Shown piece by piece: positions 1 to 64,000 of a DNA stretch of 64,000 nt. Location: assembly GCF_019285515.1 (NCBI RefSeq), contig NZ_CP079095.1, forward strand, positions 3,070,501 through 3,134,500, read 5' to 3'. This DNA comes from Methylococcus sp. Mc7. Its GTDB lineage: Bacteria > Pseudomonadota > Gammaproteobacteria > Methylococcales > Methylococcaceae. The translations under genes and the position numbers were made by a program. Each line of letters begins with the position of its first letter. Within the stretch, counting starts at the first letter, position 1. A model generated the notes under the pieces. It ran no database searches, was not told the origin of the DNA, and was given only the letters and a program-made list of their open reading frames with translations.

Positions 1-1662
1 GATGGGCTTGCCCATGACGTTGAAGCTGGTGTTGAGCAGCACCGGCACGCCGCTCAGGCGGTGGAACCGGCTAAGCAGGTCGTGGAAGCGCGGATTCCAT
101 TCCGGATTCACGGTCTGCAGCCGTCCGGTTCCGTCCACATGGACCACCGCCGGCACGCGCTCGCGGGCCTCCGGCCGAAACCGCAGGGTGCGCTCCATGT
201 AAGGGGACTCTTGATAGGCCTCGAACCAATCCGGGCCATGCTCGTGCAGGATGGCCGGGGCGTAGGGACGGAAGCGCTCGCGGAACTTCACCTCGCGGTT
301 GATGCGCTCCGCTGTCTCCGCGCGGCGGGGATCGGCCAGGATGGAGCGGTTGCCCAGGGCGCGGGGACCGAATTCGGCCCGTCCCTGCACCCAACCGAGG
401 ATCTTGCCCTCGGCCAACAGCCCGGCGGCGGCGTCGGCCAGGGCGGGACCGGGAAGACGCCGCACCGGCAGGCCGGCGTAACGGGCGAAACGCTCGATGT
501 CCGCCACCGGGATTTCACTGCCGAGATAAGGCGACAGATGGCTGGCTTCGAAGACCTGCTCGGGGTGATCTTCCCGATAAGCCAGCCAGGCGGCGCCCAG
601 GGCCGTGCCGTCGTCGGTCGGTGCCGGCGGCACGTAGAGGGCCTGAAACGGCGTCGACTCCAGAATCTGGCCATTGCAGGTCGAATTCAGGGCGCACCCT
701 CCGGCGAAGGCGAGATTGTCCGAGCCCTCACGGTCATGCAGATGGCTGAGTAAGCAATGAACGGTCTCGGTGAAGAACTGCTGGCCGGTATGGGCCAGGT
801 CGGCGGCGGCTTCCGGCGCTTCTCCCGGACGGCGCCTGCGGGCTTCGAGCCGTTGCAGCCGGTCGAAAAAAACATCGTGCCGGGTCGAAAGCCCAAGAGC
901 CTCCACCCGCATCATCTCCCGCAGCCAGCCCAGGACTTCCGCGTCCGTCTTTCCGTAGGAAGCCAGCCCCATGACTTTCCATTCCTCGCCGCCCAGCCAG
1001 TCGAATCCGCACAGCTCGGTGAGCTTCATATAGTAGAATCCGAGGCTCTGCGGTCCTTCGAGTCCGGCGATGGGGCGCAGTCTGCCGTCGCGGTAGGCGA
1101 AGAAGGCCATCGATCCGGTTTCGCCGTAGGAGTCGATGACGGCGCAGGCGGCGGTGTCGAAAGGGCTGCCGTAGCAGGCCAGCGCGGCGTGGCAGAGGTG
1201 GTGGTCGTAGCCGCGGAAGCGGACCGGGATGCCGGGGAAATCGCGCCGCAGGCTCCTCGCCAGATTGAGCAGGCGGCTTTTCAGGGCGTGATGCTGGGCG
1301 GCCTGCATGTGGTAGAGCTGGTAAGGCTCCAGCCAGGCATGCACCCGGCGGCCGGCATTGGCGAGGATGCCGCGGGGCGACAGCCAGCCCAGCCAGCGTG
1401 CGAGGCGCTCGTGCAGCGGGCGCGACTCCTGCCAGTTGCAGGCGACGACGAATTCGTCGGCATCGGCGCAATGCGCTTGCAGCAGCGCGGGCAACTGGAA
1501 CAGGTCGTCGGGCGGAGCGTTCAGGGCCCGCTTGCTCTGAAGCCTCCGCTCGGCGGCTTCGGCGAACAGGACGCCGCCGTCCGGGCCGACGATCGCCAGG
1601 GCCGGATCGTGGTAGGTCAGGCACAGGCCGAGATAATAGGTTCGCGCTTTTGATGGCCGCAT
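1..1662 (-). CDS. NodU/CmcH-family carbamoyltransferase, 3' end outside window
   Basis: O-carbamoyltransferase of the NodU/CmcH family. These enzymes use carbamoyl phosphate and ATP, through a carbamoyl-adenylate, to carbamoylate a hydroxyl on a small molecule. The frame is open for 554 codons from the ATG at 1662 to the window edge, so the C-terminus is missing. The N-terminus has the family start LGLCLTYHDPALAIVGPDG, followed by HHLCHAALACYG (the HxxxH metal-site region), AGGCALNS, and the YrdC-like signature EFGPRALGNRSILADPR near residue 420. The last visible part, GVPVLLNTSFNVMGKPI, is typical of the family close to its end. There is no acylphosphatase or zinc-finger region, so it is not HypF. 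Its start lies only 20 bp from the divergent AlkB-type gene. The substrate cannot be read from sequence; an antibiotic, glycolipid or Nod-factor-like metabolite is possible. Confidence 0.88.
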   Translation of the reverse strand, partial: MRPSKARTYYLGLCLTYHDPALAIVGPDGGVLFAEAAERRLQSKRALNAPPDDLFQLPALLQAHCADADEFVVACNWQESRPLHERLARWLGWLSPRGILANAGRRVHAWLEPYQLYHMQAAQHHALKSRLLNLARSLRRDFPGIPVRFRGYDHHLCHAALACYGSPFDTAACAVIDSYGETGSMAFFAYRDGRLRPIAGLEGPQSLGFYYMKLTELCGFDWLGGEEWKVMGLASYGKTDAEVLGWLREMMRVEALGLSTRHDVFFDRLQRLEARRRRPGEAPEAAADLAHTGQQFFTETVHCLLSHLHDREGSDNLAFAGGCALNSTCNGQILESTPFQALYVPPAPTDDGTALGAAWLAYREDHPEQVFEASHLSPYLGSEIPVADIERFARYAGLPVRRLPGPALADAAAGLLAEGKILGWVQGRAEFGPRALGNRSILADPRRAETAERINREVKFRERFRPYAPAILHEHGPDWFEAYQESPYMERTLRFRPEARERVPAVVHVDGTGRLQTVNPEWNPRFHDLLSRFHRLSGVPVLLNTSFNVMGKPI

Positions 1663-1682
1663 CGTGAGGTTCCGCAAAGCCC

Positions 1683-2756
1683 ATGAGCATTCTATCGAAA
1701 ACCCGGTTGGGGGCCATTTGGCCGCTGCCGTGGTGGACCGGCTACAGCCTCAGCCTGGTGTTCCCTCTGGCCGTGCTCGGCTTCCTCGCCACCGGTCCAC
1801 ACCGGCCACTGACGGCATTGCTCTGGACCCTGCCCATGCTGCTCCTGCTGCTGGCCGACTATTTCGGGCCGGCGGAAACCCGGATCGTGCCGGAATCGGC
1901 GCCGGTGCCGTTCTTCGATGCTCTGCTGTATCTGCTGTCGGTCCTGCAACTGGCGAACCTGTTCGCCTTGGGACGGATGGTTTCGCAACTGGGCTGGAGC
2001 AGCGTGGCCGAAATCGCGGCGAGCCTGGCCGATTTGCTGGCAATCCGGGCGATGGTCTCGGCCGATTTCGTTTCCGCCGGCATCTGTCCCGCGCATGAGC
2101 TGATTCACCGCCGGTCCGCCGGACAGCGCTGTCTGGGACGGCTGCTGTTGGCAACCTTGGGCTACGATCATTTCTACCTGGCGCACAAGCTGGGGCACCA
2201 CGCCCGGCTGGGAACCGCCGACGATCCCTCGACCGCATTCAGAGGAGAGAGCTTCGATGCGTTCTACCGGCGCGGCCTGCGCCAGCAATGGCGCATCGCC
2301 TGGTCGGTCCGGCGCGGTGCGGCCCTGGCGGGGATGGCGTTCGAACTGGCGTGGCTTGCGCTCTACGCGGTGCTGTTCGGCCCGCTGGCGATGCTGGTAT
2401 TGTTGCATCAGGCGCGGGGGGCCGTGCGGACATTGGAGTCGGTCAACTACTTCCAGCACTACGGTTTGACCGAAGATTCCGATTCGGGGAATGCCGTCGC
2501 CTGGCGCAACGATTCGGCCATCAGCCTGTTCATGTTCCTGGCGCTGACTCGCCATGCCGACCACCATCTCCGTCCCGGCGCGTGCTTCGCGGCGCTGCGC
2601 ACCGCGGCGGAAGGACCGAAGATGCCTTACGGCTACATGGGCATGGCGCTGTGGGTGCAGCGGCGGAACGAGAGTTACCGGACTTGGGCGGAACCTCAGC
2701 TTGATCTGGAGCGGGGAGGGTTGGAGTCGCGCCTTCGGAAAGCAGATGCGGCATGA
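1683..2756 (+). CDS. AlkB-family membrane di-iron hydroxylase
   Basis: Integral-membrane non-haem di-iron oxygenase related to alkane 1-monooxygenase, 357 aa against about 400 for classical AlkB. The histidine boxes are complete in order: HELIHR (about residue 140), HKLGHHARLGTADDP (about 162-176), the HYG box LESVNYFQHYGL (about 250) and TRHADHHLRP (about 286). In AlkB the HYG box normally reads NYxEHYGL; here the Glu is Gln. Hydrophobic segments near residues 15-35, 40-60 and 75-95 and paired helices around 215-245 fit the six-helix AlkB/fatty acid desaturase topology. An electron donor (rubredoxin) gene is not visible. It starts 20 bp from the divergent carbamoyltransferase and ends 4 bp before the convergent VanZ gene. 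Alkane or fatty-acyl hydroxylation is the family activity; the real substrate is unknown and could be a specialised lipid. Confidence 0.85.
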   Translation: MSILSKTRLGAIWPLPWWTGYSLSLVFPLAVLGFLATGPHRPLTALLWTLPMLLLLLADYFGPAETRIVPESAPVPFFDALLYLLSVLQLANLFALGRMVSQLGWSSVAEIAASLADLLAIRAMVSADFVSAGICPAHELIHRRSAGQRCLGRLLLATLGYDHFYLAHKLGHHARLGTADDPSTAFRGESFDAFYRRGLRQQWRIAWSVRRGAALAGMAFELAWLALYAVLFGPLAMLVLLHQARGAVRTLESVNYFQHYGLTEDSDSGNAVAWRNDSAISLFMFLALTRHADHHLRPGACFAALRTAAEGPKMPYGYMGMALWVQRRNESYRTWAEPQLDLERGGLESRLRKADAA

Positions 2757-2760
2757 AGCG

Positions 2761-3171
2761 CTATTCGGGCAGTGTTTCCAAGCGGCGGGAAATGAAATCG
2801 TCGAGCCGGCGCAGGGCGGATGCCAGCGGCGTAAAGCTCAGGCCGAGGCCTATGAACACCCCGATGCTGTTGGCAACGATGTCGAAGGGGTCCGTGGTCC
2901 TGATGCCGGTGAAGCCCTGCAGTACTTCCAGGACGCTCCCCAGCGCGATGAAGAAAGCCGGCCACCGCCAGTGCCGGGAATAACACAGACAGAACCAGAA
3001 GGTCAGGACCGCATAGGCGATGAAGTGCTGGGCCTTGTCCCAGCCCAGAAGAGACGGTGGCTTGGGTAAATGGGGAAGGAGGGAGAGAACGACGACCGCG
3101 GCGACCATGGCCCAGCCGAGGCCTCGCCAAAGGGTCGCATAGCGGTATGGGTTCTGCGTCGAATCACTCAT
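2761..3171 (-). CDS. VanZ-like membrane protein
   Basis: Small inner-membrane protein of the VanZ-like family, 136 aa with about four hydrophobic segments (residues 20-36, 48-66, 70-88, 98-118). It carries the family pattern WDKAQHFIAYAVLTF followed by EVLQ and RTTDPFDIVANSIGVFIG. The family takes its name from the teicoplanin-resistance protein VanZ, but most members are found outside resistance clusters and have no known function. It is the last gene downstream of nrdB on the same strand. A strong terminator hairpin lies in between, so it may depend on read-through or its own promoter. Confidence 0.8.
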   Translation of the reverse strand: MSDSTQNPYRYATLWRGLGWAMVAAVVVLSLLPHLPKPPSLLGWDKAQHFIAYAVLTFWFCLCYSRHWRWPAFFIALGSVLEVLQGFTGIRTTDPFDIVANSIGVFIGLGLSFTPLASALRRLDDFISRRLETLPE

Positions 3172-3192
3172 GCCCGCTCCGTTGATCAGGCC

Positions 3193-3269
3193 AAAAAAAG
3201 CCGCCGGATTTCCCGCACGAGCCAGACGGGGGAGAGAGGCTCGTGCGTCAAGCGGAAATCACGGCGGGC
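3193..3269 (-). terminator. large intrinsic terminator after nrdB
   Basis: Read on the minus strand, a long nested hairpin is followed by seven T residues (A-run at 3193-3199). The inner arms CGCACGAGCC (3214-3223) and GGCTCGTGCG (3238-3247) pair perfectly. The outer arms at 3200-3213 and 3254-3269 pair with small bulges. It lies 22 bp after the nrdB stop codon and should end the nrd operon transcript. Confidence 0.75.
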
Positions 3270-3291
3270 GCGTTGCTCTTTCGAGGCTCGT

Positions 3292-4512
3292 TCAGTCCCA
3301 GCTCAGGGTGCCGCCGGTCTGATACTCGGTGACTCGGGTTTCGAAGAAGTTTTTCTCCTTCTTGAGGTCCAGCACTTCGCTCATCCACGGGAACGGATTC
3401 GATACGCCGGGATACTGCTCCGGCAGGCCGATCTGGGCGCAACGGCGGTTGGCGATGAACTCCAGGTATTCCTTGAACATCGGGGCGTTGAGGCCCAGGA
3501 TGCCGCGCGGCATGGTGTCGTAGGCGTACTGGGTTTCGATGTCCACCGCCTCGCGGATCATCCGGATCATCTCGGCCTTGAAGCCTTCCGACCACAGAGG
3601 GGGGTTTTCGACCTTGATCTGGTTGATGACGTCGATGCCGAAGTTCATGTGCATGGACTCGTCGCGCATGATGTACTGGAACTGTTCGGCGGTGCCGGTC
3701 ATCTTGTTGCGGCGTCCCATGGACAGGATCTGGGTGAAGCCGACGTAGAAGAAGATGCCTTCGAAGATCACGTAGAAGGCGATCAGCTCGCGCAGCAGGC
3801 GCTGGTCGTTCTCCACCGTGCCGGTCTTGAAGTGGGGATCGGACAGGTACTGGGTGAACGGCAGGGCCCATTCGGCCTTGCGCGCCACCGCCGGCAGCTC
3901 GCGGTACATATTGAACACCTCGCCCTCGTCCAGCCCCAGCGATTCCACCACGTACTGGTAGGCGTGGGTGTGCAGGGCCTCTTCGAAGGCTTGGCGCAGC
4001 AGGTACTGGCGGCATTCGGGATTGGTGATGTGGCGGTACACGGCCAACACCAGATTGTTGGCGACCAGCGAATCGGCGGTGGAAAAGAAGCCGAGGTTGC
4101 GCTTGATGATGGTGCGCTCGTCTTCGGTCAATCCGTCGGCGCTCTTCCACAGCGCGATGTCGGCGTTCATGTTGATTTCCTGCGGCATCCAGTGGTTGGC
4201 GCAGGCGTCCAGGTATTTCTGCCAGGCCCAGTGGTACTTGAAGGGCACGAGCTGGTTGAGGTCGGCCCGGCAGTTGATGATCTTCTTGTCGTCCACCTGG
4301 ATGCGGCGGGCGCCCATCTCGATGGTTTCGAGGCCGGTGGCGCCGGTCGTGGCGATGGAAGGCGCCACCCCGTCCAGACGCATTTCGGCGATGGGAGCAC
4401 GCGGCGTCGGTGCGGGTTCGACGAAGGTTTCGATGTCCAGGGTGACGGCGGTATTTGCCGGCGGATTCGACCGGGCCGTCAGGCCGGCGAGGGGATCGTC
4501 CCAATTCAGCAT
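3292..4512 (-). CDS. nrdB: ribonucleoside-diphosphate reductase beta subunit, class Ia
   Basis: Small (R2) subunit of aerobic class I ribonucleotide reductase. It houses the di-iron centre and tyrosyl radical used by NrdA to reduce ribonucleotides; cytoplasmic. It has 406 aa. The first metal ligand is D147 ([12 protein letters not shown]). E178 and H181 lie in [12 protein letters not shown] with Y185 four residues after the histidine, matching the E115/H118/Y122 spacing of E. coli NrdB, so a stable tyrosyl radical is expected. The second ligand pair lies in [12 protein letters not shown]. The C-terminus (GGTLSWD) is the tail that docks onto NrdA. The ATG is preceded by GGGAGC at good spacing. 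It is the distal gene of the operon starting at nrdA, after a cytochrome b561 gene, and a strong hairpin terminator follows it. Confidence 0.96.
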
Positions 4513-4569
4513 GGTTGTTGCTCCCTTAATGAAAATGTGTGTCGGTGCCGCTCAAGGAAAAAGGCCGGG

Positions 4570-5132
4570 TCAGTCGGCGCGCGGGTGTTGGCCGGGCAGC
4601 ATCCGTTTCAGAACGCCGTCGCGGTCGATATGGTGATGCTTGATCGCCATGACGACATGGCCCACCACCAGGGCCGCCAGAGCCCAACCCAGGAATCGAT
4701 GGATCTCCACGAAGGTTTCCCCGCCAGGGCTTCGTTCTTTTCGACCAGGGCGGGCAGGGTAATCAATCCGAACAGCTTCACCGGGTAGCCGTAGCCCGAG
4801 CTGATGACCCAGCCGCTCATGGGCTGGGCGATCATCAGGCCGTACAGGGTCCAGTGTGCCGAATGCGCCGCCTGCTGCAGGCCGGGCGACATGGTGTCCG
4901 GCAGCCGTGGCGGCGGATTGAGCAGCCGCCAAGCCAGCCGGACGGTTATCAGGGCCAGCACCGCCGTGCCAAACCCTTTATGCCAGGCCATGATGGCGGC
5001 TTTCTCCGGTCCTTTCGGCAGGTCCGAGACGTAGAAGCCGATCAGCCATGCCGGCACGATCAGCGCGGCCATGACCCAGTGCAGCCACTTGGCGGTCCCC
5101 GTGTATTCGCCGTCAGTCATATTCATGGACAC
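4570..5132 (-). pseudogene. cytochrome b561, interrupted by a frameshift
   Basis: Four-helix cytochrome b561 (CybB/YodB family), a membrane di-haem b protein that normally moves electrons from quinol. The first frame, from the ATG at 5132, gives TAKWLHWVMAALIVPAW, IMAWHKGFGTAVLALITVR and AHSAHWTLYGLMIAQP, carrying three of the histidines expected as haem ligands. It then runs into nonsense after EKNEALAG. The missing fourth helix, EIHRFLGWALAALVVGHVVM with the usual end IKHHHIDRDGVLKRMLP, is intact in the next frame and stops at 4570. One extra base in the C-run at 4719-4722 restores a continuous protein of about 187 aa. Either the gene has lost its last helix, with haem-binding histidines, or one base was missed in sequencing. 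It lies between nrdA and nrdB, an unusual place for a redox protein. Confidence 0.85.
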
Positions 5133-5161
5133 ACTTCCCGCTTGCAGGACCGGAGACGGCC

Positions 5162-5581
5162 TCAGTGGCCGGTGTCGTGCTTGCCGTTGGCCGCGCCGGC
5201 GGCGCGGGACGGCGCATCCGCACTGCGGTCCACGCTGACGTTGCCGACCGGGGCGCCGTCGAGCGTCATTTCGGTGATGCCCTTGTCGCGTTCGTAGCGG
5301 CAGGTCAGCACGTGGTCGCCATTGTTGGTGTAGTTCCAGGTCAGGTTCACGTAGCTGTTGCCGTCGCTCTGCGACTCGCTCGGCATGTAAAGATGAGTGC
5401 CGGCCTTGGCTTCGCCGGCCTGGGTGCAGGATTCCCGCGCATAGGTGTTCAACATGTTGCCCGACATCAGCAGCGCCTGGCCGACTTTGTCCTGCTCGGT
5501 TTCCTTGGAGAAATATACGATCCCGAAGCCGATGATCATGATGCCTACGAATGCGTAGATGAGTTTGGTCAGTTCGCTCAT
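5162..5581 (-). CDS. hypothetical membrane-anchored protein in the nrd operon
   Basis: I do not recognise this 139-aa protein. The start at 5581 (MSELTKLIYAF) is chosen because GGAGAG lies just upstream; an ATG four codons earlier has poorer spacing. Residues 5-25 (LIYAFVGIMIIGFGIVYFS) form one membrane anchor. The rest looks periplasmic: polar, with two cysteines (SCTQAG and LTCRYERD) that could form a disulfide, and a beta-rich stretch SYVNLTWNYTNNGDHVLTC. The low-complexity Ala/Gly/Ser-rich end finishes in HDTGH. It sits between nrdA and the cytochrome b561 gene and is probably co-transcribed with them. A partner role for the cytochrome is possible but only inferred from position. Confidence 0.6.
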   Translation of the reverse strand: MSELTKLIYAFVGIMIIGFGIVYFSKETEQDKVGQALLMSGNMLNTYARESCTQAGEAKAGTHLYMPSESQSDGNSYVNLTWNYTNNGDHVLTCRYERDKGITEMTLDGAPVGNVSVDRSADAPSRAAGAANGKHDTGH

Positions 5582-5691
5582 TTGCCTCTCCATACCTCTC
5601 GATAGTTCAGTTATTTTCAGGGAGCCTTCCGCCAGGACCTGACGGCCTTACCGGACGCCAGGCCCATGATGCACAAGGATGAGCGTTCCGG

Positions 5692-8600
5692 CTACTGGCA
5701 CGCTTCGCAAGTGGGATCGTCGATCAGGCAGGCCTTGGGTTCGGCCGGCCGGACGTCGGCGTGGGCGGCTTCCATCTGGCGCAGGCCCGGGATCGCGTCG
5801 TCGATCGGCTCGGTCTTCACCGCATTGAGCTTGCCGTCGAAGGCCGTGCTCTTCTCGACGTGGGTCGCTCCCAGCGAACGCAGGTAGTACGTGGTCTTGA
5901 GGCCGCGCACCCAGGCCAGCTTGTAGAGCGTGTCGAGCTTCTTGCCGGAGGGCTCGGCCAGGTACAGGTTCAGGGACTGCGCCTGGTCCAGCCATTTCTG
6001 GCGGCGCGAACCGGCCTCGATCAGCCAGCGGGCATCGATCTCGAACGCGGTGGCATAGAGCTGCTTCAGGGGTTCCGGGATGCGCTCGATCTTCTGCACG
6101 CTGCCGTCGTAGTACTTGAGGTCGTTGATCATGACCGCGTCCCACAGCCCCAGCGCCTTGAGGTCCTGGACCAGATAGGGGTTGACCACGGTGAACTCGC
6201 CCGACAGGTTCGATTTGACGAACAGGTTCTGGTAGGTCGGCTCGATGGACTGCGAGACGCCGCAGATGTTCGAGATGGTCGCGGTGGGCGCGATCGCCAT
6301 GGTGTTGCTGTTGCGCATGCCGACCGTGCGGACCCGTTCGCGCAGGGCATCCCAGTCCAGCGTCCAGCTCCGGTCCATCTGCAGGTAGCCGCCGCGGCCC
6401 TCTTCCAGCAGGGCGATGGAGTCGACCGGCAGGATGCCCCGGCTCCACAGCGAGCCGTCGAAGGTGCTGTAGCGGCCCCGTTCCTCGGCCAGGTCGCTCG
6501 AGGCCTGGATCGCGTAGTAGCTCACCGCTTCCATGCTCAGATCGGCGAAGGCCACGGCCTCCTGCGAGGCATAGGGCAGCCGCAGCTTATACAGCGCGTC
6601 CTGGAAGCCCATGATCCCTAAGCCCACCGGGCGGTGGCGCAGATTGGAGCGGCGCGCCTGCGGCACGCTGTAGTAGTTGATGTCGATGACGTTGTCCAGC
6701 ATGCGCATGCCGGTGGCGATGGTCCGCCGCAGCTTCGCCGTGTCCAGCGCGCCTTCCGGCGTGATGTGCGCCGCCAGGTTGACCGAGCCCAGGTTGCATA
6801 CGGCGATTTCGCTATCGTTGGTGTGCAGGGTGATTTCGGTGCAGAGGTTGGACGAATGCACCACGCCCGCGTGCTGATTGGTGTAGCGCAGGTTGCACGG
6901 GTCCTTGAAGGCCAGCCAGGGATGGCCGGTCTCGAACAGCATGGACAGCATCTTGCGCCACAACTGGCTGGCGGGCAGGCGCTTGTACAGCTTCAGCTCG
7001 CCGCGGTCGGCCTTGGCCTCGTATTCCTGGTAACGCTGCTCGAAGGCCTGGCCCGTCAGGTCGTGCAGGTCGGGGGTGTCGTTCGGCGAGAACAGCGTCC
7101 AGTCCTTGTCTTCCGCCACCCGCTTCATGAACAGGTCCGGCACCCAGTTGGCGGTGTTCATGTCGTGGGTGCGGCGGCGGTCGTCGCCGGTGTTCTTGCG
7201 CAGGTCTAGGAACTCCTCGATGTCGATGTGCCAGGTCTCCAGGTAGGCGCAAACCGCGCCCTTGCGCTTGCCGCCGTTGTGCGCGAGGCCGGCGGCGGTC
7301 ATGTAGGACTCGTCGCCTTCCACCTTCAGGTCGATCACGAAGGGCTTCACTTCCAAACTTTTGATCGAACGGATTCGGCTGAACACGCAGCCCTGCCAGG
7401 TGATCCAATTACGTTTTGTCAAAGCCTTGCAGCCGACGAGTTCGGCGATCTCAGGCACGGCCGGTATGCGCAGGTCGTAGACTTTGGTCAGACCTTTGAA
7501 CGAGATTTTCGAACCATCCTGGCGGCGCGCGATGTGATCGTTTTCCCGCTCACGGTACTGACCGGCGGTCGGGATGCCCAGACGCAGCAACTGGTAGCGC
7601 AAACTTTCGATCAGCGATTTGGACGTATTGGTGAAGTAGATTTCCTTGCCCCGGCTGACGCCGCCATCCGTTTCCAGCAGGCCATGAATCAATGCCAGCG
7701 TCTGCATGCGCGGCAGATGGCTGAAACGGCGGCTGACGCGTTTGCGGCCTTGAGCGTCGTACACGTCGTCATAAACAAAGGGCAGGGTGGGGGCGCCGGC
7801 ACCGCTGATCCGGCCGGTGCTGCCGTCGCGTACCACGCCGCGGCCGGACGCCCAATGGATCTGGCCATAGGTTTCGCCGCGTCCGGTTTCCCAGAAATGG
7901 ATGCCGCGTTCCGCCAGATAGGCGCGGACGAAGGCCATGTGTGCGTCCTTGTTGGGATTGCCGGAAACGCCCCACTGCATGCCGTCCTTGGAAAGGTGGC
8001 CGTCACCCAGCAGGATGCCGTAGAGACGGGCGTCTTCTTCGCCGAAGTTTTCCACCAGCACGGTTTCGGTGGGGATGACCTGGGCCATGTAGTCACCGCG
8101 CCGCAATTCATTGGCTTCAATCCATTCAGCCTTTACCTTGCCCTTTTCCAGCCAGTCCAGGGTGCGTTCACAGGATTGCTCCATCGGTACGCCGCGGATC
8201 GCGAAGAACGGATGGCCGGCGGTGACGGCCAGCGGTTCAACGCTGTGTTTGACGTGCACGGAGATCATGGGATCGGTCTGGTTGTAGACCATCTTGTCGG
8301 TGACTTCGCGATAGGTTCCGCTGATGCCCAAAACCAGATCGCCAACCTGAACCTCGCGGATGGCCTTGATGCCGTCGGCGGTATAAATGGAAGTTTCCGG
8401 CGCGAAGCATTGATTCACGGCTACCGCCGTGTCATTGGCCACCTTGAGGAAGGGCACCACGCCCTGGGATTTGCCGTTGGTACCCTTGATGTGGGCGCCC
8501 ATGCCGCGTACCCGTGACCAGTCGTTGCCTAAGCCTCCGGCGAACTTGGAGAGCAGGGCGTTGTCCTTGATGGCGCTGTAGATGCCGTCCAGGTCGTCCG

Positions 8601-9735
8601 ACACCGTGGTCAGGTAGCAGGAGGAAAGCTGCGGCCGCAGCGTGCCGGCATTGAACAGCGTCGGCGTCGAGGACATGAAGTCGAAAGAGGACAAGAGGTC
8701 GTAGAACTCGATCGCACGCTCTTCGCGGTCGACTTCCTGGATGGCCAGCCCCATGGCGACGCGCATGAAGAAGGCCTGCGGCAGCTCGAAGCGGATGTTG
8801 CCGCTGTGGATGAAATAGCGGTCGTACAGGGTCTGGAGACCTAAGTAATTGAACTGCAGGTCGCGTTCCGGCTTGAGCGCCTGCCCTAACCGCTGCAGGT
8901 CGAAGCGGGTCAGCTCCGGCGACAGCAGCTCCAGCTCGGCGCCGCGCTTCACGTAGTCCTTGAAATATTCGCCGTAGCGCTCGCGCATCTCGTCCTGGGT
9001 GGCCGAAACGGCGCCATGGCCGAGGAAGCTCAGGGCTTCCCGGCGCAGCGCGTCCAGCAGCAGGCGGGCCGCGACGTAGGAATAGTTGGATTCCTGCTCG
9101 ATGCGGGTGCGGGCGGTCATCACCAGGGTGGGAGCCACGTCCTTCTCCGGCACACCGTCGAACAGGTTGCGGCGGGTTTCCTCGATGATCCATTGCGGCT
9201 CGACGTCGGCCAGGCCCCGGCAAGCTTCCTCCACGACGCGGTGGAGTCGGGCGGTATCCAGCGGTTTGCGGCTGCCGTCTTCGAGGGTGACGTAAACCAC
9301 GTCCTCGCCGCCCGGCTGCGCTTTTTCCTCGCGGCTTTTCTCGGCGCGCAGGCGGGCACGTTCCTCCCGGTACAACACGTAGGCGCGGGCGACCTTCTGG
9401 TGGCCGGCCCGCATCAGCCCCAGCTCGACCTGGTCCTGGATGTCCTCGATGTGGATGGTGCCGCCGCCGGGCAGGCGCCGCAGCAGCGCCTTGACCACCA
9501 GGTCGGTCAGCTCTTCCACGCTTTCGTGGATGCGCCGGCTCGCCGCCGCGTTGCCGCCTTCCACGGCGAGAAAGGCCTTGGTGATGGCGACGCTGATCTT
9601 GGCGGCATCGAAACCCGTGACTTTGCCGTTGCGGCGGATGACCCGGACTTCGCCGGGGGACAGGCTGCGGAGTTCGGCCGGAGCGGCGTCTAGCGGGGCG
9701 TCGGAGAGGGGGCGTGCGGCGTTTTCGGTAAGCAT
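5692..9735 (-). CDS. nrdA: ribonucleoside-diphosphate reductase alpha subunit with intein
   Basis: Large (R1) subunit of class Ia ribonucleotide reductase, with active and allosteric sites. The start at 9735 (MLTENAARPL) has a perfect AGGAGG seven bases upstream. The precursor is 1347 aa; removing the intein (residues 443-820) leaves 969 aa, normal for forms with two N-terminal ATP-cones. The first cone starts IRRNGKVTGFDAAKISVAI; the second starts near VYVTLEDGSRKPLDTARLH. Catalytic features are SSCYLTTVSDDLDGI, GGLGNDWSRVRGMG, the radical-site loop NLCTEITLHTNDSEIAVCN, and a C-terminal redox pair in DDPTCEACQ. The intein splits the conserved run AVNQ/GGKRKGAVCAYLETW exactly, so splicing would restore a normal enzyme. 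It is the first gene of the operon, preceded by two NrdR boxes. The start is well supported. Confidence 0.96.
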   Translation of the reverse strand: MLTENAARPLSDAPLDAAPAELRSLSPGEVRVIRRNGKVTGFDAAKISVAITKAFLAVEGGNAAASRRIHESVEELTDLVVKALLRRLPGGGTIHIEDIQDQVELGLMRAGHQKVARAYVLYREERARLRAEKSREEKAQPGGEDVVYVTLEDGSRKPLDTARLHRVVEEACRGLADVEPQWIIEETRRNLFDGVPEKDVAPTLVMTARTRIEQESNYSYVAARLLLDALRREALSFLGHGAVSATQDEMRERYGEYFKDYVKRGAELELLSPELTRFDLQRLGQALKPERDLQFNYLGLQTLYDRYFIHSGNIRFELPQAFFMRVAMGLAIQEVDREERAIEFYDLLSSFDFMSSTPTLFNAGTLRPQLSSCYLTTVSDDLDGIYSAIKDNALLSKFAGGLGNDWSRVRGMGAHIKGTNGKSQGVVPFLKVANDTAVAVNQCFAPETSIYTADGIKAIREVQVGDLVLGISGTYREVTDKMVYNQTDPMISVHVKHSVEPLAVTAGHPFFAIRGVPMEQSCERTLDWLEKGKVKAEWIEANELRRGDYMAQVIPTETVLVENFGEEDARLYGILLGDGHLSKDGMQWGVSGNPNKDAHMAFVRAYLAERGIHFWETGRGETYGQIHWASGRGVVRDGSTGRISGAGAPTLPFVYDDVYDAQGRKRVSRRFSHLPRMQTLALIHGLLETDGGVSRGKEIYFTNTSKSLIESLRYQLLRLGIPTAGQYRERENDHIARRQDGSKISFKGLTKVYDLRIPAVPEIAELVGCKALTKRNWITWQGCVFSRIRSIKSLEVKPFVIDLKVEGDESYMTAAGLAHNGGKRKGAVCAYLETWHIDIEEFLDLRKNTGDDRRRTHDMNTANWVPDLFMKRVAEDKDWTLFSPNDTPDLHDLTGQAFEQRYQEYEAKADRGELKLYKRLPASQLWRKMLSMLFETGHPWLAFKDPCNLRYTNQHAGVVHSSNLCTEITLHTNDSEIAVCNLGSVNLAAHITPEGALDTAKLRRTIATGMRMLDNVIDINYYSVPQARRSNLRHRPVGLGIMGFQDALYKLRLPYASQEAVAFADLSMEAVSYYAIQASSDLAEERGRYSTFDGSLWSRGILPVDSIALLEEGRGGYLQMDRSWTLDWDALRERVRTVGMRNSNTMAIAPTATISNICGVSQSIEPTYQNLFVKSNLSGEFTVVNPYLVQDLKALGLWDAVMINDLKYYDGSVQKIERIPEPLKQLYATAFEIDARWLIEAGSRRQKWLDQAQSLNLYLAEPSGKKLDTLYKLAWVRGLKTTYYLRSLGATHVEKSTAFDGKLNAVKTEPIDDAIPGLRQMEAAHADVRPAEPKACLIDDPTCEACQ
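7276..8409 (-). other. intein with LAGLIDADG homing endonuclease in NrdA, Gly at +1
   Basis: A 378-aa in-frame protein intron in NrdA (precursor residues 443-820). It begins with Cys in CFAPETSIYTADGIKAI (block A), has the block B motif VTAGHPFFAI with the catalytic His, and ends GLAHN (block G, penultimate His and terminal Asn). Two dodecapeptide endonuclease motifs are visible, LYGILLGDGHLS and LIHGLLETDGGVS, so a LAGLIDADG homing endonuclease is embedded. The odd point is the first C-extein residue. The host continues GGKRKGAV, so position +1 is Gly, where canonical class 1 inteins need Cys, Ser or Thr. Block F reads FVIDLKVEGDESYM, without the usual His. Removal restores an uninterrupted RNR sequence, so precise excision is expected if the enzyme works, but the chemistry is not standard. 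Confidence 0.9.
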
Positions 9736-9771
9736 GGATAGGACCTCCTGGGGTTGTGGTCGCGCGTACAA

Positions 9772-9819
9772 ACACTATAGACGGTGCTTTTGAATCGAGT
9801 CAAGCACATCATGTTGTGT
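9772..9819 (-). promoter_or_regulatory. tandem NrdR boxes upstream of nrdA
   Basis: Two 16-bp imperfect palindromes lie 32 bp apart (start to start), upstream of nrdA: acactatagacggtgc at 9772-9787 and gcacatcatgttgtgt at 9804-9819. By my alignment they match the NrdR consensus (aCAcwAtATaTwGTGt) at 12 and about 12 of 16 positions. NrdR boxes normally come in pairs spaced by three helical turns, as here. NrdR itself is encoded in this window at 42007. The pair should repress nrdA and the genes behind it when dATP is high. Confidence 0.75.
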
Positions 9820-9940
9820 CAAAGCGGTGGATGAGATGTGGATAGCCTGTGGAAAAGCGGCCCCAGCCCGCGCCGGTTCGCATGTCCGCGCGGCCGGGTG
9901 ATACAGTTGCGCTTTCATTTTCTTCCGCGATGGAGTCCCG

Positions 9941-11161
9941 ATGAGCGCAAATTCCGAGCTGACGCCCCCCGAAACCCTCAGTCCGCCGCAGCCGGTCCAG
10001 CCGGTCGACGAGGCGCAGGCGGCCGGCATGGTCCGGCTGGAAGCCGAGACCCTGGCGAAGCTGGACGTGAAGGTCGAGGACTTCATCGCCGCCGTCATCG
10101 GCCATCCGCTGCATAGCGAGGAGTTCAAGTCCAGGCTGGCCGGGGCGCACACCCTGGGGAACGAGGAAATCCGGGCGGCGGCCGGCATTTCCAACCGGCT
10201 GCTGGAAAAGCCCATGCGGGCCATGAGCACAGGGGTCTTCGACAGCGGCTCGGATATTTCCCGCGCCTTGCTGGACCTCCGCGCCAAGGTGGAAGAGCTG
10301 GACCCCTCGCGCCAGGGCGATCTGCTGGAGCCGCGCAAGCTGCTGGGGATGATCCCGATGGGCAGCCGCATCCACGACTATTTCCGCCAGTACGAATCGG
10401 CCCAGGCGCACATCAACGGCATCATCCAGGCGCTCTATGCCGGCCAGGACGAGCTGCGCAAGGACAATGCCGCGATCGAGGAGGAGAAGATCCAGGCCTG
10501 GAAGATCATGGAAAAACTGGAGCAGTACGCCTACGTCGGCAAGAAGATCGACACCGCGCTGGAGCGGAAACTCGCCGAAATCGAGGCGCAGGACCCGCAG
10601 AAAGCCCGCGTGGTCCGCGAAGAGCTGCAGTTCTATGTGCGCCAGAAGGTGCAGGACATCCTCACCCAGCTCGCGGTGACCATCCAGGGCTACTTGGCCA
10701 TGGACATGATTCGCAAGAACAACCTGGAGCTCATCAAGGGTGTGGAACGGGCGACCACGACCACCGTCTCCGCGCTGCGCACCGCGGTCATCGTCGCCCA
10801 GGCCCTGGCCAACCAGAAGCTGGTGCTGGATCAAGTAGGCGCCCTGCGCGCCACCACCGGCAGCCTGATCGAATCCACCTCGGCCATGCTCAAGCAGCAG
10901 GCCGGCAGGGTGCACGAGCAGGCCGGCGGCACCGCCGTCGACCTGAAGCAGCTCCAGGCCGCGTTCCAGAACATCTACGAGACCATGGACATGGTCGCCG
11001 GCTACAAGCTGCAGGCGCTGGACAACATGCGGCAGACGGTGGACGCGCTGACCCAGGCGGTCGCCCGGTCGAAGACCTATCTGGACCGCAGCCGGGAGGA
11101 GACGGTGGCGGAAGTGGCCGGCACCCTGCCCGCCGCGAAGGAAGACGAGATCGTTCTGTAG
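9941..11161 (+). CDS. TelA/KlaA family toxic-anion-resistance protein
   Basis: Cytoplasmic, mostly alpha-helical protein of the TelA (YaaN) family, 406 aa, a normal length. The family was named for plasmid tellurite resistance, but chromosomal members have a poorly defined role in envelope stress and anion tolerance. Characteristic segments are LLGMIPMGSRIHDYFRQYES, the coiled-coil run KDNAAIEEEKIQAWKIMEKL, and TTTVSALRTAVIVAQALANQ. A Pro/Gln-rich N-terminal 25 residues precede the family core. It is transcribed away from nrdA and its stop codon touches the stop codon of the convergent MscS gene. No partner genes such as a 5-bromo-4-chloroindolyl-phosphate-hydrolysis-type protein are adjacent, so its present role is not evident. 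Confidence 0.85.
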   Translation: MSANSELTPPETLSPPQPVQPVDEAQAAGMVRLEAETLAKLDVKVEDFIAAVIGHPLHSEEFKSRLAGAHTLGNEEIRAAAGISNRLLEKPMRAMSTGVFDSGSDISRALLDLRAKVEELDPSRQGDLLEPRKLLGMIPMGSRIHDYFRQYESAQAHINGIIQALYAGQDELRKDNAAIEEEKIQAWKIMEKLEQYAYVGKKIDTALERKLAEIEAQDPQKARVVREELQFYVRQKVQDILTQLAVTIQGYLAMDMIRKNNLELIKGVERATTTTVSALRTAVIVAQALANQKLVLDQVGALRATTGSLIESTSAMLKQQAGRVHEQAGGTAVDLKQLQAAFQNIYETMDMVAGYKLQALDNMRQTVDALTQAVARSKTYLDRSREETVAEVAGTLPAAKEDEIVL

Positions 11162-13504
11162 TCAGGTCCGGCGCGGCACCATCTCGATCTGGAGCGGACG
11201 GACGCTGTCGAGATGGACGTCGCGCTGCGGGAAGGCCAGCGTGACGCCTTCCTCGGCGAAGCGTTTTTCGATCATGAAGCGCAGGTCGCTGGCAATCTGG
11301 TAGGCGCTCATGGACGGGTGCATTTCCAGCCAGTAATAGAGTCCGAACACCAGCGAATTCTCCCCGAAGTCCTCGAACCACACGAACGGTGCCGGATCGT
11401 CGAGAATCAGTCCGTGGCGGCCGGCGCATTCGAGCAGGATGTCCGAAACCCGGTGCGAAGGCGAGCCGTAGGCGACGCCGACCTTGACCGAGCGCCGCAG
11501 CTTGGGGGTGGTGTAGGTCCAGTTGGTGACCTTGTTTTCGAGGAAAGTCGAATTCGGAAGCATCGTCTCCACCCCGTCGAAGCCGCGTACCGTGGACGAG
11601 CGGACGTCGACGTCGGTCACCGTGCCGACGATGCCGTCCACTTCCACGATGTCGCCGACCTTGATCTTGCGTTCGAACAGGATCAGGGCGCCGCTGATGA
11701 AGTTTTTCAGCAGGGTCTGGGTGCCGAAACCCACGCCGATGGCGAGGGCGCCGCCCAGGAAGGCGAAGGCGGTGAGCGGGATGCTCATGAAGTCGAGCAC
11801 GATCAGGAGCAGCACCAGGATGACAGCAGCGCGCAGCCAGCGGCGGAACAGATTGGCCTGGGGCGCGTCCATGCCGCCGCGGGTGATCAGGACATGCTGG
11901 AACCGCCGGCTGAACACGCCGGACAGCCAGTAGCCGAGCAGGAACAGCAGCACCGCGCCGACACTCTTGCCGAAAGTGACGCCACGGCTGATGGCGACCG
12001 CTTTGCCTTCGATTTCGATGCTGTCGTCGACGGCGAACAGTTCGAATTGCCAAACCGATTTGGCGACACCGATTGCCGCGGCGATAAACTCGCCCAGCCG
12101 CTGTTCGAAGCCGAGCGCGCTGAGCTGAACCTTGTGTTCGTCCCGCCAGCGCCGTAGCGTGCGTTCGGTCCGGTCCACGAAGAGCCGCAATTTTTGGACG
12201 GCCTCCTGGCGGGCGCGGTAGGCTTCGGCCGCCGATTGTTCGTAGCCCCGGACCTGGTCGGTACCGCCTTGCAGCTTGTCCAGCCGCGCCGCCTGGCCGC
12301 GTTCTTCCGCGTACGCCAGATCCGATTCGGCGGCGAGATAGGCCAATACGGGCTGCAGCCGTTCGATGCTCTGGCCGATGAGGTCGAACGCCGGACGCCG
12401 GGCTTCGGGGGCGGGGCTGGTCACCAGGATGTAGCGCTGGTTCCAGAGGTCGGACAGATAGCGGCCGATCGCCCCCCTCGTGTTCACGGCATAGCTGCGG
12501 AACCGAAGGGTCTGCAGCCAGGCGTCGGCCGCTTTCAGACGTGCAGCGAGAGCGTCGGTCTCCGGCCCTGGCGTGGCCGCATCCGCACCGGCTTTGGCTT
12601 GCTGCAGTGCGCGCGCAGCCGCTTCGCGCTCTTTGCTCCAGCGCTCATGATCGGCCAGGATGCCTTGCTGCTCCCGCTCCAGGGGCTGCTGAGACTGCCG
12701 CAGGCGTTCCTGTACAGCCGCCAGATCCTGAGGGGTGAACGTGCTGTCGTCGCGGGCCTTGGCGATCTGCCTCCGGAGCAGCGTGGCTTCCGATTTCGAG
12801 GCGTCGAGCCGAGTCTTGGCGAGGGTGAGTTCCAGCCCGCTCCAGGCCAGACGGTTGTCCGTCACGCGTTGGCGCAGTTGGGCCAGCGCCTGGTTCGATT
12901 TCGCCTTGGCGGCGTCCTCCGGCGTCCTGGCCTGTTCGACGGCTTCGGCGGCCAGCCGCACGGCGGCTTTTTCCTGCCTGGCGTCCGCCTCGAACCGGAC
13001 GGCGTCGCGCTGGAGCTGGACCTGGGCGGATTCGAACGCCGCGATCTTGGTCCGGGCGGCGTCGAGCGCATCCTGCAGATCGTCCAGCAGCAGCACCGAA
13101 TAGGGCGGCGGCTGATCGAAGCCCGACCAGGCCGCTTCCCTGGCTTTGGCCTCGTCGCGCGCCCGGCTCGCCGCTTCCTGTTCCGACAGGGTCTCCAATT
13201 CGACTTGATAGACGTAGACCAGGAGGTCGGACTGGCGGCGGGCCAGCGCCTTGTCCTCGGGCGTGAATTCCGCTGCGTTGTCCTCACCCGCCAGTCTGTC
13301 GCGGAGCGCAATGGCGTCTTCCAGTTTCCGCTGGATTTCCGGACGCAGCTCCGCGGGGGGCGGCATCGCGGCGGGGGAGGGGGAGGCTTCCGCCTGGGCA
13401 TTGCCGCCCGGTAACGCAGGCGTCTGGCCGGATGCGGCGGGCGCGGCCAAAGCGAGCAGCGCCAGCAGCGCCCCCGCGGCGCGGCGCAGGCTGTGTGTCG
13501 CCAT
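11162..13504 (-). CDS. large MscS-family mechanosensitive channel
   Basis: Mechanosensitive channel of the MscK/MscM-like long type, about 780 aa. The start at 13504 is chosen because GGAG stands seven bases before it and it overlaps the upstream stop codon as TGATG. Residues 1-30 form a signal peptide (LLALLALAAPAASGQ). About 400 periplasmic residues follow, rich in Ala, Gln and Glu and predicted coiled-coil. The channel core starts near residue 515 (SVGAVLLFLLGYWLSGVFS), then VILVLLLIVLDFMSIPL and the pore helix AFLGGALAIGVGFGTQTLL with NFISGALILFERKIKVGD. The beta domain follows: VGTVTDVDVRSSTVRGFDG and LPNSTFLENKVTNWT. It should release solutes on osmotic downshock. It is the last gene of a minus-strand run with the PspC protein, both envelope-stress themed. 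Confidence 0.9.
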   Translation of the reverse strand: MATHSLRRAAGALLALLALAAPAASGQTPALPGGNAQAEASPSPAAMPPPAELRPEIQRKLEDAIALRDRLAGEDNAAEFTPEDKALARRQSDLLVYVYQVELETLSEQEAASRARDEAKAREAAWSGFDQPPPYSVLLLDDLQDALDAARTKIAAFESAQVQLQRDAVRFEADARQEKAAVRLAAEAVEQARTPEDAAKAKSNQALAQLRQRVTDNRLAWSGLELTLAKTRLDASKSEATLLRRQIAKARDDSTFTPQDLAAVQERLRQSQQPLEREQQGILADHERWSKEREAAARALQQAKAGADAATPGPETDALAARLKAADAWLQTLRFRSYAVNTRGAIGRYLSDLWNQRYILVTSPAPEARRPAFDLIGQSIERLQPVLAYLAAESDLAYAEERGQAARLDKLQGGTDQVRGYEQSAAEAYRARQEAVQKLRLFVDRTERTLRRWRDEHKVQLSALGFEQRLGEFIAAAIGVAKSVWQFELFAVDDSIEIEGKAVAISRGVTFGKSVGAVLLFLLGYWLSGVFSRRFQHVLITRGGMDAPQANLFRRWLRAAVILVLLLIVLDFMSIPLTAFAFLGGALAIGVGFGTQTLLKNFISGALILFERKIKVGDIVEVDGIVGTVTDVDVRSSTVRGFDGVETMLPNSTFLENKVTNWTYTTPKLRRSVKVGVAYGSPSHRVSDILLECAGRHGLILDDPAPFVWFEDFGENSLVFGLYYWLEMHPSMSAYQIASDLRFMIEKRFAEEGVTLAFPQRDVHLDSVRPLQIEMVPRRT

Positions 13505-14565
13505 CAGGAACTCCATTCGGTCTGCGAGCGGGCGAATTTCTCTTTCAGGAACCGGGCATGCACCGCGATAGCCTGGGCGTCGTCGCGGTACAGGCTGTTC
13601 AGCATCTGGCGCAGGGACTGGTCCAGCACGTCGAGCTGTTCGTGCAGCACCGCCTGGGCCGTCTTGCCGTGCAGCAGCGGTTCGGTGCGGGCCAGGTCGG
13701 CGGGCAGCGCGAGATAGTGCTCCACCGCGTCCGGCAGATATTCCAGGGCGATGCGGCGGACGTCGTAAAGCATGGGGTCCGCCTCATGGGCCGTGCGCAG
13801 TAGCCGGTCCAGCGCCGCGAGCAGCGACTCGCCGATGCTGGCGATCCGGGCTTCCGCCTCGGGGTCGAGGCGTCCGGCGAGGCGGCTTTGCAGGGTTTCC
13901 AGCCGCACCCGCACCGTCGCCGCGGGGTCTTCGTCGAATTGTTCGCGAAGCTGGTCCAGATTGCCGGCGGTGCGGGCGAAACGCTCGCTGAAGGTTTCGA
14001 GCGCGACCTGCCGAAGGCTCTGTTCCAGCGTGTCGAGTTCGGCGACGAGCTGCTGTTCGGGCGTTCTGCCGTCGTCGAGCCTGTGTCTGGCGGCGTAATG
14101 CTCGGGAAGTTCCAGATAATGGTTCAGCAGCGCGGGCAGCTCTTCCAGTGCCGCTTTGCGCACCGCCAGCAATGTCGGCGACTGCTGCGAGCGGGGAAGA
14201 TCGAGCTGTGGAAGCAGTGACTGCACCAAAGCCTCGGTTTCCGAAAGCTTGGCTTGCAGCGCCGGCAGCCTCGCCCGCGCGCGGGCGCCGTCGAACCGCC
14301 GGGCCAGACGCCGCGCCTTTCTCCGCAGCCCCCAGGACAAACCCGCTCCCCGCGCCGGCAGCACCAGCCAGAGCACCAGGTAGAGCCAGAAGGTAAAGCT
14401 GAAGCTGAAGAAGATCGAGACCAGGAAGATCAGTCGGACCAGCGACACGTCCAGCCCGAAATAGCGTGCGATCCCCGCGCACACACCGCCGATGCGGCGC
14501 CGGTCGAGGTCGCGTTCGAGGCGGGAGGAACGGGGAAGGGGAGCGGGGGTCTGCATGGAGCGCAT
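13504..14565 (-). CDS. PspC-domain protein with long helical C-terminal region
   Basis: Inner-membrane protein with an N-terminal PspC domain: LERDLDRRRIGGVCAGIARYF, then a membrane segment LIFLVSIFFSFSFTFWLYLVL. In E. coli, PspC senses envelope stress in the phage-shock response. The remaining 270 residues are helical and form two similar halves: EQLVAELDTLEQSLRQVAL resembles LHEQLDVLDQSLRQMLN, and LEELPALLNHYLELP resembles LEYLPDAVEHYLALP. This internal duplication is readable by eye. The start at 14565 (MRSMQTP) is a choice; another Met is three codons later, and no clear ribosome site marks either. Its stop codon overlaps the MscS start, so the two are translationally coupled. The role of the repeated domain is unknown. 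Confidence 0.75.
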   Translation of the reverse strand: MRSMQTPAPLPRSSRLERDLDRRRIGGVCAGIARYFGLDVSLVRLIFLVSIFFSFSFTFWLYLVLWLVLPARGAGLSWGLRRKARRLARRFDGARARARLPALQAKLSETEALVQSLLPQLDLPRSQQSPTLLAVRKAALEELPALLNHYLELPEHYAARHRLDDGRTPEQQLVAELDTLEQSLRQVALETFSERFARTAGNLDQLREQFDEDPAATVRVRLETLQSRLAGRLDPEAEARIASIGESLLAALDRLLRTAHEADPMLYDVRRIALEYLPDAVEHYLALPADLARTEPLLHGKTAQAVLHEQLDVLDQSLRQMLNSLYRDDAQAIAVHARFLKEKFARSQTEWSS

Positions 14566-14669
14566 CGAAACCGTCGGGTGGCCGTAAACCGGGCAAGCAT
14601 AGCGCAACTGAGCCCACGCCTGTTCCCTCCGGTCCGGCATTCATCGCCGGGAATCCAGGCGCGCCTTGT

Positions 14670-15666
14670 TCAGAGGGCGAGCATTCCAAGCAGATGGGAA
14701 AAATCGTCCCGGAATCGCGCATCGGCTTCCCGCGCCGCCTGCACTTCACGGCAGGCGAGCAGCACCGCCCCGGCGTCCCCGCCTCCGAACCTGCGGCCGA
14801 TTTCCTCGAGGCCATGGTCGGTAAGCTCCGGGCACAAAGCCATGGCAAGCTGGAGCGGGAGAGCATGCCGGTTGGACAGCAGATCGCCGGGAGCGATGCC
14901 GAAATGGTTCGCCACCGCTGCCTGGATGCGTTCGACGGTGATCGTCCGGTCCGGCAAGGCGATGATGTGGCGCAGTTCCCAGGCCGCGGTTTCGAGCGTG
15001 ATCGGCTGCCGGGCGCATGCCGACACCCGAAACAGCGCTCTTTCCAGCTCCGCCAGATCCGTACGGATACGCCTGCCGAGGAACAACGCCACCTCCGGAG
15101 GCAGGTCGATCCCCCATGTCCGCGCCTTTTGCATGAGGACCGCGGCGCGGGTCTCCAGGTCCGGTGGTTCGATGGAGATGGACAGTCCCAGGTTCAATCG
15201 GGTCTTGAGATCGCCCGCCATCCCCGTCATGTCGTAGGGAGAACGGTCGCCCGCCAGCACGATCGACCGGCGGCTTTCGAGCAGGGCATCGAACAGCCGG
15301 ACCAGTTCGGCCTGGGCGCGAACCTTCGCCGCCAAGCGCTGAACGTCGTCGAAGAGCAGGAGGTCGGCACTTTCGTAGCGGTCTCTGAAGCCGGCGATAG
15401 CCCCTTCCTGCAGGGCGGCGGCCATGTCCGCCTCGAAGCCTTCGCCGGTCTGATAGACGATACGGGCCTCGGGATTCAGGCGGAGCCTTTCGTTGCCGAT
15501 GGCCTGGAGCAGATGCGTCTTGCCCAGGCCGGCCGCACCCCAGAGGGACAGGCGCCGGTCCCAGGTTCCGGGCGACCCGCAGCGCAGCCGTTCCGGCCTT
15601 GCTGTTCGATCGGGCCTCGATGAAATTGGAAAACCGGAAAGACGGGTTCGGAGTCTCGGGACGCAT
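14670..15666 (-). pseudogene. short DnaA paralogue (AAA+ and domain IV), frameshifted
   Basis: DnaA-like protein lacking domains I-II. From the ATG at 15666 it reads NPSFRFSNFIEARSNSKAGT, as at the start of the DnaA AAA+ domain, then breaks near 15570-15572. One surplus base in that G-run explains it. The next frame supplies RRLSLWGAAGLGKTHLLQAI (Walker A), LLLFDDVQ (Walker B), SRRSIVLAGDRSPYDM and LKTRLNLGLSISIEPPDLE. Domain IV follows: ITVERIQAAVANHFGI and ELTDHGLEEIGRRFGGGD. The DnaA-box signature RDHTTVLHAC is changed to GDAGAVLLAC and the basic-loop region is shortened, so specific DnaA-box binding is probably lost while the ATPase core remains. It differs from Hda by keeping domain IV. 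Intact length would be about 331 aa. It lies between a coiled-coil membrane protein and pspC-mscS. Confidence 0.75.
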
Positions 15667-15671
15667 CGCGG

Positions 15672-16275
15672 TTACCGCTCCGAAGTCTTCTTGCACAGCG
15701 TCAGGTTCTCCCCGCCGGCCGCCAGCCAGGCCATGATCGCGGGAGAGAGTTTGTGCGCCTGTTCCCGCAGGCTGGCGGTGGCGCCGCCGTCGCCGCGGTC
15801 CTCGGCATTCTTCTGCAATCCCTCCAGCACCTGATCCAGCGTTTTCTGGGCCAACTGCGCTTTCAGGGTCTGCTCCGCCAGCGCCTTGTTGAGTTCGACC
15901 ACGCGCTGATCGGCGTCCAGCACCCGGCGGTCGGCCTCCTCCACCTGCCGCTTGAGCTGCTCGTATTTGTCGATCACGTCGGTGGGGGCTTGAAGCCGGA
16001 CTGCCGTTGCAGCGGCGGTGCTGGTGTCCGGAGCCGGGGAGGGGGAGCCTGACGCGAATGCCCATGAGGTCGGACAGCAGCACGGCGGCGGTGGCAAGAA
16101 CCACACCGGTGAGGAGGCCGGAGGAGAATTTCAGCGCCGAAGGCGGGCGGCGGGGTGCGGGAGACGAGTTCGGCTCCAGCGGGAAGGGTAGGTATTGGGC
16201 TGGATTTGGCCGGGCGTGGCGGCGATCGATTTCACGGATCGATTTGGGCAGGAAATAGCCGGTTTCGCGGTTCAT
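15672..16275 (-). pseudogene. coiled-coil single-pass membrane protein, frameshifted
   Basis: I do not recognise the family. From the ATG at 16275 the frame reads MNRETGYFLPKSIREIDRR, then a proline-rich stretch and a membrane segment GLLTGVVLATAAVLLSDLMG (about residues 53-72). Near 16041-16045 the frame breaks in a run of five C (minus strand). Removing one C joins RLP to SPAPDTSTAAA and continues as a coiled coil (VIDKYEQLKRQVEEADRRVL, VVELNKALAEQTLKAQLAQ). The end is LREQAHKLSPAIMAWLAAGG with Cys in LTLCKKTSER. The restored product is about 200 aa, with a short cytoplasmic N-terminus and an extracytoplasmic or cytoplasmic coil. It ends six bases before the DnaA-like gene, so they form one transcription unit. 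The break may be a sequencing error. Confidence 0.6.
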
Positions 16276-16430
16276 GGCGGTGCTCCCGGGAGATAAGGAG
16301 CCTCCAGCCTAGCCGTACCGGACGTCGGTTCAGGTCGCGTACGAATTTCCGCGCCGGATGCGACCTGAAACGGCGCGGCTTTTCCGTAGACTATGCCCCG
16401 AGGGCACGTCACATCGGGCTCATGGTTTTC

Positions 16431-16600
16431 CTGAAGCTCGGGTGGAACGATGCCGGAGTCGAAGATGGCATCGAGCTTGCGCGCATGGGCACGCGCCTCG
16501 GCTTCGGAATCGAGAGTTGCGTAGTGGGGGCCGCGGACGCATATTCTTGACGGATGACGACTTCCCACGCTCCGGACGAGCGCTTCCGTATGACGGCCAT
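16431..16600 (-). pseudogene. remnant of a tyrosine integrase N-terminal region
   Basis: Two frames together read like the arm-type DNA-binding start of a phage-like integrase: MAVIRKRSSGAWEVVIRQ in one frame, then PHYATLDSEAEARAHARKL and DAIFDSGIVPPELQ in the next. The switch is at the five-G run 16526-16530, where one more base would restore the frame. The core-binding and catalytic domains are absent, so this is a scrap whether or not the frameshift is real. It lies about 160 bp beyond the 3' end of tRNA-Cys, a usual integrase position, which suggests an old insertion at that tRNA. Confidence 0.5.
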
Positions 16601-16756
16601 TCCGGCTCCAACGGTGACGGACAAATCGTCCGTTAGTGGAGTGGTTTCGGCCACTCGGGGCGGGTTTTTGGCCGATTTCTACCGGCTTTGGACATGCTCT
16701 GGCAAGACCGGCATCAGCGCGGTTTGCCTTACGCTGTTGATCTGGAAGGAGAAAGA

Positions 16757-16830
16757 TGGAGGCTGAGGTCGGAATCGAACCGGCATAGACGGATTTGCAA
16801 TCCGCAGCATAACCACTCTGCCACTCAGCC
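16757..16830 (-). tRNA. tRNA-Cys (GCA)
   Basis: Minus-strand cloverleaf of 74 nt. The acceptor arms GGCTGAG and CTCAGCC pair, the anticodon GCA sits in the context TTGCAAA, the T-arm reads CCGGTTCGATTCCG, and the 3' end TCCA is encoded. An integrase remnant lies downstream of its 3' end. Confidence 0.96.
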
Positions 16831-16895
16831 TTTGAAGTTAACGTTCATGGCACCAACCGCCCTGGACTATGAAAGCGACTGCTCGTCATGATCGT

Positions 16896-16926
16896 TCCCC
16901 TCACCTCTCCCAAAGGGAGAGGGGGG
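16896..16926. repeat. C-rich inverted repeat between the two tRNAs
   Basis: A short palindrome with arms CTCTCCC and GGGAGAG around AAA, flanked by C-rich and G-rich tracts. It resembles the dispersed CCTCTCCC-type repeats found in many G+C-rich proteobacterial intergenic regions. Only one copy was noticed in this window, so whether it is a genomic repeat family is not shown here. Confidence 0.4.
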
Positions 16927-16954
16927 ATAAGGTACTGCGACTTTCACGTTAAAG

Positions 16955-16984
16955 CAAAAAGCCGCGGTTAGGAACGCGGCTTTT
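16955..16984 (-). terminator. intrinsic terminator after tRNA-Gly
   Basis: Arms GCCGCG (16961-16966) and CGCGGC (16975-16980) flank an 8-base loop, with an A-run on the left and T-run on the right, so the hairpin could work in both directions. It starts 10 bases past the 3' end of tRNA-Gly on the minus strand. Confidence 0.75.
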
Positions 16985-16994
16985 CCGAAAGCGA

Positions 16995-17070
<76 letters not shown>

Positions 17071-17194
17071 ATTCGATTCGCAGCATTTTACTGATCCTGA
17101 TTGGGATGTCAACAAGCTTTATTCAAGAGCTACGGCGACCGCTTACTCTGCTACCATCTGATCCGTTTTCAAGACAATCTTTCCACCAACCCTC

Positions 17195-18220
17195 ATGAAT
17201 GACGACGACCGTCGTGATGCCGTTCGGATTTCGCTGGCCCATGGTAACGGGGGCCGCTTGATGCGGGAAATCATCGAAGAAATTTTCGCTTTCCACCTCG
17301 GCCGGGAAGATCTGGATACCGCCGCCGATGCGGCAAGGCTTCCGCTGGAAGCCGGTGACGCCGAGTGGATGATCACGACGGACGGCTTCACCGTAGAGCC
17401 TCTGGAGTTCCCGGGAGGCGATGTGGGGAGTCTCGCGGTGCACGGCACCATCAATGACCTTGCCGTTTCCGGGGCGGTGCCGCGCTTTCTCAGCCTCAAC
17501 GTTTTCATCGAGGAGGGGCTGGACGTCGAGATTCTCGAGCGGATCGTTGCGTCCATGGCGCGTGCCTGCGCGGATTGCGGCGTGCGAGTGTTGGCCGGGG
17601 ATACCAAGGTAGTCCGGCGGGGGCAGGGCGGTGGGCTCTATCTGGCGACCACCGGCATAGGGCAAAGGCTGTCGGGTCTCGATCTGGGCTTGCACCGCGT
17701 TCGCCCGGGTGACCGGGTCATAGTGAGCGGTCCGGTGGGAGACCACGGCGCCGCGGTGTTGCTGGCTCGGGAGCAGTTCGGGTTGTCCGGCAATCTCCGG
17801 TCCGATGCGGGAAGCGTCCTGCCGATTGCCGAAATTCTGCTCGGCTTCCCGGCTCTGCGTTTCATGCGGGATCCCACCCGTGGAGGCGTGGCAACCGTCT
17901 CGCACGAGATCGCCCGGGCTGCCGGTGCGACCGTTCGCCTGCTCGAGTGTGATTTGCCGGTTCGGCCGGAAGTCCGCAGCGTATGCGAAATTCTGGGCTA
18001 CGACCCTTATTACTTGGCCTGTGAAGGACGGGTCGTGGCGGTCGTGGACGCTGCCGCCGCGGCTGAGGCGGTGGCGGCGCTCCACCGAGGGGGATTCACG
18101 GAGGCGGGCATCGCGGGCGTGATCGAAGCAGGGGTTCCGCGAGTCGTTCTTCAGACATCCCTGGGTGGCGAAAGAATCCTCCCTGAACTCGAAGACGATC
18201 CACTCCCCCGCATTTGCTGA
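17195..18220 (+). CDS. hypE: hydrogenase maturation protein HypE
   Basis: HypE (341 aa) dehydrates the carbamoyl group that HypF places on its C-terminal cysteine, giving the thiocyanate used to make the CN ligands of [NiFe] hydrogenase. The PurM/ThiL-like ATP-binding fold is visible: SLAHGNGGRLMREIIEE, ITTDGFTVEPLEFPGGD, GTINDLAVSGAVP, VLAGDTKVV and FMRDPTRGGVATVSHEIA. The essential C-terminal cysteine is in place (PRIC at the end). No hydrogenase or other hyp genes are adjacent in the window; a tRNA pair lies upstream and a terminator downstream, so it appears to be transcribed alone. The start (MNDDDRRDAV) is longer than the usual MKITLAHG beginning, but no later start fits better. Confidence 0.95.
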   Translation: MNDDDRRDAVRISLAHGNGGRLMREIIEEIFAFHLGREDLDTAADAARLPLEAGDAEWMITTDGFTVEPLEFPGGDVGSLAVHGTINDLAVSGAVPRFLSLNVFIEEGLDVEILERIVASMARACADCGVRVLAGDTKVVRRGQGGGLYLATTGIGQRLSGLDLGLHRVRPGDRVIVSGPVGDHGAAVLLAREQFGLSGNLRSDAGSVLPIAEILLGFPALRFMRDPTRGGVATVSHEIARAAGATVRLLECDLPVRPEVRSVCEILGYDPYYLACEGRVVAVVDAAAAAEAVAALHRGGFTEAGIAGVIEAGVPRVVLQTSLGGERILPELEDDPLPRIC

Positions 18221-18332
18221 ATCGGCGGACGATAATCGTTCGCAGCGGACGCGTCGATTGTGTCTTTCCGCGTTTTGTCGATAATGCCTCAACGCCGTCC
18301 AGTTCCGGTGCCGGCAAGATGAGCCGCGGCTC

Positions 18333-18357
18333 GGCCGGGCCGGCCGCCCTTTTTTTT
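18333..18357 (+). terminator. intrinsic terminator after hypE
   Basis: Arms GGCCG (18333-18337) and CGGCC (18341-18345), then GCCC and eight T residues (18350-18357). It stands about 110 bp after the hypE stop codon and before the ABC transporter gene, and probably separates the two transcripts. Confidence 0.5.
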
Positions 18358-18412
18358 CGCGGGCGGATCTCCGCTTCGGCATCTGCGGGAAAAGCATTCG
18401 AGAAGAACAATC

Positions 18413-20128
18413 ATGAGCGCCGAACAAGTCTCAAAATATGGATTGATCCTGAAGCGCATCCTTGGCAATGTGAGGGATTTCGCCGGCTCGGAACTGGGCT
18501 GGAAGGCCAAGATCCTGTTTGCTTCGCTCCTTCTGTTGATGCTGGCGATCAACGGTCTGAACGTGCTGAACAGCTATGTGGGCCGGGATTTCATGACCGC
18601 GATCGAAAATCGCTACATGGGTGGGTTCGTCTGGTATGCGGCGATCTATCTCGGCGTGTTCGCTGCGACCACCGTCGCGGCGGTGATCTACCGGTTTTGC
18701 GAAGAACGGCTGGGTCTGCTCTGGCGGGAATGGCTGACTCGAAGGTTGGTGAATGCTTATCTGGACGAGCGCATTTATTTCCGTCTCGACGAGAGCCAGG
18801 AGGTTGCCAATCCCGATCAACGCATCGCGGAGGACGTGAAGGCGTTCACCGTCACCACCCTTTCTTTTACCTTGATGCTTCTCAACAGTTCGTTCACCGT
18901 GCTGGCTTTTTCCGGCGTGATGTGGAGCATCAGTCCGCTGCTGTTCGGGGTCGCGGTCGTCTATGCCGTGGCGGGTTCCTACTTCACGGTTCGGTTGGGG
19001 CGGCCCCTCGTCCAGCTCAATTATGATCAGCTCGACCGCGAGGCGGATTTTCGGGCGGGTCTCATCCATGTCCGCGAAAACGCCGAATCCATCGCGCTGC
19101 TGCATCGCGAACGGCGAATTCAGTCCCGTCTGCTGCGTCAGCTCGAGGCGCTCACCGCCAATTTCCGCAGGCTGATCGCGGTCAATCGCAATCTCGGATT
19201 TTTCACGACCTGGTACAACTATTTGATCCCGGTCATACCGGCACTGGTGGTAGCACCCTTGTTCATCGATGGCAAAGTCGAATTCGGTGTGATCACCCAG
19301 TCGGCGATGGCGTTCACCTATCTGCTCGGCGCGTTTTCGCTGATCGTGACGCAGTTTCAGTCCATCTCGGCATACACCGCGGTGATAGCCCGGCTCCGCG
19401 GTCTGGTCCAGGCCGTGGAGAAGGTGCGCTCGGGAACCGCGGCACCGATCGAAGTCTGCGAGATGTGCGACCGGATCGCCTACGAGAAACTGACCCTGTA
19501 CTCGCCGCGGGACGGTCGGCTTCTGATCGACCAGCTTTCCGTGGAGATTCCGGCGGGTGGCCGTCTTCTGATCCGAGGTGAGAACCAGACCGCGAAGGTG
19601 GCTTTGTTCAGAGCGACGGCGGATCTTTGGAATGTGGGAACCGGAAAGATCATCCGTCCCGGCCTCGAGGATACGCTGTTTCTGCCGGAACGGCCGTACT
19701 TGCCCCCTGGAACTCTGCGCGAGTCGTTGCTGCGCACGGGCGGTGAAGATCAGATTCCGGACGACCGGATCATGGCGACATTGCGGTCTTTGGACATCGA
19801 TTCCATCCTCGTCCGGGTCGGCGGTTTGGATACGGAGGCCGATTGGGACGACGTCCTGTCCCTGGGAGAGCAGCAGCTTCTGGCTTTCACGCATCTCCTG
19901 CTCCTGGGGCCGCGCTTCGTGTTTCTGGACCGGCCGGGAACCGCCCTCGATGCCGAGCAGTTGGACCGGGTGCTGCAAATGCTGCATGACGATTCGATCG
20001 CCTATATCACTCTCGGCAACAGCCACGACAATCTGTCGTTCTACGATGCCGTGCTGGATCTGGAACCCGAGGGCCGCTGGTCCTGGAAAGAAATTCGGGA
20101 TGGTGCGGTCGTCGAACCGGCCGGCTGA
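18413..20128 (+). CDS. SbmA/YddA-type ABC transporter with a degenerate nucleotide-binding domain
   Basis: Membrane-plus-ATPase protein of the YddA/BacA/ABCD type, 571 aa. The transmembrane part (residues 1-330) has the family helices (ILFASLLLLMLAINGLN, FVWYAAIYLGVFAATTVAAV) and the conserved NPDQRIAEDVKAFT. The C-terminal half is recognisably an ABC domain but its catalytic motifs are lost. The Walker A position reads GENQTAKVAL (389-398), with Lys395 but without the glycines and Ser/Thr. The signature is LSLGEQQ (482-488). Walker B is FVFLDRPGTALD, so the catalytic Glu is Arg507. The H-loop reads LGNSHDN. ATP hydrolysis is therefore doubtful, although the full length is preserved with no stop or frameshift. 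It may act like SbmA, which moves peptides using the proton gradient without an ATPase. It stands alone between hypE and a chemoreceptor. Confidence 0.8.
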   Translation: MSAEQVSKYGLILKRILGNVRDFAGSELGWKAKILFASLLLLMLAINGLNVLNSYVGRDFMTAIENRYMGGFVWYAAIYLGVFAATTVAAVIYRFCEERLGLLWREWLTRRLVNAYLDERIYFRLDESQEVANPDQRIAEDVKAFTVTTLSFTLMLLNSSFTVLAFSGVMWSISPLLFGVAVVYAVAGSYFTVRLGRPLVQLNYDQLDREADFRAGLIHVRENAESIALLHRERRIQSRLLRQLEALTANFRRLIAVNRNLGFFTTWYNYLIPVIPALVVAPLFIDGKVEFGVITQSAMAFTYLLGAFSLIVTQFQSISAYTAVIARLRGLVQAVEKVRSGTAAPIEVCEMCDRIAYEKLTLYSPRDGRLLIDQLSVEIPAGGRLLIRGENQTAKVALFRATADLWNVGTGKIIRPGLEDTLFLPERPYLPPGTLRESLLRTGGEDQIPDDRIMATLRSLDIDSILVRVGGLDTEADWDDVLSLGEQQLLAFTHLLLLGPRFVFLDRPGTALDAEQLDRVLQMLHDDSIAYITLGNSHDNLSFYDAVLDLEPEGRWSWKEIRDGAVVEPAG

Positions 20129-20257
20129 CACCGTTTAGCGGCAATTCCGACCCTTGGCGGGTGCAGCACCCTTGCGGTGCCGTCCAGACCCAGTCCTTCG
20201 CGGGCAGATGGAGACTGCGTTTTCCCATACCCCGTTAGCTCTTCTTAGGGTTTCGAC

Positions 20258-22348
20258 ATGCGACTCCGATTGACGGTGCGCGCGCGCCTCTTGCTCGCCT
20301 GCGTTCTTCCAATGGCTCTGGCCATGGCCTTGATGCTGGGGTTCGTCATTTGGAATTATTATCGGGACCTGGTCCGGGAGTCGGAGCTGAGACTTCGGGC
20401 CGAGGTCAACGAGGCGGGGTTGAGGATCGAACTGGCCAATATCACCGCCTTGACCGTCCCGAGGACCATGGCGCTGGCGCAAGAAGCGGGGCTGTTCGGC
20501 AATCGGCTGGTATCCTTGGAGTTCGCGCGCAAGATACTCGAGGCCTTTCCGGAGTTTACCGGCGCTTATTTCGGCTATGAACCCGATGGAGACGGCCACG
20601 ACCGTTCCGTTTCCGAGGCCGGCGGGATTCCGTCGGACGCGGTGAGCCGGGAAGGGCGGTTTCTGCCTTACTGGTTTCGCGACCGTGAGGACCCCATGCG
20701 GATAAGGCTGTCGCCGTTGGCGAACACGGAGTCGAGTTACTATTACCGCGGGGTCAAGAATCGCCACGAAGGGAAGGCCGAGGAGGAGGGCGTCAGTCTG
20801 GCCGGAGGGATCAGCCGGCTTTACCGGCATTCCGGGCGTGGGGCGCAAGGCCAGCGATTCGCGATGGTGACCGAACCTTATGACTATGAGGGGAAATACA
20901 TGGTGGAGCATGCCGTCCCCTTGATGCGGGAAGGGCGGTTCCTGGGCATCGCGGGAGTGGACAAGGCACTCAATGACATCGACGAAACACTTCGGGGAAT
21001 GCATCGCCATGAAGCGGGCGGGTTTTTCCTCTTGAGCCAGCGGGGGCGCATCATCGCGTCGACGGTCGACCCGTCCGCCCGGGCCCGTCCCATAGAAGAT
21101 ACCCCCTGGTTGCCGGTATTGGAGCCGGCGTATCTCGATACCGGTAGAGGTACCTTCCAACTGGTCCCCGATCCCCGCAACGGCGCCGAAACCTATTTCG
21201 TATCGACCCGTCTGGCGACTGGCGAGTGGACGCTGGTTCTGGCTGCCAGCCGCGCGGAAATCCTGGCTGGCCTGATCGGTACCGTCAAGGGGGCACTGGG
21301 AGTGTCGGCCGCTATCCTGGCGGCCGTCCTGGGGGTGGCGTTCCTGGCCTTGCGGGCGGTGAGCCGCCGTATCGAGGATGCCGCGCAGGTCGCGGCGCAG
21401 GTCGCGGCCGGCGATCTGAGTTCAAGGCTGGATGCTGCGGGCACGGATGAAATCGGTGATCTGGTGCGGGCCATGGAGGCCATGCGGCAGGCTTTGGCCG
21501 ATTTGATCGGGCGGGTGAAGCGGTCCAGCCAGCAGCTGGTTGCCGTTGGCGATGAAATCACCGTGGCGGCCCGGCATGAAGAAAGCCTGGCCCATGACTT
21601 CGGCGCGCTGACACAGCAGATCGCCGCTTCGGTTCGCGAGATTTCGACAACCGGCGATGAGATGGTCCGCAGCATCGCCGATGTCGCGCGGGCAACCGCC
21701 GAAACGGCGGAAGTCGCCTCGGCCGGGAAAGAGTGCCTGGCGGAAACGGAGGCGGCGATGCATCGCATGAGCGAGGGAATGTCGTCGGTGGTGGAGCGCT
21801 TCGCCGCCATCGGCGAGCAGGCGCAGAACATCAACCGGATCATGAATGCCATGACGGATATCGCCGTCCAGACCAATCTGCTTTCGTTGAATGCATCGAT
21901 CGAAGCCGAGAAAGCAGGGAAGCAAGGGGCGGGGTTCGCCGTCGTCGCCAGCGAGATCAGGCGGCTGGCCGACCAGAGTGCCGTCGCGGCGCTGGATGTG
22001 GAGGCGATGGTGCGCGACATGCAACGGGCGGTCGCAGGGGGAGTCCAGGTCCTGGAGTCTTTCCAGGAGGAGATGAGCACGGCCGGTCTGTCGAATGTGC
22101 GGCGGCTGGCCGACCATTTCACCGCCGTTTTGGAGCGGATCGACCATCTGGTGCCGGGTTTCGGCCGGGTTTATGAAGGAATGCGAGCGCAGGCGGAGGG
22201 CGCCCAGCAGATCAATGGTGCGATGGTCGCGTTGAAGGATGAAGCCCAAGGGGCGGCGGCATCGTCCGAGCACTTGAGCTCGATGGTGGTCAAGCTCCAC
22301 ACCGCAGTGCAGGAGCTGCAGGCTGAAATCGGCAAGTTCAGGCTGTAA
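20258..22348 (+). CDS. methyl-accepting chemotaxis protein, WspA-like signalling domain
   Basis: Transmembrane chemoreceptor of 696 aa. TM1 is residues 10-31 ([21 protein letters not shown]). A large periplasmic dCache-type sensor spans about 40-340 ([43 protein letters not shown]-like ligand loop not identified). TM2 is near 350-372, with a HAMP domain after it ([19 protein letters not shown]). The signalling hairpin tip reads [20 protein letters not shown] and then [20 protein letters not shown] with [16 protein letters not shown]. This D[IV]Exx[VM]xxMQxAV pattern is that of WspA-type receptors, which feed c-di-GMP circuits, rather than of flagellar Tsr/Tar. No C-terminal CheR-tethering pentapeptide is present. 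The GGDEF/EAL gene begins 59 bp downstream, which fits a c-di-GMP output. A second receptor with the same tail lies at 38531. Confidence 0.9.
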
Positions 22349-22407
22349 ATCGCTTTCGCGGCGGTACGGCCTTTCCCTGTGTTTTCGCGTTATTTCCAGG
22401 GGCAATA

Positions 22408-25400
22408 ATGAGTAACGAGACAAAGGGTGCATCACTTGGCGTGAAGCGGGTAGCGGTGGTGCGCTCGGTCCGATGCTTCCCCCGATGGTCGGTCATCATC
22501 GCGCTGGCGGTTTGCACCACCCTCCTCGGCGGGTTGCAGTTCTATCTGTCCCATGTGCAGCATTTGCGGTCGCACGCCGGCGACACACTGGCAGCGGTGG
22601 TTCATGCGAAATTCCAGCATATTGTGCAATGGCGCGCCGAAAGGCTGGCGGATGCGGAGCAAGTGGCCGGGAATGCTTCGTTCCTCGCGGCGGCCGGCGC
22701 CTGGCTGGCCGCGGACAAGCAGGATACGGCTTCGACCCGGCTGGTGCTGTCCCAAATGCAATCGTCCCGGGAGGCGGGCGGCTACCGGGATGTTCTGCTG
22801 CTCGATGCGGCCGGCAGAATCCGTTTGTCGCTGACGGCCCAGGGTGAGCACGGTAGGGAGGGCAAATACGAGCGCATTCCAATGCCGGCGGAAGGGGAGG
22901 GCGCACGCCCGGTCCTCGGCGACTGGTACCTTTCGCGGGACGAAAGCGACTTTCTGGCCGATGCGCTTATCCCGGTATCGCATGAAATGAATGGAGAGCG
23001 TCGGCTCGTGGGCGCCATCGTGATGGTAGCCGATGCCGGGCATTTCCTGCGCGCCTTGCTCGAATCGCTGTCGCAGTTCAACCCGGAGATTTCTCTGATC
23101 GGTCAGAAAGGAAACCGCGTGGTATCCCTGGACCGGAATTTTCTCGCGCGTGACGGGGAGCCTTCGGCGCAGGCGACACCGGTTTCCGAAGCGGCGTTCA
23201 GAATCGTCCGGGGCGAGCGTGGACTGCTCACGCAGGAACGTGACGCCGGAGCGGCCCTGCTGTCGCTGGGGGCGCCGATTCCAGGATCAGCCTGGTACGT
23301 GATGGCGGAAATGCGCTCCACGCCGCTTCCGCAGGAAGCCCAGCCGTTCGTTCTCGGCGCGTCGTTGCTGGGATTGCTGGGCACCCTCGCGGCCGCGGCG
23401 GCATTGCTCGGGCGATGGTCCGACCGGCATCACGTGCAAGCCGCGCTTCGGGCGGAAAGGGAACGGGCCGACCTGTTGAGGCGCTTCGAATACTTCGTCA
23501 GATACGCCAATGACGCCATTCTCCTCGCCGACCGGGATCACCACATCGTCGATGCCAACGATCGCGCGCTGGAGCTTTATGGGTACTCCAGGGAGGAACT
23601 GGCCGGGATGGCCCTGGCCGAGGTCGTGGCCGGGGATGCGGAAGGTGTCCAGCAGATGCGTCTGGAGGAAGCGGTCGCCCGGGGGGGAGGCGTCTGGGAG
23701 TCGGTGCATACCCGGAAGGACGGGGTGCCGGTTCCGGTGGAGCTGAGCGTCCGCTCGATCAGCGTGGAGGGTTCCGATTTCGTCCAAGCGATCGTGCGGG
23801 ACGTGAGCGAGCGCAAGCGTATCGAACTGGCGCTGGCTCGGCAGAAGAATCTGTACAGCCTGCTGGCGCAGACCAACCAGGTCATCGTCCGCCATACCAG
23901 CGAGCAGGAGCTGTTCGACTCGATCTGCCGGATCGCCGTCACGAATGGCGGCTTCCGCTTCGCCTGGATCGGGATGATCGATAGTGAAACCGGTACCCTG
24001 GCCCCCGTTGCCCGGTACGGAGACGATGCCGGTTATGTGGGAAGCCTGAACCTGTCCGGGGGAGACACCGGGCAGCACCGCGCTCCCGCGCGGATGGCCG
24101 TGACCGCCGGCCACCACGTGATCAGTGACGATTTTCTCGCCGATCCCGCCACCCGGCCGTGGCATGAGGCAGGCCGTGCCGCGGGCGTACGGGCTTCCGG
24201 CGCTTTTCCCGTTTGGCGGCTCGGAAAGGTGGTGGGTGCGATCAACCTCTACGCGGGCGAACCGGGTTTCTTTTCGGAAGACATCGTCGCCGTGCTCGAC
24301 ACCATGGCCATGGACGTCTCTTTCGCGCTGGAGATCCTGGCCCGCGACGCGGAACGGGAAAGGAGCGAGATGCGGCTCAGGGAAAGCGAGGAGCGGTTCC
24401 GGCTGGCGGCCAATTCGGCACCGGTGCTGATCTGGATGGGGGACACCGCGCGCGCCTGCACTTTTTTCAACGATATGTGGCTGAATTTCACCGGGCGTTC
24501 GCTCGAATACGAACTGGGTGACGGATGGCTGGAGGGCATACACCCCGAGGACCGTTCCCGCTGGACCGGCGCCTATTCCGCTGCGTTCGACGCCCGGAAG
24601 CCGTTCGAGATCGAATACCGCCTGCGCCGTCGCGACGGGGAGTACCGCACGATGCTGGGCAAGGCGACGCCGCGGTTCGATGCGGGCGGCGAATTCGTCG
24701 GCTATGTCGGGTCATGCATCGACATTTCCGACCGGAAAAAAGGCGACGAACGTCTGCTTTTGGCAGGCAAGGTGTTCGAAGCGGTACGCGAGTCGATCAT
24801 GGTGACCGATGCGAACCGCGTCATCGTGGCGGTCAATCCCGCCTTCAGTGACATGACCGGCTACAGCCCGGAGGAAGCGGTGGGCAGGACGCCGGCATTC
24901 CTGCAGTCCGGCCGGCATGGCAGAGAGTACTACGCGGCGATGTGGCGGGCGGTCGAACAGGAAGGATCCTGGCAGGGCGAATTCTGGAACCGGCGCAAGA
25001 ATGGCGAGCTGTTTGCGGTTTTGGAGACGATCGTGGCGGTTCGCGACGAGACCGGGGCGACGGTCAACTACATCGGTGTCGCCGCGGACATTTCCAGCCT
25101 CAAGGAGGCGGAAGAGCACATTCACCACCTGGCCTATTATGATCCTCTCTCCGCCCTGCCCAACCGGCGCTATCTGATGGAGCGGGCGGAATACGCGCTG
25201 GCCTGGGCGGAACGCCGCAAGGAAGAGCTGGCGGTGGTGTTCCTGGATGTCGACCACTTCAAGGATGTCAACGATTCCCTCGGGCATCAGGTGGGTGACG
25301 AACTGCTGGTCCGGGTGGCGGCGCAGATCAAGGAATTCACCCGTGACACGGACACGATCGCGCGCCTCGGCGGGGACGAGTTCGCGCTGCTTCTGCCGGA

Positions 25401-26445
25401 CCTGGGCCGTGACGGGGTGTCGCAAGTCGCCGACAAGATACTGGTTGCCCTGCGCAAGCCCTTCGAGCATTCGGGCCAGGCGTTTGCGGTGACGGGCTCC
25501 ATCGGCATCAGCCTTTACCCCCATGACGGAACCGATTTCGAAACCTTGCTCCGCAACGCGGACACGGCGATGTACCACGCGAAACAGCAGGGCCGCAACC
25601 AGTTCCGTTTCTACGATCCCGGAATGAACGTGGACATCCTGGCGCGGCTGACGGTGCTGTCCGAACTCAGGGAGGCAATCCCTGCCGGCGAGCTTCGGAC
25701 CTTCTTCCAGCCCGAGATCGATCTGGCCGACGGGAAGCTGGTCGGGGCCGAAGCCCTGGTGCGCTGGCAGCATCCCGCGCGGGGCCTGTTGTCGCCCGAC
25801 CAGTTCATTCCCATCGCCGAAAGCAATGATCTGATCGTCGCCGTCAGCGACTGGGTGCTCGAAGACACCTGCCGCCATCTCGCCCAATGGAAGAAAGCCG
25901 ATCTGGCGCCGATCACCGTCGGAGTCAACCTGGCCGCCCGCCATTTCCGCGATCCGCGGCTGGTGCAGCGTGTCGAGTCGTTGCTGTGCCGTTACGGCGT
26001 CCCGGGCTCGTCCCTGCAGCTCGAACTGACCGAATCCACTCTGCTGGATGCCGACGCCCAGACCATGATCGTGCTGCAGGAACTGATCGCGTTGGGATGC
26101 AGCCTCTCGATCGACGATTTCGGCACCGGCTATTCCAGCCTGTCCTATCTCAAGAACCTGCCGATAGCCACGTTGAAAATCGACCGCAGCTTCGTCCGCG
26201 ACATCGCCTTCGACGCCGATGACAGGACGATTTCCGGCACGGTGGTGGCATTGGGCCACAGCCTGGGGCTAAAGGTCATCGCGGAAGGCGTCGAAAGCGA
26301 AGAACAGCGGCGCATCCTGCTGGAGCAGGGCTGCGACTTCGGCCAGGGTTATCTGTTTTCGCGTCCGCTCGGCTCCAAGGAGTTCACCAAATGGCGTATG
26401 GAGCATGCGATGCGGCTGGAGACGGACATGCGCTATCGGGACTGA
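22408..26445 (+). CDS. membrane PAS/GAF/GGDEF/EAL c-di-GMP enzyme
   Basis: Large c-di-GMP turnover protein, 1345 aa. TM1 is residues 28-48; a periplasmic region of about 250 residues follows; TM2 is near 310-330 (VLGASLLGLLGTLAAAAALL). Then come a PAS domain (about 355-470, ANDAILLADRDHHIVDANDR), a GAF domain (about 480-645, FAWIGMIDSETGTLAPVARY), two more PAS domains (about 655-780 with NSAPVLIWMGDTARAC, and 785-905 with ESIMVTDANRVIVAVNPAFS), GGDEF (about 920-1075) and EAL (about 1085-1335). The cyclase motif ARLGGDEFALLL is intact. In the EAL domain GAEALVRW, LELTEST, DDFGTGYSSLSYL and AEGVESEEQ are all present. Both activities are therefore possible. A ribosome site AGGGG precedes the ATG. 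It directly follows the WspA-like receptor gene and may be its output. Confidence 0.92.
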   Translation: MSNETKGASLGVKRVAVVRSVRCFPRWSVIIALAVCTTLLGGLQFYLSHVQHLRSHAGDTLAAVVHAKFQHIVQWRAERLADAEQVAGNASFLAAAGAWLAADKQDTASTRLVLSQMQSSREAGGYRDVLLLDAAGRIRLSLTAQGEHGREGKYERIPMPAEGEGARPVLGDWYLSRDESDFLADALIPVSHEMNGERRLVGAIVMVADAGHFLRALLESLSQFNPEISLIGQKGNRVVSLDRNFLARDGEPSAQATPVSEAAFRIVRGERGLLTQERDAGAALLSLGAPIPGSAWYVMAEMRSTPLPQEAQPFVLGASLLGLLGTLAAAAALLGRWSDRHHVQAALRAERERADLLRRFEYFVRYANDAILLADRDHHIVDANDRALELYGYSREELAGMALAEVVAGDAEGVQQMRLEEAVARGGGVWESVHTRKDGVPVPVELSVRSISVEGSDFVQAIVRDVSERKRIELALARQKNLYSLLAQTNQVIVRHTSEQELFDSICRIAVTNGGFRFAWIGMIDSETGTLAPVARYGDDAGYVGSLNLSGGDTGQHRAPARMAVTAGHHVISDDFLADPATRPWHEAGRAAGVRASGAFPVWRLGKVVGAINLYAGEPGFFSEDIVAVLDTMAMDVSFALEILARDAERERSEMRLRESEERFRLAANSAPVLIWMGDTARACTFFNDMWLNFTGRSLEYELGDGWLEGIHPEDRSRWTGAYSAAFDARKPFEIEYRLRRRDGEYRTMLGKATPRFDAGGEFVGYVGSCIDISDRKKGDERLLLAGKVFEAVRESIMVTDANRVIVAVNPAFSDMTGYSPEEAVGRTPAFLQSGRHGREYYAAMWRAVEQEGSWQGEFWNRRKNGELFAVLETIVAVRDETGATVNYIGVAADISSLKEAEEHIHHLAYYDPLSALPNRRYLMERAEYALAWAERRKEELAVVFLDVDHFKDVNDSLGHQVGDELLVRVAAQIKEFTRDTDTIARLGGDEFALLLPDLGRDGVSQVADKILVALRKPFEHSGQAFAVTGSIGISLYPHDGTDFETLLRNADTAMYHAKQQGRNQFRFYDPGMNVDILARLTVLSELREAIPAGELRTFFQPEIDLADGKLVGAEALVRWQHPARGLLSPDQFIPIAESNDLIVAVSDWVLEDTCRHLAQWKKADLAPITVGVNLAARHFRDPRLVQRVESLLCRYGVPGSSLQLELTESTLLDADAQTMIVLQELIALGCSLSIDDFGTGYSSLSYLKNLPIATLKIDRSFVRDIAFDADDRTISGTVVALGHSLGLKVIAEGVESEEQRRILLEQGCDFGQGYLFSRPLGSKEFTKWRMEHAMRLETDMRYRD

Positions 26446-26542
26446 TGCCGTCCGTCCGCGTTGGAGGCGGAAGCCCGACGGCTAGCCTGCTTCCGCGCCG
26501 CTCGCCGCGGGCGAATCGGCGGACCGGGGTAGCCGGGGCCGT

Positions 26543-28831
26543 TCAGAACAGTTTCTTGATCCACGAATCTCCACCGGTTTCCCCGCCTTCGGCACAGGGC
26601 GCCCAGGCCGCCGGTTCCGAGCCTTTGACGAACGGCAATTCCCGTGCGTCGGCGCAGCCAGCGTCGGCGCGCAGCCCCGTATGTTCATCGACCCTGAGTA
26701 TTTCTATGTTATCCGGCGGGACGAGATCGAGGGGTTCCTTCGCTATTTTCTGCATCGTGGCGCCCCATATCTGCAGCGCCCCGCGGGCGCCGGTCAGGCC
26801 CGCCGGACGGTTGTCGTCGCGCCCCACCCAGACCACCCCGGTGTAGTCGCCGCTGAAACCCGCGAACCAGCTGTCGCGCATGTCGTTGGTCGTTCCCGTC
26901 TTGCCGGCGACGTGGAAATCCTCCGGCAGGTAGGTGTGGACGGAACGCCCGGTGCCCCCGCTCATGACCTCCTGCAGGATGGTATTCAGCAGGTAGACCG
27001 CACCCGGGTCCACGGCTTGGCGAAGCTCCAGCCCGAACCGCTGCAGGGTCTGACCGTCCTGTGACAGCACGGCCTGGATTCCCCGCAGGGGCGTGACGAA
27101 ACCGTCGCTCGCGAGTGTCTGGTACAGGGTGGCGACCTCGATCGGCGTCAAGTCGGCCGCGCCCAACAGCAGCGAGGGATAGGTTTCAACCTCACGGTTC
27201 ACGCCCAGCTTCCGGAGCGTCTCGGCGGTGCGTTCGACGCCAATGCCAAGGCCCAGCCGCACCGTCGCCAGGTTGTAGGAGTTGGCCAGCGCCGTGTGCA
27301 GCGGCACCTGCCCATGCTCCCTGCCGTCGTAATTCTTGGGTGTCCAGGGTTTGCCTCCGCCTTCCACTTTGATGGCTTCGTCCAGCAGGGGGGTAGCGAT
27401 GGTGTAGCCGCCGGGCTGCTCCAGGGCGGTGAGATAGACCACCGGTTTGTAAAGGGAACCGATCTGGCGGACGGAGTCGAGCGCGCGGTTGAAGCCCGAA
27501 GACTCGGCATCGCGGCCGCCCGCGAAGGCCGCGATCTCGCCGTTGGAGCGTCGGGTGAAGACGGCCGCGGTTTCCAGCCGTTCTTCCGGCCGGGTCGAAT
27601 GGTCCAGCCGCGCCAAGGATTTGGCGATCGCCGATTCGAGATGCTCCTGGGCGAAGACATCGAGTGTCGTGAAAATGCGCAGCCCTTCCGAGGTCAGGTC
27701 CTCGGGACGGTATTGCTCCTGGAGCTGGCGCCTGACCAGATCGAGAAAGGCGGGATAGCGGCTGATGGCTTGGTGCGGGTTCTTGATCACGTCCAGCGGC
27801 CGCTGTTTGGCGGCGTCGGCCTCGGCCGCCGTGACGAATCCCTGCTCCACCATGGCATCCAGCACCCGGTCGCGCCGTTCCCGGCTGCGCTCGGGGTGTT
27901 TGAGGGGGTCGTAATAGGTCGGTCCCCGCACCAGGGCGACCAGCAGCGCCGCATGATGCAGCTCCAGTTCGTTGAGGGCACGGCTGAAATAGTACTGGCT
28001 CGCCAGGCCGAAGCCGTGGATGGCGCGGGTGCCGTCCTGGCCCAGGTAGATTTCGTTGAGATAGGCTCCGAGAATCGCGTCCTTGCTGTAGCGGGCTTCC
28101 AGTATCAGCGCCATGAAGGCTTCGCTGATCTTGCGCTCCAGCGTGCGTTCGGAGCTGAGAAAGAAATTCTTGACCAGTTGCTGAGTCAGCGTGCTGCCGC
28201 CCTGGACGAAGCCGCCCGCCTTGACGTTCTGCCAGGTCGCCCGCAGGATGCCCTTGGCCGAAAGGCCGAAATGTTCGTAGAAATCACGGTCTTCGACCGC
28301 GAGCAGCGCGTCGATCAGCGACTTGGGCACCTCCTCGAGCTTGACCAGTATCCGGTCTTCCTTCAGCGCCGGGTAGAAGCTGCCGATCTGCACCGGGTCC
28401 AGCCGCACCAGGGCCGGGGCGTCGGTCGGGTCCAGGCCCTCCAGCGCTTGCACCGCGCCGCCGTTAAACGCGACTCGAACCGTGCTGGAGGGTTCGGATT
28501 TGTCGGGAAACAGGAACTCCCGGGTTCTGAGCCATATCTCGCTGCCCTTGCGCGTGTAGCTGCCTTGAGACGTCAGTTCGGGATCGTTGCGGTACTTGAG
28601 CTGATCCAGCATCCACACCAGTTGCTCGGCCGAGATCGGAGCCTCGGCATAGAGTTCCACCGGCATGGCGTACACCTTGGCGGGCAGAGCCCAGCGCCGG
28701 CCTTCGAATTTTTCGCGGATCACGGAGTCCTGATAGGCGAGATAGACGATCAATGCGATCGCCAGGCCCAGTGCAAGTATGTAAAGGATCTTGCGGGTCA
28801 TGCGCTTTGGGGGAGAGGAGTCGGACGTCAC
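26543..28831 (-). CDS. mrcB: penicillin-binding protein 1B, bifunctional
   Basis: Class A penicillin-binding protein (762 aa) that polymerises and cross-links peptidoglycan at the outer face of the inner membrane. After a short cytoplasmic tail comes one membrane helix (residues 14-34, ILYILALGLAIALIVYLAY). A UB2H-like regulatory domain follows (QLVWMLDQLKYRNDPELTSQ). The glycosyltransferase carries the catalytic Glu in EDRDFYEHFG and the motif GGSTLTQQLVKNFFL. The transpeptidase has the serine motif in IGSLYKP, SYN in NSYNLATVRLG and VAGKTGTTND, all intact. A UB2H domain points to PBP1B rather than PBP1A. The start is a GTG at 28831; an ATG ten codons later is an alternative. The hemH gene lies 42 bp upstream on the same strand. 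It is convergent with the c-di-GMP gene. Confidence 0.94.
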   Translation of the reverse strand: MTSDSSPPKRMTRKILYILALGLAIALIVYLAYQDSVIREKFEGRRWALPAKVYAMPVELYAEAPISAEQLVWMLDQLKYRNDPELTSQGSYTRKGSEIWLRTREFLFPDKSEPSSTVRVAFNGGAVQALEGLDPTDAPALVRLDPVQIGSFYPALKEDRILVKLEEVPKSLIDALLAVEDRDFYEHFGLSAKGILRATWQNVKAGGFVQGGSTLTQQLVKNFFLSSERTLERKISEAFMALILEARYSKDAILGAYLNEIYLGQDGTRAIHGFGLASQYYFSRALNELELHHAALLVALVRGPTYYDPLKHPERSRERRDRVLDAMVEQGFVTAAEADAAKQRPLDVIKNPHQAISRYPAFLDLVRRQLQEQYRPEDLTSEGLRIFTTLDVFAQEHLESAIAKSLARLDHSTRPEERLETAAVFTRRSNGEIAAFAGGRDAESSGFNRALDSVRQIGSLYKPVVYLTALEQPGGYTIATPLLDEAIKVEGGGKPWTPKNYDGREHGQVPLHTALANSYNLATVRLGLGIGVERTAETLRKLGVNREVETYPSLLLGAADLTPIEVATLYQTLASDGFVTPLRGIQAVLSQDGQTLQRFGLELRQAVDPGAVYLLNTILQEVMSGGTGRSVHTYLPEDFHVAGKTGTTNDMRDSWFAGFSGDYTGVVWVGRDDNRPAGLTGARGALQIWGATMQKIAKEPLDLVPPDNIEILRVDEHTGLRADAGCADARELPFVKGSEPAAWAPCAEGGETGGDSWIKKLF

Positions 28832-28873
28832 AGGGGATCACCGATCGAAGGTTTCCGGGGAATGGCGGGCCGG

Positions 28874-29851
28874 TCAGGCGGTCGGTGCCAGGTAAGGCTC
28901 CAGCAGGCCGATCAGGGCATCGGCATGCTCCCGACTCGCATTCAAGGCGGGAATGTAGCGATAGCATTTTCCACCGGCGCCGAGAAATTCGTTGCGGTTG
29001 GCGATCGCGATTTCCTCCAGGGTCTCCAGGCAATCCACGGCGAAACCGGGACACACCACATCCACTCGCCGGATACCCCGGGCCGGAAGTTCCCGCAGGG
29101 TGTCGACGCAATAGGGCTTGAGCCATTCGGCTCGGCCGAAGCGCGACTGGTAGACCAGCAGCCATTCGTCATCGTTCAGTTCGAGCAAACGGGCGATGCC
29201 TTGCGCCGTGGCCTGGCACTGGCCGGCGTAGGGATCGCCCAGGTCGATGCAGCGTTTGGGCAGTCCATGGAAGGAGAACAACAGGCGTTCGGGACGGCCG
29301 TGTTCCCGCCAGAACGAGCGGATGCTCGAGGCGACGGCTTCCAGGTACGCCGGCGAGCGGTAATAGTCGCCGATGAAATGCAGGCTGGGAATGTGGCGCC
29401 AGGGTTTCACGGCGTCGCACACGGCATCGAATGCCGAGCCGGTCGTAGCGGCCGAATACTGGGGATAGAGCGGCAGCACGACGATCGCTTCAACCCGGCG
29501 CCGCAGCGCCTCCAGCTTCGAACGGATGGAGGGACTGCCGTAGCGCATGGCGATTTCGACGGCGGCGAATCTGCCGTCGGCGGCCAGCAGATCGCGCAAG
29601 TCCTCCGTATAGGCCAGCAGCGGCGAGCCGCGTTCGGTCCAGATCGTACGGTAGGCATGGGCCGATTTTCCGGGCCGGACCCGCAGCACGACGAGGTTGA
29701 GGATCGGCCACCACAGCGCGCGGGGAATCTCGACCACCCGCGGATCGGACAGGAATTCGCGCAGATAGCGCCGGACCGCCTTCGGCGTCGGCGCCTCCGG
29801 CGTGCCGAGGTTGACCAGCAGGACTCCGAGTCGGGCGGTGCCGGAGCTCAT
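28874..29851 (-). CDS. hemH: ferrochelatase
   Basis: Protoporphyrin/coproporphyrin ferrochelatase, 325 aa, inserting ferrous iron as a final step of haem synthesis at the inner membrane face. Typical segments are GVLLVNLGTPEAPTPKAVRR at the N-terminus, VVLPLYPQYSAATTGSAFDA, the active-site histidine motif LLFSFHGLP, VYQSRFGRAEWLKPY and the acidic segment CPGFAVDCLETLEEI. Length and motif order are those of the proteobacterial enzyme. It starts five bases before the folE stop position and is probably co-transcribed with dusA, folE and mrcB. No [2Fe-2S] cysteine cluster is visible at the C-terminus. Confidence 0.96.
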   Translation of the reverse strand: MSSGTARLGVLLVNLGTPEAPTPKAVRRYLREFLSDPRVVEIPRALWWPILNLVVLRVRPGKSAHAYRTIWTERGSPLLAYTEDLRDLLAADGRFAAVEIAMRYGSPSIRSKLEALRRRVEAIVVLPLYPQYSAATTGSAFDAVCDAVKPWRHIPSLHFIGDYYRSPAYLEAVASSIRSFWREHGRPERLLFSFHGLPKRCIDLGDPYAGQCQATAQGIARLLELNDDEWLLVYQSRFGRAEWLKPYCVDTLRELPARGIRRVDVVCPGFAVDCLETLEEIAIANRNEFLGAGGKCYRYIPALNASREHADALIGLLEPYLAPTA

Positions 29852-29855
29852 GGCC

Positions 29856-30413
29856 CTATTTTCGGTTGATGAGGTCCAGGAACTCGGCCCGGGTGCTGCT
29901 TTGCTTGCGGAAGAGTCCGAGCATGGAGGAAGTGGTCATCACCGAGTTCTGTTTCTCGACGCCGCGCATCATCATGCACAGGTGTTTGGCTTCGACCACG
30001 ACGGCGACGCCGCGCGGATTGACCGCGGTCTGGATCGCATCCGCGATCTGCTTGGTCAGGCGCTCCTGTATCTGCAGCCGGCGGGCATACATTTCCACGA
30101 TCCGTGCGATCTTGGACAGACCGATGACCTTGCCCTGGGGCAGGTACCCGACATGGCATTTGCCGATGAACGGCAGCAGGTGGTGTTCGCACAGCGAATA
30201 CAGCTCGATGTCCTTGACGATCACCATGTCCTCGGAATCCGCCTCGAAAACCGCGTTGTTGAGGACATGATCGAGCGACTGGTGATAGCCGCTGTTGAGG
30301 AACCGGAAGGCGCTCGCCGCCCGCTTGGGGGTGTCGATGAGCCCTTCGCGGGAAACGTCTTCGCCGATTTCCTGAATGAGCTGGCTGAAAAGTTTTTCCA
30401 TCGCGCTGTGCAT
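29856..30413 (-). CDS. folE: GTP cyclohydrolase I
   Basis: Type I GTP cyclohydrolase, 185 aa with the start at [16 protein letters not shown] lies nine bases upstream. It converts GTP to dihydroneopterin triphosphate, the first step of folate (and tetrahydromethanopterin-type pterin) synthesis. The family order is clear: [20 protein letters not shown], the zinc ligands in [50 protein letters not shown], and the third zinc ligand in [13 protein letters not shown] with [10 protein letters not shown] longer in-frame extension to 30587 exists but looks non-coding and would overlap dusA. It lies between dusA and hemH in a tight leftward run. Confidence 0.96.
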
Positions 30414-30435
30414 CGGGTAAGCCTCTTGAATCGGG

Positions 30436-31473
30436 TTAAAGGAACGAGGCGTGCCGGCCCCGGTTTCCGTGACATCCATCTGCGCCGAGCGCATTCGCGG
30501 CCTCCAGCAGCAAGGTTTCACCGGCGCCCCGCCGGGAGGCGCCTTCGCTGATATGGCGGCGCCAGCGTTTTCCGCCCGGCGTTGCATGATAAAGGCCCAG
30601 GATATGCCGGGTGAGGGCGTGCAGCCGGCTGCCTTTGGCGAGTTCGTCCCGCACGTAGGGCAGAAAGTCTTCGACGACTTCTTGCCGGGTTCTGGGTCTG
30701 AGGTCGCCGTGTCCGTAGAAGCGGTGGTCGGCCTCGGCCAGCAGGTAGGGGTTGTGATAGGCGGCCCGGCCGATCATGACGCCGTCGCACCATGACAGAT
30801 GCCGTTCGGCTTCGTCCAGCGTCTGGATACCGCCGTTCAGCACGATCTCCAACTGGGGCAGGTCGGATTTGAGCCGCTGGACCACGTCGTAGCGCAGCGG
30901 CGGCGTATGCCGGTTTTCCTTGGGCGAAAGGCCTTGCAGCCACGCTTTGCGGGCATGGACGATGAAAGTGCGGCAGCCTGCGTGGCTTACGGCCATAACG
31001 AACCGAAACAGGTCTTCGTAGGAATCGCGGTCGTCGATGCCGATGCGGGTCTTGACGGTGACCGGCACCGAGACGGCCTCGCACATGGCGCGGACGCAGT
31101 CGGCCACGCGCCCCGGTTCGGCCATCAGGCAGGCGCCGAAGCGGCCGGTCTGGACCCTGGGGCTGGGGCAGCCGACGTTGAGATTGATTTCGTCGTAGCC
31201 CCGGAATTCCGCGATCTTCGCGCATTGGGCCAGATCCGCGGGGTCGCTGCCGCCCAGCTGGATCGCCAGGGGATGCTCCGCAGGGTGGAAGCCGAGGAGT
31301 CGCTCCCGGTCGCCATGGAGGATGGCAGCGGTCGTCACCATTTCGGTGTAGAGCAGGGTATGGCGGGAAATCAGCCGCAGGAAATAGCGGCAATGCCGGT
31401 CGGTCCAGTCCATCATCGGCGCGACGCTCAGACGGCGCCGGGGTCCCGGGGCGTCGGTCGGCAGCGTCGGCAT
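30436..31473 (-). CDS. dusA: tRNA-dihydrouridine synthase A
   Basis: FMN-dependent tRNA-dihydrouridine synthase of the DusA branch, about 345 aa, reducing uridine 20/20a in the D-loop. It has [19 protein letters not shown] at the N-terminus, [33 protein letters not shown] with the catalytic cysteine in the DusA-specific GACLM context, [27 protein letters not shown] (the HAR-KAWL motif is diagnostic for DusA) and VLNGGIQTL. The C-terminal helical domain ends in Arg/His-rich sequence. The ATG at 31473 is preferred; an upstream TTG at 31527 would add 18 residues of unlike composition. It precedes folE by 22 bp. Confidence 0.95.
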
Positions 31474-31534
31474 CGCCAATGCCCCGGCTGGATCACGGCC
31501 CGATGGCCGGACGTTGAAAGCGCTCAAGGAAAGG

Positions 31535-32194
31535 TCACGATCCGGAATTGTCTTCCGAGGGGCCGGTCAGGAACACATCTTGGCGGGAGGGTTGGTACTG
31601 CACGGAGCGGGCACTCAACCAGGCTCCGCTCAGCATCAGCGTGCCGGCGCCCAGCGCCCCGGCACCGAGATAAAGCAGTTTCTCGAATTCCACCCACTCC
31701 CGCACGGCTTGGGCGGTGGCCGAGTCCTCGGCCGGTTCCGGCGACATGCGGTAGCGCTCGTGCTCGCCTGCGGATTTGAACTGGCCGCCCTGGGTTGCGT
31801 AATTCTGCAGGAACCGGAGCTCGGACTTCAGGGCCTCGAGAAGCCCGGCTTCGTCCGGTCCGAAGCGCCCCCCCTGGACGCTCTTTTCCAGCATTCTGAG
31901 TTTGTTCTCGACGGAGTCCTTCATCAGGCCGGCGACCCTCCCCTGGAGGGAATCGAGTTCGTTCTGATATTGCTGCAGATCGGGATTCCGAATGGCGGTG
32001 TGTTCGCCGTAAGACGCGTTCAGTCCTCTGAACAGGGCTTCTCCCCGCCACAGGATCAGTACCATGATCGCAAGCGTAAGCCACAGGAAAAGAATTCCCG
32101 CCGTGCGCAGCCAGGACGCTCCCCGACTCTCCGCCACGGTCGGCCGGGCGAGCACGATTCCACCGAAATCCGGGCGAGGATGACCCTGGGACAT
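31535..32194 (-). CDS. hypothetical protein with two membrane segments
   Basis: I do not recognise this 219-aa protein. The start at 32194 (MSQGHPRPDF) is supported by GGGGGAG six bases upstream. TM1 is near residues 32-50 (AGILFLWLTLAIMVLILW). A helical, probably coiled-coil extracytoplasmic region follows (DLQQYQNELDSLQGRVAGLM, LLEALKSELRFLQNYATQGG). TM2 is near 178-200 (LLYLGAGALGAGTLMLSGAWL). The tail is short and acidic. Both ends therefore face the cytoplasm. It lies upstream of dusA on the same strand, 61 bp apart, and may share its promoter. There are no conserved catalytic residues I can point to. Confidence 0.6.
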   Translation of the reverse strand: MSQGHPRPDFGGIVLARPTVAESRGASWLRTAGILFLWLTLAIMVLILWRGEALFRGLNASYGEHTAIRNPDLQQYQNELDSLQGRVAGLMKDSVENKLRMLEKSVQGGRFGPDEAGLLEALKSELRFLQNYATQGGQFKSAGEHERYRMSPEPAEDSATAQAVREWVEFEKLLYLGAGALGAGTLMLSGAWLSARSVQYQPSRQDVFLTGPSEDNSGS

Positions 32195-32308
32195 CTTGCT
32201 CCCCCTTTTATCCATGGGCATTGAAGGTTGGTTTGCGCGCGCTCACAGCGATTCAGCCGGATCGGAACTGACTTTTAAATATGACAGATCGTCGGCGGCC
32301 GGTCAATT

Positions 32309-33052
32309 TCATCCGGAGCGGGCGATCCGCATGATGTCCACCATGTCCGCCACCGCTTTTCCTAGCCCTGAGAACAGGGCACGGGCAACGATGGCATGGC
32401 CGATGTTCAGCTCGACGATCTGCGGGATGTTGCAGATCGCGGCCACGTTGGCGTAGGTCAGGCCGTGCCCCGCATTGACCTGCAGCCCCAACGCCTCCGC
32501 AACCGACGCGGCATGGCGTAGTTTCTCCAACTCGCGGGACCTTTCCTCGTCGGTTCCCGCATCCGCGTAACGGCCGGTGTGCAGTTCGATCACCGGCGCA
32601 CCGGCGCGGGCCGCGGCCTCGATCTGGGCGGTTTCCGGGTCGATGAACAGAGACACCTCGATGCCGGCGTCGCCAAGGCGCCGGCACGCTTCGCCGATCC
32701 GTTCCAAGTGGCCCGCCACGTCCAGTCCTCCCTCGGTCGTCAGCTCCTCCCGCCTTTCGGGCACCAGGCAGCAGGCATGCGGACCCACGCGGCAGGCGAT
32801 GGCGACCATTTCGTCCGTGACGGCCATCTCAAGGTTGAGCCGGGTTTCGATCTGTTCCCGGAGCAACTCGATGTCCCTGTCCTGGATATGCCGGCGGTCT
32901 TCGCGCAGATGCGCGGTGATCCCGTCGGCACCTGCCTGTTCGGCGACCAAGGCGGCGTGCAGGACCGAAGGGTAAGGGGTGTGCCGCGCCTGCCGGATCG
33001 TCGCCACGTGGTCGATATTGACGCCGAGTCTGATGGGCAGTTTGACGTTCAC
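32309..33052 (-). CDS. pdxJ: pyridoxine 5'-phosphate synthase
   Basis: PdxJ (247 aa) condenses 1-deoxyxylulose 5-phosphate with 3-amino-2-oxopropyl phosphate to pyridoxine 5'-phosphate, the last committed step of the DXP-dependent vitamin B6 pathway. The TIM-barrel family signatures are present: [20 protein letters not shown] at the start, [75 protein letters not shown] and [14 protein letters not shown] near the end. Length is normal. It is usually found next to acpS or recO in gammaproteobacteria; here it stands alone between two hypothetical genes. Confidence 0.97.
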
Positions 33053-33117
33053 GAGGGTCTGCGTCGGCGGATTGGATGGGGCGGTGGAGCCGCCTTGAAT
33101 CGGTAAGCCATATCAAA

Positions 33118-33663
33118 TCAACGAGCATCCGGTGTGATGCGGTCGCCAATGGTTACCGAGGTTTGCCACAACGTCGACGGCGCGCGTTCCTGGAAATACC
33201 GCAACTCCATTTTGGTGTCTGTTCCGGATTTGGAAAACAGAGTAGTCCGGCCAGTTTTTCCCGGCTGCTCCGAGGCACGCCAGTCCGTATGGAGGCAGCG
33301 GGTGGCAAGCTTTACGTTGCTTTCGTAATCGTCCTTTGCTGTAGGCTGGTCGCTTTCTTGCCACACACAATTGTAGGTAAAGCGTCCGCCGCCCCAGCCC
33401 AATACATCACATTCGGTGCCCGGGAATATCGGTTTCGTGTCCCAACGGTTCACCAAGGGATCTACGGCCACGTTGCGTCTTATCTCTTTGAAATCAGAAT
33501 CGGCCTGACTGACAACGTAGTTCAGGGACGAACATATTTCCGCTTCGGAAGGAAGCTGGGTTTCATCCGGACGATGCGCACAGGCGCTGGCGAACAGAAA
33601 AAGGATTCCTGCACTTACTGCTTTGATCCTGAAAGCCGGGGTAGTAGTGTCGGAAGGGGGCAT
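33118..33663 (-). CDS. hypothetical lipoprotein
   Basis: A 181-aa protein without a family I can name. The start at 33663 (MPPSDTTTPAF) gives a signal peptide with hydrophobic core AVSAGILFLFA and a lipobox-like ASAC, so the mature protein would begin CAHRPDETQLPS and be lipid-anchored. The upstream in-frame extension is not signal-like. Mature features are four further cysteines (ICSSLNYV, GTECDVLG, YNCVWQES, TRCLHTDW), which could form two disulfides, and a tryptophan-rich middle. It is transcribed alone, convergent with nothing close, upstream of pdxJ on the same strand. Base composition is slightly less G+C-rich than the neighbours to the eye. Confidence 0.5.
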   Translation of the reverse strand: MPPSDTTTPAFRIKAVSAGILFLFASACAHRPDETQLPSEAEICSSLNYVVSQADSDFKEIRRNVAVDPLVNRWDTKPIFPGTECDVLGWGGGRFTYNCVWQESDQPTAKDDYESNVKLATRCLHTDWRASEQPGKTGRTTLFSKSGTDTKMELRYFQERAPSTLWQTSVTIGDRITPDAR

Positions 33664-33796
33664 GAGATTACTCGTACGTTGGTTATGTGGATTCCAGTGG
33701 CCCGTTGCGTCGGCGGCCGGCCAGGGACAAATGGCGTCCTCTAACTCGGTCAATCGACCGGATATTCATAGTACCAGTTGGGGCGATCCGTTTCAC

Positions 33797-34273
33797 TTAC
33801 GGCGGGGTCGGGCAGCGTCCCTCCGACCCTTGCGCGGGGAGTGTTTTCCATACCGTGACGATATTCCTGCCGTCCAGGCGCCGATAGCCGACCGAGTCCA
33901 TCATCCTCATCACGAGGAGAATCCCCAGGCCGCCGATGGCGCGTTCCTCCAGCTTGCGGTGTACCTCGGGCGAAGGGGCGGCCGTGGGGTCGAACTCATT
34001 GCCATCATCGGTGACGGTGAGCAGGGCGCGGCCGCCGTGCAGCGAGAGGCGGATGCCGATTTCTCCCCGTTCACCCGCACCGTATCCGTATTTGATGGTA
34101 TTGGTCGCCAGCTCTTCCAGGACGAGATTCAACTGGACCGCGACCGGTTCGGGTACGCCAGAAGCCGAGCAGAACGCTTCCAGTTGCTCCATGACCTCGA
34201 TCAGGGGCTGTATTCCGGCTTCGATGGTGCGCTCGAATTTGGCGCATTGCACGTCGGGCTCGTTCGGTTCCAT
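33797..34273 (-). CDS. RsbW/SpoIIAB-type anti-sigma kinase
   Basis: Soluble GHKL ATP-binding protein of the RsbW type, 158 aa. Such proteins bind a target (often a sigma factor) and phosphorylate a serine on a STAS antagonist. The start at 34273 (MEPNEPDVQC) is chosen because the upstream extension is unlike the family. The N-box reads LVLEELATNTIKYGYG (E54, N58), the G1 box is VTDDGNEFDP (D90, G91) and the G2 box is IGGLGILLVMRMMD, so ATP binding should be intact. It is divergent from the carbonic anhydrase gene (122 bp between starts). A STAS antagonist with the phosphorylatable serine lies 2.6 kb away at 36887, and the permease between them ends in a related domain. The partner is inferred from this arrangement. 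Confidence 0.85.
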   Translation of the reverse strand: MEPNEPDVQCAKFERTIEAGIQPLIEVMEQLEAFCSASGVPEPVAVQLNLVLEELATNTIKYGYGAGERGEIGIRLSLHGGRALLTVTDDGNEFDPTAAPSPEVHRKLEERAIGGLGILLVMRMMDSVGYRRLDGRNIVTVWKTLPAQGSEGRCPTPP

Positions 34274-34395
34274 GGAGGCTCGATGTGGGTTGGGTCGGGA
34301 AAAAACCGGTGTAGAATAACGCCGCTTTTGCGTAAGCGTCTCTCGACGCGGCGGGCCGTGCTCGGGCCGCATCCATCATCTTAAGGACAGGAATC

Positions 34396-35112
34396 GTGCA
34401 AGAGTCTGACATCGAAGGCAAGGATGAGCGTGGGGTCGAATGCTCCTGCTGCGATCTCGAACGTTTCATTTCCGGCGTCAAGGGGTTCAAGGACCGTTTC
34501 TACGGGCGCTACCCGGAACACATGCAGCGGCTCATCGAGCGAGGACAGCGTCCGGTCGCGCTCATGATCGCCTGCAGCGATTCGCGGGTCGATCCGGCTT
34601 TGCTCATGAACGTGGCGCCGGGTGATCTGTTTGTGGTGCGCAACGTCGCCAACCTCGTTCCGCCCTACCATGCCTCGTTCGCCCCTGATGGTGTGGGAGC
34701 GGCGCTGGAATACGCCGTCCGTCATCTCCAAGTGCCCCACATCATCGTCCTCGGGCACGCCCAGTGCGGCGGAATCAAGGCCTTGCTCGACATGGCGACC
34801 GGTGCCAAGTTCGAGAGTGACTTCATCGGCGAGTGGGTCTCGATGGCCATGGACGCCTGCTGGCAGTACGTGCCGGATGCCAGCGGGGAGGGGCTCAGGC
34901 AGGTCTCTCTGGAGCGTCTGAAGGACTATTCCTATCTCGTCGAGCGCGCGGCCATTCAGGGTTCCCTGGGGAATTTGCTGACCTATCCCTGGGTCAGGGA
35001 GGCGGTGGAGCAGGGGCGGCTTTTCCTGCAGGGGTGGTGGTTCGATCTCGAGTCCGGGGATCTGTGGGTCACCAGCGGCGACAATTCGCAGTTCTTGCCC
35101 GTTACCGACTGA
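34396..35112 (+). CDS. beta-carbonic anhydrase
   Basis: Beta-class (Cab/CynT-like) carbonic anhydrase, 238 aa, interconverting CO2 and bicarbonate in the cytoplasm. Zinc ligands are Cys in LMIACSDSRVDP, His and Cys in VLGHAQCGGIKALL, with the Asp-Arg dyad of CSDSR. VAPGDLFVVRNVANLVPPY is the usual dimer-interface segment. It starts with GTG at 34396 after AGGACAGG. The C-terminus ends in a WWFDLESGDLWV motif typical of the plant-type subgroup. It is the first gene of a rightward run and lies 10 bp before a UraA-fold permease, so the two should be co-expressed. This suggests that CO2 or bicarbonate supply is linked to the transporter's job, which is inference. Confidence 0.94.
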   Translation: MQESDIEGKDERGVECSCCDLERFISGVKGFKDRFYGRYPEHMQRLIERGQRPVALMIACSDSRVDPALLMNVAPGDLFVVRNVANLVPPYHASFAPDGVGAALEYAVRHLQVPHIIVLGHAQCGGIKALLDMATGAKFESDFIGEWVSMAMDACWQYVPDASGEGLRQVSLERLKDYSYLVERAAIQGSLGNLLTYPWVREAVEQGRLFLQGWWFDLESGDLWVTSGDNSQFLPVTD

Positions 35113-35122
35113 CTTCTCCCGG

Positions 35123-36850
35123 ATGAAGCGGCCCGAGAACATCGTCTATTGGCTGAACGACAAACCGCCGGCCGCGATCTCCGCGTTCGTCGGCCTGCAG
35201 CAGATGTCCTTTCTCGGCGTCTACCTCGTGATTTCGCCGCTGTTCGTGAGGACCGAAAACATCGGTGACCACGACTCGCAGATTCTGCTGGCGACCACGC
35301 TCCTGGTTTCCGGAATCGGGGTCATGTTGCAGGCGGCCGGGCGCCTCGGCATAGGTTCCGGGTATTTTTGCCCCTTGCAGGCCACTTCGGCGTCGTTCGC
35401 GACCATGGAACTGGCACGGCTTGCCGGGGGCATGGAGCTTGCCTTCGGCATGGTGGGCGTGATGGGAGCGGCGCAGGTCCTGTTCGGCGAGGTGTTCCGG
35501 CGGCTGCGCAGCATATTTTCGGTTGAACTTGCCGGCGTGGCCGTGACCTTGGTCGGACTGGGCCTCGGTTACAAGGGGGTCACCCTGCTCGGCGGCATCG
35601 ATGCGCCCGGTGGGCTGTGGAAGCACGACATCGCCATTGGATTTCTCGCGCTTGCGGTCATGATCGTTTGCAACGTCTGGTCGTCCAGCAGTCTTCGCTT
35701 GTTTTCGGCGTTTGCCGGATTGGCCGCAGGTTTGGCCGTCAGTGTTCTGGTCGACGGCATTCGGCCCGAGGACGCCGAGAACTACAAGGAGACGCCTTTG
35801 CTGGCGCTGCCCCAGTTGCCCACCTTCGGCTGGGCATTCGATCCGGCGCTGATCGTGCCTTACATCGTGCTGGGTCTGGCTTTTTCCCTGCACGGATTCG
35901 GTGCGCTCGCCGCCGCTCAGCGCTTCAACGATTCGGAATGGCGGCATCCCGACATGGCGCAGATATCGCGGGGCATTCGCGCGGAGGGGGTTTCCAACCT
36001 CATTGCCGGACTGGTGAACAGTCTGCCGCTCACTTCCAGCGGCGGTGCCGTCTCCCTGGCAGCGGCCACCGGCTGTACCAGCCGCCATATTGCCTATTGG
36101 CTCGGCGGTATCATGATCGTCCTGGCATTCGTACCGAAGATCACGGTGTTTTGGTCGGTGCTTCCCGTGCCGGTGATCGGGGCGGCGGCGGTATTCCTGT
36201 CATCCTTCACCCTGCTGGCCGGCTTGCAGATGATCGCATCGCGCATGCTCGACAACCGCAAGATTCTCACCGTCGGCATCGGCCTCTTGCTGGGGGTCAG
36301 CCATGAGCCTTTGAAGCACCATTATCGGGAAGAGCTGCCTTCCTTCCTGGTGCCGGTAACCCAGTCGAGCGTCGCTCTCGGCGTGGCCGGTGCGACCTTG
36401 CTGTCGGGTGTGTTCCGCATCGGTGCGGGCACGCGGCGACGGCGGTCGTTCGTCCTCGGAGAATCGCAGCTCGACGACGTCATCGACTACCTGGACCGGC
36501 AGGGGCGGGCCTGGGGCGCCCGCCCGGACGTCGTGCGGCGCAGCGAATACGCGATATGGCAGGCGTTCGAGATCCTCCACGACCACGGTTTCGTGACGCG
36601 GAACGAACAAGGCGAGGGTGTCGTCGAGGTCGAGACCCTGGTCGACGAATTCACGTTCACGGTGATCGCCCGTTACCGCGGCGACGCGATCCCGCTCTCC
36701 ACCCACGCCCCCAGTCATGAGGAGCTTCTGGAGTCCGATACGGGTATCCTGGAGATGGCGGGCTATCTGCTTTACAAGCTCGCGGACAGGGTGCGTTCGC
36801 GCGCGCTTGTCAATGGGATGGCGGAGCTCCGCCTGACCTTTGTCGAATGA
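35123..36850 (+). CDS. SLC23/UraA-fold permease fused to a degenerate RsbW-like domain
   Basis: Membrane transporter of the nucleobase-ascorbate (NCS2/SLC23) fold, 575 aa. About 12-14 hydrophobic segments occupy residues 17-435 (FVGLQQMSFLGVYLVISPLF, FSVELAGVAVTLVGLGLGY, GFLALAVMIVCNVWSSSSL, LVPVTQSSVALGVAGATLLS). The TM1 QH motif of nucleobase carriers is QQ, and the NAT signature QNxGxxxxT is replaced in LPLTSSGGAVSLAAATG, so xanthine or uracil need not be the substrate. After an Arg-rich linker, the last 135 residues have the shape of an RsbW-type GHKL domain (RSEYAIWQAFEILHDHG, then ILEMAGYLLYKLADRV and AELRLTFVE). The N-box Asn and the G1 Asp-x-Gly are missing, so it probably does not bind ATP. 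A carbonic anhydrase lies before it and a STAS protein after it. Confidence 0.75.
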   Translation: MKRPENIVYWLNDKPPAAISAFVGLQQMSFLGVYLVISPLFVRTENIGDHDSQILLATTLLVSGIGVMLQAAGRLGIGSGYFCPLQATSASFATMELARLAGGMELAFGMVGVMGAAQVLFGEVFRRLRSIFSVELAGVAVTLVGLGLGYKGVTLLGGIDAPGGLWKHDIAIGFLALAVMIVCNVWSSSSLRLFSAFAGLAAGLAVSVLVDGIRPEDAENYKETPLLALPQLPTFGWAFDPALIVPYIVLGLAFSLHGFGALAAAQRFNDSEWRHPDMAQISRGIRAEGVSNLIAGLVNSLPLTSSGGAVSLAAATGCTSRHIAYWLGGIMIVLAFVPKITVFWSVLPVPVIGAAAVFLSSFTLLAGLQMIASRMLDNRKILTVGIGLLLGVSHEPLKHHYREELPSFLVPVTQSSVALGVAGATLLSGVFRIGAGTRRRRSFVLGESQLDDVIDYLDRQGRAWGARPDVVRRSEYAIWQAFEILHDHGFVTRNEQGEGVVEVETLVDEFTFTVIARYRGDAIPLSTHAPSHEELLESDTGILEMAGYLLYKLADRVRSRALVNGMAELRLTFVE

Positions 36851-36886
36851 TTCGCTGCATTTCAACTTGTTGCCTGGAGCAAACCG

Positions 36887-37213
36887 ATGCTTGATATCAC
36901 TTGTGAAACCCGGGGCGAGGTGCTGGTCGCGCATCTGAGCGGCCGCATCGACGCCGCCGCGTCCCGCGCCTTCGAGGAACAGGCGCTGGCCTGGCTGGAT
37001 GCGGGAACCCGAAACCTGGTGATGGATCTTTCGTCCATCAGCTACATCAGCAGCGCCGGTTTGCGGGTCTTTCTGCTGATCGCCAAGAAACTCAAGGAGG
37101 CGGAAGGCTCGGTGAAGCTCTGCGCGCTCACGCCGGCGGTCAACGACGTTTTCGAGATCAGCGGATTCAGCCGGCTGTTTTCGATCTATCCGTCGCTGGA
37201 ACATGTGACCTGA
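36887..37213 (+). CDS. STAS-domain anti-anti-sigma factor (RsbV/SpoIIAA type)
   Basis: Single STAS domain, 108 aa. The core is LVAHLSGRIDAAASRAFEEQ, LVMDLSSISYISSAGLRVF and CALTPAVNDVFEISGFSRLF. Ser56 in ISSAGL sits where RsbV and SpoIIAA are phosphorylated by their kinases, so switching is possible. It begins 36 bp after the permease-RsbW fusion and 34 bp before the binding-protein gene. In SulP anion transporters a STAS domain is attached to the permease; here it is a separate protein, while the permease carries an RsbW-like tail. A direct STAS/tail or STAS/kinase (33797) contact is a reasonable inference. Confidence 0.9.
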   Translation: MLDITCETRGEVLVAHLSGRIDAAASRAFEEQALAWLDAGTRNLVMDLSSISYISSAGLRVFLLIAKKLKEAEGSVKLCALTPAVNDVFEISGFSRLFSIYPSLEHVT

Positions 37214-37247
37214 GTCGAATGCCGGCGCGGCCATCCTGGTGTCTGCC

Positions 37248-38534
37248 ATGAAGAAGCTGGTCGTTTCGGGCGCGGCACTCGCGGTCCTGGCCGCTTTGGC
37301 CGGCGCATGGGGCTTGCGCGAGCACGCCCGGCCGCCGATCAGGATAGGCATACTGCATTCGCTGACCGGCGCCATGGCCATCAGCGAGAAATCGGCTGTG
37401 GATGCGGAACTCATGGCCATCGACGAGATCAACGCCGCGGGCGGCCTGCTGGGGCGCCGGGTCGAAGCGGTGGTGGCCGACGGCGCGTCGGACTGGGGGA
37501 CTTTCGCCAGGCAGGCGGGCCGGCTGATCACCGAGGAAAAGGTCAGTGCGATCATCGGCTGCTGGACTTCCGCCTGCCGGAAAAACGTCAAGCCGGTGGT
37601 GGAAAAATATAACCACCTGCTGATCTATCCCATGGCCTATGAAGGCCTGGAGATTTCCAAGAACATCATCTACACGGGGCTGGCCCCTAATCAGCAGATC
37701 GTCCCCGCCCTGAAATGGAGCCTGGACAAGCTGGGCAGGCGCGTTTTCCTGGTGGGTTCGGATTACGTGTGGCCGCACAGCGTCAATGCCGTTCTGCGGG
37801 ATTGGATCAAGGGGCTGGATGGCGAAATCGTGGGCGAGGAATACGTTTTCTTCGGCAGCAGCGACGTCGGCAGCGTGGTCGAGAAAATCGCCGCCCTACG
37901 TCCGAACGTCGTCATCAGCACGATCGCGGGGGAATCGAATCTGGCTTTCTACCGTGTGCTGCGGGAATCCGGTATCCAGGCGAAAGACGTTCCCGTGGTG
38001 TCGCTGTCGGTGGGGGAAGAAGAACTCCGCGACATTCCACCGCGGGACGCCGCCGGCCATTATTCCGCCTGGGGTTATTTTCAGGCGGTCGCCCGCGAGG
38101 AAAACACCTCTTTCGTGAGGCGGTTCCGGGAGCGCTACGGCCAGGACCGGGTGACGGCGGATTTTCCGGAGACGGCCTATTTCAGCATGCTGCTGTGGGC
38201 CGAGGCGGTGCGCGAGGCCGGGTCGCCCGAGGCCGGCCTGGTCAACGAATACATGCTCGGCCAGAGCATCGACGCCCCCGAGGGCGTGGTGACGATCGAT
38301 CCGGCCACGCGCCATACCTGGAGGTCGTTCAACATGGGGCGCATCCTCGACAATGGCCAGGTCGAAATCGTCTGGTCGACGGATCACCCCATCAGGCCCG
38401 TGCCGTATCCCAGGACCCGCAGCAGACGCGAATGGGAAAACTTTCTCAACGAGCTCTACATAGGGTGGAACCACAACTGGGCGAATCCCGTGCCCACCGT
38501 CGCGACCGTCGAAAGAAAGGACAAGCGGCAGTGA
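37248..38534 (+). CDS. urea/amide-type periplasmic substrate-binding protein
   Basis: Periplasmic binding protein of the AmiC/UrtA/FmdD group (type I fold), 428 aa. The start at 37248 (MKKLVVSGAALAVLAAL) gives a signal peptide; a GTG three codons earlier is possible. Diagnostic stretches are IRIGILHSLTGAMAISEKSA, MAIDEINAAGGLLGRRVEAV, IIGCWTSACRKNVKPVVEK, LIYPMAYEGLEISKNIIYTG, VFLVGSDYVWPHSVNAVLRD and AWGYFQAVAREENTSFVRRF. Urea and short-chain amides are the known ligands of close families. No ABC permease or ATPase genes are near, so it probably serves sensing. The downstream chemoreceptor begins inside its last codons (GTGA overlap), so the two are translationally coupled. Confidence 0.88.
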   Translation: MKKLVVSGAALAVLAALAGAWGLREHARPPIRIGILHSLTGAMAISEKSAVDAELMAIDEINAAGGLLGRRVEAVVADGASDWGTFARQAGRLITEEKVSAIIGCWTSACRKNVKPVVEKYNHLLIYPMAYEGLEISKNIIYTGLAPNQQIVPALKWSLDKLGRRVFLVGSDYVWPHSVNAVLRDWIKGLDGEIVGEEYVFFGSSDVGSVVEKIAALRPNVVISTIAGESNLAFYRVLRESGIQAKDVPVVSLSVGEEELRDIPPRDAAGHYSAWGYFQAVAREENTSFVRRFRERYGQDRVTADFPETAYFSMLLWAEAVREAGSPEAGLVNEYMLGQSIDAPEGVVTIDPATRHTWRSFNMGRILDNGQVEIVWSTDHPIRPVPYPRTRSRREWENFLNELYIGWNHNWANPVPTVATVERKDKRQ

Positions 38535-40555
38535 AAATCTCGGCTTCGAGGCTCGGGCAAGGCACCATCGCGGGACGCATACTCCGCTGGTTCCTGATCT
38601 TGGCGACGGTCCCCGCCATCGCATTGACCCTGGTGACCAATTATCTTTCCGCGGAGGCGCTGCGCGACCGCGTCCAGGGCGAGCTGATGTTCATCGCCCT
38701 TTCCAAGGCCGAGGACGTGGAAACCTATGCCTATGAGCGGATAAGGGCGGCGGTGGTGCTGCGCAACGACCAGTATCTGGTCGCGTCGATGAATGCTTTA
38801 CAGAAATACCGGCGCGAACCGGGGCGTTACGCCAGGGAGCAGCAGGCATTCGACCTGGAGGCGCGCCCCGTGCTGGATTTCATGATAGAAAACCTGGCTT
38901 TCAGGAATCTGATCGCCTTCGATCCCCGGGGGGAAGTTCTGTACCAGTCGCATCCGGTCCAGCAGCTCGGGAAGAACCTCTTTGAAGGCCAACTGAAGGA
39001 GTCGCCGCTTGCCAAAGCGGTGCAGCACGCCACGACGCTGCTCGACGCCGAAATCTCCGATTTCGGTGCCTATCCGGGCGGCGACAAGCCGGTGGGATAC
39101 GTCGTGACGCCGCTGTTCGACAGCGGGGGAGGGCTCGTCGCCATCATCGCCTTGCAGTTGGATACGGACGAGATATTTGCGCCGTTCCTGGACTACAGCG
39201 GCCTGGGAGACACCGGTCAGACGGTCGTGGGCCTCTTGGACCACAACGAGATACGCATCATTTCACCACTGAGAAACCAGCCCGATGCGGCGCAGAAGCT
39301 CCGTATCCAGATGGGGGACAGCCAGGGTCAGGGCATCCAGAAGGCCGTGCTGGGGAACCGCGATTTCGGGGAGATTTCCGGAATATTCAAGGAGCCGGTG
39401 CTGGCGAGCTGGACTTACCTGCCGTCTTTCCGGTGGGGACTCTCGGTGCAGATGGACGTGGACGAGGCGCTGGCCCTGGTGGACACCCAGCGTCTGGTCA
39501 ACGGCGGGCTGCTGGCGTTGCTGCTGATTCCCACCGCCCTGGCGGCTTCCCTGGTCTCGCGCACCATCTCGCGCCCCGTGGGCGAAGCCATAGCCGCGGC
39601 AGAGACGGTCGCCGCCGGCGACCTCACGGCGAATCTCGACAGCGACCGGAACGATGAAACGGGCAAACTGCTCCGGGCGTTGGGGCGCATGACGACCTAT
39701 CTCAATTCGCTGGTCGGACAGGTGCAGAAGTCGATCATCGAGCTGGTGTCGACCTCCAACACGCTGACGGCGATGAACCGGGCCCAGGAAGAGGACATAT
39801 CGGCCTTCGGTGCGACCACGAATCAGATCGCGGCGGCTTCGCGGGAAATCTCGGCGACTTCGGAAGAGCTGTTGCGCACGATGGCGGACGTGACCCGCAT
39901 GGCCGGGAGCACGGCCGAGATGGCGAATGCCGGGCGTAACGAGCTGGCCGACATGGAGCAGGTGATGCGCACCCTGGCCGAGTCCACCGGTTCCATCGCC
40001 GACAAGCTCAACGCCATCAGTGCGCGCGCCAGCGACATCTCCACGATGACTACCACCATCAAGCGGGTGGCGGAGCAGACCAATCTTCTGTCGCTCAATG
40101 CCTCGATCGAAGCGGAGAAAGCCGGAGAGTTCGGTCTGGGATTCGCCGTCGTCGCCCGCGAGATCCGCCGCCTCGCGGACCAGACCGCCGTGGCTACGTT
40201 GGACATCGAAACCGTGGTGCGGGAGATGCATGCCGCGGTGTCGGTCGGGGTCATGGAAATGGATAAGTTCTCCGAGCAGGTCCGGCGGGGGGTCGACGAG
40301 ACGAGTCGGATCAGCCAGCAGTTTTCCCGGATCATCGAGCAGGTGGGGGAGCTGACTCCGCGGTTCGATGCCGTGCACGAGGGCATGCGCTCGCAGTCGG
40401 CCGGCGCGCTCCAGATTCGCGACGCCATGGTGGCTTTGTCGGAGAGCGCGATGCAGTCCGCGCAGGCATTGGAAGAAACCAACCGGGCCTCGCAGCGGCT
40501 GGAGACGGCGATCGCCGAGCTCCGCAAGGAAATCGCCATCTTCCGTTTGTCGTGA
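38531..40555 (+). CDS. WspA-like methyl-accepting chemotaxis protein coupled to a binding protein
   Basis: Chemoreceptor of 674 aa starting with GTG at 38531, inside the stop region of the binding-protein gene. TM1 is residues 19-41 (ILRWFLILATVPAIALTLVT). A Cache-type periplasmic domain spans about 42-325 (FRNLIAFDPRGEVLYQSHPV, YVVTPLFDSGGGLVAIIALQ). TM2 is near 328-350, then HAMP (RTISRPVGEAIAAAETVAAG). The signalling tip is [20 protein letters not shown], followed by [20 protein letters not shown] and VREMHAAVSVGVMEMDKFSE, which closely follows WspA. WspA receptors drive a diguanylate cyclase through a dedicated CheA/CheY-like path; none is adjacent here. The start overlap suggests the binding protein is made in proportion to the receptor and may present ligand to it. 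Confidence 0.9.
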   Translation: MKISASRLGQGTIAGRILRWFLILATVPAIALTLVTNYLSAEALRDRVQGELMFIALSKAEDVETYAYERIRAAVVLRNDQYLVASMNALQKYRREPGRYAREQQAFDLEARPVLDFMIENLAFRNLIAFDPRGEVLYQSHPVQQLGKNLFEGQLKESPLAKAVQHATTLLDAEISDFGAYPGGDKPVGYVVTPLFDSGGGLVAIIALQLDTDEIFAPFLDYSGLGDTGQTVVGLLDHNEIRIISPLRNQPDAAQKLRIQMGDSQGQGIQKAVLGNRDFGEISGIFKEPVLASWTYLPSFRWGLSVQMDVDEALALVDTQRLVNGGLLALLLIPTALAASLVSRTISRPVGEAIAAAETVAAGDLTANLDSDRNDETGKLLRALGRMTTYLNSLVGQVQKSIIELVSTSNTLTAMNRAQEEDISAFGATTNQIAAASREISATSEELLRTMADVTRMAGSTAEMANAGRNELADMEQVMRTLAESTGSIADKLNAISARASDISTMTTTIKRVAEQTNLLSLNASIEAEKAGEFGLGFAVVAREIRRLADQTAVATLDIETVVREMHAAVSVGVMEMDKFSEQVRRGVDETSRISQQFSRIIEQVGELTPRFDAVHEGMRSQSAGALQIRDAMVALSESAMQSAQALEETNRASQRLETAIAELRKEIAIFRLS

Positions 40556-40600
40556 TGCGCTTGGGGGGGTGTGGATTCCGGGCCGCTCCGTGGAACGCGT

Positions 40601-40630
40601 TTGGAAGCCGGCAATCAATCGGTGTAAACT
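40601..40630 (+). promoter_or_regulatory. sigma-70-like promoter for glyA
   Basis: TTGGAA (40601-40606) and TAAACT (40625-40630) are spaced by 18 bp, 66 bp before the glyA ATG. A short hairpin (CGCC/GGCG, 40647-40659) with a T-run lies between promoter and gene, so it might be a leader structure or a weak terminator of upstream transcription. I see no glycine riboswitch. Confidence 0.4.
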
Positions 40631-40696
40631 CTCACGTTCGATTTTGCGCCGCCAAGGCGTGTTTTTTTCACTCCGACGGAAGAGGTTTAGGTTCCC

Positions 40697-41953
40697 ATGT
40701 TCAGCAAGGGTATGGAGATTGCCGGATTCGACGACGAACTCTGGACTGCGATCCAGGACGAGGAACGCAGGCAGGAGGACCACATCGAGCTGATCGCTTC
40801 GGAGAACTATGCCAGCCCGCGGGTGATGCAGGCCCAGGGGACCGTGCTGACCAACAAGTACGCGGAAGGGTATCCAGGCAAGCGCTATTACGGCGGCTGT
40901 GAGTACGTCGACGTGGTGGAGACCCTGGCCGTCGAGCGCGCCAAACAACTGTTCGAGGCCGATTACGCCAACGTCCAGCCGCATTCCGGTTCGCAGGCCA
41001 ATGCCGCCGTCTACATGGCCTTGCTGAATCCGGGCGATACGGTGCTGGGCATGAGCCTGGCGCACGGCGGACATCTGACCCACGGCGCCAAGGTCAATTT
41101 TTCAGGCAAGCTTTACAAAGCCATCCAGTACGGGCTCAACCCGGAAACCGGCGAAATCGATTACGGCCAGGTCGAAGAACTGGCCCGCGAGCACCATCCG
41201 AAGATGATCGTGGCCGGTTTCTCCGCCTATTCCCAGGTGGTCGACTGGCAGCGTTTCCGCGCGATCGCCGATTCGGTCGGCGCCTGGCTCATGGTCGACA
41301 TGGCCCACGTCGCGGGATTGATCGCGGCCGGCCTGTATCCCAGCCCGGTGCAGATCGCCGACGTGACGACGACCACCACCCACAAGACGCTCCGCGGGCC
41401 GCGCGGTGGCCTGATCCTGGCCAAAGCCAATCCCGACGTCGAGAAAAAGCTCAACTCGCTGGTTTTCCCCGGCATTCAGGGCGGCCCGCTGATGCACGTG
41501 ATCGCGGCGAAGGCCGTAGCGTTGAAAGAGGCCTTGCAGCCCGATTTCAAGCACTATCAGGCTGCGGTGATGGAGAACGCCGACGCCATGGCGAAGGCTT
41601 TCATCGGGCGCGGCTACCGCATCGTGTCCGGCGGCACCCGGAATCATCTGTTTCTGGTCGATCTGATCGAAAAAGGCCTGACCGGCAAGCTGGCCGAAGA
41701 GGTGTTGGGCAGGGCGCATATCACCGTCAACAAGAATGCGGTGCCGAACGATCCGCAGTCTCCCTTCGTGACCAGCGGCATCCGGGTGGGGACGCCCGCC
41801 GTGACGACCCGCGGCTTCGGGGTCGAGGAATGCCGTCTGCTGGCGAGCTGGATGTGCGACGTCATGGACAAGTCCGAGGACGAAACGGTCATCGGCCAGG
41901 TGCGCGAAGAGGTGACCCATCTGTGCCGGCGTTTCCCGGTCTATGCCAACTGA
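40697..41953 (+). CDS. glyA: serine hydroxymethyltransferase
   Basis: PLP enzyme (418 aa) interconverting serine and glycine with transfer of the C1 unit to tetrahydrofolate. It feeds one-carbon metabolism and, in serine-pathway methylotrophs, formaldehyde assimilation. Signatures are [59 protein letters not shown], the [17 protein letters not shown] segment, the PLP-lysine site [19 protein letters not shown], and [14 protein letters not shown]. Length and motifs are complete. It opens the conserved block glyA-nrdR-ribDE-ribB-ribH-nusB-thiL-pgpA. Confidence 0.98.
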
Positions 41954-42006
41954 ACGTGCGGGTCGCTCACCGGAGCCCCGCGGTTTTTGAGGGGTGAAGT
42001 TCGCCC

Positions 42007-42504
42007 GTGCGGTGCCCTTTCTGCGGTGCTCAAGATACGCGAGTCGTGGATTCCCGGCTGTCGCAGGAGGGGGACCAGGTGCGCCGCCGCCGCGAGTGCG
42101 GCGAGTGCAAGGAGCGCTTCACCACCTATGAGGCGGCGGAACTCAACATGCCCAGGGTGGTGAAATCGGATGGCAGCCGGCAGCCGTTCCGCGAGGAGAA
42201 GCTGCGGGCCGGCATGCTGCGCGCCCTGGAAAAGCGCCCGGTGCCCAGCGACCGGGTGGAGGCGGCCATCACCCGCATCAAGAAGCGCCTGCTCGCCACC
42301 GGCGAGCGTGAAGTGCAGTCCCGCCTGGTCGGCGAGTACGTGATGAACGAGCTGAGCCAGCTCGACGACGTGGCCTATGTCCGGTTCGCCTCGGTCTACC
42401 GCCGGTTCGAGGACGTCAACCAATTCCGCGAAGTGATCGACCGCCTGGAAAGCGAGCCGGATTCCGAAACCGCCCGCAGGCAGGCCGATGCTTTCGATGC
42501 CTGA
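42007..42504 (+). CDS. nrdR: transcriptional repressor NrdR
   Basis: Zinc-ribbon/ATP-cone repressor of ribonucleotide reductase genes, 165 aa, starting with GTG at 42007. The four zinc cysteines are in [17 protein letters not shown] and [16 protein letters not shown]. The ATP-cone begins [20 protein letters not shown] and ends [20 protein letters not shown]. With dATP bound it oligomerises and binds paired NrdR boxes; such a pair lies upstream of nrdA in this window. The glyA-nrdR-ribD order is common in gammaproteobacteria. Its 3' end overlaps the ribD start region by up to 17 bp. Confidence 0.97.
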
Positions 42505-43666
42505 AAACGGGCGTTCCGTGCCTTCATCGATGCTCCCCTTGCCCGATGCCGCGAACTGGTGCGCCGAGGATCACCGCTTCATGGCGCGCGCCCTGCGTCT
42601 TGCCGAAAAGGGTTTGTATACGACCGACCCCAACCCTCGGGTGGGTTGCGTCCTGGTGCAAGGATATGAAGTGGTCGGCGAGGGCTGGCACCAGCGGGCC
42701 GGCGGCCCCCATGCCGAGATCGCGGCGCTGCGGGACGCCGGACAACGGGCCAGGGACGCCACGGCCTATGTGACGCTGGAGCCCTGTTCGCATCACGGCC
42801 GGACGCCGCCCTGCGCCGACGCCCTGATCGAGGCGGGAGTTCGCCGTGTAGTGGCGGCCATGCAGGATCCCAATCCGCGGGTGGCGGGGCAAGGCCTTGA
42901 ACGGCTGCGGCGGGCGGGGGTCGAAGTGTCCTGCGGCTTGTTGTGGCAGGAGGCGGAGCGCTTGAATCCAGGCTTCGTCAAGCGGATGCGTTCGGGCTTG
43001 CCTTTCGTCCGCAGCAAGCTGGCCATGAGCCTCGACGGGCGCACCGCCCTGGCCTCCGGCGAGAGCAAATGGATCACCGGCGAAGCGGCGCGGTACGACG
43101 TCCATCGCCTGAGGGCGCGCAGCTCCGCCATCGTGACCGGGATCGGCACCGTGCGTGCCGACGATCCCTTGCTCACCGCCCGCCTGAGCGAAGATACCGA
43201 TCTGGAACAGCCGGCGAGGGTGATTCTGGACAGCCGCCTGCGATCGTCGGCGGACGCACGGGTTTTCCGGCAGGCCGGCCGTACGCTGGTGCTGACCACG
43301 GCGGCCGATCCTCCGGCGCGGCAATCCCTGGTCGATGCCGGCGCGGAGGTGATGGAGGTGGAGCCCGATGCTTCGGGAAAGCCGGAAGTGTCGGCCGTTG
43401 TGCGGGTGCTGGGACAGATGGAATTCAACGAGGTGCTTTTCGAGGCCGGCGCAACCCTGAACGGAGCGCTGCTGATGGCCGGCGCGGTCGACGAGTGGGT
43501 CGTCTACCTCGCGCCCTGTGTCTTGGGGGACGAGGCGCGCGGACTGTTCCGCCTGCCCGGTCTGGCCGGGATGGCGGACCGTCCGGAACTGGCGATCGTG
43601 GACGCACGGCGGGTTGGCAGGGACATGCGGCTGATCCTACGGCCGATCGGTCCCGGAGAACTTTGA
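42488..43666 (+). CDS. ribD: riboflavin biosynthesis protein RibD (deaminase/reductase)
   Basis: Bifunctional enzyme of 392 aa. The N-terminal deaminase (residues 30-150) has the zinc motifs [13 protein letters not shown] and [20 protein letters not shown]; the C-terminal reductase (about 170-390) has [46 protein letters not shown] and [17 protein letters not shown]. Together they carry out steps two and three of riboflavin synthesis. The exact start is uncertain: ATGs at 42488, 42497 and 42530 are all possible and none has a strong ribosome site. The first overlaps nrdR by 17 bp. Confidence 0.95.
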
Positions 43667-43670
43667 AGCG

Positions 43671-44330
43671 ATGTTTACAGGCATAATACAGGCCATAGGG
43701 CAGCTACAGCGCAAGGAGCCCCGTGGCGGCGACTGCCGTTTGACCGTCGCCGCCGGCAAGCTGGCCATGGGCGAAGTGAGGCTCGGCGACAGCATCGCGG
43801 TCAACGGCGTCTGCCTGACCGTGGTCGAATTCGGCGGGGGCGGTTTCAGCGCCGACGTCTCCCGCGAGACCCTGTCCCGCACCACACTGGGAGAGCTCGG
43901 GGCCGGGGCGGCGCTCAACCTGGAGCTGGCGCTGACACCGAGCACCCGCCTGGGCGGACACATCGTCAGCGGTCACGTCGACGGCGTCGGTACCATCAGC
44001 GCACGGGGCGGGGATGGACGGTCGGTCAGGTTCCGCATCGATGCGCCTGCGCAGCTGGCGAAATACATCGCCGAAAAGGGGTCGATCTGCGTCGACGGAA
44101 TCAGCCTGACGGTCAATCGCGTCGACGGCTGCACCTTCGACGTCAACGTCGTTCCCCATACGCTGGCCGAAACGACGCTGGGGGAAGCCCCGGCCGGCAG
44201 GCGCGTCAATCTGGAAGTCGATCTGCTGGCGCGGTACCTGGAACGGCTGATTCAAGGCGAGGCCGCCGCGCGGCCCGCCGGTTCACTCACGCGCGAATTG
44301 CTGCGCGGCCATGGATTCATCGCAGAATGA
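43671..44330 (+). CDS. ribE: riboflavin synthase alpha chain
   Basis: Riboflavin synthase (219 aa), which dismutates 6,7-dimethyl-8-ribityllumazine to riboflavin. The internal duplication of the lumazine-binding domain is visible: [12 protein letters not shown] and [20 protein letters not shown] in the first half, [15 protein letters not shown] and [20 protein letters not shown] in the second. The trimerisation C-terminus is slightly long ([15 protein letters not shown]). It begins 4 bp after ribD and overlaps the next gene as ATGA, so the rib genes are one operon. The symbol ribC is used for this gene in E. coli. Confidence 0.96.
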
Positions 44331-45442
44331 CTCTGAATACGATCGAAGAAATCATCGAAGACATCCGCCGGGGCAGGATGGTCGTCATCATGGATGACGA
44401 GGACCGGGAAAACGAGGGCGATCTCGTCATGGCGGCGGGCCACGTGCGGCCGGAGGACATCAACTTCATGGCGCGCTATGGCCGAGGCCTGATCTGCCTG
44501 ACGCTGACCCGGGAGCGCTGCCAGCAGTTGCGGTTGCCCTTGATGGTGAACGAGAACCGGACGCCGCACTCGACCAATTTCACGGTGTCGATCGAAGCCG
44601 CGACCGGCGTCACCACGGGCATTTCGGCCAGCGACCGCGCCCGCACCATCCAGTGCGCCGTGGCCGTGGACGCCAAGCCCGATGATCTGGTCCAGCCGGG
44701 CCATATTTTTCCGCTCATGGCGCAGCCCGGCGGCGTGCTGAACCGTGCCGGCCACACCGAGGCGGGCTGCGATCTGGCACGCCTGGCCGGACTGGTGCCG
44801 GCAGCGGTCATCGTGGAAATCCTCAACGAGGACGGTTCGATGGCGCGGCGCGCGGACCTGGAACAGTTCGCGGCGGTCCATGGCCTCAAGATCGGCACCA
44901 TCGCCGACCTGATCCATTACCGGATGCAGAACGAACAGACGGTGGAACGCATCTGCGAATGTGATTTCCCGACCGAATACGGCCGCTTCCGCCTCCACGC
45001 CTATCAGGACCGTCTGGACAACAAGCTGCACCTTGCGCTGACGCTGGGCGACATCGCCGGCGACGAGCCGGTGCTGGTGCGGGTGCACGGCCGCAACCTG
45101 CTGACCGACCTGTTCGGGGTGAGGCGCGGCGATGTCGGCATCTCGCTGCGCGCGGCGATGAAGCGGATCGCGGACGAGGGACGTGGCGTGCTGGTCGTGA
45201 TCCGCAACGAGGAAGACGATCGCTGCCTGGTGGAGCGCATTCATCATTACCAGATGGAGGACCACGGCGTGGACATCGGCCAGCGCGAGGACCCCGGCGT
45301 GGACTGGCGTACGACCGGAACCGGAGCGCAAATTCTCGCCGACCTGGGTGTGCATAAATTGCGGGTTCTGGGCGCGCACAAGAAATATTTGGGGCTTTCC
45401 GGCTACGGGCTGGAAGTCGTGGATTACGTGACAACCGACTGA
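44327..45442 (+). CDS. ribB: DHBP synthase with degenerate GTP cyclohydrolase II domain (RibBX type)
   Basis: Two-domain protein, 371 aa. The N-terminal 3,4-dihydroxy-2-butanone 4-phosphate synthase (1-205) is intact: [58 protein letters not shown] and [12 protein letters not shown]. The C-terminal half has the GTP cyclohydrolase II fold but not its zinc site. Where RibA reads HSECLTGDxFGSxRCDC, this protein reads [18 protein letters not shown], so all three cysteines are gone. Such RibBX hybrids are known in proteobacteria and lack cyclohydrolase activity, implying that a separate ribA lies elsewhere in the genome. It overlaps ribE by 4 bp. Confidence 0.93.
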
Positions 45443-45454
45443 TCGGGAACCGAC

Positions 45455-45934
45455 ATGGCTCATATCAAGACTTTCGAAGGCGGCATGAACGCCGCAGGAC
45501 TGCGCGTCTGCATCGCCGCTTCGCGCTTCAACAGTTTCATCGTGGACCACCTGGTCAGCGGTGCGATCGATACCTTGGTCCGCCACGGGGCCAACAGGGA
45601 CGACATTTGCATTGCCAAGACGCCGGGAGCGTATGAGCTGCCGCTGGCGGTGAAGCAGATCGCCGGCTCCGGGCGTTTTGACGCGATCATCGCGTTGGGA
45701 GCGGTCATCCGGGGCGCGACGCCTCATTTCGATTACGTCGCCGGCGAATGCGTGAAAGGTTTGGCGAGCGTTTCGCTACAGCACGGTCTGCCGGTCGCCT
45801 TCGGCGTGCTCACCGTGGACACCATCGAGCAGGCGGTGGAACGGGCCGGAACCAAGGCCGGCAACAAGGGGGCGGAAGCGGCATTGTCCGCGATCGAAAT
45901 GGTCAATCTGCTGCGGCAGTTGGGGGCGGAATGA
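45455..45934 (+). CDS. ribH: 6,7-dimethyl-8-ribityllumazine synthase
   Basis: Lumazine synthase (159 aa) that joins 5-amino-6-ribitylaminouracil with dihydroxybutanone phosphate. Motifs are [56 protein letters not shown] and [20 protein letters not shown] with AGNKGAEAA. It starts 12 bp after ribB and overlaps nusB as ATGA. Length is normal. Confidence 0.97.
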
Positions 45935-46527
45935 GTCTGGCGCGGACGCTGGCGCGCCGCGCCGCCGTGCAAGCCGTCTACCAATGGCAGCTAGCGCGGG
46001 AAAGCCTTCCGGAAATCGAACGCCAGTTCGTTGAGGAGCTGCAGCTTGCCAAGTCGTTGTACCGGCGCCATGCCAACGGTTTCGAACTGAGCCCGCCTGA
46101 GAGGGAGCAGCTCGAGGAACTGCTGGAAAAATTCGGCCGATCCGAGGGAACGGACGAATTCGAGGAAGAGGACGCGACGCTGGAGCAGCGGGCCAGCAAA
46201 TGCCAGGTGCCCGATGTCCAGGTCGGTTATTTCAAGGAGCTCCTGCACGGTGTGGCGAGCAATCTGGCCTTGGTGGATGCCGCGCTGGCGAAATATCTCG
46301 ATCGTCCCATCGATGAGGTCGATCCGGTGGAGCGGGCGATTCTGCGAATCGGCTGCTACGAATTCCTGCGTCGCCCCGAGACGCCATACCGGGTGATCCT
46401 GAACGAGGCCATCAATCTGGCCAAGGAGTTCGGCGCAGCCCAGAGCTACCGTTACGTGAACGGCATTCTCGACCGGGTGGCGCACGACTGCCGGGCGGTC
46501 GAGATGGCGGCTCGCAGACGGGGTTGA
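45931..46527 (+). CDS. nusB: transcription antitermination factor NusB, with acidic insertion
   Basis: RNA-binding antitermination factor needed for rRNA transcription with NusE (S10). The conserved parts are [20 protein letters not shown] at the N-terminus and [20 protein letters not shown] with [18 protein letters not shown] and [10 protein letters not shown] at the C-terminus. At 198 aa it is about 60 longer than E. coli NusB (139 aa). The excess is an acidic loop around residues 42-92 ([34 protein letters not shown]). The start at 45931 is set by the ATGA overlap with ribH. It ends just before thiL. Confidence 0.95.
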
Positions 46528-46541
46528 GCTTGCCCGGTTCC

Positions 46542-47519
46542 ATGCAGCGACCGGGCGAGTTCGAGATCATCCGGCGCTTTTTTTCCGAGCAGCGGGTGGT
46601 GGACGAAAACACGGAGCTCGGCATCGGCGACGACTGCGCGGTCCTCAACTTTATGGCGGCCACCCGGCTTGCCCTGACCGCCGATACCCTCGTCGCTGGC
46701 ATCCATTTTTTTCCCGACGCCGACCCGATGAGGCTCGGCCACAAGGCGCTCGCGGTCAGTCTCAGCGATCTGGCCGCCATGGGGGCCAGGCCGAGGTGGG
46801 CCTTGCTGGCCTTGACCTTGCCGGAAAACGATCCCGACTGGATCGCTGCCTTTGCTCAAGGCTTCTTCCGACTCGCCGAGCGCTACGGCGTACAGCTCAT
46901 CGGTGGGGATACCACGCGGGGGCCACTTGCCGTCACCGTCCAGGCATTGGGGACCGTAGACGGCGGATCGGCAGTGAAACGGTCGGGCGCCGAGCCCGGT
47001 GATGCCGTTTATGTCACCGGCAGTATCGGCTTGGCCGGCCTGGGCCTGAAGATCAGGCGGGGAGCCTATCTTGTCCCGGACGAGGAGGCGCTGGATCGGC
47101 TGGAAGCTCCCGAACCCAGGACTGCCTTCGGCTTACGCCTCGGGGAATTGGCCAGCGCCGGCATCGATGTTTCCGATGGTCTGGCGGCGGATCTGGGGCA
47201 TATCCTCGAACAGAGTTCCGTCGGAGCCGAGGTGGACTGGGAGGCCCTGCCGCTATCGGCGAGCGTCTGCCGGTACGTGGCGGATTCCGGCGACTGGGAG
47301 ATGCCGTTGGTCGCCGGAGACGACTACGAATTGTGCTTCACCGCGCCACCCCTCCATGCCCAGGCGATCGCGCTTGCCGCCGAAGCTGCCGCGACGCCGG
47401 TGACGCGCATCGGCACGATCCGTGCCGGAACCGGTCTGAGCGTCCGGCGCTCCGGCCGCCCAGTCGAGCTGTCACGGTCCGGCTATCTGCACTTTTCTTC
47501 CGGGGAGACGCAAAGATGA
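46542..47519 (+). CDS. thiL: thiamine-monophosphate kinase
   Basis: ThiL (325 aa) phosphorylates thiamine phosphate to the active diphosphate with ATP. PurM-like fold motifs are GEFEIIRRFFSEQ, LGIGDDCAVLNF, ALTADTLVAGIHFFPDADP, VSLSDLAAMGARPRWALLAL, LIGGDTTRGPLAVTVQALG, GIDVSDGLAADLGHILEQS and VAGDDYELCFTAP. The ATG at 46542 is preferred because it fits the family N-terminus; a TTG at 46524 overlapping the nusB stop is an alternative. It overlaps pgpA as ATGA. Confidence 0.96.
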   Translation: MQRPGEFEIIRRFFSEQRVVDENTELGIGDDCAVLNFMAATRLALTADTLVAGIHFFPDADPMRLGHKALAVSLSDLAAMGARPRWALLALTLPENDPDWIAAFAQGFFRLAERYGVQLIGGDTTRGPLAVTVQALGTVDGGSAVKRSGAEPGDAVYVTGSIGLAGLGLKIRRGAYLVPDEEALDRLEAPEPRTAFGLRLGELASAGIDVSDGLAADLGHILEQSSVGAEVDWEALPLSASVCRYVADSGDWEMPLVAGDDYELCFTAPPLHAQAIALAAEAAATPVTRIGTIRAGTGLSVRRSGRPVELSRSGYLHFSSGETQR

Positions 47520-48019
47520 AGCGCCGCTGCATCGAGTTCCGCCAGGCATGCCAAAACCCCTGGAGCTTGATTGCCATCGGCTTTGGTGCCGGGCTGGCAC
47601 CGTGGGCGCCAGGCACCTTTGGGACCCTGGCGGCAATCCCGCTGTATCTTCTGTTCACCGGCGCCAGTCCAGCGGTCTATTCGGCTATCGTCGTTGTGCT
47701 GCTGGGGCTCGGCGTGGTCGCCTGCGGGCGCTGCGGCCGAGCCCTGGGTCAAGCCGACCACCCCGCGATCGTGTGGGACGAAATCGTCGGTTTTCTCATC
47801 ACGATGTGGGGCATCCCCGCCTCATGGCCGAACGTATTGCTGGGCTTTGCCCTCTTCAGGTTCTTCGACATCGTCAAACCCTGGCCGATCCGGGCGATCG
47901 ACCGCCGCACGGCCGGCGGCTGGGGCGTCATGCTCGACGATGTGGCAGCCGGACTGTTGTCGTCCCTGATCCTTCATGTCCTCATATCGCCCTCGTCGGT
48001 GACAGGCCTGTTCCCCTGA
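47516..48019 (+). CDS. pgpA: phosphatidylglycerophosphatase A
   Basis: Membrane phosphatase (167 aa) that converts phosphatidylglycerol phosphate to phosphatidylglycerol. Family motifs are FGAGLAPWAPGTFGTLAAIP, HPAIVWDEIVGFLITMWG, FALFRFFDIVKPWPIRAID and GGWGVMLDDVAAGLLSS. Hydrophobic segments cover residues 40-60, 95-115 and 140-160. The start at 47516 (MKRRCIEFRQ) is fixed by the ATGA overlap with thiL. It is the last gene of the rib/nusB block. Confidence 0.96.
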   Translation: MKRRCIEFRQACQNPWSLIAIGFGAGLAPWAPGTFGTLAAIPLYLLFTGASPAVYSAIVVVLLGLGVVACGRCGRALGQADHPAIVWDEIVGFLITMWGIPASWPNVLLGFALFRFFDIVKPWPIRAIDRRTAGGWGVMLDDVAAGLLSSLILHVLISPSSVTGLFP

Positions 48020-48047
48020 CCACGGTCGGGCGGCTGGGGTGTGGGAT

Positions 48048-48077
48048 TTGACCTGTTAATCCAAGAAGGAGTACGTT
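48048..48077 (+). promoter_or_regulatory. possible promoter for the zinc-ribbon gene
   Basis: TTGACC (48048-48053) and TACGTT (48072-48077) with an 18-bp spacer. They lie 62 bp before the ATG at 48140, in a stretch noticeably richer in A and T than its surroundings. Confidence 0.35.
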
Positions 48078-48139
48078 ATTCGACACAGCTAGCACAATTA
48101 CCGGCGCCAGCTTACCAACAACAATAACGGGGAATCGCC

Positions 48140-48448
48140 ATGGCCAGACGCATTATCAAGGATTGCGACGATAAGGCGGCAGGGATCCGCTTTCATATCA
48201 GCTCCGCCCGAATGTCGATGGACAAGATGAGCTTCGTCGCCTTTCAGCGTTTCTTGGATGAGATGGAGCGGTCCATGTACTTGTGCCCGGAATGCGGTTG
48301 GCGGGGGCGGGGCAGGGAACTCGTGCCGATGGAGGCGGACGGGAACGGCAGTTATGCCTGGGGATCGGACGCCGAGACCTGGTATGCATGCCCGAAATGC
48401 GAGAGCGAGATCGGTATCGAAACGCCTCTGATGCGGCCGGCAGATTGA
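48140..48448 (+). CDS. small zinc-ribbon protein of unknown function
   Basis: A 102-aa protein not assigned to a family. Two CxxC pairs, CPECGWRG (about residues 49-56) and CPKCESEI (about 84-91), form a likely zinc ribbon. The N-terminal 45 residues are basic then amphipathic (IRFHISSARMSMDKMSFVAF, QRFLDEMERS). GGGG stands eight bases before the ATG, and a promoter-like pair lies upstream. It is a single-gene unit: pgpA ends 120 bp before it, and the c-di-GMP gene converges 1 bp after its stop. A nucleic-acid or protein-protein role is possible for such ribbons; nothing more specific is visible. Confidence 0.65.
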   Translation: MARRIIKDCDDKAAGIRFHISSARMSMDKMSFVAFQRFLDEMERSMYLCPECGWRGRGRELVPMEADGNGSYAWGSDAETWYACPKCESEIGIETPLMRPAD

Positions 48449-48449
48449 G

Positions 48450-50927
48450 TCAAGGCGAGGGGCTGGCGTCAGCCAGCCTCTCGAAAAATTCCGCAGCCGG
48501 GAGCGGCCGGCTGAAATAATACCCTTGAAATCGCGTGCAGCCTCTGTTTTTCAAAAATTCAAGCTGGGGGCGGGTTTCGACGCCTTCGGCGATGGTTTCC
48601 AGGTTCAGATGGTAGGCCATCGACAGGATGGTTTCGACCAGCGCAACGTCGTTGGGGTCGTCTGGCAAGTCTTCCACGAAGGTTTGTGCGATCTTCAACT
48701 CGCTGAGTGGCAGGCGCTTCAGGTAGGCCAGCGACGAGTAACCGGTGCCGAAGTCGTCGACCGAAAACCGGATTCCGACCCGCTCCAGGGCGCTCATTTT
48801 CGCGATGGCATCGTCGATGTCCGAAACCAGTAACCCTTCCGTGATTTCGAAGATCAGATCGTGAGGATTGGCGCCAGTCCGGGTGAGAATTCGCTGGACC
48901 CGTTCGAGGAAGTCGGATTGCTGGAAACGGCGGGGGCTGATATTCGCGGACAGGCTCAGCGTATGTCCGGCCTGTGACAGACGGACGCTTTCGCGGCAGG
49001 TTTGTTCGAACACCCATTCCCCAATCGGCAGAATCAGCCCAGTTTCTTCGGCCAGTGCGATGAACTTGTCGGGCAGCAGCAGTCCTTCGGTCGGGTGTTG
49101 CCAGCGCAGCAGCGCCTCCGCTCCGACGGTTCTGCCAGCCCCGTCGACCTGCGGTTGCAGGTAGAGCCGGAACTCACCGCGTTCCAATGCCGCATGCATG
49201 TCCCTCTCCAGGGTCAGGCGCGTTTCGGCCACCGCCTGCATGGTCGACGCATAGGCCCTCACCGTATTTCGGCCTGCCGCCTTGGCTTGGTACATGGCCA
49301 TGTCCGCCGCTTTCAGCAGATCGTCGGCCGAGCCGGTATCGAACGGATACACAGCGGTGCCGATGCTCGCGGTGACGTAATGCTGGCCGCTGGAAAGGAG
49401 AAAGGGCCGTTGCAGCATCAGCCGGAGATTTTCTGCAACTTCCATGGTACGCCGGTATGCAGGTTCGATTTCGTCATCCAGGTTGTCGAGCAGGATCACG
49501 AACTCGTCGCCGCCCAGACGGGCGACCATGTCGTCGCGACCAATGCCCTCGGTCAGCCGTTCGGCTACCTTGCGCAGCAGTTGGTCTCCCACCGTGTGGC
49601 CGCGCGCATCGTTGAGATGCTTGAACCGGTCGAGATCGACGAATAGCAGTGAGCAGCGGGATCCATTGACGCGGCTGTCGCCGACGGCCTGATTCAACCG
49701 CTCGAGAAATAGGCGCCGGTTCGGCAGTCCCGTCAGCGAATCGAAATAGGCCAACTGTTCGATTTCCTGCTGTGCGCGCTTGCGCTCGCTGATGTCGACG
49801 AACGTCACGACATAATGTGTCAGGATTTTCTCGTCGTTCCGTACCGCCTTGATAGAAAGCCATACCGGAAAGACGTCCCCGTTCTTGCGTCGGGCAGTGA
49901 CCTCTCCTTTCCAGCAGTCGGTCGCGGTCAAGGTTTCCAAAATTGTCGGCGACGAAATCCTGCCTTCGTTCGCGCCAGGGCGTAGAAATTCCGAAGGCGT
50001 GCCGACGATTTCATCGGAGGTATAGCCGGTGATCGCGCTGTAGCCCGAGTTGACGCGCTGCACGATCCCCGCGGCGTCGGTGATCATGATGGCTTCGCTG
50101 GTCTCGAAAGCCGTTGCCGCCAGCCGGACGGCTTCTTCCGCCAGTTTACGTTCGGTAATATCACGGGTGACCGCTAGCACCGTGTCGGGGGCGCCGGGCC
50201 TGCTTGCAAAAGGCACCGCGTGAGTCTCCATCCAGCGCTTTCCGCCCTTGAGGCCGATGATCTGATATTCCAGCGTGCCGCTTTCGCCTGCCAATACCCG
50301 CCGATTGAAAGCTTCGAACCGCTCCCGATCCGGAGGAACGACGAGCGAGGAGACTGGCTTTCCCCGGACATCTTCGATCGACTCCGCCTCGATCATCCGC
50401 AGGCCCGCCCGGTTCATGTCGAGGAGGGTGCCGTTCGCGCCTACCGTTTTGACACATTCGGGTTCCGCGTCGATGAGCTTGCGCAAGCGTTCTTCCGCCT
50501 GTTTGCGCTCGATGACCTCACTCGCCAAATTCTCGTTAAGTTCAAGCAATTGTCTGGGTGAAGGGATCTGCAGGGCTTGCGGTATCAGTGGCCAGATCAG
50601 AATCGCGGTACCGAGGGAGACCACTGCCGTAATTGCCTTGATGGCGCCGTCGGTCCAGTAGGCGGGATACCAGACCGTCCAGGCCCCCATGAAGTGCGTA
50701 CTGGCGCATGCCAGTATAAACAGGCCGAACAGGAGGAACACGCTGCGGAAAACCACGTCTCGCCGTCGTTTCGCGAAATAGAGGAGCGCAATGGAGATCG
50801 CATAGTAAGCGGCGGCGATGACCAGATCGGAAACCACGTGCAACCAGAGCAGTTCAGGGACCCACGCATAGCAATAGCCATGGGGCAGGTAATCCAGTGA
50901 AGCCTTCAATGCCGAGATCGGTGCCAT
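48450..50927 (-). CDS. GGDEF-EAL protein with ethylene-receptor-like N-terminal domain
   Basis: c-di-GMP enzyme of 825 aa, starting at 50927 (MAPISALKASLDY) with AGGAGG 11 bases upstream. Residues 24-120 form three membrane helices matching the ethylene-binding domain of plant ETR1 and cyanobacterial homologues: LLWLHVVSDLVIAAAYYAIS, ALLYFAKRRRDVVFRSVF and ILACASTHFMGAWTVW. D34, C74 and H78 have the same spacing as ETR1 Asp25, Cys65 and His69, the copper and ethylene site. Two PAS domains follow (about 150-265 and 275-395), then GGDEF (about 405-565, ARLGGDEFVILL) and EAL (about 580-820, GAEALLRW, IFEITEG, DDFGTGYSSLAYL, AEGVETRPQ). Both catalytic sets look intact. No histidine kinase is present, so copper or ethylene sensing would act straight on c-di-GMP. 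It converges on the zinc-ribbon gene. Confidence 0.9.
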   Translation of the reverse strand: MAPISALKASLDYLPHGYCYAWVPELLWLHVVSDLVIAAAYYAISIALLYFAKRRRDVVFRSVFLLFGLFILACASTHFMGAWTVWYPAYWTDGAIKAITAVVSLGTAILIWPLIPQALQIPSPRQLLELNENLASEVIERKQAEERLRKLIDAEPECVKTVGANGTLLDMNRAGLRMIEAESIEDVRGKPVSSLVVPPDRERFEAFNRRVLAGESGTLEYQIIGLKGGKRWMETHAVPFASRPGAPDTVLAVTRDITERKLAEEAVRLAATAFETSEAIMITDAAGIVQRVNSGYSAITGYTSDEIVGTPSEFLRPGANEGRISSPTILETLTATDCWKGEVTARRKNGDVFPVWLSIKAVRNDEKILTHYVVTFVDISERKRAQQEIEQLAYFDSLTGLPNRRLFLERLNQAVGDSRVNGSRCSLLFVDLDRFKHLNDARGHTVGDQLLRKVAERLTEGIGRDDMVARLGGDEFVILLDNLDDEIEPAYRRTMEVAENLRLMLQRPFLLSSGQHYVTASIGTAVYPFDTGSADDLLKAADMAMYQAKAAGRNTVRAYASTMQAVAETRLTLERDMHAALERGEFRLYLQPQVDGAGRTVGAEALLRWQHPTEGLLLPDKFIALAEETGLILPIGEWVFEQTCRESVRLSQAGHTLSLSANISPRRFQQSDFLERVQRILTRTGANPHDLIFEITEGLLVSDIDDAIAKMSALERVGIRFSVDDFGTGYSSLAYLKRLPLSELKIAQTFVEDLPDDPNDVALVETILSMAYHLNLETIAEGVETRPQLEFLKNRGCTRFQGYYFSRPLPAAEFFERLADASPSP

Positions 50928-51366
50928 GGCTGTTCCGTCCTCCTGGCCGCAATTCAGTCTGAGGCGGTGGGGGTGCCGGCGACCTCGGCGCGATGCCGCG
51001 GACTGCCCGGATGAGGGAATAACGCTTGAGTGAGCGGGACCTTCGTCATGAATTTGTCCTCGAGCGTCGCGGCCATCGAAAATAAGCTTATCACTCGGCG
51101 AGTAATGTTCCAGCTTAAGTATCGTCGCCTGCGGTCTTATGCGGGCATGTGATATCGCGCATAAACTGCGGCATATCACTCTATACAAGCATACAAGGCG
51201 CAAATCCTTCCTTTCCCCCACTCCCAAATCAATCGGATGGCTCCGCGATGTGTGGGGCACGAGGTTTGCGAAGGAACAGGCCGCGACATCGCGCGCAAGA
51301 AACGTCGCCTTGTCCTTGTGGATGAGGCGATCGGTCCCGAGAAAAAGAAAGTGAGGCATTACGAAG
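50928..51366. other. gene-free stretch between divergent genes
   Basis: No credible reading frame. It should hold the promoters of the GGDEF-EAL gene (leftward) and the small secreted protein (rightward). The part 51060-51200 is rich in A and T. An inverted repeat with arms GTGATAT (51149-51155) and ATATCAC (51173-51179), 17 bp apart, could be an operator. I looked for the c-di-GMP (GEMM) riboswitch core and did not find it. Confidence 0.5.
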
Positions 51367-51741
51367 ATGAAAAAACTGCTGCTTGCTGCCCTCTCTGCCG
51401 TCCTGTTCAGTGCACAACTGCAGGCAGGATGCAAAACCCCAGACCTCAACGGCACATGGATCATGTACCAGTCCAATCTCGCTGAACAGCACACCGGACG
51501 GTGCCAAATCAACGTCTTGCGGGGAGCATTCACCGGCCATTGTGTGATGGGCCATCACATGGAATTCGATGTAACCGGAACGGCCAGCGTGGACAAGACT
51601 TGCGGTGCATCCCTGCAAATGGATTTCAGCGGCGGCAGCTCGACGTTTGATCTGCAGATCGCCAGGAACAAGCAGGTCTTCGTGGGGCAGTGGAGCAACA
51701 CCTTCGGTACGGGTGGCATTTCCAGCGGCGTGAAGCGGTAG
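51367..51741 (+). CDS. small secreted cysteine-containing protein
   Basis: A 124-aa exported protein. Residues 1-20 (MKKLLLAALSAVLFSAQLQA) are a signal peptide with probable cleavage before GCKTPDLNG. The mature 104 residues look like a small beta-barrel of the lipocalin-like or META-like sort, opening with DLNGTWIMYQSN. Four cysteines (GCKTP, GRCQINV, GHCVMG, KTCGASL) could make two disulfides. A histidine-rich stretch GHCVMGHHMEF might bind metal. It has its own unit upstream of the tRNA-Ser terminator. I do not recognise the family, and function is unknown. Confidence 0.65.
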   Translation: MKKLLLAALSAVLFSAQLQAGCKTPDLNGTWIMYQSNLAEQHTGRCQINVLRGAFTGHCVMGHHMEFDVTGTASVDKTCGASLQMDFSGGSSTFDLQIARNKQVFVGQWSNTFGTGGISSGVKR

Positions 51742-51852
51742 CGGCCGGGGCCGGGGCCGAGCAGGGTATCTGGCCGGTCTCCTCGCCGGCATTGGAGCGG
51801 GGAACGGCCGGCGCCTGCCTGGGGATGGAAAGTGCCGAGTTGGAAAGCTCAA

Positions 51853-51880
51853 CGAAAAAGCCCGCAGATCTGCGGGCTTG
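51853..51880 (-). terminator. intrinsic terminator after tRNA-Ser
   Basis: Perfect 10-bp palindrome AGCCCGCAGA/TCTGCGGGCT (51859-51878) next to an A-run at 51855-51859, which becomes a T-run on the minus strand. It lies about 35 bp past the tRNA-Ser 3' end. Confidence 0.8.
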
Positions 51881-51912
51881 GGGACATTCTGGGACTGCCT
51901 GGAACAGTCGGA

Positions 51913-52003
51913 TGGCGGAGAGAGAGGGATTCGAACCCTCGATACGGTATTACCGTATACACACTTTCCAGGCGTGCTCCTTAAACCACTCGGACATCTC
52001 TCC
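51913..52003 (-). tRNA. tRNA-Ser (GGA)
   Basis: Minus-strand class II tRNA of 91 nt. It starts GGAGAGATGTCCGAGTGG, has anticodon GGA in CTGGAAA, a long variable arm (GTGTGTATACGGTAATACCG), a T-arm GGGTTCGAATCCC and an encoded GCCA end. The acceptor GGAGAGA pairs with TCTCTCC. Confidence 0.96.
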
Positions 52004-52176
52004 GCTGGAAGGCGCGCATTTTAGCCGAGATTTTGTCGACTGTCAGCCCTCACCCTCACCTGCAGCCATTGACCCGCAAGAGGGAAAGGCAGAAGTTTTT
52101 CTCTCCCCACCGCGCTATCATCTCCGCACCGGATTCGTCGGCCGGTCACGATGGCGAAAAGAAGGAACAAAAAACC

Positions 52177-52569
52177 ATGCGTATTTTGCATACCATGCTG
52201 CGAGTCGGGGATCTTCAGAAATCCCTCAGGTTTTACACCGAAGTTCTGGGAATGCGATTGCTGCGGCAGATGGAGTTTCCGGACGGCGAATTTACCCTGG
52301 CGTTCGTAGGCTACGGAGACGAGGCGCACGACGCGGTGATCGAACTGACCTACAACTGGGGCGTGAACAAGTACGATTTGGGCACCGGCTTTGGCCATAT
52401 TGCACTGGGCGTGGACGACATCCACACGGCCGTGGACCGGATACGGGCATCAGGGGGCGAGATCGTGCGCGAACCCGGCCCCATGAAGCATGGAACCACG
52501 GTCATTGCGTTCGTGGCGGATCCCGACGGCTACCGAATCGAATTGATCGAACACAAGCGGGCGGGCTAG
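52177..52569 (+). CDS. gloA: lactoylglutathione lyase (glyoxalase I)
   Basis: Metal-dependent glyoxalase I (130 aa) converting the methylglyoxal-glutathione hemithioacetal to S-lactoylglutathione. The four metal ligands are visible: His in [13 protein letters not shown], Glu in [11 protein letters not shown], His in [11 protein letters not shown] and Glu in GYRIELIEH. The length matches the Ni-type E. coli enzyme, without the insertions of the Zn-type. GAAGGAAC precedes the ATG at 52177. Its stop overlaps by 4 bp the stop of the convergent DUF1244 gene. Confidence 0.96.
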
Positions 52570-52877
52570 GCCGACGGGGCTTTGCTGCGCTTCTGCTTTT
52601 CCTCGTATTGCCGTAATTGCTCGGGCGAGGCATCGGCTTGGAAACGGGTTTTCCATTCCTCGTAAGGCATGCCATAGACGGCGGCAAGCGCGTCGGCATA
52701 CGGAAGCTCTTCGCCGATTTCGTCCGCCGCCGCCTTGTACCATTTCGCCAGGCAGTTGCGGCAGAAGTCTCCGGTAATCATCAGGTCGATGTTCTGGACC
52801 TCGGTATGGGCTTGGAGATGGGCGACGAGGCGGCGGAACGCCCGCGCTTCAATTTCTGTACGTTGCTCTTGGTCCAT
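52566..52877 (-). CDS. DUF1244 family protein
   Basis: A 103-aa soluble, all-helical protein of the DUF1244 family, widespread in proteobacteria and without a known function. The signature is [20 protein letters not shown] followed by [19 protein letters not shown]. Two cysteines in FCRNC resemble a metal site but are not proven to be one. A charged tail ([12 protein letters not shown]) ends the protein. It converges with gloA with overlapping stop codons. Confidence 0.85.
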
Positions 52878-53055
52878 GAAGGAAGTGAAGGTTGAATTCG
52901 GATCAAGATCATAATGCCCGCCGTCACCGGGATGTGTAAACTATGGCTTTTATGAACTGCCTCTGCTCGGCGATTTCGATGCAGTCCGATCCAGCAGGCG
53001 GCGACGCCGGAAGGCGAGGGCTGTATCCGGCGCCCTTCCAAATACTCGAGTACCG

Positions 53056-53598
53056 ATGAAACTGCTGTTCGATTTCTTCCCCATCATTCTGTTTTTTGTA
53101 GCCTACAAGTTTCAGGGCATCTTCATTGCCACGGCGGTGGCCATCGCTGCGACCTTGTTGCAGGTCGGCATCGCATGGTACCGGACCCGCAAGATCGAAC
53201 CGATGCACCTGGTGACCCTGATCCTGATTGCCGGCTTCGGCGGAGCTACCCTGGTGTTCCAGGATGAGCTGTTCATCAAATGGAAGCCGACCGTCCTCAA
53301 CTGGGCGTTCGGTTCCGGATTTCTGCTGAGCCAGTTCATCGGCGAGCGTACTTTCATCGAACGGATCATGGGCAAGCAGATCGACCTCCCCAAGGAAATC
53401 TGGCAGCGGCTGAATCTGGCCTGGGTCGTATTCTTCATGGCCGTCGGCGCCGCCAATCTGTTCGTCGTCTATAGCTTCGATACCGAAACCTGGGTCAACT
53501 TCAAGCTGTTCGGCATGCTGGGACTGACCCTGGTGTTCGTCGTAGCCCAATCGATCTTCCTTGCGCGCCACATTCCCGAAGCGAAAACCGAGGAGTGA
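53056..53598 (+). CDS. yciB: inner membrane-spanning protein YciB (septation protein A)
   Basis: Integral membrane protein (180 aa) with five to six hydrophobic segments. Family motifs are [19 protein letters not shown] at the start, [40 protein letters not shown] and [19 protein letters not shown]. In E. coli and Shigella YciB is linked to cell-envelope synthesis and division. It heads the conserved run yciB-yciI-bolA-parvulin, each gene touching or overlapping the next. Confidence 0.95.
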
Positions 53599-53906
53599 TG
53601 CAAGTGCTGTACGCCATACTTTGCGAAGATCACCCCGGCAGCCTCGAGCTTCGCAAGGGCGCGCGTCCGGCTCATCTGCAGCGGCTTGACCGCCTGCAGG
53701 ACGAAGGCCGGCTGGTGCTGGCAGGACCGCATCCTGCAGTCGATTGCGAGGATCCGGGTGAGGCCGGTTTCACCGGCAGCCTCATCGTCGCCGAATTTCC
53801 GAGCCTGGAAGAAGCGCAACGCTGGGCGGACGAAGATCCATATGGTCGCGCCGGCGTCTATGCCCGCGTGGTGGTCAAACCTTTTCGGCAGGTATACCCA
53901 AAATGA
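53598..53906 (+). CDS. yciI: YciI-like protein
   Basis: Small (102 aa) ferredoxin-like-fold protein of the YciI/YCII family. The start at 53598 overlaps the yciB stop as TGATG, after GAGGAG. It shows [40 protein letters not shown] and [20 protein letters not shown]. The conserved HxxD-type pair of the family (AHLQRLDRL) is present. Some YciI proteins are dehydrochlorinase-like, but the role of this genomic type is unknown. The 3' end overlaps bolA by 4 bp. Confidence 0.92.
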
Positions 53907-54190
53907 GCAGCCGGGTCGAACAGATTCGCGAACGCATTCAGGGGGCGCTGGAGCCCCTTCATCTGGAAATCACCGACGATAGCGCATCCCATGCCGGTCA
54001 TGCGGGGGCGATGTCGGGCGGTGGGCATTTCTATGCCACAATCGTGTCAGCCGCATTCGACGGGAAATCTCCGGTGCAACGTCACCGGATGGTCTATTCG
54101 GCGTTGGGTGACATGATGCACAACGAAATTCATGCCCTCAGCATGAAAGCTTTGACTCCTTCTGAACATCAAACAACAGGAAATTCTTGA
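53903..54190 (+). CDS. bolA: BolA family protein
   Basis: BolA-type protein of 95 aa. BolA proteins pair with monothiol glutaredoxins in iron-sulfur trafficking and can act as transcription factors. Features are [40 protein letters not shown] and [20 protein letters not shown], with the conserved C-terminal His in the NEIHALSMK motif. It sits between yciI and the parvulin gene, overlapping both. Confidence 0.95.
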
Positions 54191-55167
54191 TGAAAAAGAC
54201 TCTTGCCAGCGGCGCAGCGATCTTGGCAGTCGCCTTGACCGGTTGTAATCAGCCTGCTCCGGAAGCACCGAAATCCCAGGCGTCCGCAGCCAAGGCCGGC
54301 GTCGTTGCGACACCGGAGAATTCGGTGGCCAGCGTCAATGGAACGGCCATCACAAAGGCTGAGGTCGGCGCCATCAAATCGGAACTCGCCCAGCGTCGCA
54401 GCGGCGACGTTTCGGAAGATAAGATCGTCGACGAGCTGGTTAAGCGCGAACTGCTGCGGCAGGATGCGGTGGCCAAGCAATTGACCAAGAATCCGGAATA
54501 CCAGGCGCGGATTGACAACGCCGAAAGGGTGATTCTGTCGCAGGTCGCGGCCGAGGATTTCATGAAAAACCTCACCGTTTCCGATGAGGAGCTCAAAAAG
54601 GAGTATGACAACCGTGTCGGCGCCATGCAGCGCGCCGAATTCCGTGCCCGCCACATCCTGGTCGACAAGGAAGACTTGGCGAAGGACATCATCGCCAAGC
54701 TCGGCAAAGGTGCAAAGTTTGAAGACCTCGCGAAGAAATTTTCGAAGGACCCGGGCTCCAAGAACGAAGGCGGCGAACTGGGGTGGTTCAGCCCTCAGCA
54801 GATGGTTCAACCCTTCTCCGCCGCTGTCGAGAGTCTGAAAAACGGAGAGGTCACCCAGGCGCCCGTACAGACGCAGTTCGGCTGGCACGTGATCCAGCGC
54901 GAGGAGTCGCGGGAGTCCGCTCCGCCGGCGTTCGATGCCGTAAAGGAGCAGATCAAGTCCATGTTGCAGACGCAGAAGCTGCATCAGTACATCGATGATC
55001 TGATGGCGAAGGCAAAGGTCGAGCGCTTTGCGACGCCGGCGCCGGCCTCCGAGGCTTCCCCTGCAGCGGCTCCGGCTGGCTCACCGGAGGGTAACGAACC
55101 TGCCGCCGCCAAGCCGGCGGCAGCGCCAGCAGGGACTTCCGCTCCCGCTGCCCAGCCCAAGAAATAA
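54190..55167 (+). CDS. lipoprotein peptidyl-prolyl isomerase (parvulin)
   Basis: Periplasmic, membrane-anchored parvulin of about 325 aa. The signal peptide ends in the lipobox LTGC, so the mature protein starts CNQPAPEAPKSQ. An N-terminal SurA-like helical region (residues 45-140) is followed by the PpiC rotamase core: RARHILVDKEDLAKDIIAKL, FEDLAKKFSKDPGSKNEGGE, LGWFSPQQMVQPF and TQFGWHVIQREE. The last 50 residues are Ala/Pro-rich. The start ATG at 54190 overlaps the bolA stop. It probably helps outer-membrane or secreted protein folding. Confidence 0.9.
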   Translation: MKKTLASGAAILAVALTGCNQPAPEAPKSQASAAKAGVVATPENSVASVNGTAITKAEVGAIKSELAQRRSGDVSEDKIVDELVKRELLRQDAVAKQLTKNPEYQARIDNAERVILSQVAAEDFMKNLTVSDEELKKEYDNRVGAMQRAEFRARHILVDKEDLAKDIIAKLGKGAKFEDLAKKFSKDPGSKNEGGELGWFSPQQMVQPFSAAVESLKNGEVTQAPVQTQFGWHVIQREESRESAPPAFDAVKEQIKSMLQTQKLHQYIDDLMAKAKVERFATPAPASEASPAAAPAGSPEGNEPAAAKPAAAPAGTSAPAAQPKK

Positions 55168-55343
55168 TCGGCCGCACTCGGGATACCTGTCCCGACGTCC
55201 CTAAGTCCGGCCGGTAGCGCAACGGGCGTTGCCGGTCGGAAACTCACCGCAGTATTTCAGGTTTTACGGCGCATATTCGGCATTAGCCAGCATCATCGGG
55301 ATGGCTATCGTGGAATACCTGCCTGTTTAGAGCGGGGACAACC

Positions 55344-56261
55344 ATGTTCATACGCCAGATCGGCTATCTCGTCGCCTTGGCCAAGACCGGGCATTTCGGA
55401 CGCGCCGCCGAAAGTTGCCATGTCTCGCAACCGGCGCTTTCCATCGCACTTCAGAATCTCGAAGCCGAGCTGGGCGTGATGCTCATCCAGCGCGGTCAGC
55501 GTTTTCAAGGATTTACTCCGGAAGGTGAGCGCCTGCTCGAATGGGCACGGCGGGTTCAGGCCGACTGTGACGGCATGCGGCAAGCGGCGGCACAGCTTCG
55601 CGGCAGTTTGAGCGGGGTGCTGCGGCTGGGAGCCATTCCGACCACCCTGCCAGTTTCGCCTTTGTTCACCGAATCCCTGCAGCGGGTCCACCCCGGCATC
55701 CGTTTGAGCGTGAGCGCATTGTGCGCGGAAGAACTCATCCGCGGCCTCGATGCCTTCGAACTCGATCTTGGTCTCACTTACCTCGAGGATCCCCGCCTGC
55801 GGGGATTCCGCGTCTTGCCGCTGTACCGCGAAACCCATGTGCTGCTGGCCAGGGATGGCGCGGGAGTCGCTGCGGGACAGACCATCGGCTGGCGGGAGGC
55901 GGCTGAGCTTCCCCTTTGCCTGCTGTCCGCCAACATGCAGAACCGCAGATTGATCGATGCCGCCTTCCGTGACGCAGGCGCTACGCCGCGGGTCATGGTC
56001 GAAACAGATTCGGTGTTCGCGCTTTACGCCCACGTCCGCTGTGCCGGCCTTTATTCCGTGGTTCCCCATAGCCTGTTGACGCTATTCGAGATGCGGCAGG
56101 AGGTGGTGGCGATTCCTGTGCGGCCCGAGCTTTCCCGGCAAATTGGTCTGGTAGCGCGCAATCACCAACTGCTGCCTCCTATTCTTGCCGAAGCTTGGAT
56201 GCTCGCCGAAAACCTGGGCCTGCAATCTCGGCTGGATGCTTTGATAAGCGTGAGTTATTGA
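55344..56261 (+). CDS. LysR-type regulator next to formate dehydrogenase
   Basis: LysR-family regulator of 305 aa. The N-terminal winged helix reads FIRQIGYLVALAKTGHFGRA with AESCHVSQPALSIALQNLEA. The effector domain follows from about residue 90 (SGVLRLGAIPTTLPVSPLFT, AELPLCLLSANMQNRRLIDA). It resembles the CysB/CynR/FdsR branch that often controls formate dehydrogenase operons. It lies immediately upstream of, and in the same direction as, the formate dehydrogenase gene, with a 130-bp gap that contains a perfect 7-bp inverted repeat. Regulation of that gene is therefore likely; the co-inducer is unknown. Confidence 0.88.
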   Translation: MFIRQIGYLVALAKTGHFGRAAESCHVSQPALSIALQNLEAELGVMLIQRGQRFQGFTPEGERLLEWARRVQADCDGMRQAAAQLRGSLSGVLRLGAIPTTLPVSPLFTESLQRVHPGIRLSVSALCAEELIRGLDAFELDLGLTYLEDPRLRGFRVLPLYRETHVLLARDGAGVAAGQTIGWREAAELPLCLLSANMQNRRLIDAAFRDAGATPRVMVETDSVFALYAHVRCAGLYSVVPHSLLTLFEMRQEVVAIPVRPELSRQIGLVARNHQLLPPILAEAWMLAENLGLQSRLDALISVSY

Positions 56262-56317
56262 ACGATTGTCGCAAACGATTGGCTTGCTCCCTGTTGCGAC
56301 GTTGAGAATGTTTCGCA

Positions 56318-56337
56318 CTTGATCACTCCCGATCAAG
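56318..56337. promoter_or_regulatory. inverted repeat upstream of formate dehydrogenase
   Basis: Perfect arms CTTGATC (56318-56324) and GATCAAG (56331-56337) separated by 6 bp, 54 bp before the formate dehydrogenase ATG. There is no T-run after it, so it is not a simple terminator. It is a candidate operator for the adjacent LysR regulator. Confidence 0.45.
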
Positions 56338-56391
56338 GACGGCAGTCCACTCAGGACGCCGGAGACAATTTCAGTTTTTGGAGTAAGTGTC

Positions 56392-57597
56392 ATGGCTAAA
56401 ATCGTATGTGTGCTGTACGACGACCCAGTCGACGGCTATCCGCAATCCTATGCGCGCGATTCCATCCCGGAGATTCGCGTTTATCCCGACGGGCAGACCG
56501 CTCCCAGTCCCGAGGCGATTGATTTCTTGCCCGGTCACCTTCTGGGCAGCGTTTCGGGTGAATTGGGCCTGCGGAAATTTCTTGAGGCTCAGGGCCATAC
56601 TCTCATCGTGACTTCGGACAAGGACGGGGAGGATTGCGAGCTGGATCGGCATCTGCATGACGCCGACGTCGTGATTTCCCAGCCGTTCTGGCCGGCCTAC
56701 CTGACCCGTGAACGGATCGCCAAGGCGCCTAGGTTGAAGCTGGCGTTGACTGCTGGCATCGGTTCGGATCATGTCGATCTGCAGGCGGCGATGGAGCGCG
56801 GCATCACGGTCGCCGAGATCACCTACTGCAACAGCATCAGTGTGGCGGAACATGTGGTCATGATGATCTTGGGGCTGGTGCGCAACTACATTCCGTCGTA
56901 CCAATGGGTGGTAAAGGGGGGCTGGAATATCGCCGACTGTGTCGCGCGGTCCTACGACCTGGAGGGCATGGCGGTTGGGACCATCGCCGCAGGACGCATA
57001 GGTCTGGCGGTGCTGAGGCGTTTGAAGCCTTTCGACGTCAAGCTGCATTACACCGACCGTCATCGGCTGGCGCCGGAAGTTGAGCAAGAGCTGAATCTGA
57101 CTTTCCATCCGAACGTCGAATCCATGATCCGGATGTGCGACGTGGTCACCATCAACTGTCCGCTGCATCCGGAAACGGAACATATGTTCGACGAGGCGAT
57201 GTTGGCCAAGATGAAGCGCGGCGCCTACATCATCAATACCGCGCGCGGCAAGATCTGCGACCGTGACGCTATCGCCTCTGCGCTGGAAAGCGGCCAGTTG
57301 GCCGGCTACGCCGGCGACGTCTGGTTCCCTCAGCCGGCGCCGCAGGACCACCCGTGGCGGAGCATGCCTCACCACGGCATGACGCCGCATATCTCCGGCA
57401 CCAGCCTGTCCGCACAGGCCCGCTATGCCGCCGGGGTGCGGGAAGTGCTCGAATGCTGGTTCGATGCCCGTCCCATCCGGGAAGAATATCTGATCGTCGA
57501 CGGCGGAAAGCTGGCCGGCATGGGGGCGCACTCATACAGCAAAGGCGATGCGACCGGAGGGTCGGAGGAGGCGGCTCGGTTCAAGAAGACGGCATAG
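56392..57597 (+). CDS. fdh: NAD-dependent formate dehydrogenase (cofactor-free type)
   Basis: NAD+-dependent formate dehydrogenase of the D-2-hydroxyacid dehydrogenase superfamily, 401 aa, like the Pseudomonas sp. 101 enzyme. It oxidises formate to CO2 and supplies NADH, the last step of C1 oxidation in many methylotrophs. The nucleotide site is GTIAAGRIGLAVLRRL, with Asp in HYTDRHRL giving NAD specificity. Catalytic residues appear as Asn in ITYCNSISVAEH, Arg in INTARGKICDRD, and Gln in FPQPAPQDHPW with His in MTPHISGTSL. The N-terminal formate-channel segment SQPFWPAYLT is present. No metal or molybdenum site is needed. It lies between its probable LysR regulator and moeA. Confidence 0.97.
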   Translation: MAKIVCVLYDDPVDGYPQSYARDSIPEIRVYPDGQTAPSPEAIDFLPGHLLGSVSGELGLRKFLEAQGHTLIVTSDKDGEDCELDRHLHDADVVISQPFWPAYLTRERIAKAPRLKLALTAGIGSDHVDLQAAMERGITVAEITYCNSISVAEHVVMMILGLVRNYIPSYQWVVKGGWNIADCVARSYDLEGMAVGTIAAGRIGLAVLRRLKPFDVKLHYTDRHRLAPEVEQELNLTFHPNVESMIRMCDVVTINCPLHPETEHMFDEAMLAKMKRGAYIINTARGKICDRDAIASALESGQLAGYAGDVWFPQPAPQDHPWRSMPHHGMTPHISGTSLSAQARYAAGVREVLECWFDARPIREEYLIVDGGKLAGMGAHSYSKGDATGGSEEAARFKKTA

Positions 57598-57611
57598 CCG
57601 CCTTTCGAGCG

Positions 57612-57637
57612 CGGGGATGATAGCGCTATCATTCCCG
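57612..57637. repeat. long inverted repeat between fdh and moeA
   Basis: TGATAGCGCTATCA (57618-57631) is a perfect palindrome extended by further pairing (one G-T pair) to about 13 bp per arm. It lies 15 bp past the fdh stop codon with no T-run. It could end or stabilise the fdh transcript, or bind a regulator of moeA. Confidence 0.45.
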
Positions 57638-57693
57638 CCCCACGCACCAGCAGTGCGGCCAATTTGAACAAAGACTCAGTTCCCTGCCTCCTC

Positions 57694-58959
57694 ATGAACT
57701 CCGCCATCCAAGCCATTACCTGTAAAGACGACTACGACCCCAGTGCATTGACGGTAGAGGTCGCACAGACCCGCATTCTGGACGCTGTGCATCCCGTAGC
57801 GGAAACCGAGACCGTAGATCTGCGGTCCGCGCTGGGCCGGGTGCTGGCGGCGGATGTCCGTGCCACGGTTGCCGTCCCGGCGGCGCCGAATTCGGCGATG
57901 GATGGCTATGCCCTGCGGGGTGCGGATTTGCCATCATCAGGACAGCGCCGCCTGGAAGTCGTCGGTGTATCGCGTGCAGGCGCGCCGTTCAACGGCGCGG
58001 TGGGGGCGGGACAGTGCGTGCGGATCTTTACCGGTGCCGTGATGCCGGTGGCGGCCGATACCGTCGTCATGCAGGAACATGTCGTTGCCGAAGATGACCG
58101 GGTGCTAGTCGGTTCGGGGGAAAAGCCCGGCCAGAATGTACGGCAAGCGGGGGAGGACGTTGCCATCGGCCAGATTGTGTTGGCGCAGGGGCGGCGCGTG
58201 GTGCCCGCCGACTTGGGAGTTTTGGCGGGGCAGGGGCAGGCGCAAGTCTCGGTTTACCGCAAGTTGAGGGTCGCGCTGTTCACCACCGGGGATGAGTTGC
58301 AGGAGCCGGGAGAAGCGCCGAGGGAAGGCTGCCTGTACGACAGCAACCGCTATACCCTGCTCGGCATGCTGAAGCGCTTGGGAATCGAAGTACGCGAATT
58401 CGGGATCGTCGGTGACGACCGGCAACGGTTGGAGGCCGTGTTGGCCCAGGCGTCCGCCGAAGCGGACGCAATCGTATCGACCGGCGGAGTTTCCGTGGGT
58501 GAATTCGACCTGGTCCGGGAAGCGCTGGATCGGACGGGATGCACCGAATTCTGGAAGATCGCGATGAAGCCGGGTCGGCCCATCACTGTCGGCGCCATCG
58601 GCCACGCTGCCTTCTTCGGCCTGCCGGGAAATCCGGTGGCGGCCATGGTGACGTTCTACCAGTTCGTTCAGCCGGCCCTGCGGCGGATGGCGGGCGAGTG
58701 GCCGTTGCCGGCCCCGACGGTGTTCAAGGCCGTCAGTCTTTCGAAACTCAGGAAGCGGCCGGGCCGGGTAGAGTTCCAGCGCGGCATCGTCGAGCCGGAT
58801 CGCGAGGGCCGGATGGTGGTTCGCAAGACTGGCCAGCAGGGGTCGGGTATCCTGACCTCGATGAGCCAAGCCAACTGCTTCATCGTGCTCCCGCTGGACA
58901 GCGGGCCGGTAGAGCCGGGCAGCCTGGTGGACGTGCAGCCGTTTTTCGGACTGGTCTGA
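57694..58959 (+). CDS. moeA: molybdopterin molybdenumtransferase MoeA
   Basis: MoeA (421 aa) inserts molybdate into adenylylated molybdopterin. Motifs are AAPNSAMDGYALRGADL, RIFTGAVMPVAADTVVMQE, RVALFTTGDELQEPGE, CLYDSNRYTLLGMLK, DAIVSTGGVSVGEFDLVRE, KIAMKPGRPITVGAIG and FFGLPGNPVAAMVTFYQFV. All four domains are present. The ATG at 57694 is preferred; a TTG ten codons upstream is possible. The neighbouring formate dehydrogenase does not need molybdenum, so the pairing may reflect a second, Mo-dependent formate dehydrogenase elsewhere. This is inference. Confidence 0.96.
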   Translation: MNSAIQAITCKDDYDPSALTVEVAQTRILDAVHPVAETETVDLRSALGRVLAADVRATVAVPAAPNSAMDGYALRGADLPSSGQRRLEVVGVSRAGAPFNGAVGAGQCVRIFTGAVMPVAADTVVMQEHVVAEDDRVLVGSGEKPGQNVRQAGEDVAIGQIVLAQGRRVVPADLGVLAGQGQAQVSVYRKLRVALFTTGDELQEPGEAPREGCLYDSNRYTLLGMLKRLGIEVREFGIVGDDRQRLEAVLAQASAEADAIVSTGGVSVGEFDLVREALDRTGCTEFWKIAMKPGRPITVGAIGHAAFFGLPGNPVAAMVTFYQFVQPALRRMAGEWPLPAPTVFKAVSLSKLRKRPGRVEFQRGIVEPDREGRMVVRKTGQQGSGILTSMSQANCFIVLPLDSGPVEPGSLVDVQPFFGLV

Positions 58960-59373
58960 TGTCTTTCGGCCGGGCGGATTCCGCGAATCGCGCTTGGCTT
59001 TCCTCCGGAACGGTGTCTGTATGCTTGCGCCTACCTAGGGCGTGCCTCTGCGTAATTCCCTCCCATCGGCCAGTATTCCGTCATCTTTCCGCATTACGGG
59101 CCATCAAAAACGGCTGCGGAACGGTGCGGGAATTCTGGCCGGAAAGGCTGCTCAACCTTGTCTGCTTTCTGGGACTGGTTCAATTCCGAGGGCGGAATCG
59201 AACCCGCGTCAGTCAGTGCAGATCGTAGCAGGGCTCGCCAGTCGCCACAGCCAAAAGCACACCCATTTACACCCATTCAAGCCGAGCGCCTCTTGTGACA
59301 ATGCAACTGCATTGACATGGCAATGCGACTGCATTACCACTCCAGCGTCAACTCAGATCCGTAGGAGGCTGCC
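58960..59373. other. gene-free stretch with a tRNA/tmRNA-like T-arm scrap
   Basis: No reading frame here looks real. At 59177-59204, GGTTCAATTCC and GGAATCGAACC face each other. On the minus strand the second reads as a T-arm in the context GACGCGGGTTCGATTCCGCC, close to the 3' end of tmRNA or a tRNA, but the acceptor stem and CCA are absent. Such scraps are left by integration at tRNA or ssrA genes. The palindromic antitoxin operators lie at the right end of the stretch. Confidence 0.45.
59299..59336. promoter_or_regulatory. double palindromic operator of the antitoxin gene
   Basis: Two near-identical palindromes, caatgcaactgcattg (59299-59314) and caatgcgactgcatta (59321-59336), share AATGCxxCTGCATT. 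They are 22 bp apart, two helical turns, and lie 38 bp before the antitoxin ATG. This is the layout expected for cooperative self-repression by an AbrB-fold antitoxin dimer. Confidence 0.7.
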
Positions 59374-59637
59374 ATGGCTGCGACCCTCGAAGTCGAGTCC
59401 ACACTCACCGATCGCTACCAGACCACGGTGCCGGAAACCGTGCGCCGTGCCCTCAAGCTGGGCAAGCGCGACAAAATCCACTACACCATTCGCCCTAATG
59501 GCGAGGTGGTGCTGACGCGCGCAGAAGCTTCCGAGGGTGACGACCCGGTGCTCGGTCAGTTCCTCGGCTTTCTGGCCGTCGACATCACTCGCCATCCTGA
59601 GCGGCTTCAATCCGTGGATGCCGGCCTCGTCCAATGA
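59374..59637 (+). CDS. PrlF/AbrB-type antitoxin without a toxin gene
   Basis: Antitoxin of the PrlF (SohA) group, 87 aa with an AbrB-fold N-terminus: STLTDRYQTTVPETVRRALK, LGKRDKIHYTIRPNGEVVL. The C-terminal toxin-binding part has the family FLGFLAVDITRHPERLQ but stops soon after (SVDAGLVQ), about 20 residues earlier than typical PrlF. A good ribosome site, GTAGGAGG, precedes the ATG. The usual YhaV-type RNase toxin does not follow; only a 54-codon frame does. The intact operator suggests the gene is still regulated. It may neutralise a related toxin elsewhere or be a leftover of an addiction module. Confidence 0.8.
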   Translation: MAATLEVESTLTDRYQTTVPETVRRALKLGKRDKIHYTIRPNGEVVLTRAEASEGDDPVLGQFLGFLAVDITRHPERLQSVDAGLVQ

Positions 59638-59782
59638 GCGCAGCGACGACGCCTACCGGGTCTTTCGCCAGACGCTGGAAAGCGGGCATCCGCCCGATGA
59701 TTGGGATCGCCTCCTGGCCGAGGCGCAGAAAGAATCGCAGCGGATGCAGGAATCCTTGACAAGGGCGGCAGCAGCGCAGTGA
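59618..59782 (+). CDS. small ORF overlapping the antitoxin 3' end
   Basis: A possible 54-aa protein starting MPASSNERSDDAYRVFRQ at 59618, 20 bp inside the antitoxin gene, and ending SLTRAAAAQ. It is acidic and helical (PPDDWDRLLAEAQKESQRM) with credible amino-acid composition and no resemblance to a YhaV toxin. The overlap suggests translational coupling. It might be the displaced C-terminal tail of the antitoxin after a frame change, or a separate small protein. Confidence 0.4.
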   Translation: MPASSNERSDDAYRVFRQTLESGHPPDDWDRLLAEAQKESQRMQESLTRAAAAQ

Positions 59783-59856
59783 TTGGCGCAGCGTGCGTCT
59801 AGTGGTATCCCATCTTGAGCTCTTGGGCCTGGGCAGGCAGTTCGTCCGCGGAGGAT

Positions 59857-60303
59857 TCAGCCGCCGAGCAGGAATTGGTAGGCCCAGCGGAGTACGGTCA
59901 TTTCCACCGGATGGCCGCCGTGAAGCTCCGTTATGGGGCGGAACTCGCCGCCCTTGGCCCGCATTTCGTCGTGCGGCGGGTCGAGCGCGATGAATTTGGC
60001 CAGATGAATGTTCACCACCGCCCTGGGGATCTCCGCCCGGCGCAGAAATGTCCGTTCGACCACCAGCGTTCCGGGCTCGAAACCCAGCCCCGCGTGGATT
60101 TGCATGCCCAGGCGCAATTGCAGGACAGGATCCAGCTCTTGATCGGCGCCGTCGTCTTCGACAGGGCTGGACAGAAACGGGAGGGGGCGCGGCGTCAGTA
60201 CGCTGCCCGAGGCGTGGCGCACGAACAGCAGGCGCGAACTGAGGGGATGCAGGTGATAAAGCAGGAAGCGGGGTTCGGCATCGGCGGCCGGCCGCGGCTT
60301 CAC
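59857..60303 (-). CDS. conserved hypothetical protein coupled to the globin
   Basis: A 148-aa soluble protein I cannot name. The GTG at 60303 is chosen because it overlaps the globin stop codon as GTGA. The sequence begins MKPRPAADAEPRFLLYHLHP and ends AITELHGGHPVEMTVLRWAY with FLLGG in the published-style family pattern 'PITE..G..PVE...LRWAYQFLLGG'. In the middle are LRLGMQIHAGLGFEPGTLVV and IPRAVVNIHLAKFIALDPPH. No signal peptide, membrane segment or metal motif is clear, though five histidines are spread through it. Coupling to a truncated haemoglobin suggests a role in O2, NO or redox chemistry, which is inference from position only. Confidence 0.55.
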   Translation of the reverse strand: MKPRPAADAEPRFLLYHLHPLSSRLLFVRHASGSVLTPRPLPFLSSPVEDDGADQELDPVLQLRLGMQIHAGLGFEPGTLVVERTFLRRAEIPRAVVNIHLAKFIALDPPHDEMRAKGGEFRPITELHGGHPVEMTVLRWAYQFLLGG

Positions 60304-60698
60304 AGTGCCGACTTCCACAGCTTCGGGCCTTCGTACCGTGGAAAAGTGAACATACCCGCCTTGAAACTCTCAGCCATGTGCTCGGCACGTGAAATGGCCT
60401 TGGCGGCGGCATCGGCTGGGAGCACTTCCCGCGCCGTTTCGCGGAACAGCTCCAGCCAGATGTCGAAATGCTCCGGCTGCAACGGAAGCTGCGCGTGGAC
60501 AGGGTAGGGATGCCCGCGGTACCTGCTCGTGTCCAGCAAAGTCCGCGACCAGAAATCCTGGACCACACGGTGATGCGTGTCCCAGTCCGTGATGGCGGCT
60601 TCGAAGACGGGCCGCAGGCTGTCGTTGGCGAGAGCCCGTTCGTAAAAACGCCTGACCAGTTCGGCGATCTGCTGTTCGGTGGCGGGGAGAGGATTCAT
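60300..60698 (-). CDS. group III truncated haemoglobin
   Basis: Truncated globin of group III (trHb3, Ctb/GlbP-like), 132 aa, binding haem for O2 or NO chemistry in the cytoplasm. The start is MNPLPATEQQIAELVRRFY; a longer in-frame version to 60743 looks non-coding. Group III features are the early ELVRRFYERALANDSLRPVF, DFWSRTLLDTSRYRGHPYPV, and the proximal histidine in LQPEHFDIWLELFRETAR. The end is MFTFPRYEGPKLWKSAL. It overlaps the next gene, a hypothetical protein, as GTGA. Confidence 0.88.
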   Translation of the reverse strand: MNPLPATEQQIAELVRRFYERALANDSLRPVFEAAITDWDTHHRVVQDFWSRTLLDTSRYRGHPYPVHAQLPLQPEHFDIWLELFRETAREVLPADAAAKAISRAEHMAESFKAGMFTFPRYEGPKLWKSAL

Positions 60699-60854
60699 GC
60701 AAGAGGCTCGGCGTGGAAGACGCGGTCGCCGACAATCTACCACATGGTGCCCCCCCCTTGCCGCTGTTTCGGAAGCACCGGCCAGAGGCGATCTGGCCGG
60801 CGTACTGGCGTTCGTCCGAGCGATGAAAGTGGTCTTTATCGACCGGATCAGACG

Positions 60855-62024
60855 CTATTTTTTCTTTTGTTTGGGTCCGGTTGTAGCCGGCTTCAAGATA
60901 TCCGCCAATGACTTGTCCATGTTGTCGTACTTGTCCGCCGGAATGGCGAAACTGCGGCCAGCGAAGCGCCGGTTGAGCCGCTCGGCCTCCCTGTCCAAAG
61001 CTTCCAGATGCTGCCCGATGTCGGGGGCGGGCGTCGCCTGGGCCGGCGAACCTTGGGTTTTCTCGGCATCGTGCGTCTGGGCGCTCTGAGAAGCTTTTGC
61101 CGCTTCGGCCTGGAGGTGGCTTTCGGCCAGAGCGCGGTCCAGTTTCGCCGAAAACTGGGCGTAGTGCCTGTCGTCTCGATTCCAGGCTTTGACCTCGATC
61201 GTCAGTCCGTCGAAGGTCCGGTAGCGGGCTTTGAGCAGGTTGCTTTCGGGCGGGGCTGCAACCGCCGAAGCCGGGAAGACGTCGATCAGGTTCAAACCCG
61301 CCAGGGTCGATGCGAGGCCGGCGGCGGCGGGATCGGCCTCCCGCCCCGACGGCAAGTCGGCGACGCTGTAGGCGCTGTCTTCGGGTTTCGACTTGAACAG
61401 GCGCAGGCCCTTGCCCGCCGGGCGGGACAGCATGATTTCCGCGATCCTGCTCGAGGGGATGTCGGTTAAGGATTTGTCGAGCCAACGGACCGGGTCCCGC
61501 TCGATGCGCAGCACCCCTTTCGCCAGCCAGCTCTGTTTCTCTTCCGGTCTCCGGATGAAAGTGGCGCCGTTGTTGTCATCGACCTTGCCGACGATGAGAC
61601 GGGCCGGTTGGCCCAAGCCTTCCAGCCGGAGCTCGACACCTTGGGCCTCCTTGGCCTGGACGTCTTCAATGCCCAGGTCGGCGTAACGCTGAACGTTTGC
61701 CGTCTTCCGCTCCAGCAGTTCTGCGTTCGCCAGCGTGATCAGCATTTCCCGCAATTTGCCGGCGTCGGCGGGATAGCCGTCCTTTTCCTGGATCTGCCAG
61801 TCTTGCCCCTCCTTCAGCAAGCTGACCGCTGTCTTGTTTTCCGCGCCGATGATGATGACGGATCGGACGTCGTTGAGGTGATCCCGTAGTCCGGGCAGCG
61901 CGTAGCCGGCGCCTTTGGGTTCACTGACGGGCTGGCGGCCCGAGGAAATGGCCATGGCGGCGATCACGGCGACGACGGCGGCGGCGCCGAGTCCCAGCAC
62001 CGCCTTGGAGTTGAGATGAGTCAT
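60855..62024 (-). CDS. DUF4340 protein of a gliding-type ABC transport cluster
   Basis: DUF4340-family protein, 389 aa. An N-terminal signal anchor (VLGLGAAAVVAVIAAMAIS) precedes a periplasmic region. Typical stretches are VRSVIIIGAENKTAVSLLKE, ADAGKLREMLITLANAELLE, LGIEDVQAKEAQGVELRLEG and WLDKSLTDIPSSRIAEIML. In many gammaproteobacteria it is the last gene of an ABC ATPase-permease-GldG-DUF4340 set, and here it follows the GldG-like gene by 12 bp. The substrate of that set is not known. The tail is Lys-rich (GPKQKKK). Confidence 0.88.
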   Translation of the reverse strand: MTHLNSKAVLGLGAAAVVAVIAAMAISSGRQPVSEPKGAGYALPGLRDHLNDVRSVIIIGAENKTAVSLLKEGQDWQIQEKDGYPADAGKLREMLITLANAELLERKTANVQRYADLGIEDVQAKEAQGVELRLEGLGQPARLIVGKVDDNNGATFIRRPEEKQSWLAKGVLRIERDPVRWLDKSLTDIPSSRIAEIMLSRPAGKGLRLFKSKPEDSAYSVADLPSGREADPAAAGLASTLAGLNLIDVFPASAVAAPPESNLLKARYRTFDGLTIEVKAWNRDDRHYAQFSAKLDRALAESHLQAEAAKASQSAQTHDAEKTQGSPAQATPAPDIGQHLEALDREAERLNRRFAGRSFAIPADKYDNMDKSLADILKPATTGPKQKKK

Positions 62025-62036
62025 GGGGGGTCTCCT

Positions 62037-63908
62037 TCAAGCTTTTCCTCGCCTGGCGTTCCAGGCGACGAAACCCAACGTGCCTAGGGTAAGCAGGAGG
62101 GGCACGAGTGCGATGTTGATGAACTTGAGCCGGGCTCCCAGCGCATCGATGTCGGCATCCAACCGCCGCCGCACCTCGCGCAGTTCCTTGCGGATTTCGA
62201 GTTTGCGCCTCAGGAAGTCGTCCAGTTCCTTCCGCTGGGCGGGGCTGAGGACGAATGCGTCGTCTCCGGATTTGCCCCTTTGCAGTTCGGCCAGCTTGCG
62301 CTCGGTCTCGCCGAGTTCCCGCTGGAGTTCCTGCTCTTTGCTGCGGAAGCGGTCATCCGCTGCCGCCTTGAGTTCCTCGACCTTGGTGAAAGGACGTGCC
62401 GAGGTGCCCCGTCCTCGTATCGAGATCAGATCCGAGGTGCCGGCGAGATTGTCCACCGCATTGATGAACAGGTCGCCGTTGCCGGCGAAGGTGTTGAGCA
62501 GCTTCTGGCCGAAGAAATTGGACGACCTGACCCACAGCCGGTCGCTGAGTATGTCGGTGTCCGCTACCAGCAGTATCTCCCCGGTTTCCTTGGCTTCCGC
62601 CAGGTGGCCCGGATCGTTGCGCTGCGGGAAGGCGGTCTTGAACTTGCCTTCCAGTCTGCCGGCGAGGACCAGGCGCTCGTCGCCGGACTTGTAGTCCTGT
62701 AGCAGGCCGGAGGGATCGCTGAGGAAGCGGATCCGGTCGGTGGGGACGGTCATGGCCTGGTCGCTGGTCTGGAGCAAGGGGGTAAGCCTGGTTCCACTGT
62801 CCTTCGCCAGCCTGAAGTGGCCGGCACTGGCGAGGTGGATGGTGTCCAGATTGGCGGTGATCACGTCGGCAGCGTTCAGGTCCGCCTTGCCCAGCCGCAG
62901 AATCGCCGGATGCCGGCTCGGAGGAGCGCCCGGCGCGGTATTGACCGTGACCGCACGGGCGCGGTCCAGCACCGCCTCATCGGCTTTGTACTCCACGCCC
63001 CAGGCTTTGAACAGGGCGGGAAGGTCCGAGGCCTTGGAAGCCAGCATGGCTGCCATCGGATCGCGCGGATCGCCTCCTCCCGTGTCGTTCTCTGCATGGG
63101 GGTCGACGAATACCATCAGACGTCCGCCGCGTAGAACGAACTGGTCCAGAGCGTATTGGGCATCCTCTCCGAGCCGTTTGGGATGGACGGCGACCAGCAC
63201 CTCGATTTCGGGAGCGACGGTCTTGAGGCTGCCGGCATCCAGGGACTTGACGTCGAACAATTGCGAGAGTTGTTCATAGACGGTCCATGGCACACCCATG
63301 TCGCCCCGTTGCGGGTCGAAGCCGCCGGCCAGAGGCAGCCCGGAGACGAGCCCGACCACCGGTTTTTTCGGTGTGGCGAGGTCGTGGATGAGCTTGGCCA
63401 GATCGTATTCCAGAAATGGCTCCTTGCCGGGTTCGAAGAACGGGATCGTGGCCCGTCCGTCGGTCGAGTTGGTACCTTCCAGGCCGAGGAACACCTTTTC
63501 TCCGGACGGTCCGAGGGGAATGCCCTGGAGTCCGGCCGCCGCCGCGCGGTCCTCGGCTTCGGAATAGGGCAGGGGATCGATCACCTCGAGCTCGATCTTG
63601 CCGCTGGCGCGGGAGCTCATTTCTTCCAGGATTTCCCGAACCCGGTCGAAGTACAGGCGGAGGCCGCGCACATCGGGACGGTTGCTTTCGGCGGTCGCCT
63701 TGTCGGAGAAATAGAGGCGCAGGTGGACGGGCTCATCCAACTTCGCCAGGATGTTACGGCTTCCCTCCGACAGGGTGTAAAGCGAATTTTCGGTCAGGTC
63801 GAGCCGGGCGCCGCGGAAGAGGGTGTTGGAAAGCAGCGTCAGGGACACGAAAAGCACCGCCATAACGGCGAGGGCGCTGCCGGTCAGGGTCTTGCGATTC
63901 AGAGTCAT
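62037..63908 (-). CDS. GldG-like extracytoplasmic ABC transporter component
   Basis: GldG-family protein (ABC-type uncharacterised transport system), 623 aa. TM1 is residues 10-30 (GSALAVMAVLFVSLTLLSNT). The conserved start RLDLTENSLYTLSEGSRNIL follows, then KPVVGLVSGLPLAGGFDPQR and LDQFVLRGGRLMVFVDPHAE. The body is periplasmic. A long coiled coil (EELKAAADDRFRSKEQELQR, RELGETERKLAELQRG) precedes the C-terminal membrane helix INIALVPLLLTLGTLGFVAW. In Bacteroidetes GldFG work in gliding; in proteobacteria the same pair is of unknown use. It ends 12 bp before DUF4340 and starts 13 bp after the permease gene. Confidence 0.9.
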   Translation of the reverse strand: MTLNRKTLTGSALAVMAVLFVSLTLLSNTLFRGARLDLTENSLYTLSEGSRNILAKLDEPVHLRLYFSDKATAESNRPDVRGLRLYFDRVREILEEMSSRASGKIELEVIDPLPYSEAEDRAAAAGLQGIPLGPSGEKVFLGLEGTNSTDGRATIPFFEPGKEPFLEYDLAKLIHDLATPKKPVVGLVSGLPLAGGFDPQRGDMGVPWTVYEQLSQLFDVKSLDAGSLKTVAPEIEVLVAVHPKRLGEDAQYALDQFVLRGGRLMVFVDPHAENDTGGGDPRDPMAAMLASKASDLPALFKAWGVEYKADEAVLDRARAVTVNTAPGAPPSRHPAILRLGKADLNAADVITANLDTIHLASAGHFRLAKDSGTRLTPLLQTSDQAMTVPTDRIRFLSDPSGLLQDYKSGDERLVLAGRLEGKFKTAFPQRNDPGHLAEAKETGEILLVADTDILSDRLWVRSSNFFGQKLLNTFAGNGDLFINAVDNLAGTSDLISIRGRGTSARPFTKVEELKAAADDRFRSKEQELQRELGETERKLAELQRGKSGDDAFVLSPAQRKELDDFLRRKLEIRKELREVRRRLDADIDALGARLKFINIALVPLLLTLGTLGFVAWNARRGKA

Positions 63909-63921
63909 GCTCCTTTGCTCC

Positions 63922-64000
63922 TTAATCGGCCTTCTTCAGGTCGATGACGATGGCATTGGCATAGAGCCAGAAGCCGATGGTGAGGAGGAAATAGATCAGG
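63922..64000 (-). CDS. ABC-2 permease, only the C-terminus in the window
   Basis: The last 25 codons of a membrane protein, ending IYFLLTIGFWLYANAIVIDL then KKAD and a TAA at 63922-63924. One hydrophobic helix and a short charged tail are visible. Its place 13 bp before the GldG-like gene, on the same strand, makes it the GldF-like ABC-2 permease of the cluster. That identity rests on context. Confidence 0.6.
   Translation of the reverse strand, partial: LIYFLLTIGFWLYANAIVIDLKKAD

What the first reader, a model, noticed from the sequence alone, without database searches (positions are those of the whole stretch)
33797..40555. Possible partner-switching circuit built on a carbonic anhydrase-linked permease and a chemoreceptor
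Six neighbouring genes look like one system: an RsbW-type kinase (divergent), beta-carbonic anhydrase, a UraA-fold permease with an RsbW-like C-terminal domain lacking ATP-site residues, a free STAS antagonist with a phosphorylatable Ser56, a urea/amide-type binding protein with no ABC partners, and a WspA-like receptor coupled to it by a GTGA overlap. SulP bicarbonate/sulfate carriers share the permease fold, carry a fused STAS domain and can be paired with carbonic anhydrase. Here the STAS is free and the permease carries the opposite partner. The hypothesis is that STAS phosphorylation state controls transport of a C1-related anion or urea-like solute, and that ligand sensing feeds into it.
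Basis: partly seen in the sequence, partly recalled or inferred. Interest (0 to 1): 0.82.

Follow-up and report, generated by a model that had tools for sequence, protein, structure and literature searches.

The report
Chemoreceptor-linked permease with kinase-like tail
In methane-eating bacteria, a membrane transporter next to a carbonic anhydrase carries a dead copy of a signalling kinase as its tail and travels with the live kinase, its phospho-switch protein and a chemoreceptor pathway ending in a matching phosphatase, which suggests that a sense-and-switch circuit usually used to control genes here controls a transporter.

Summary
The six genes are real and form a conserved system. The permease (35123-36850) has a C-terminal domain that Pfam misses. 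AlphaFold models it confidently (pLDDT 92.6); its best structural matches are the partner-switching kinases SpoIIAB, RsbW, UsfX and SiaB. It lacks the N-box Glu/Asn and G1 Asp that the neighbouring true RsbW keeps, so it is probably a pseudokinase. Of 201 genomes sampled from the order, 24 have this permease at 50% identity or more and all 24 carry the tail; 18 keep carbonic anhydrase-permease-STAS adjacent. Two distant tail-permeases sit in STAS-permease-PP2C operons. The phosphatase missing from the window was found: a Wsp-like cluster (CheR, CheA-REC, CheB, REC-PP2C), unlinked in Methylococcus, lies beside the same genes in relatives, sometimes headed by RsbW. Best model: orphan binding protein, receptor, CheA, REC-PP2C, STAS Ser56, permease tail. 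STAS-tail binding is supported only by one fused-domain model; control of transport and the substrate are inferred. The nucleobase-ligating residues are replaced, so a nucleobase is unlikely; bicarbonate is possible but not shown. Urea uptake or use is not supported: the six Methylococcus genomes lack urease and UrtB matches.

The parts
33797..34372 (-). RsbW-type serine kinase (HATPase_c_2), divergent from the rest
   Evidence: PF13581 E 4e-23. E53, N57, D88, G114 and G116 (numbering of the aligned window sequence) invariant in 12 of 12. tblastn matches at the same place in the other five Methylococcus loci.
34396..35112 (+). Beta-carbonic anhydrase (called CA4/MCA1665 in M. capsulatus Bath; matched here by context and by the 717-bp gene length printed in the paper, not by a sequence search of Bath)
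   Evidence: PF00484 E 2e-44; PMC11423575, passages.
35123..36439 (+). Membrane domain of a UraA-fold (PF00860) permease; nucleobase-ligating TM8 Glu and TM10 Gln/Glu replaced by invariant His257 and Gly308
36440..36850 (+). C-terminal RsbW/SpoIIAB-like pseudokinase tail of the permease (stop codon included)
   Evidence: AF2 model pLDDT 92.6, pTM 0.85; Foldseek and VIA top matches are partner-switching kinases; profile match to the neighbouring RsbW family E 2.7e-6.
36887..37213 (+). Free STAS protein (RsbV/SpoIIAA type), phosphorylatable Ser56
   Evidence: PF01740 E 2e-22; Ser56 in 19 of 19.
37248..38534 (+). UrtA-like periplasmic binding protein, an orphan without ABC partner genes at the locus or UrtB in the genome
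   Evidence: PF13433 E 5e-157; TIGR03407 451.4 bits, below its cut-off of 492.75; 8tg1 E 3e-121, 7s6e urea-binding protein E 1e-92.
38531..40555 (+). Transmembrane chemoreceptor (weak dCache below its cut-off, HAMP, MCPsignal), overlapping the binding-protein gene by 4 bp
   Evidence: close homologues of its sensor half (E <= 1e-70) in 14 of 45 genomes, all tail-positive.

Best explanation
This is a partner-switching circuit whose target is a transporter. The kinase RsbW phosphorylates the free STAS protein on Ser56. A periplasmic UrtA-like protein hands its ligand state to the chemoreceptor, which drives a Wsp-like CheA. CheA phosphorylates a REC-PP2C response regulator that removes the phosphate from STAS. 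Dephosphorylated STAS binds the catalytically dead RsbW-like tail of the permease, in the way RsbV binds RsbW, and this changes transport through the permease; the carbonic anhydrase next to it interconverts CO2 and bicarbonate for, or because of, that transport. Shown here by computation: the domains, the fold and degeneracy of the tail, the conserved neighbourhood, the homologous PP2C cluster and its co-occurrence with the receptor. Inferred: the phosphorylation steps, STAS binding to the tail, the direction of control and the substrate. My step-wise estimates: tail is an RsbW-like pseudokinase 0.95; locus is a partner-switching system 0.9; receptor acts through the REC-PP2C 0.75; STAS binds the tail 0.7; binding alters transport 0.55; substrate bicarbonate or another small anion 0.3 to 0.4.
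For: Tail fold: AF2 pLDDT 92.6, pTM 0.85. The 12 Foldseek matches at E <= 0.001 are all chains from SpoIIAB, RsbV/RsbW, UsfX/RsfB or SigF/anti-sigma-factor entries. By VIA, the top 12 rows are from those entries plus the RsbW domain of Rv1364c, LvrC and SiaB at Z 13.4-10.2, then a fall to 8.6 for other GHKL proteins. Profile match of 15 tails without any Pfam-recognised row to 12 RsbW: 88.5%, E 2.7e-6 over 127 columns; control against STAS 0.15%, E 0.4. A diverged PF00860 permease in another family of the order has a tail that Pfam calls HATPase_c_2, E 2.7e-9, beside a STAS gene. The 24 of 201 genomes with the membrane domain at 50% identity or more are the same 24 that have the tail. Neighbourhood: CA-permease-STAS in 18 of 24, RsbW in 14 of 24 fetched loci. 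Outside the order: STAS-permease-PP2C in G512 and G217, permease-RsbW with a REC-PP2C nearby in G643. Signalling route: PP2C directly after STAS in G058; RsbW-CheW-CheR-CheA-CheB-REC-PP2C divergent from CA-permease-STAS-UrtA-receptor in G003 and, with no CheW detected, in G025 and G064; the same operon divergent from CA-STAS-UrtA-receptor in G083. Window genome: CheR-TPR, CheA-REC, CheB, REC-PP2C at C1:2,310,380-2,316,848. 13 of the 14 receptor-bearing genomes have a full-length homologue of the REC-PP2C at 56% identity or more. The binding protein has no UrtB partner in 6 of 6 genomes, which fits a sensor. Fused tail-STAS read-through model: pLDDT 90.5, pTM 0.77.
Against: No experiment. The tail-STAS model was one run on a fused read-through with unpaired rows and no negative control, and no coordinates were seen. 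Within Methylococcus the PP2C cluster is about 0.79 Mb from the permease in the window genome and no PP2C was found in the six fetched Methylococcus loci. In the five g12 genomes the permease is separate from the rest, so adjacency is not obligatory. G067 has the Che cluster and receptor but no RsbW in the fetched locus. G058, which lacks the receptor, has the nearest REC-PP2C homologue outside the genus (72%), in a cluster with two other receptor genes of its own, and six tail-negative g5 genomes have one at 51-54%, so this cluster can serve other inputs or outputs. G861 has two tail-permeases and no RsbW, STAS or PP2C hit in 19.5 kb. The first, low-diversity profile comparison was weak (6.9%).
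Confidence: 0.55

Rival explanations
1. The permease is the sensor, not the output (a transceptor): its conformation decides whether the tail holds STAS, and free STAS then acts on RsbW and an unknown downstream target such as a sigma factor.
For: The same components are compatible with flow in either direction; the genomes hold further RsbW, STAS and PP2C genes that could cross-talk.
Against: The PP2C, receptor and CheA already form an input branch; no sigma factor appeared among the flanking proteins that I put to Pfam (not every flanking ORF was tested); in G512 and G217 STAS, permease and PP2C stand together without RsbW.
Confidence: 0.15
2. The tail pairs with the true RsbW kinase as a pseudokinase partner, by analogy with the SpoIIAB dimer, and tethers or gates it at the membrane instead of binding STAS.
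For: GHKL anti-sigma kinases can dimerise (recalled); the tail keeps the overall fold.
Against: The permease-STAS pair is adjacent in 18 of 24 loci, while the position of RsbW varies between loci; the fused tail-STAS model has pTM 0.77.
Confidence: 0.12
3. An ordinary nucleobase permease with a decayed fused domain and unrelated neighbours.
For: PF00860 match over cut-off; NCBIfam NCS2_1 (purine/pyrimidine permease) 47.7 bits, over its cut-off of 40; Pfam sees nothing in the tail; Bath annotation is xanthine/uracil permease (PMC11423575).
Against: Both nucleobase-ligating side chains are replaced by invariant residues in 23 of 23; the tail has many invariant positions and is present in all 24 genomes with the close membrane domain; neighbourhood conserved over two families and echoed outside the order.
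Confidence: 0.06
4. Partner-switch and chemosensory proteins regulate expression of the CA-permease operon through a transcription factor; the tail is only a minor modulator.
For: Canonical partner switches act on sigma factors (PMC8256260, passages seen); CA4 transcript rises 2.8-fold within 3 h of CO2 withdrawal in Bath (PMC11423575, passage).
Against: No sigma-factor gene appeared among the flanking proteins put to Pfam (not every flanking ORF was tested); the RsbW-like domain is physically part of the permease in all 24 genomes.
Confidence: 0.12

Closest known systems
Rsb/SpoIIA partner-switching modules (RsbW-RsbV-RsbU; SpoIIAB-SpoIIAA-SpoIIE)
   Same: Kinase, STAS protein with a phosphorylatable Ser, PP2C phosphatase.
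   Different: Proposed target is a transporter carrying a dead kinase-like domain; no sigma factor seen at the locus; input is a chemosensory array.
SiaABCD of Pseudomonas aeruginosa
   Same: Partner switch with a non-sigma output (recalled); SiaB is among the structural matches of the tail.
   Different: SiaABCD controls a diguanylate cyclase (recalled); here the SiaB-like fold is fused to a permease.
BtrUVW of Bordetella
   Same: Partner switch reported to act on a secretion process and after transcription (PMC8256260, passage).
   Different: Described for type III secretion; the passage names no permease carrying a kinase-like domain.
Hmp system of Nostoc punctiforme
   Same: Chemotaxis-like genes (hmpA-F) and an RsbUVW-like switch (HmpU-W) in one system (PMC6495340 and PMC8256260, passages seen).
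   Different: Effector of HmpV described there as undefined; the passages seen name no permease or carbonic anhydrase.
SulP/SLC26 carriers with fused STAS and linked carbonic anhydrase (BicA-like)
   Same: Related membrane fold (recalled), CA neighbour, STAS involved.
   Different: Here the STAS is free and the permease carries the RsbW-like partner; Pfam Sulfate_transp is not hit.
NCS2/NAT nucleobase permeases (UraA, UapA, PbuX)
   Same: PF00860 and detectable homology to UraA and UapA.
   Different: Ligating Glu and Gln/Glu replaced; C-terminal pseudokinase.
Wsp chemosensory system
   Same: CheR-TPR, CheA-REC, CheB and receptor; Wsp composition is recalled.
   Different: Response regulator ends in PP2C instead of GGDEF; receptor gene unlinked in Methylococcus.

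Membership tests
Partner-switching system (Rsb/SpoIIA type) | GHKL serine kinase with intact N-box Glu/Asn and G1 Asp | tested here: met
   invariant in 12 of 12 RsbW, including the window's.
Partner-switching system (Rsb/SpoIIA type) | STAS protein with phosphorylatable Ser | tested here: met
   Ser56 in 19 of 19.
Partner-switching system (Rsb/SpoIIA type) | PP2C phosphatase acting on the STAS protein | tested here: inconclusive
   PP2C genes exist, linked in several relatives and unlinked in the window genome; activity on this STAS not testable.
Partner-switching system (Rsb/SpoIIA type) | Target that competes for the switching proteins | not testable with these tools
   The permease tail is the candidate; only a fused-domain model.
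RsbW/SpoIIAB family (permease tail) | Fold | tested here: met
RsbW/SpoIIAB family (permease tail) | ATP-binding and catalytic residues | tested here: not met
   In an ungapped reading of the N-box helix the RsbW catalytic Glu falls at invariant Gln41 of the tail; N-box Asn and G1 Asp are absent (residue pairing read by eye). So it works like a STAS-binding domain at most, not a kinase.
NCS2/NAT nucleobase permeases | Family profile score | tested here: met
   PF00860 138.6 bits, cut-off 27; NCBIfam NCS2_1 47.7, cut-off 40; but ncs2 146.9 is below 291.8 and pbuX 166.6 below 414.15.
NCS2/NAT nucleobase permeases | TM8 Glu and TM10 Gln/Glu ligating the base | tested here: not met
   His257 and Gly308 in 23 of 23; UapA roles from PMC4837479 (passages); UraA roles recalled.
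SulP/SLC26 | Sulfate_transp domain with fused STAS | tested here: not met
   only Xan_ur_permease; STAS is a separate gene.
UrtA urea-binding protein of an ABC transporter | Curated NCBIfam score and UrtB partner | tested here: not met
   451.4 bits against a cut-off of 492.75; no ABC genes among the ten flanking window genes tested; UrtB 0 of 6 Methylococcus genomes. UrtC, D and E were not searched.
Wsp chemosensory system | GGDEF response regulator as output | tested here: not met
   The output regulator is REC-PP2C; a GAF-GGDEF gene lies about 1.9 kb away on the other strand, without a receiver match.

The most novel reading that the evidence does not exclude
A chemoreceptor array controls a membrane transporter directly, without transcription: receptor and CheA drive a REC-PP2C that frees a STAS protein, which docks on a pseudokinase tail of a bicarbonate- or anion-carrying UraA-fold permease paired with carbonic anhydrase. 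This is the mirror image of SulP carriers with their fused STAS, and hints that the STAS domains of SulP/SLC26 carriers descend from, or still take part in, partner switches.
Probability: 0.35. Interest if true: 0.9.

Novelty: new variant of a known kind. Interest (0 to 1): 0.78.

Why it matters
The partner switches in the passages I read act on sigma factors, on type III secretion or on undefined effectors. A switch whose target is a solute transporter itself would give bacteria a fast, reversible, post-translational valve, and would tie chemosensory arrays to metabolism. It would also offer a concrete hypothesis for why SulP/SLC26 transporters carry a STAS domain. In Methylococcus capsulatus Bath a CA4 knock-out has a growth defect that CA4 alone did not repair, and its authors suspected the downstream permease (PMC11423575, passages); this locus supplies a testable reason.

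Tried and rejected
Tail against PDB by sequence: nothing with a single sequence, only chance hits with the profile A3. First profile comparison of the tail with RsbW was weak (6.9%) because the tails were too similar; more distant tails raised it to 96.7% with, and 88.5% without, the one Pfam-recognised tail. That single recognised tail alone did not match the profile A3 well (1.0%).

RuBisCO link: rejected, 12 of 24 tail-positive and 12 of 21 tail-negative genomes have it. Urea catabolism: not supported, urease in 0 of 6 Methylococcus, 6 of 24 tail-positive and 13 of 21 tail-negative genomes; UrtB in 0 of 6 Methylococcus. Control NCS2 without tail in G058 (24% identity) turned out to have Asn/Leu at the two positions in the multiple alignment, so it is not a clean nucleobase control and I rest on UraA and UapA.

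Literature: no held paper was found that describes a partner switch acting on a permease, or this circuit. The library misses most subscription journals, so this is weak evidence of absence. The CA4-permease operon and a possible bicarbonate role are already in print (PMC11423575, passages seen). PMC12918730 matched by chance. The class and phylum searches scored only the first 10 or 11 candidates of a genome, so their counts of tails outside the order are lower bounds.


Full report
What is there. The window lies in a 4.00-Mb, one-contig genome whose nearest named relatives by this permease are Methylococcus (M. capsulatus Texas, 93% identity over the permease; a Methylococcus MAG, 80%). I take its order to be Methylococcales (recalled). 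The five co-directional genes are packed with gaps of 10, 36, 34 and -4 bp. The ten flanking genes put to Pfam are serine hydroxymethyltransferase, NrdR, riboflavin-pathway genes, PdxJ, Dus and two unassigned.

The permease tail. Pfam assigns nothing beyond residue 393 of the permease. An AlphaFold2 model of the last 136 residues from 19 homologues has mean pLDDT 92.6 and pTM 0.85. All 12 Foldseek matches at E <= 0.001 are chains from SpoIIAB, RsbV/RsbW, UsfX/RsfB or SigF/anti-sigma-factor entries. In the VIA-align second look the first 12 rows are those entries, the RsbW domain of Rv1364c, LvrC and SiaB, Z 13.4 to 10.2 with rmsd 2.5-3.9 over 102-128 residues; the next row is Z 8.6. The profile of 15 tails matches that of 12 RsbW proteins at 88.5%, E 2.7e-6, 127 columns; the same profile against the STAS family gives 0.15%, E 0.4. 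The earlier comparison with 19 closely related tails gave only 6.9%, E 0.005. The RsbW residues invariant in 12 of 12 (E53, N57, D88) have no counterpart in the tail: the Glu position falls at an invariant Gln41, and no Asn or Asp stands at the other two places in the 19 tails (the pairing is read by eye). So the tail is a probable pseudokinase.

A natural intermediate. In G004, from another family of the order, a PF00860 permease (25% identity) has a tail that Pfam itself calls HATPase_c_2 (E 2.7e-9, over its cut-off). It sits head to head with a STAS-bearing 410-aa protein and ABC-transporter genes. This shows by sequence alone that such permeases acquired RsbW-type domains.

Conservation. 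In 201 genomes sampled from the order, 24 have the tail, and the 24 that have the full-length membrane domain at 50% identity or more are the same 24 (the matches listed for the other 63 matching genomes are at 30% identity or less). In the loci fetched around them, carbonic anhydrase is upstream and STAS downstream of the permease in 18 of 24. The six others are five genomes of one genus (g12), where the permease is separate, and G095, whose contig is only 3.6 kb. RsbW is found in 14 of 24 of these loci. For four of the five g12 genomes I fetched the place of the receptor: in G083, G099 and G107 carbonic anhydrase, binding protein and receptor lie divergent from RsbW and Che genes, with STAS detected in two of the three; the G087 contig ends inside the binding-protein gene. 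Outside the order, tails are rare: 2 of 368 other genomes in a class sample and 2 of 397 in a phylum sample (only the first 10 or 11 candidates of a genome were scored). G512 and G217 have STAS-permease-PP2C in one orientation, G643 has permease-RsbW with a REC-PP2C about 5 kb away, and G861 has two convergent tail-permeases without a detected partner.

The missing phosphatase and the receptor's route. No PP2C was found in the six fetched Methylococcus loci. The window genome has four PF07228 matches, one of them weak. One, a 390-aa REC-PP2C, ends a cluster of CheR-TPR, CheA-REC and CheB at contig position 2,310,380-2,316,848, about 0.79 Mb from the permease. Its homologues lie next to the system in relatives: G067 has CheR, CheA, CheB and REC-PP2C converging on the receptor (no RsbW there), and G003, G025 and G064 have RsbW at the head of the Che operon that ends in REC-PP2C, divergent from carbonic anhydrase-permease-STAS-binding protein-receptor; G083 has the same operon beside carbonic anhydrase-STAS-binding protein-receptor, without the permease. 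Six homologues aligned keep the phospho-acceptor region of the receiver and the Asp/Gly motifs of PP2C (motifs recalled). Close homologues of the receptor's sensor half (E <= 1e-70) occur in 14 of 45 genomes tested, namely 14 of 24 tail-positive and 0 of 21 tail-negative; 13 of these 14 have a full-length REC-PP2C homologue, the exception being an 83% complete genome. The genomes are related, so these are not independent events. Against exclusivity: six tail-negative genomes of genus g5 have the REC-PP2C at 51-54%, and G058, which lacks the receptor, has it at 72% in a Che cluster with two other receptor genes. Where the receptor is absent the input at the permease locus is different: in G058 a SpoIIE-type PP2C follows STAS directly, and in three genomes of a second family (G028, G108, G188) a PF04392 binding protein, a hybrid histidine kinase, a GAF-PP2C and RsbW follow within 10 kb. 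The core stays, the sensor changes.

The binding protein. It scores below the curated cut-off for UrtA, has no ABC partner nearby, and none of six Methylococcus genomes has a UrtB match or urease. It overlaps the receptor gene, and the pair is kept in the receptor-bearing loci fetched. A sensory role is the natural reading; its ligand is unknown.

STAS and tail together. The permease stop codon and the STAS gene are in one frame, so the natural DNA read through the stop gives tail, 13 residues and STAS. AF2 gave pLDDT 90.5 and pTM 0.77. Two well-folded domains of this size without a fixed relation would be expected nearer 0.55 to 0.6 (my estimate), so the model favours a defined arrangement. 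There was one run and no control, and the interface itself could not be inspected.

The permease's substrate. UapA binds xanthine through Glu356 and Gln408 (PMC4837479, passages). The profile alignment puts invariant His257 and Gly308 of this family at those places, and at the TM8 and TM10 Glu of UraA. The five distant tail-permeases outside the order have Lys, Asp or Asn at the first and Ser, Ala or Gly at the second. A nucleobase is therefore unlikely, although one NCBIfam subfamily model named purine/pyrimidine permease passes its cut-off (47.7 against 40). Carbonic anhydrase next door suggests bicarbonate or CO2-linked anion traffic. The authors of PMC11423575 proposed this for CA4 and MCA1664 in Bath, where the CA4 mutant grows poorly and was not complemented (passages). 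But the system shows no association with RuBisCO, and urease is absent from the six Methylococcus genomes, so neither RuBisCO supply nor urea use explains it.

How it most likely works. Without stimulus, RsbW keeps STAS phosphorylated on Ser56. Ligand on the binding protein, or its loss, changes receptor and CheA activity; phospho-REC-PP2C dephosphorylates STAS; STAS docks on the permease tail and opens or closes the carrier. The parts, their conservation and the tail's nature are shown by computation; phosphorylation, docking and gating are inference from the Rsb and SpoIIA systems.

Known and new. It works like a partner switch and is built from its parts, but the usual end point, a sigma factor, is replaced by a membrane carrier with a fused dead kinase. 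The nearest precedent that I saw for joining a chemosensory array to a partner switch is Hmp of Nostoc, whose effector is described as undefined (PMC6495340, PMC8256260; passages); Btr of Bordetella is a precedent for an effect on a secretion process (PMC8256260, passage). I found no held paper on a partner-switched permease. I call it a new variant of a known kind.

Noticed in passing
L080:7324-12026 (G000 contig C1, about 3,750,320-3,755,030): The same genome's second CA-transporter pair (carbonic anhydrase plus SulP, its C-terminal STAS match just under Pfam's cut-off) lies one methyltransferase gene away from a REC-PP2C and a 135-aa RsbW-type protein; partner switching may also act on the SulP carrier.
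   Followed up: partly
L034:996-6993, L043:11643-17637, L111:234-3227: An ABC-transporter operon with (in L034 and L043) a roughly 980-aa protein holding PF04392 binding-protein domain matches, a roughly 410-aa protein with an N-terminal STAS, a BPD_transp_2 permease and an ATPase, near RsbW and PP2C in some genomes: possibly another transporter under partner switching.
   Followed up: partly
L111:3217-5034: NCS2 permease with a Pfam-recognised HATPase_c_2 tail (E 2.7e-9) keeping a TM8 Glu, in another family of the order.
   Followed up: yes
L036:2117-5787: An 829-aa protein with an internal HATPase_c_2 domain directly before an MFS transporter gene, convergent with the receptor in G003.
   Followed up: no
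L037:6667-8210: Two carbonic anhydrase genes in tandem before the tail-permease in G188.
   Followed up: no
L079:2591-3368: A separate STAS-RsbW gene pair in the window genome, 2.9 kb before a PP2C gene on the same strand; useful as a negative-control STAS.
   Followed up: no
G000 contig C1:1656464-1657390 and 1730945-1731871: Two RuBisCO large-subunit matches in the window genome; the other five Methylococcus genomes tested have one.
   Followed up: no
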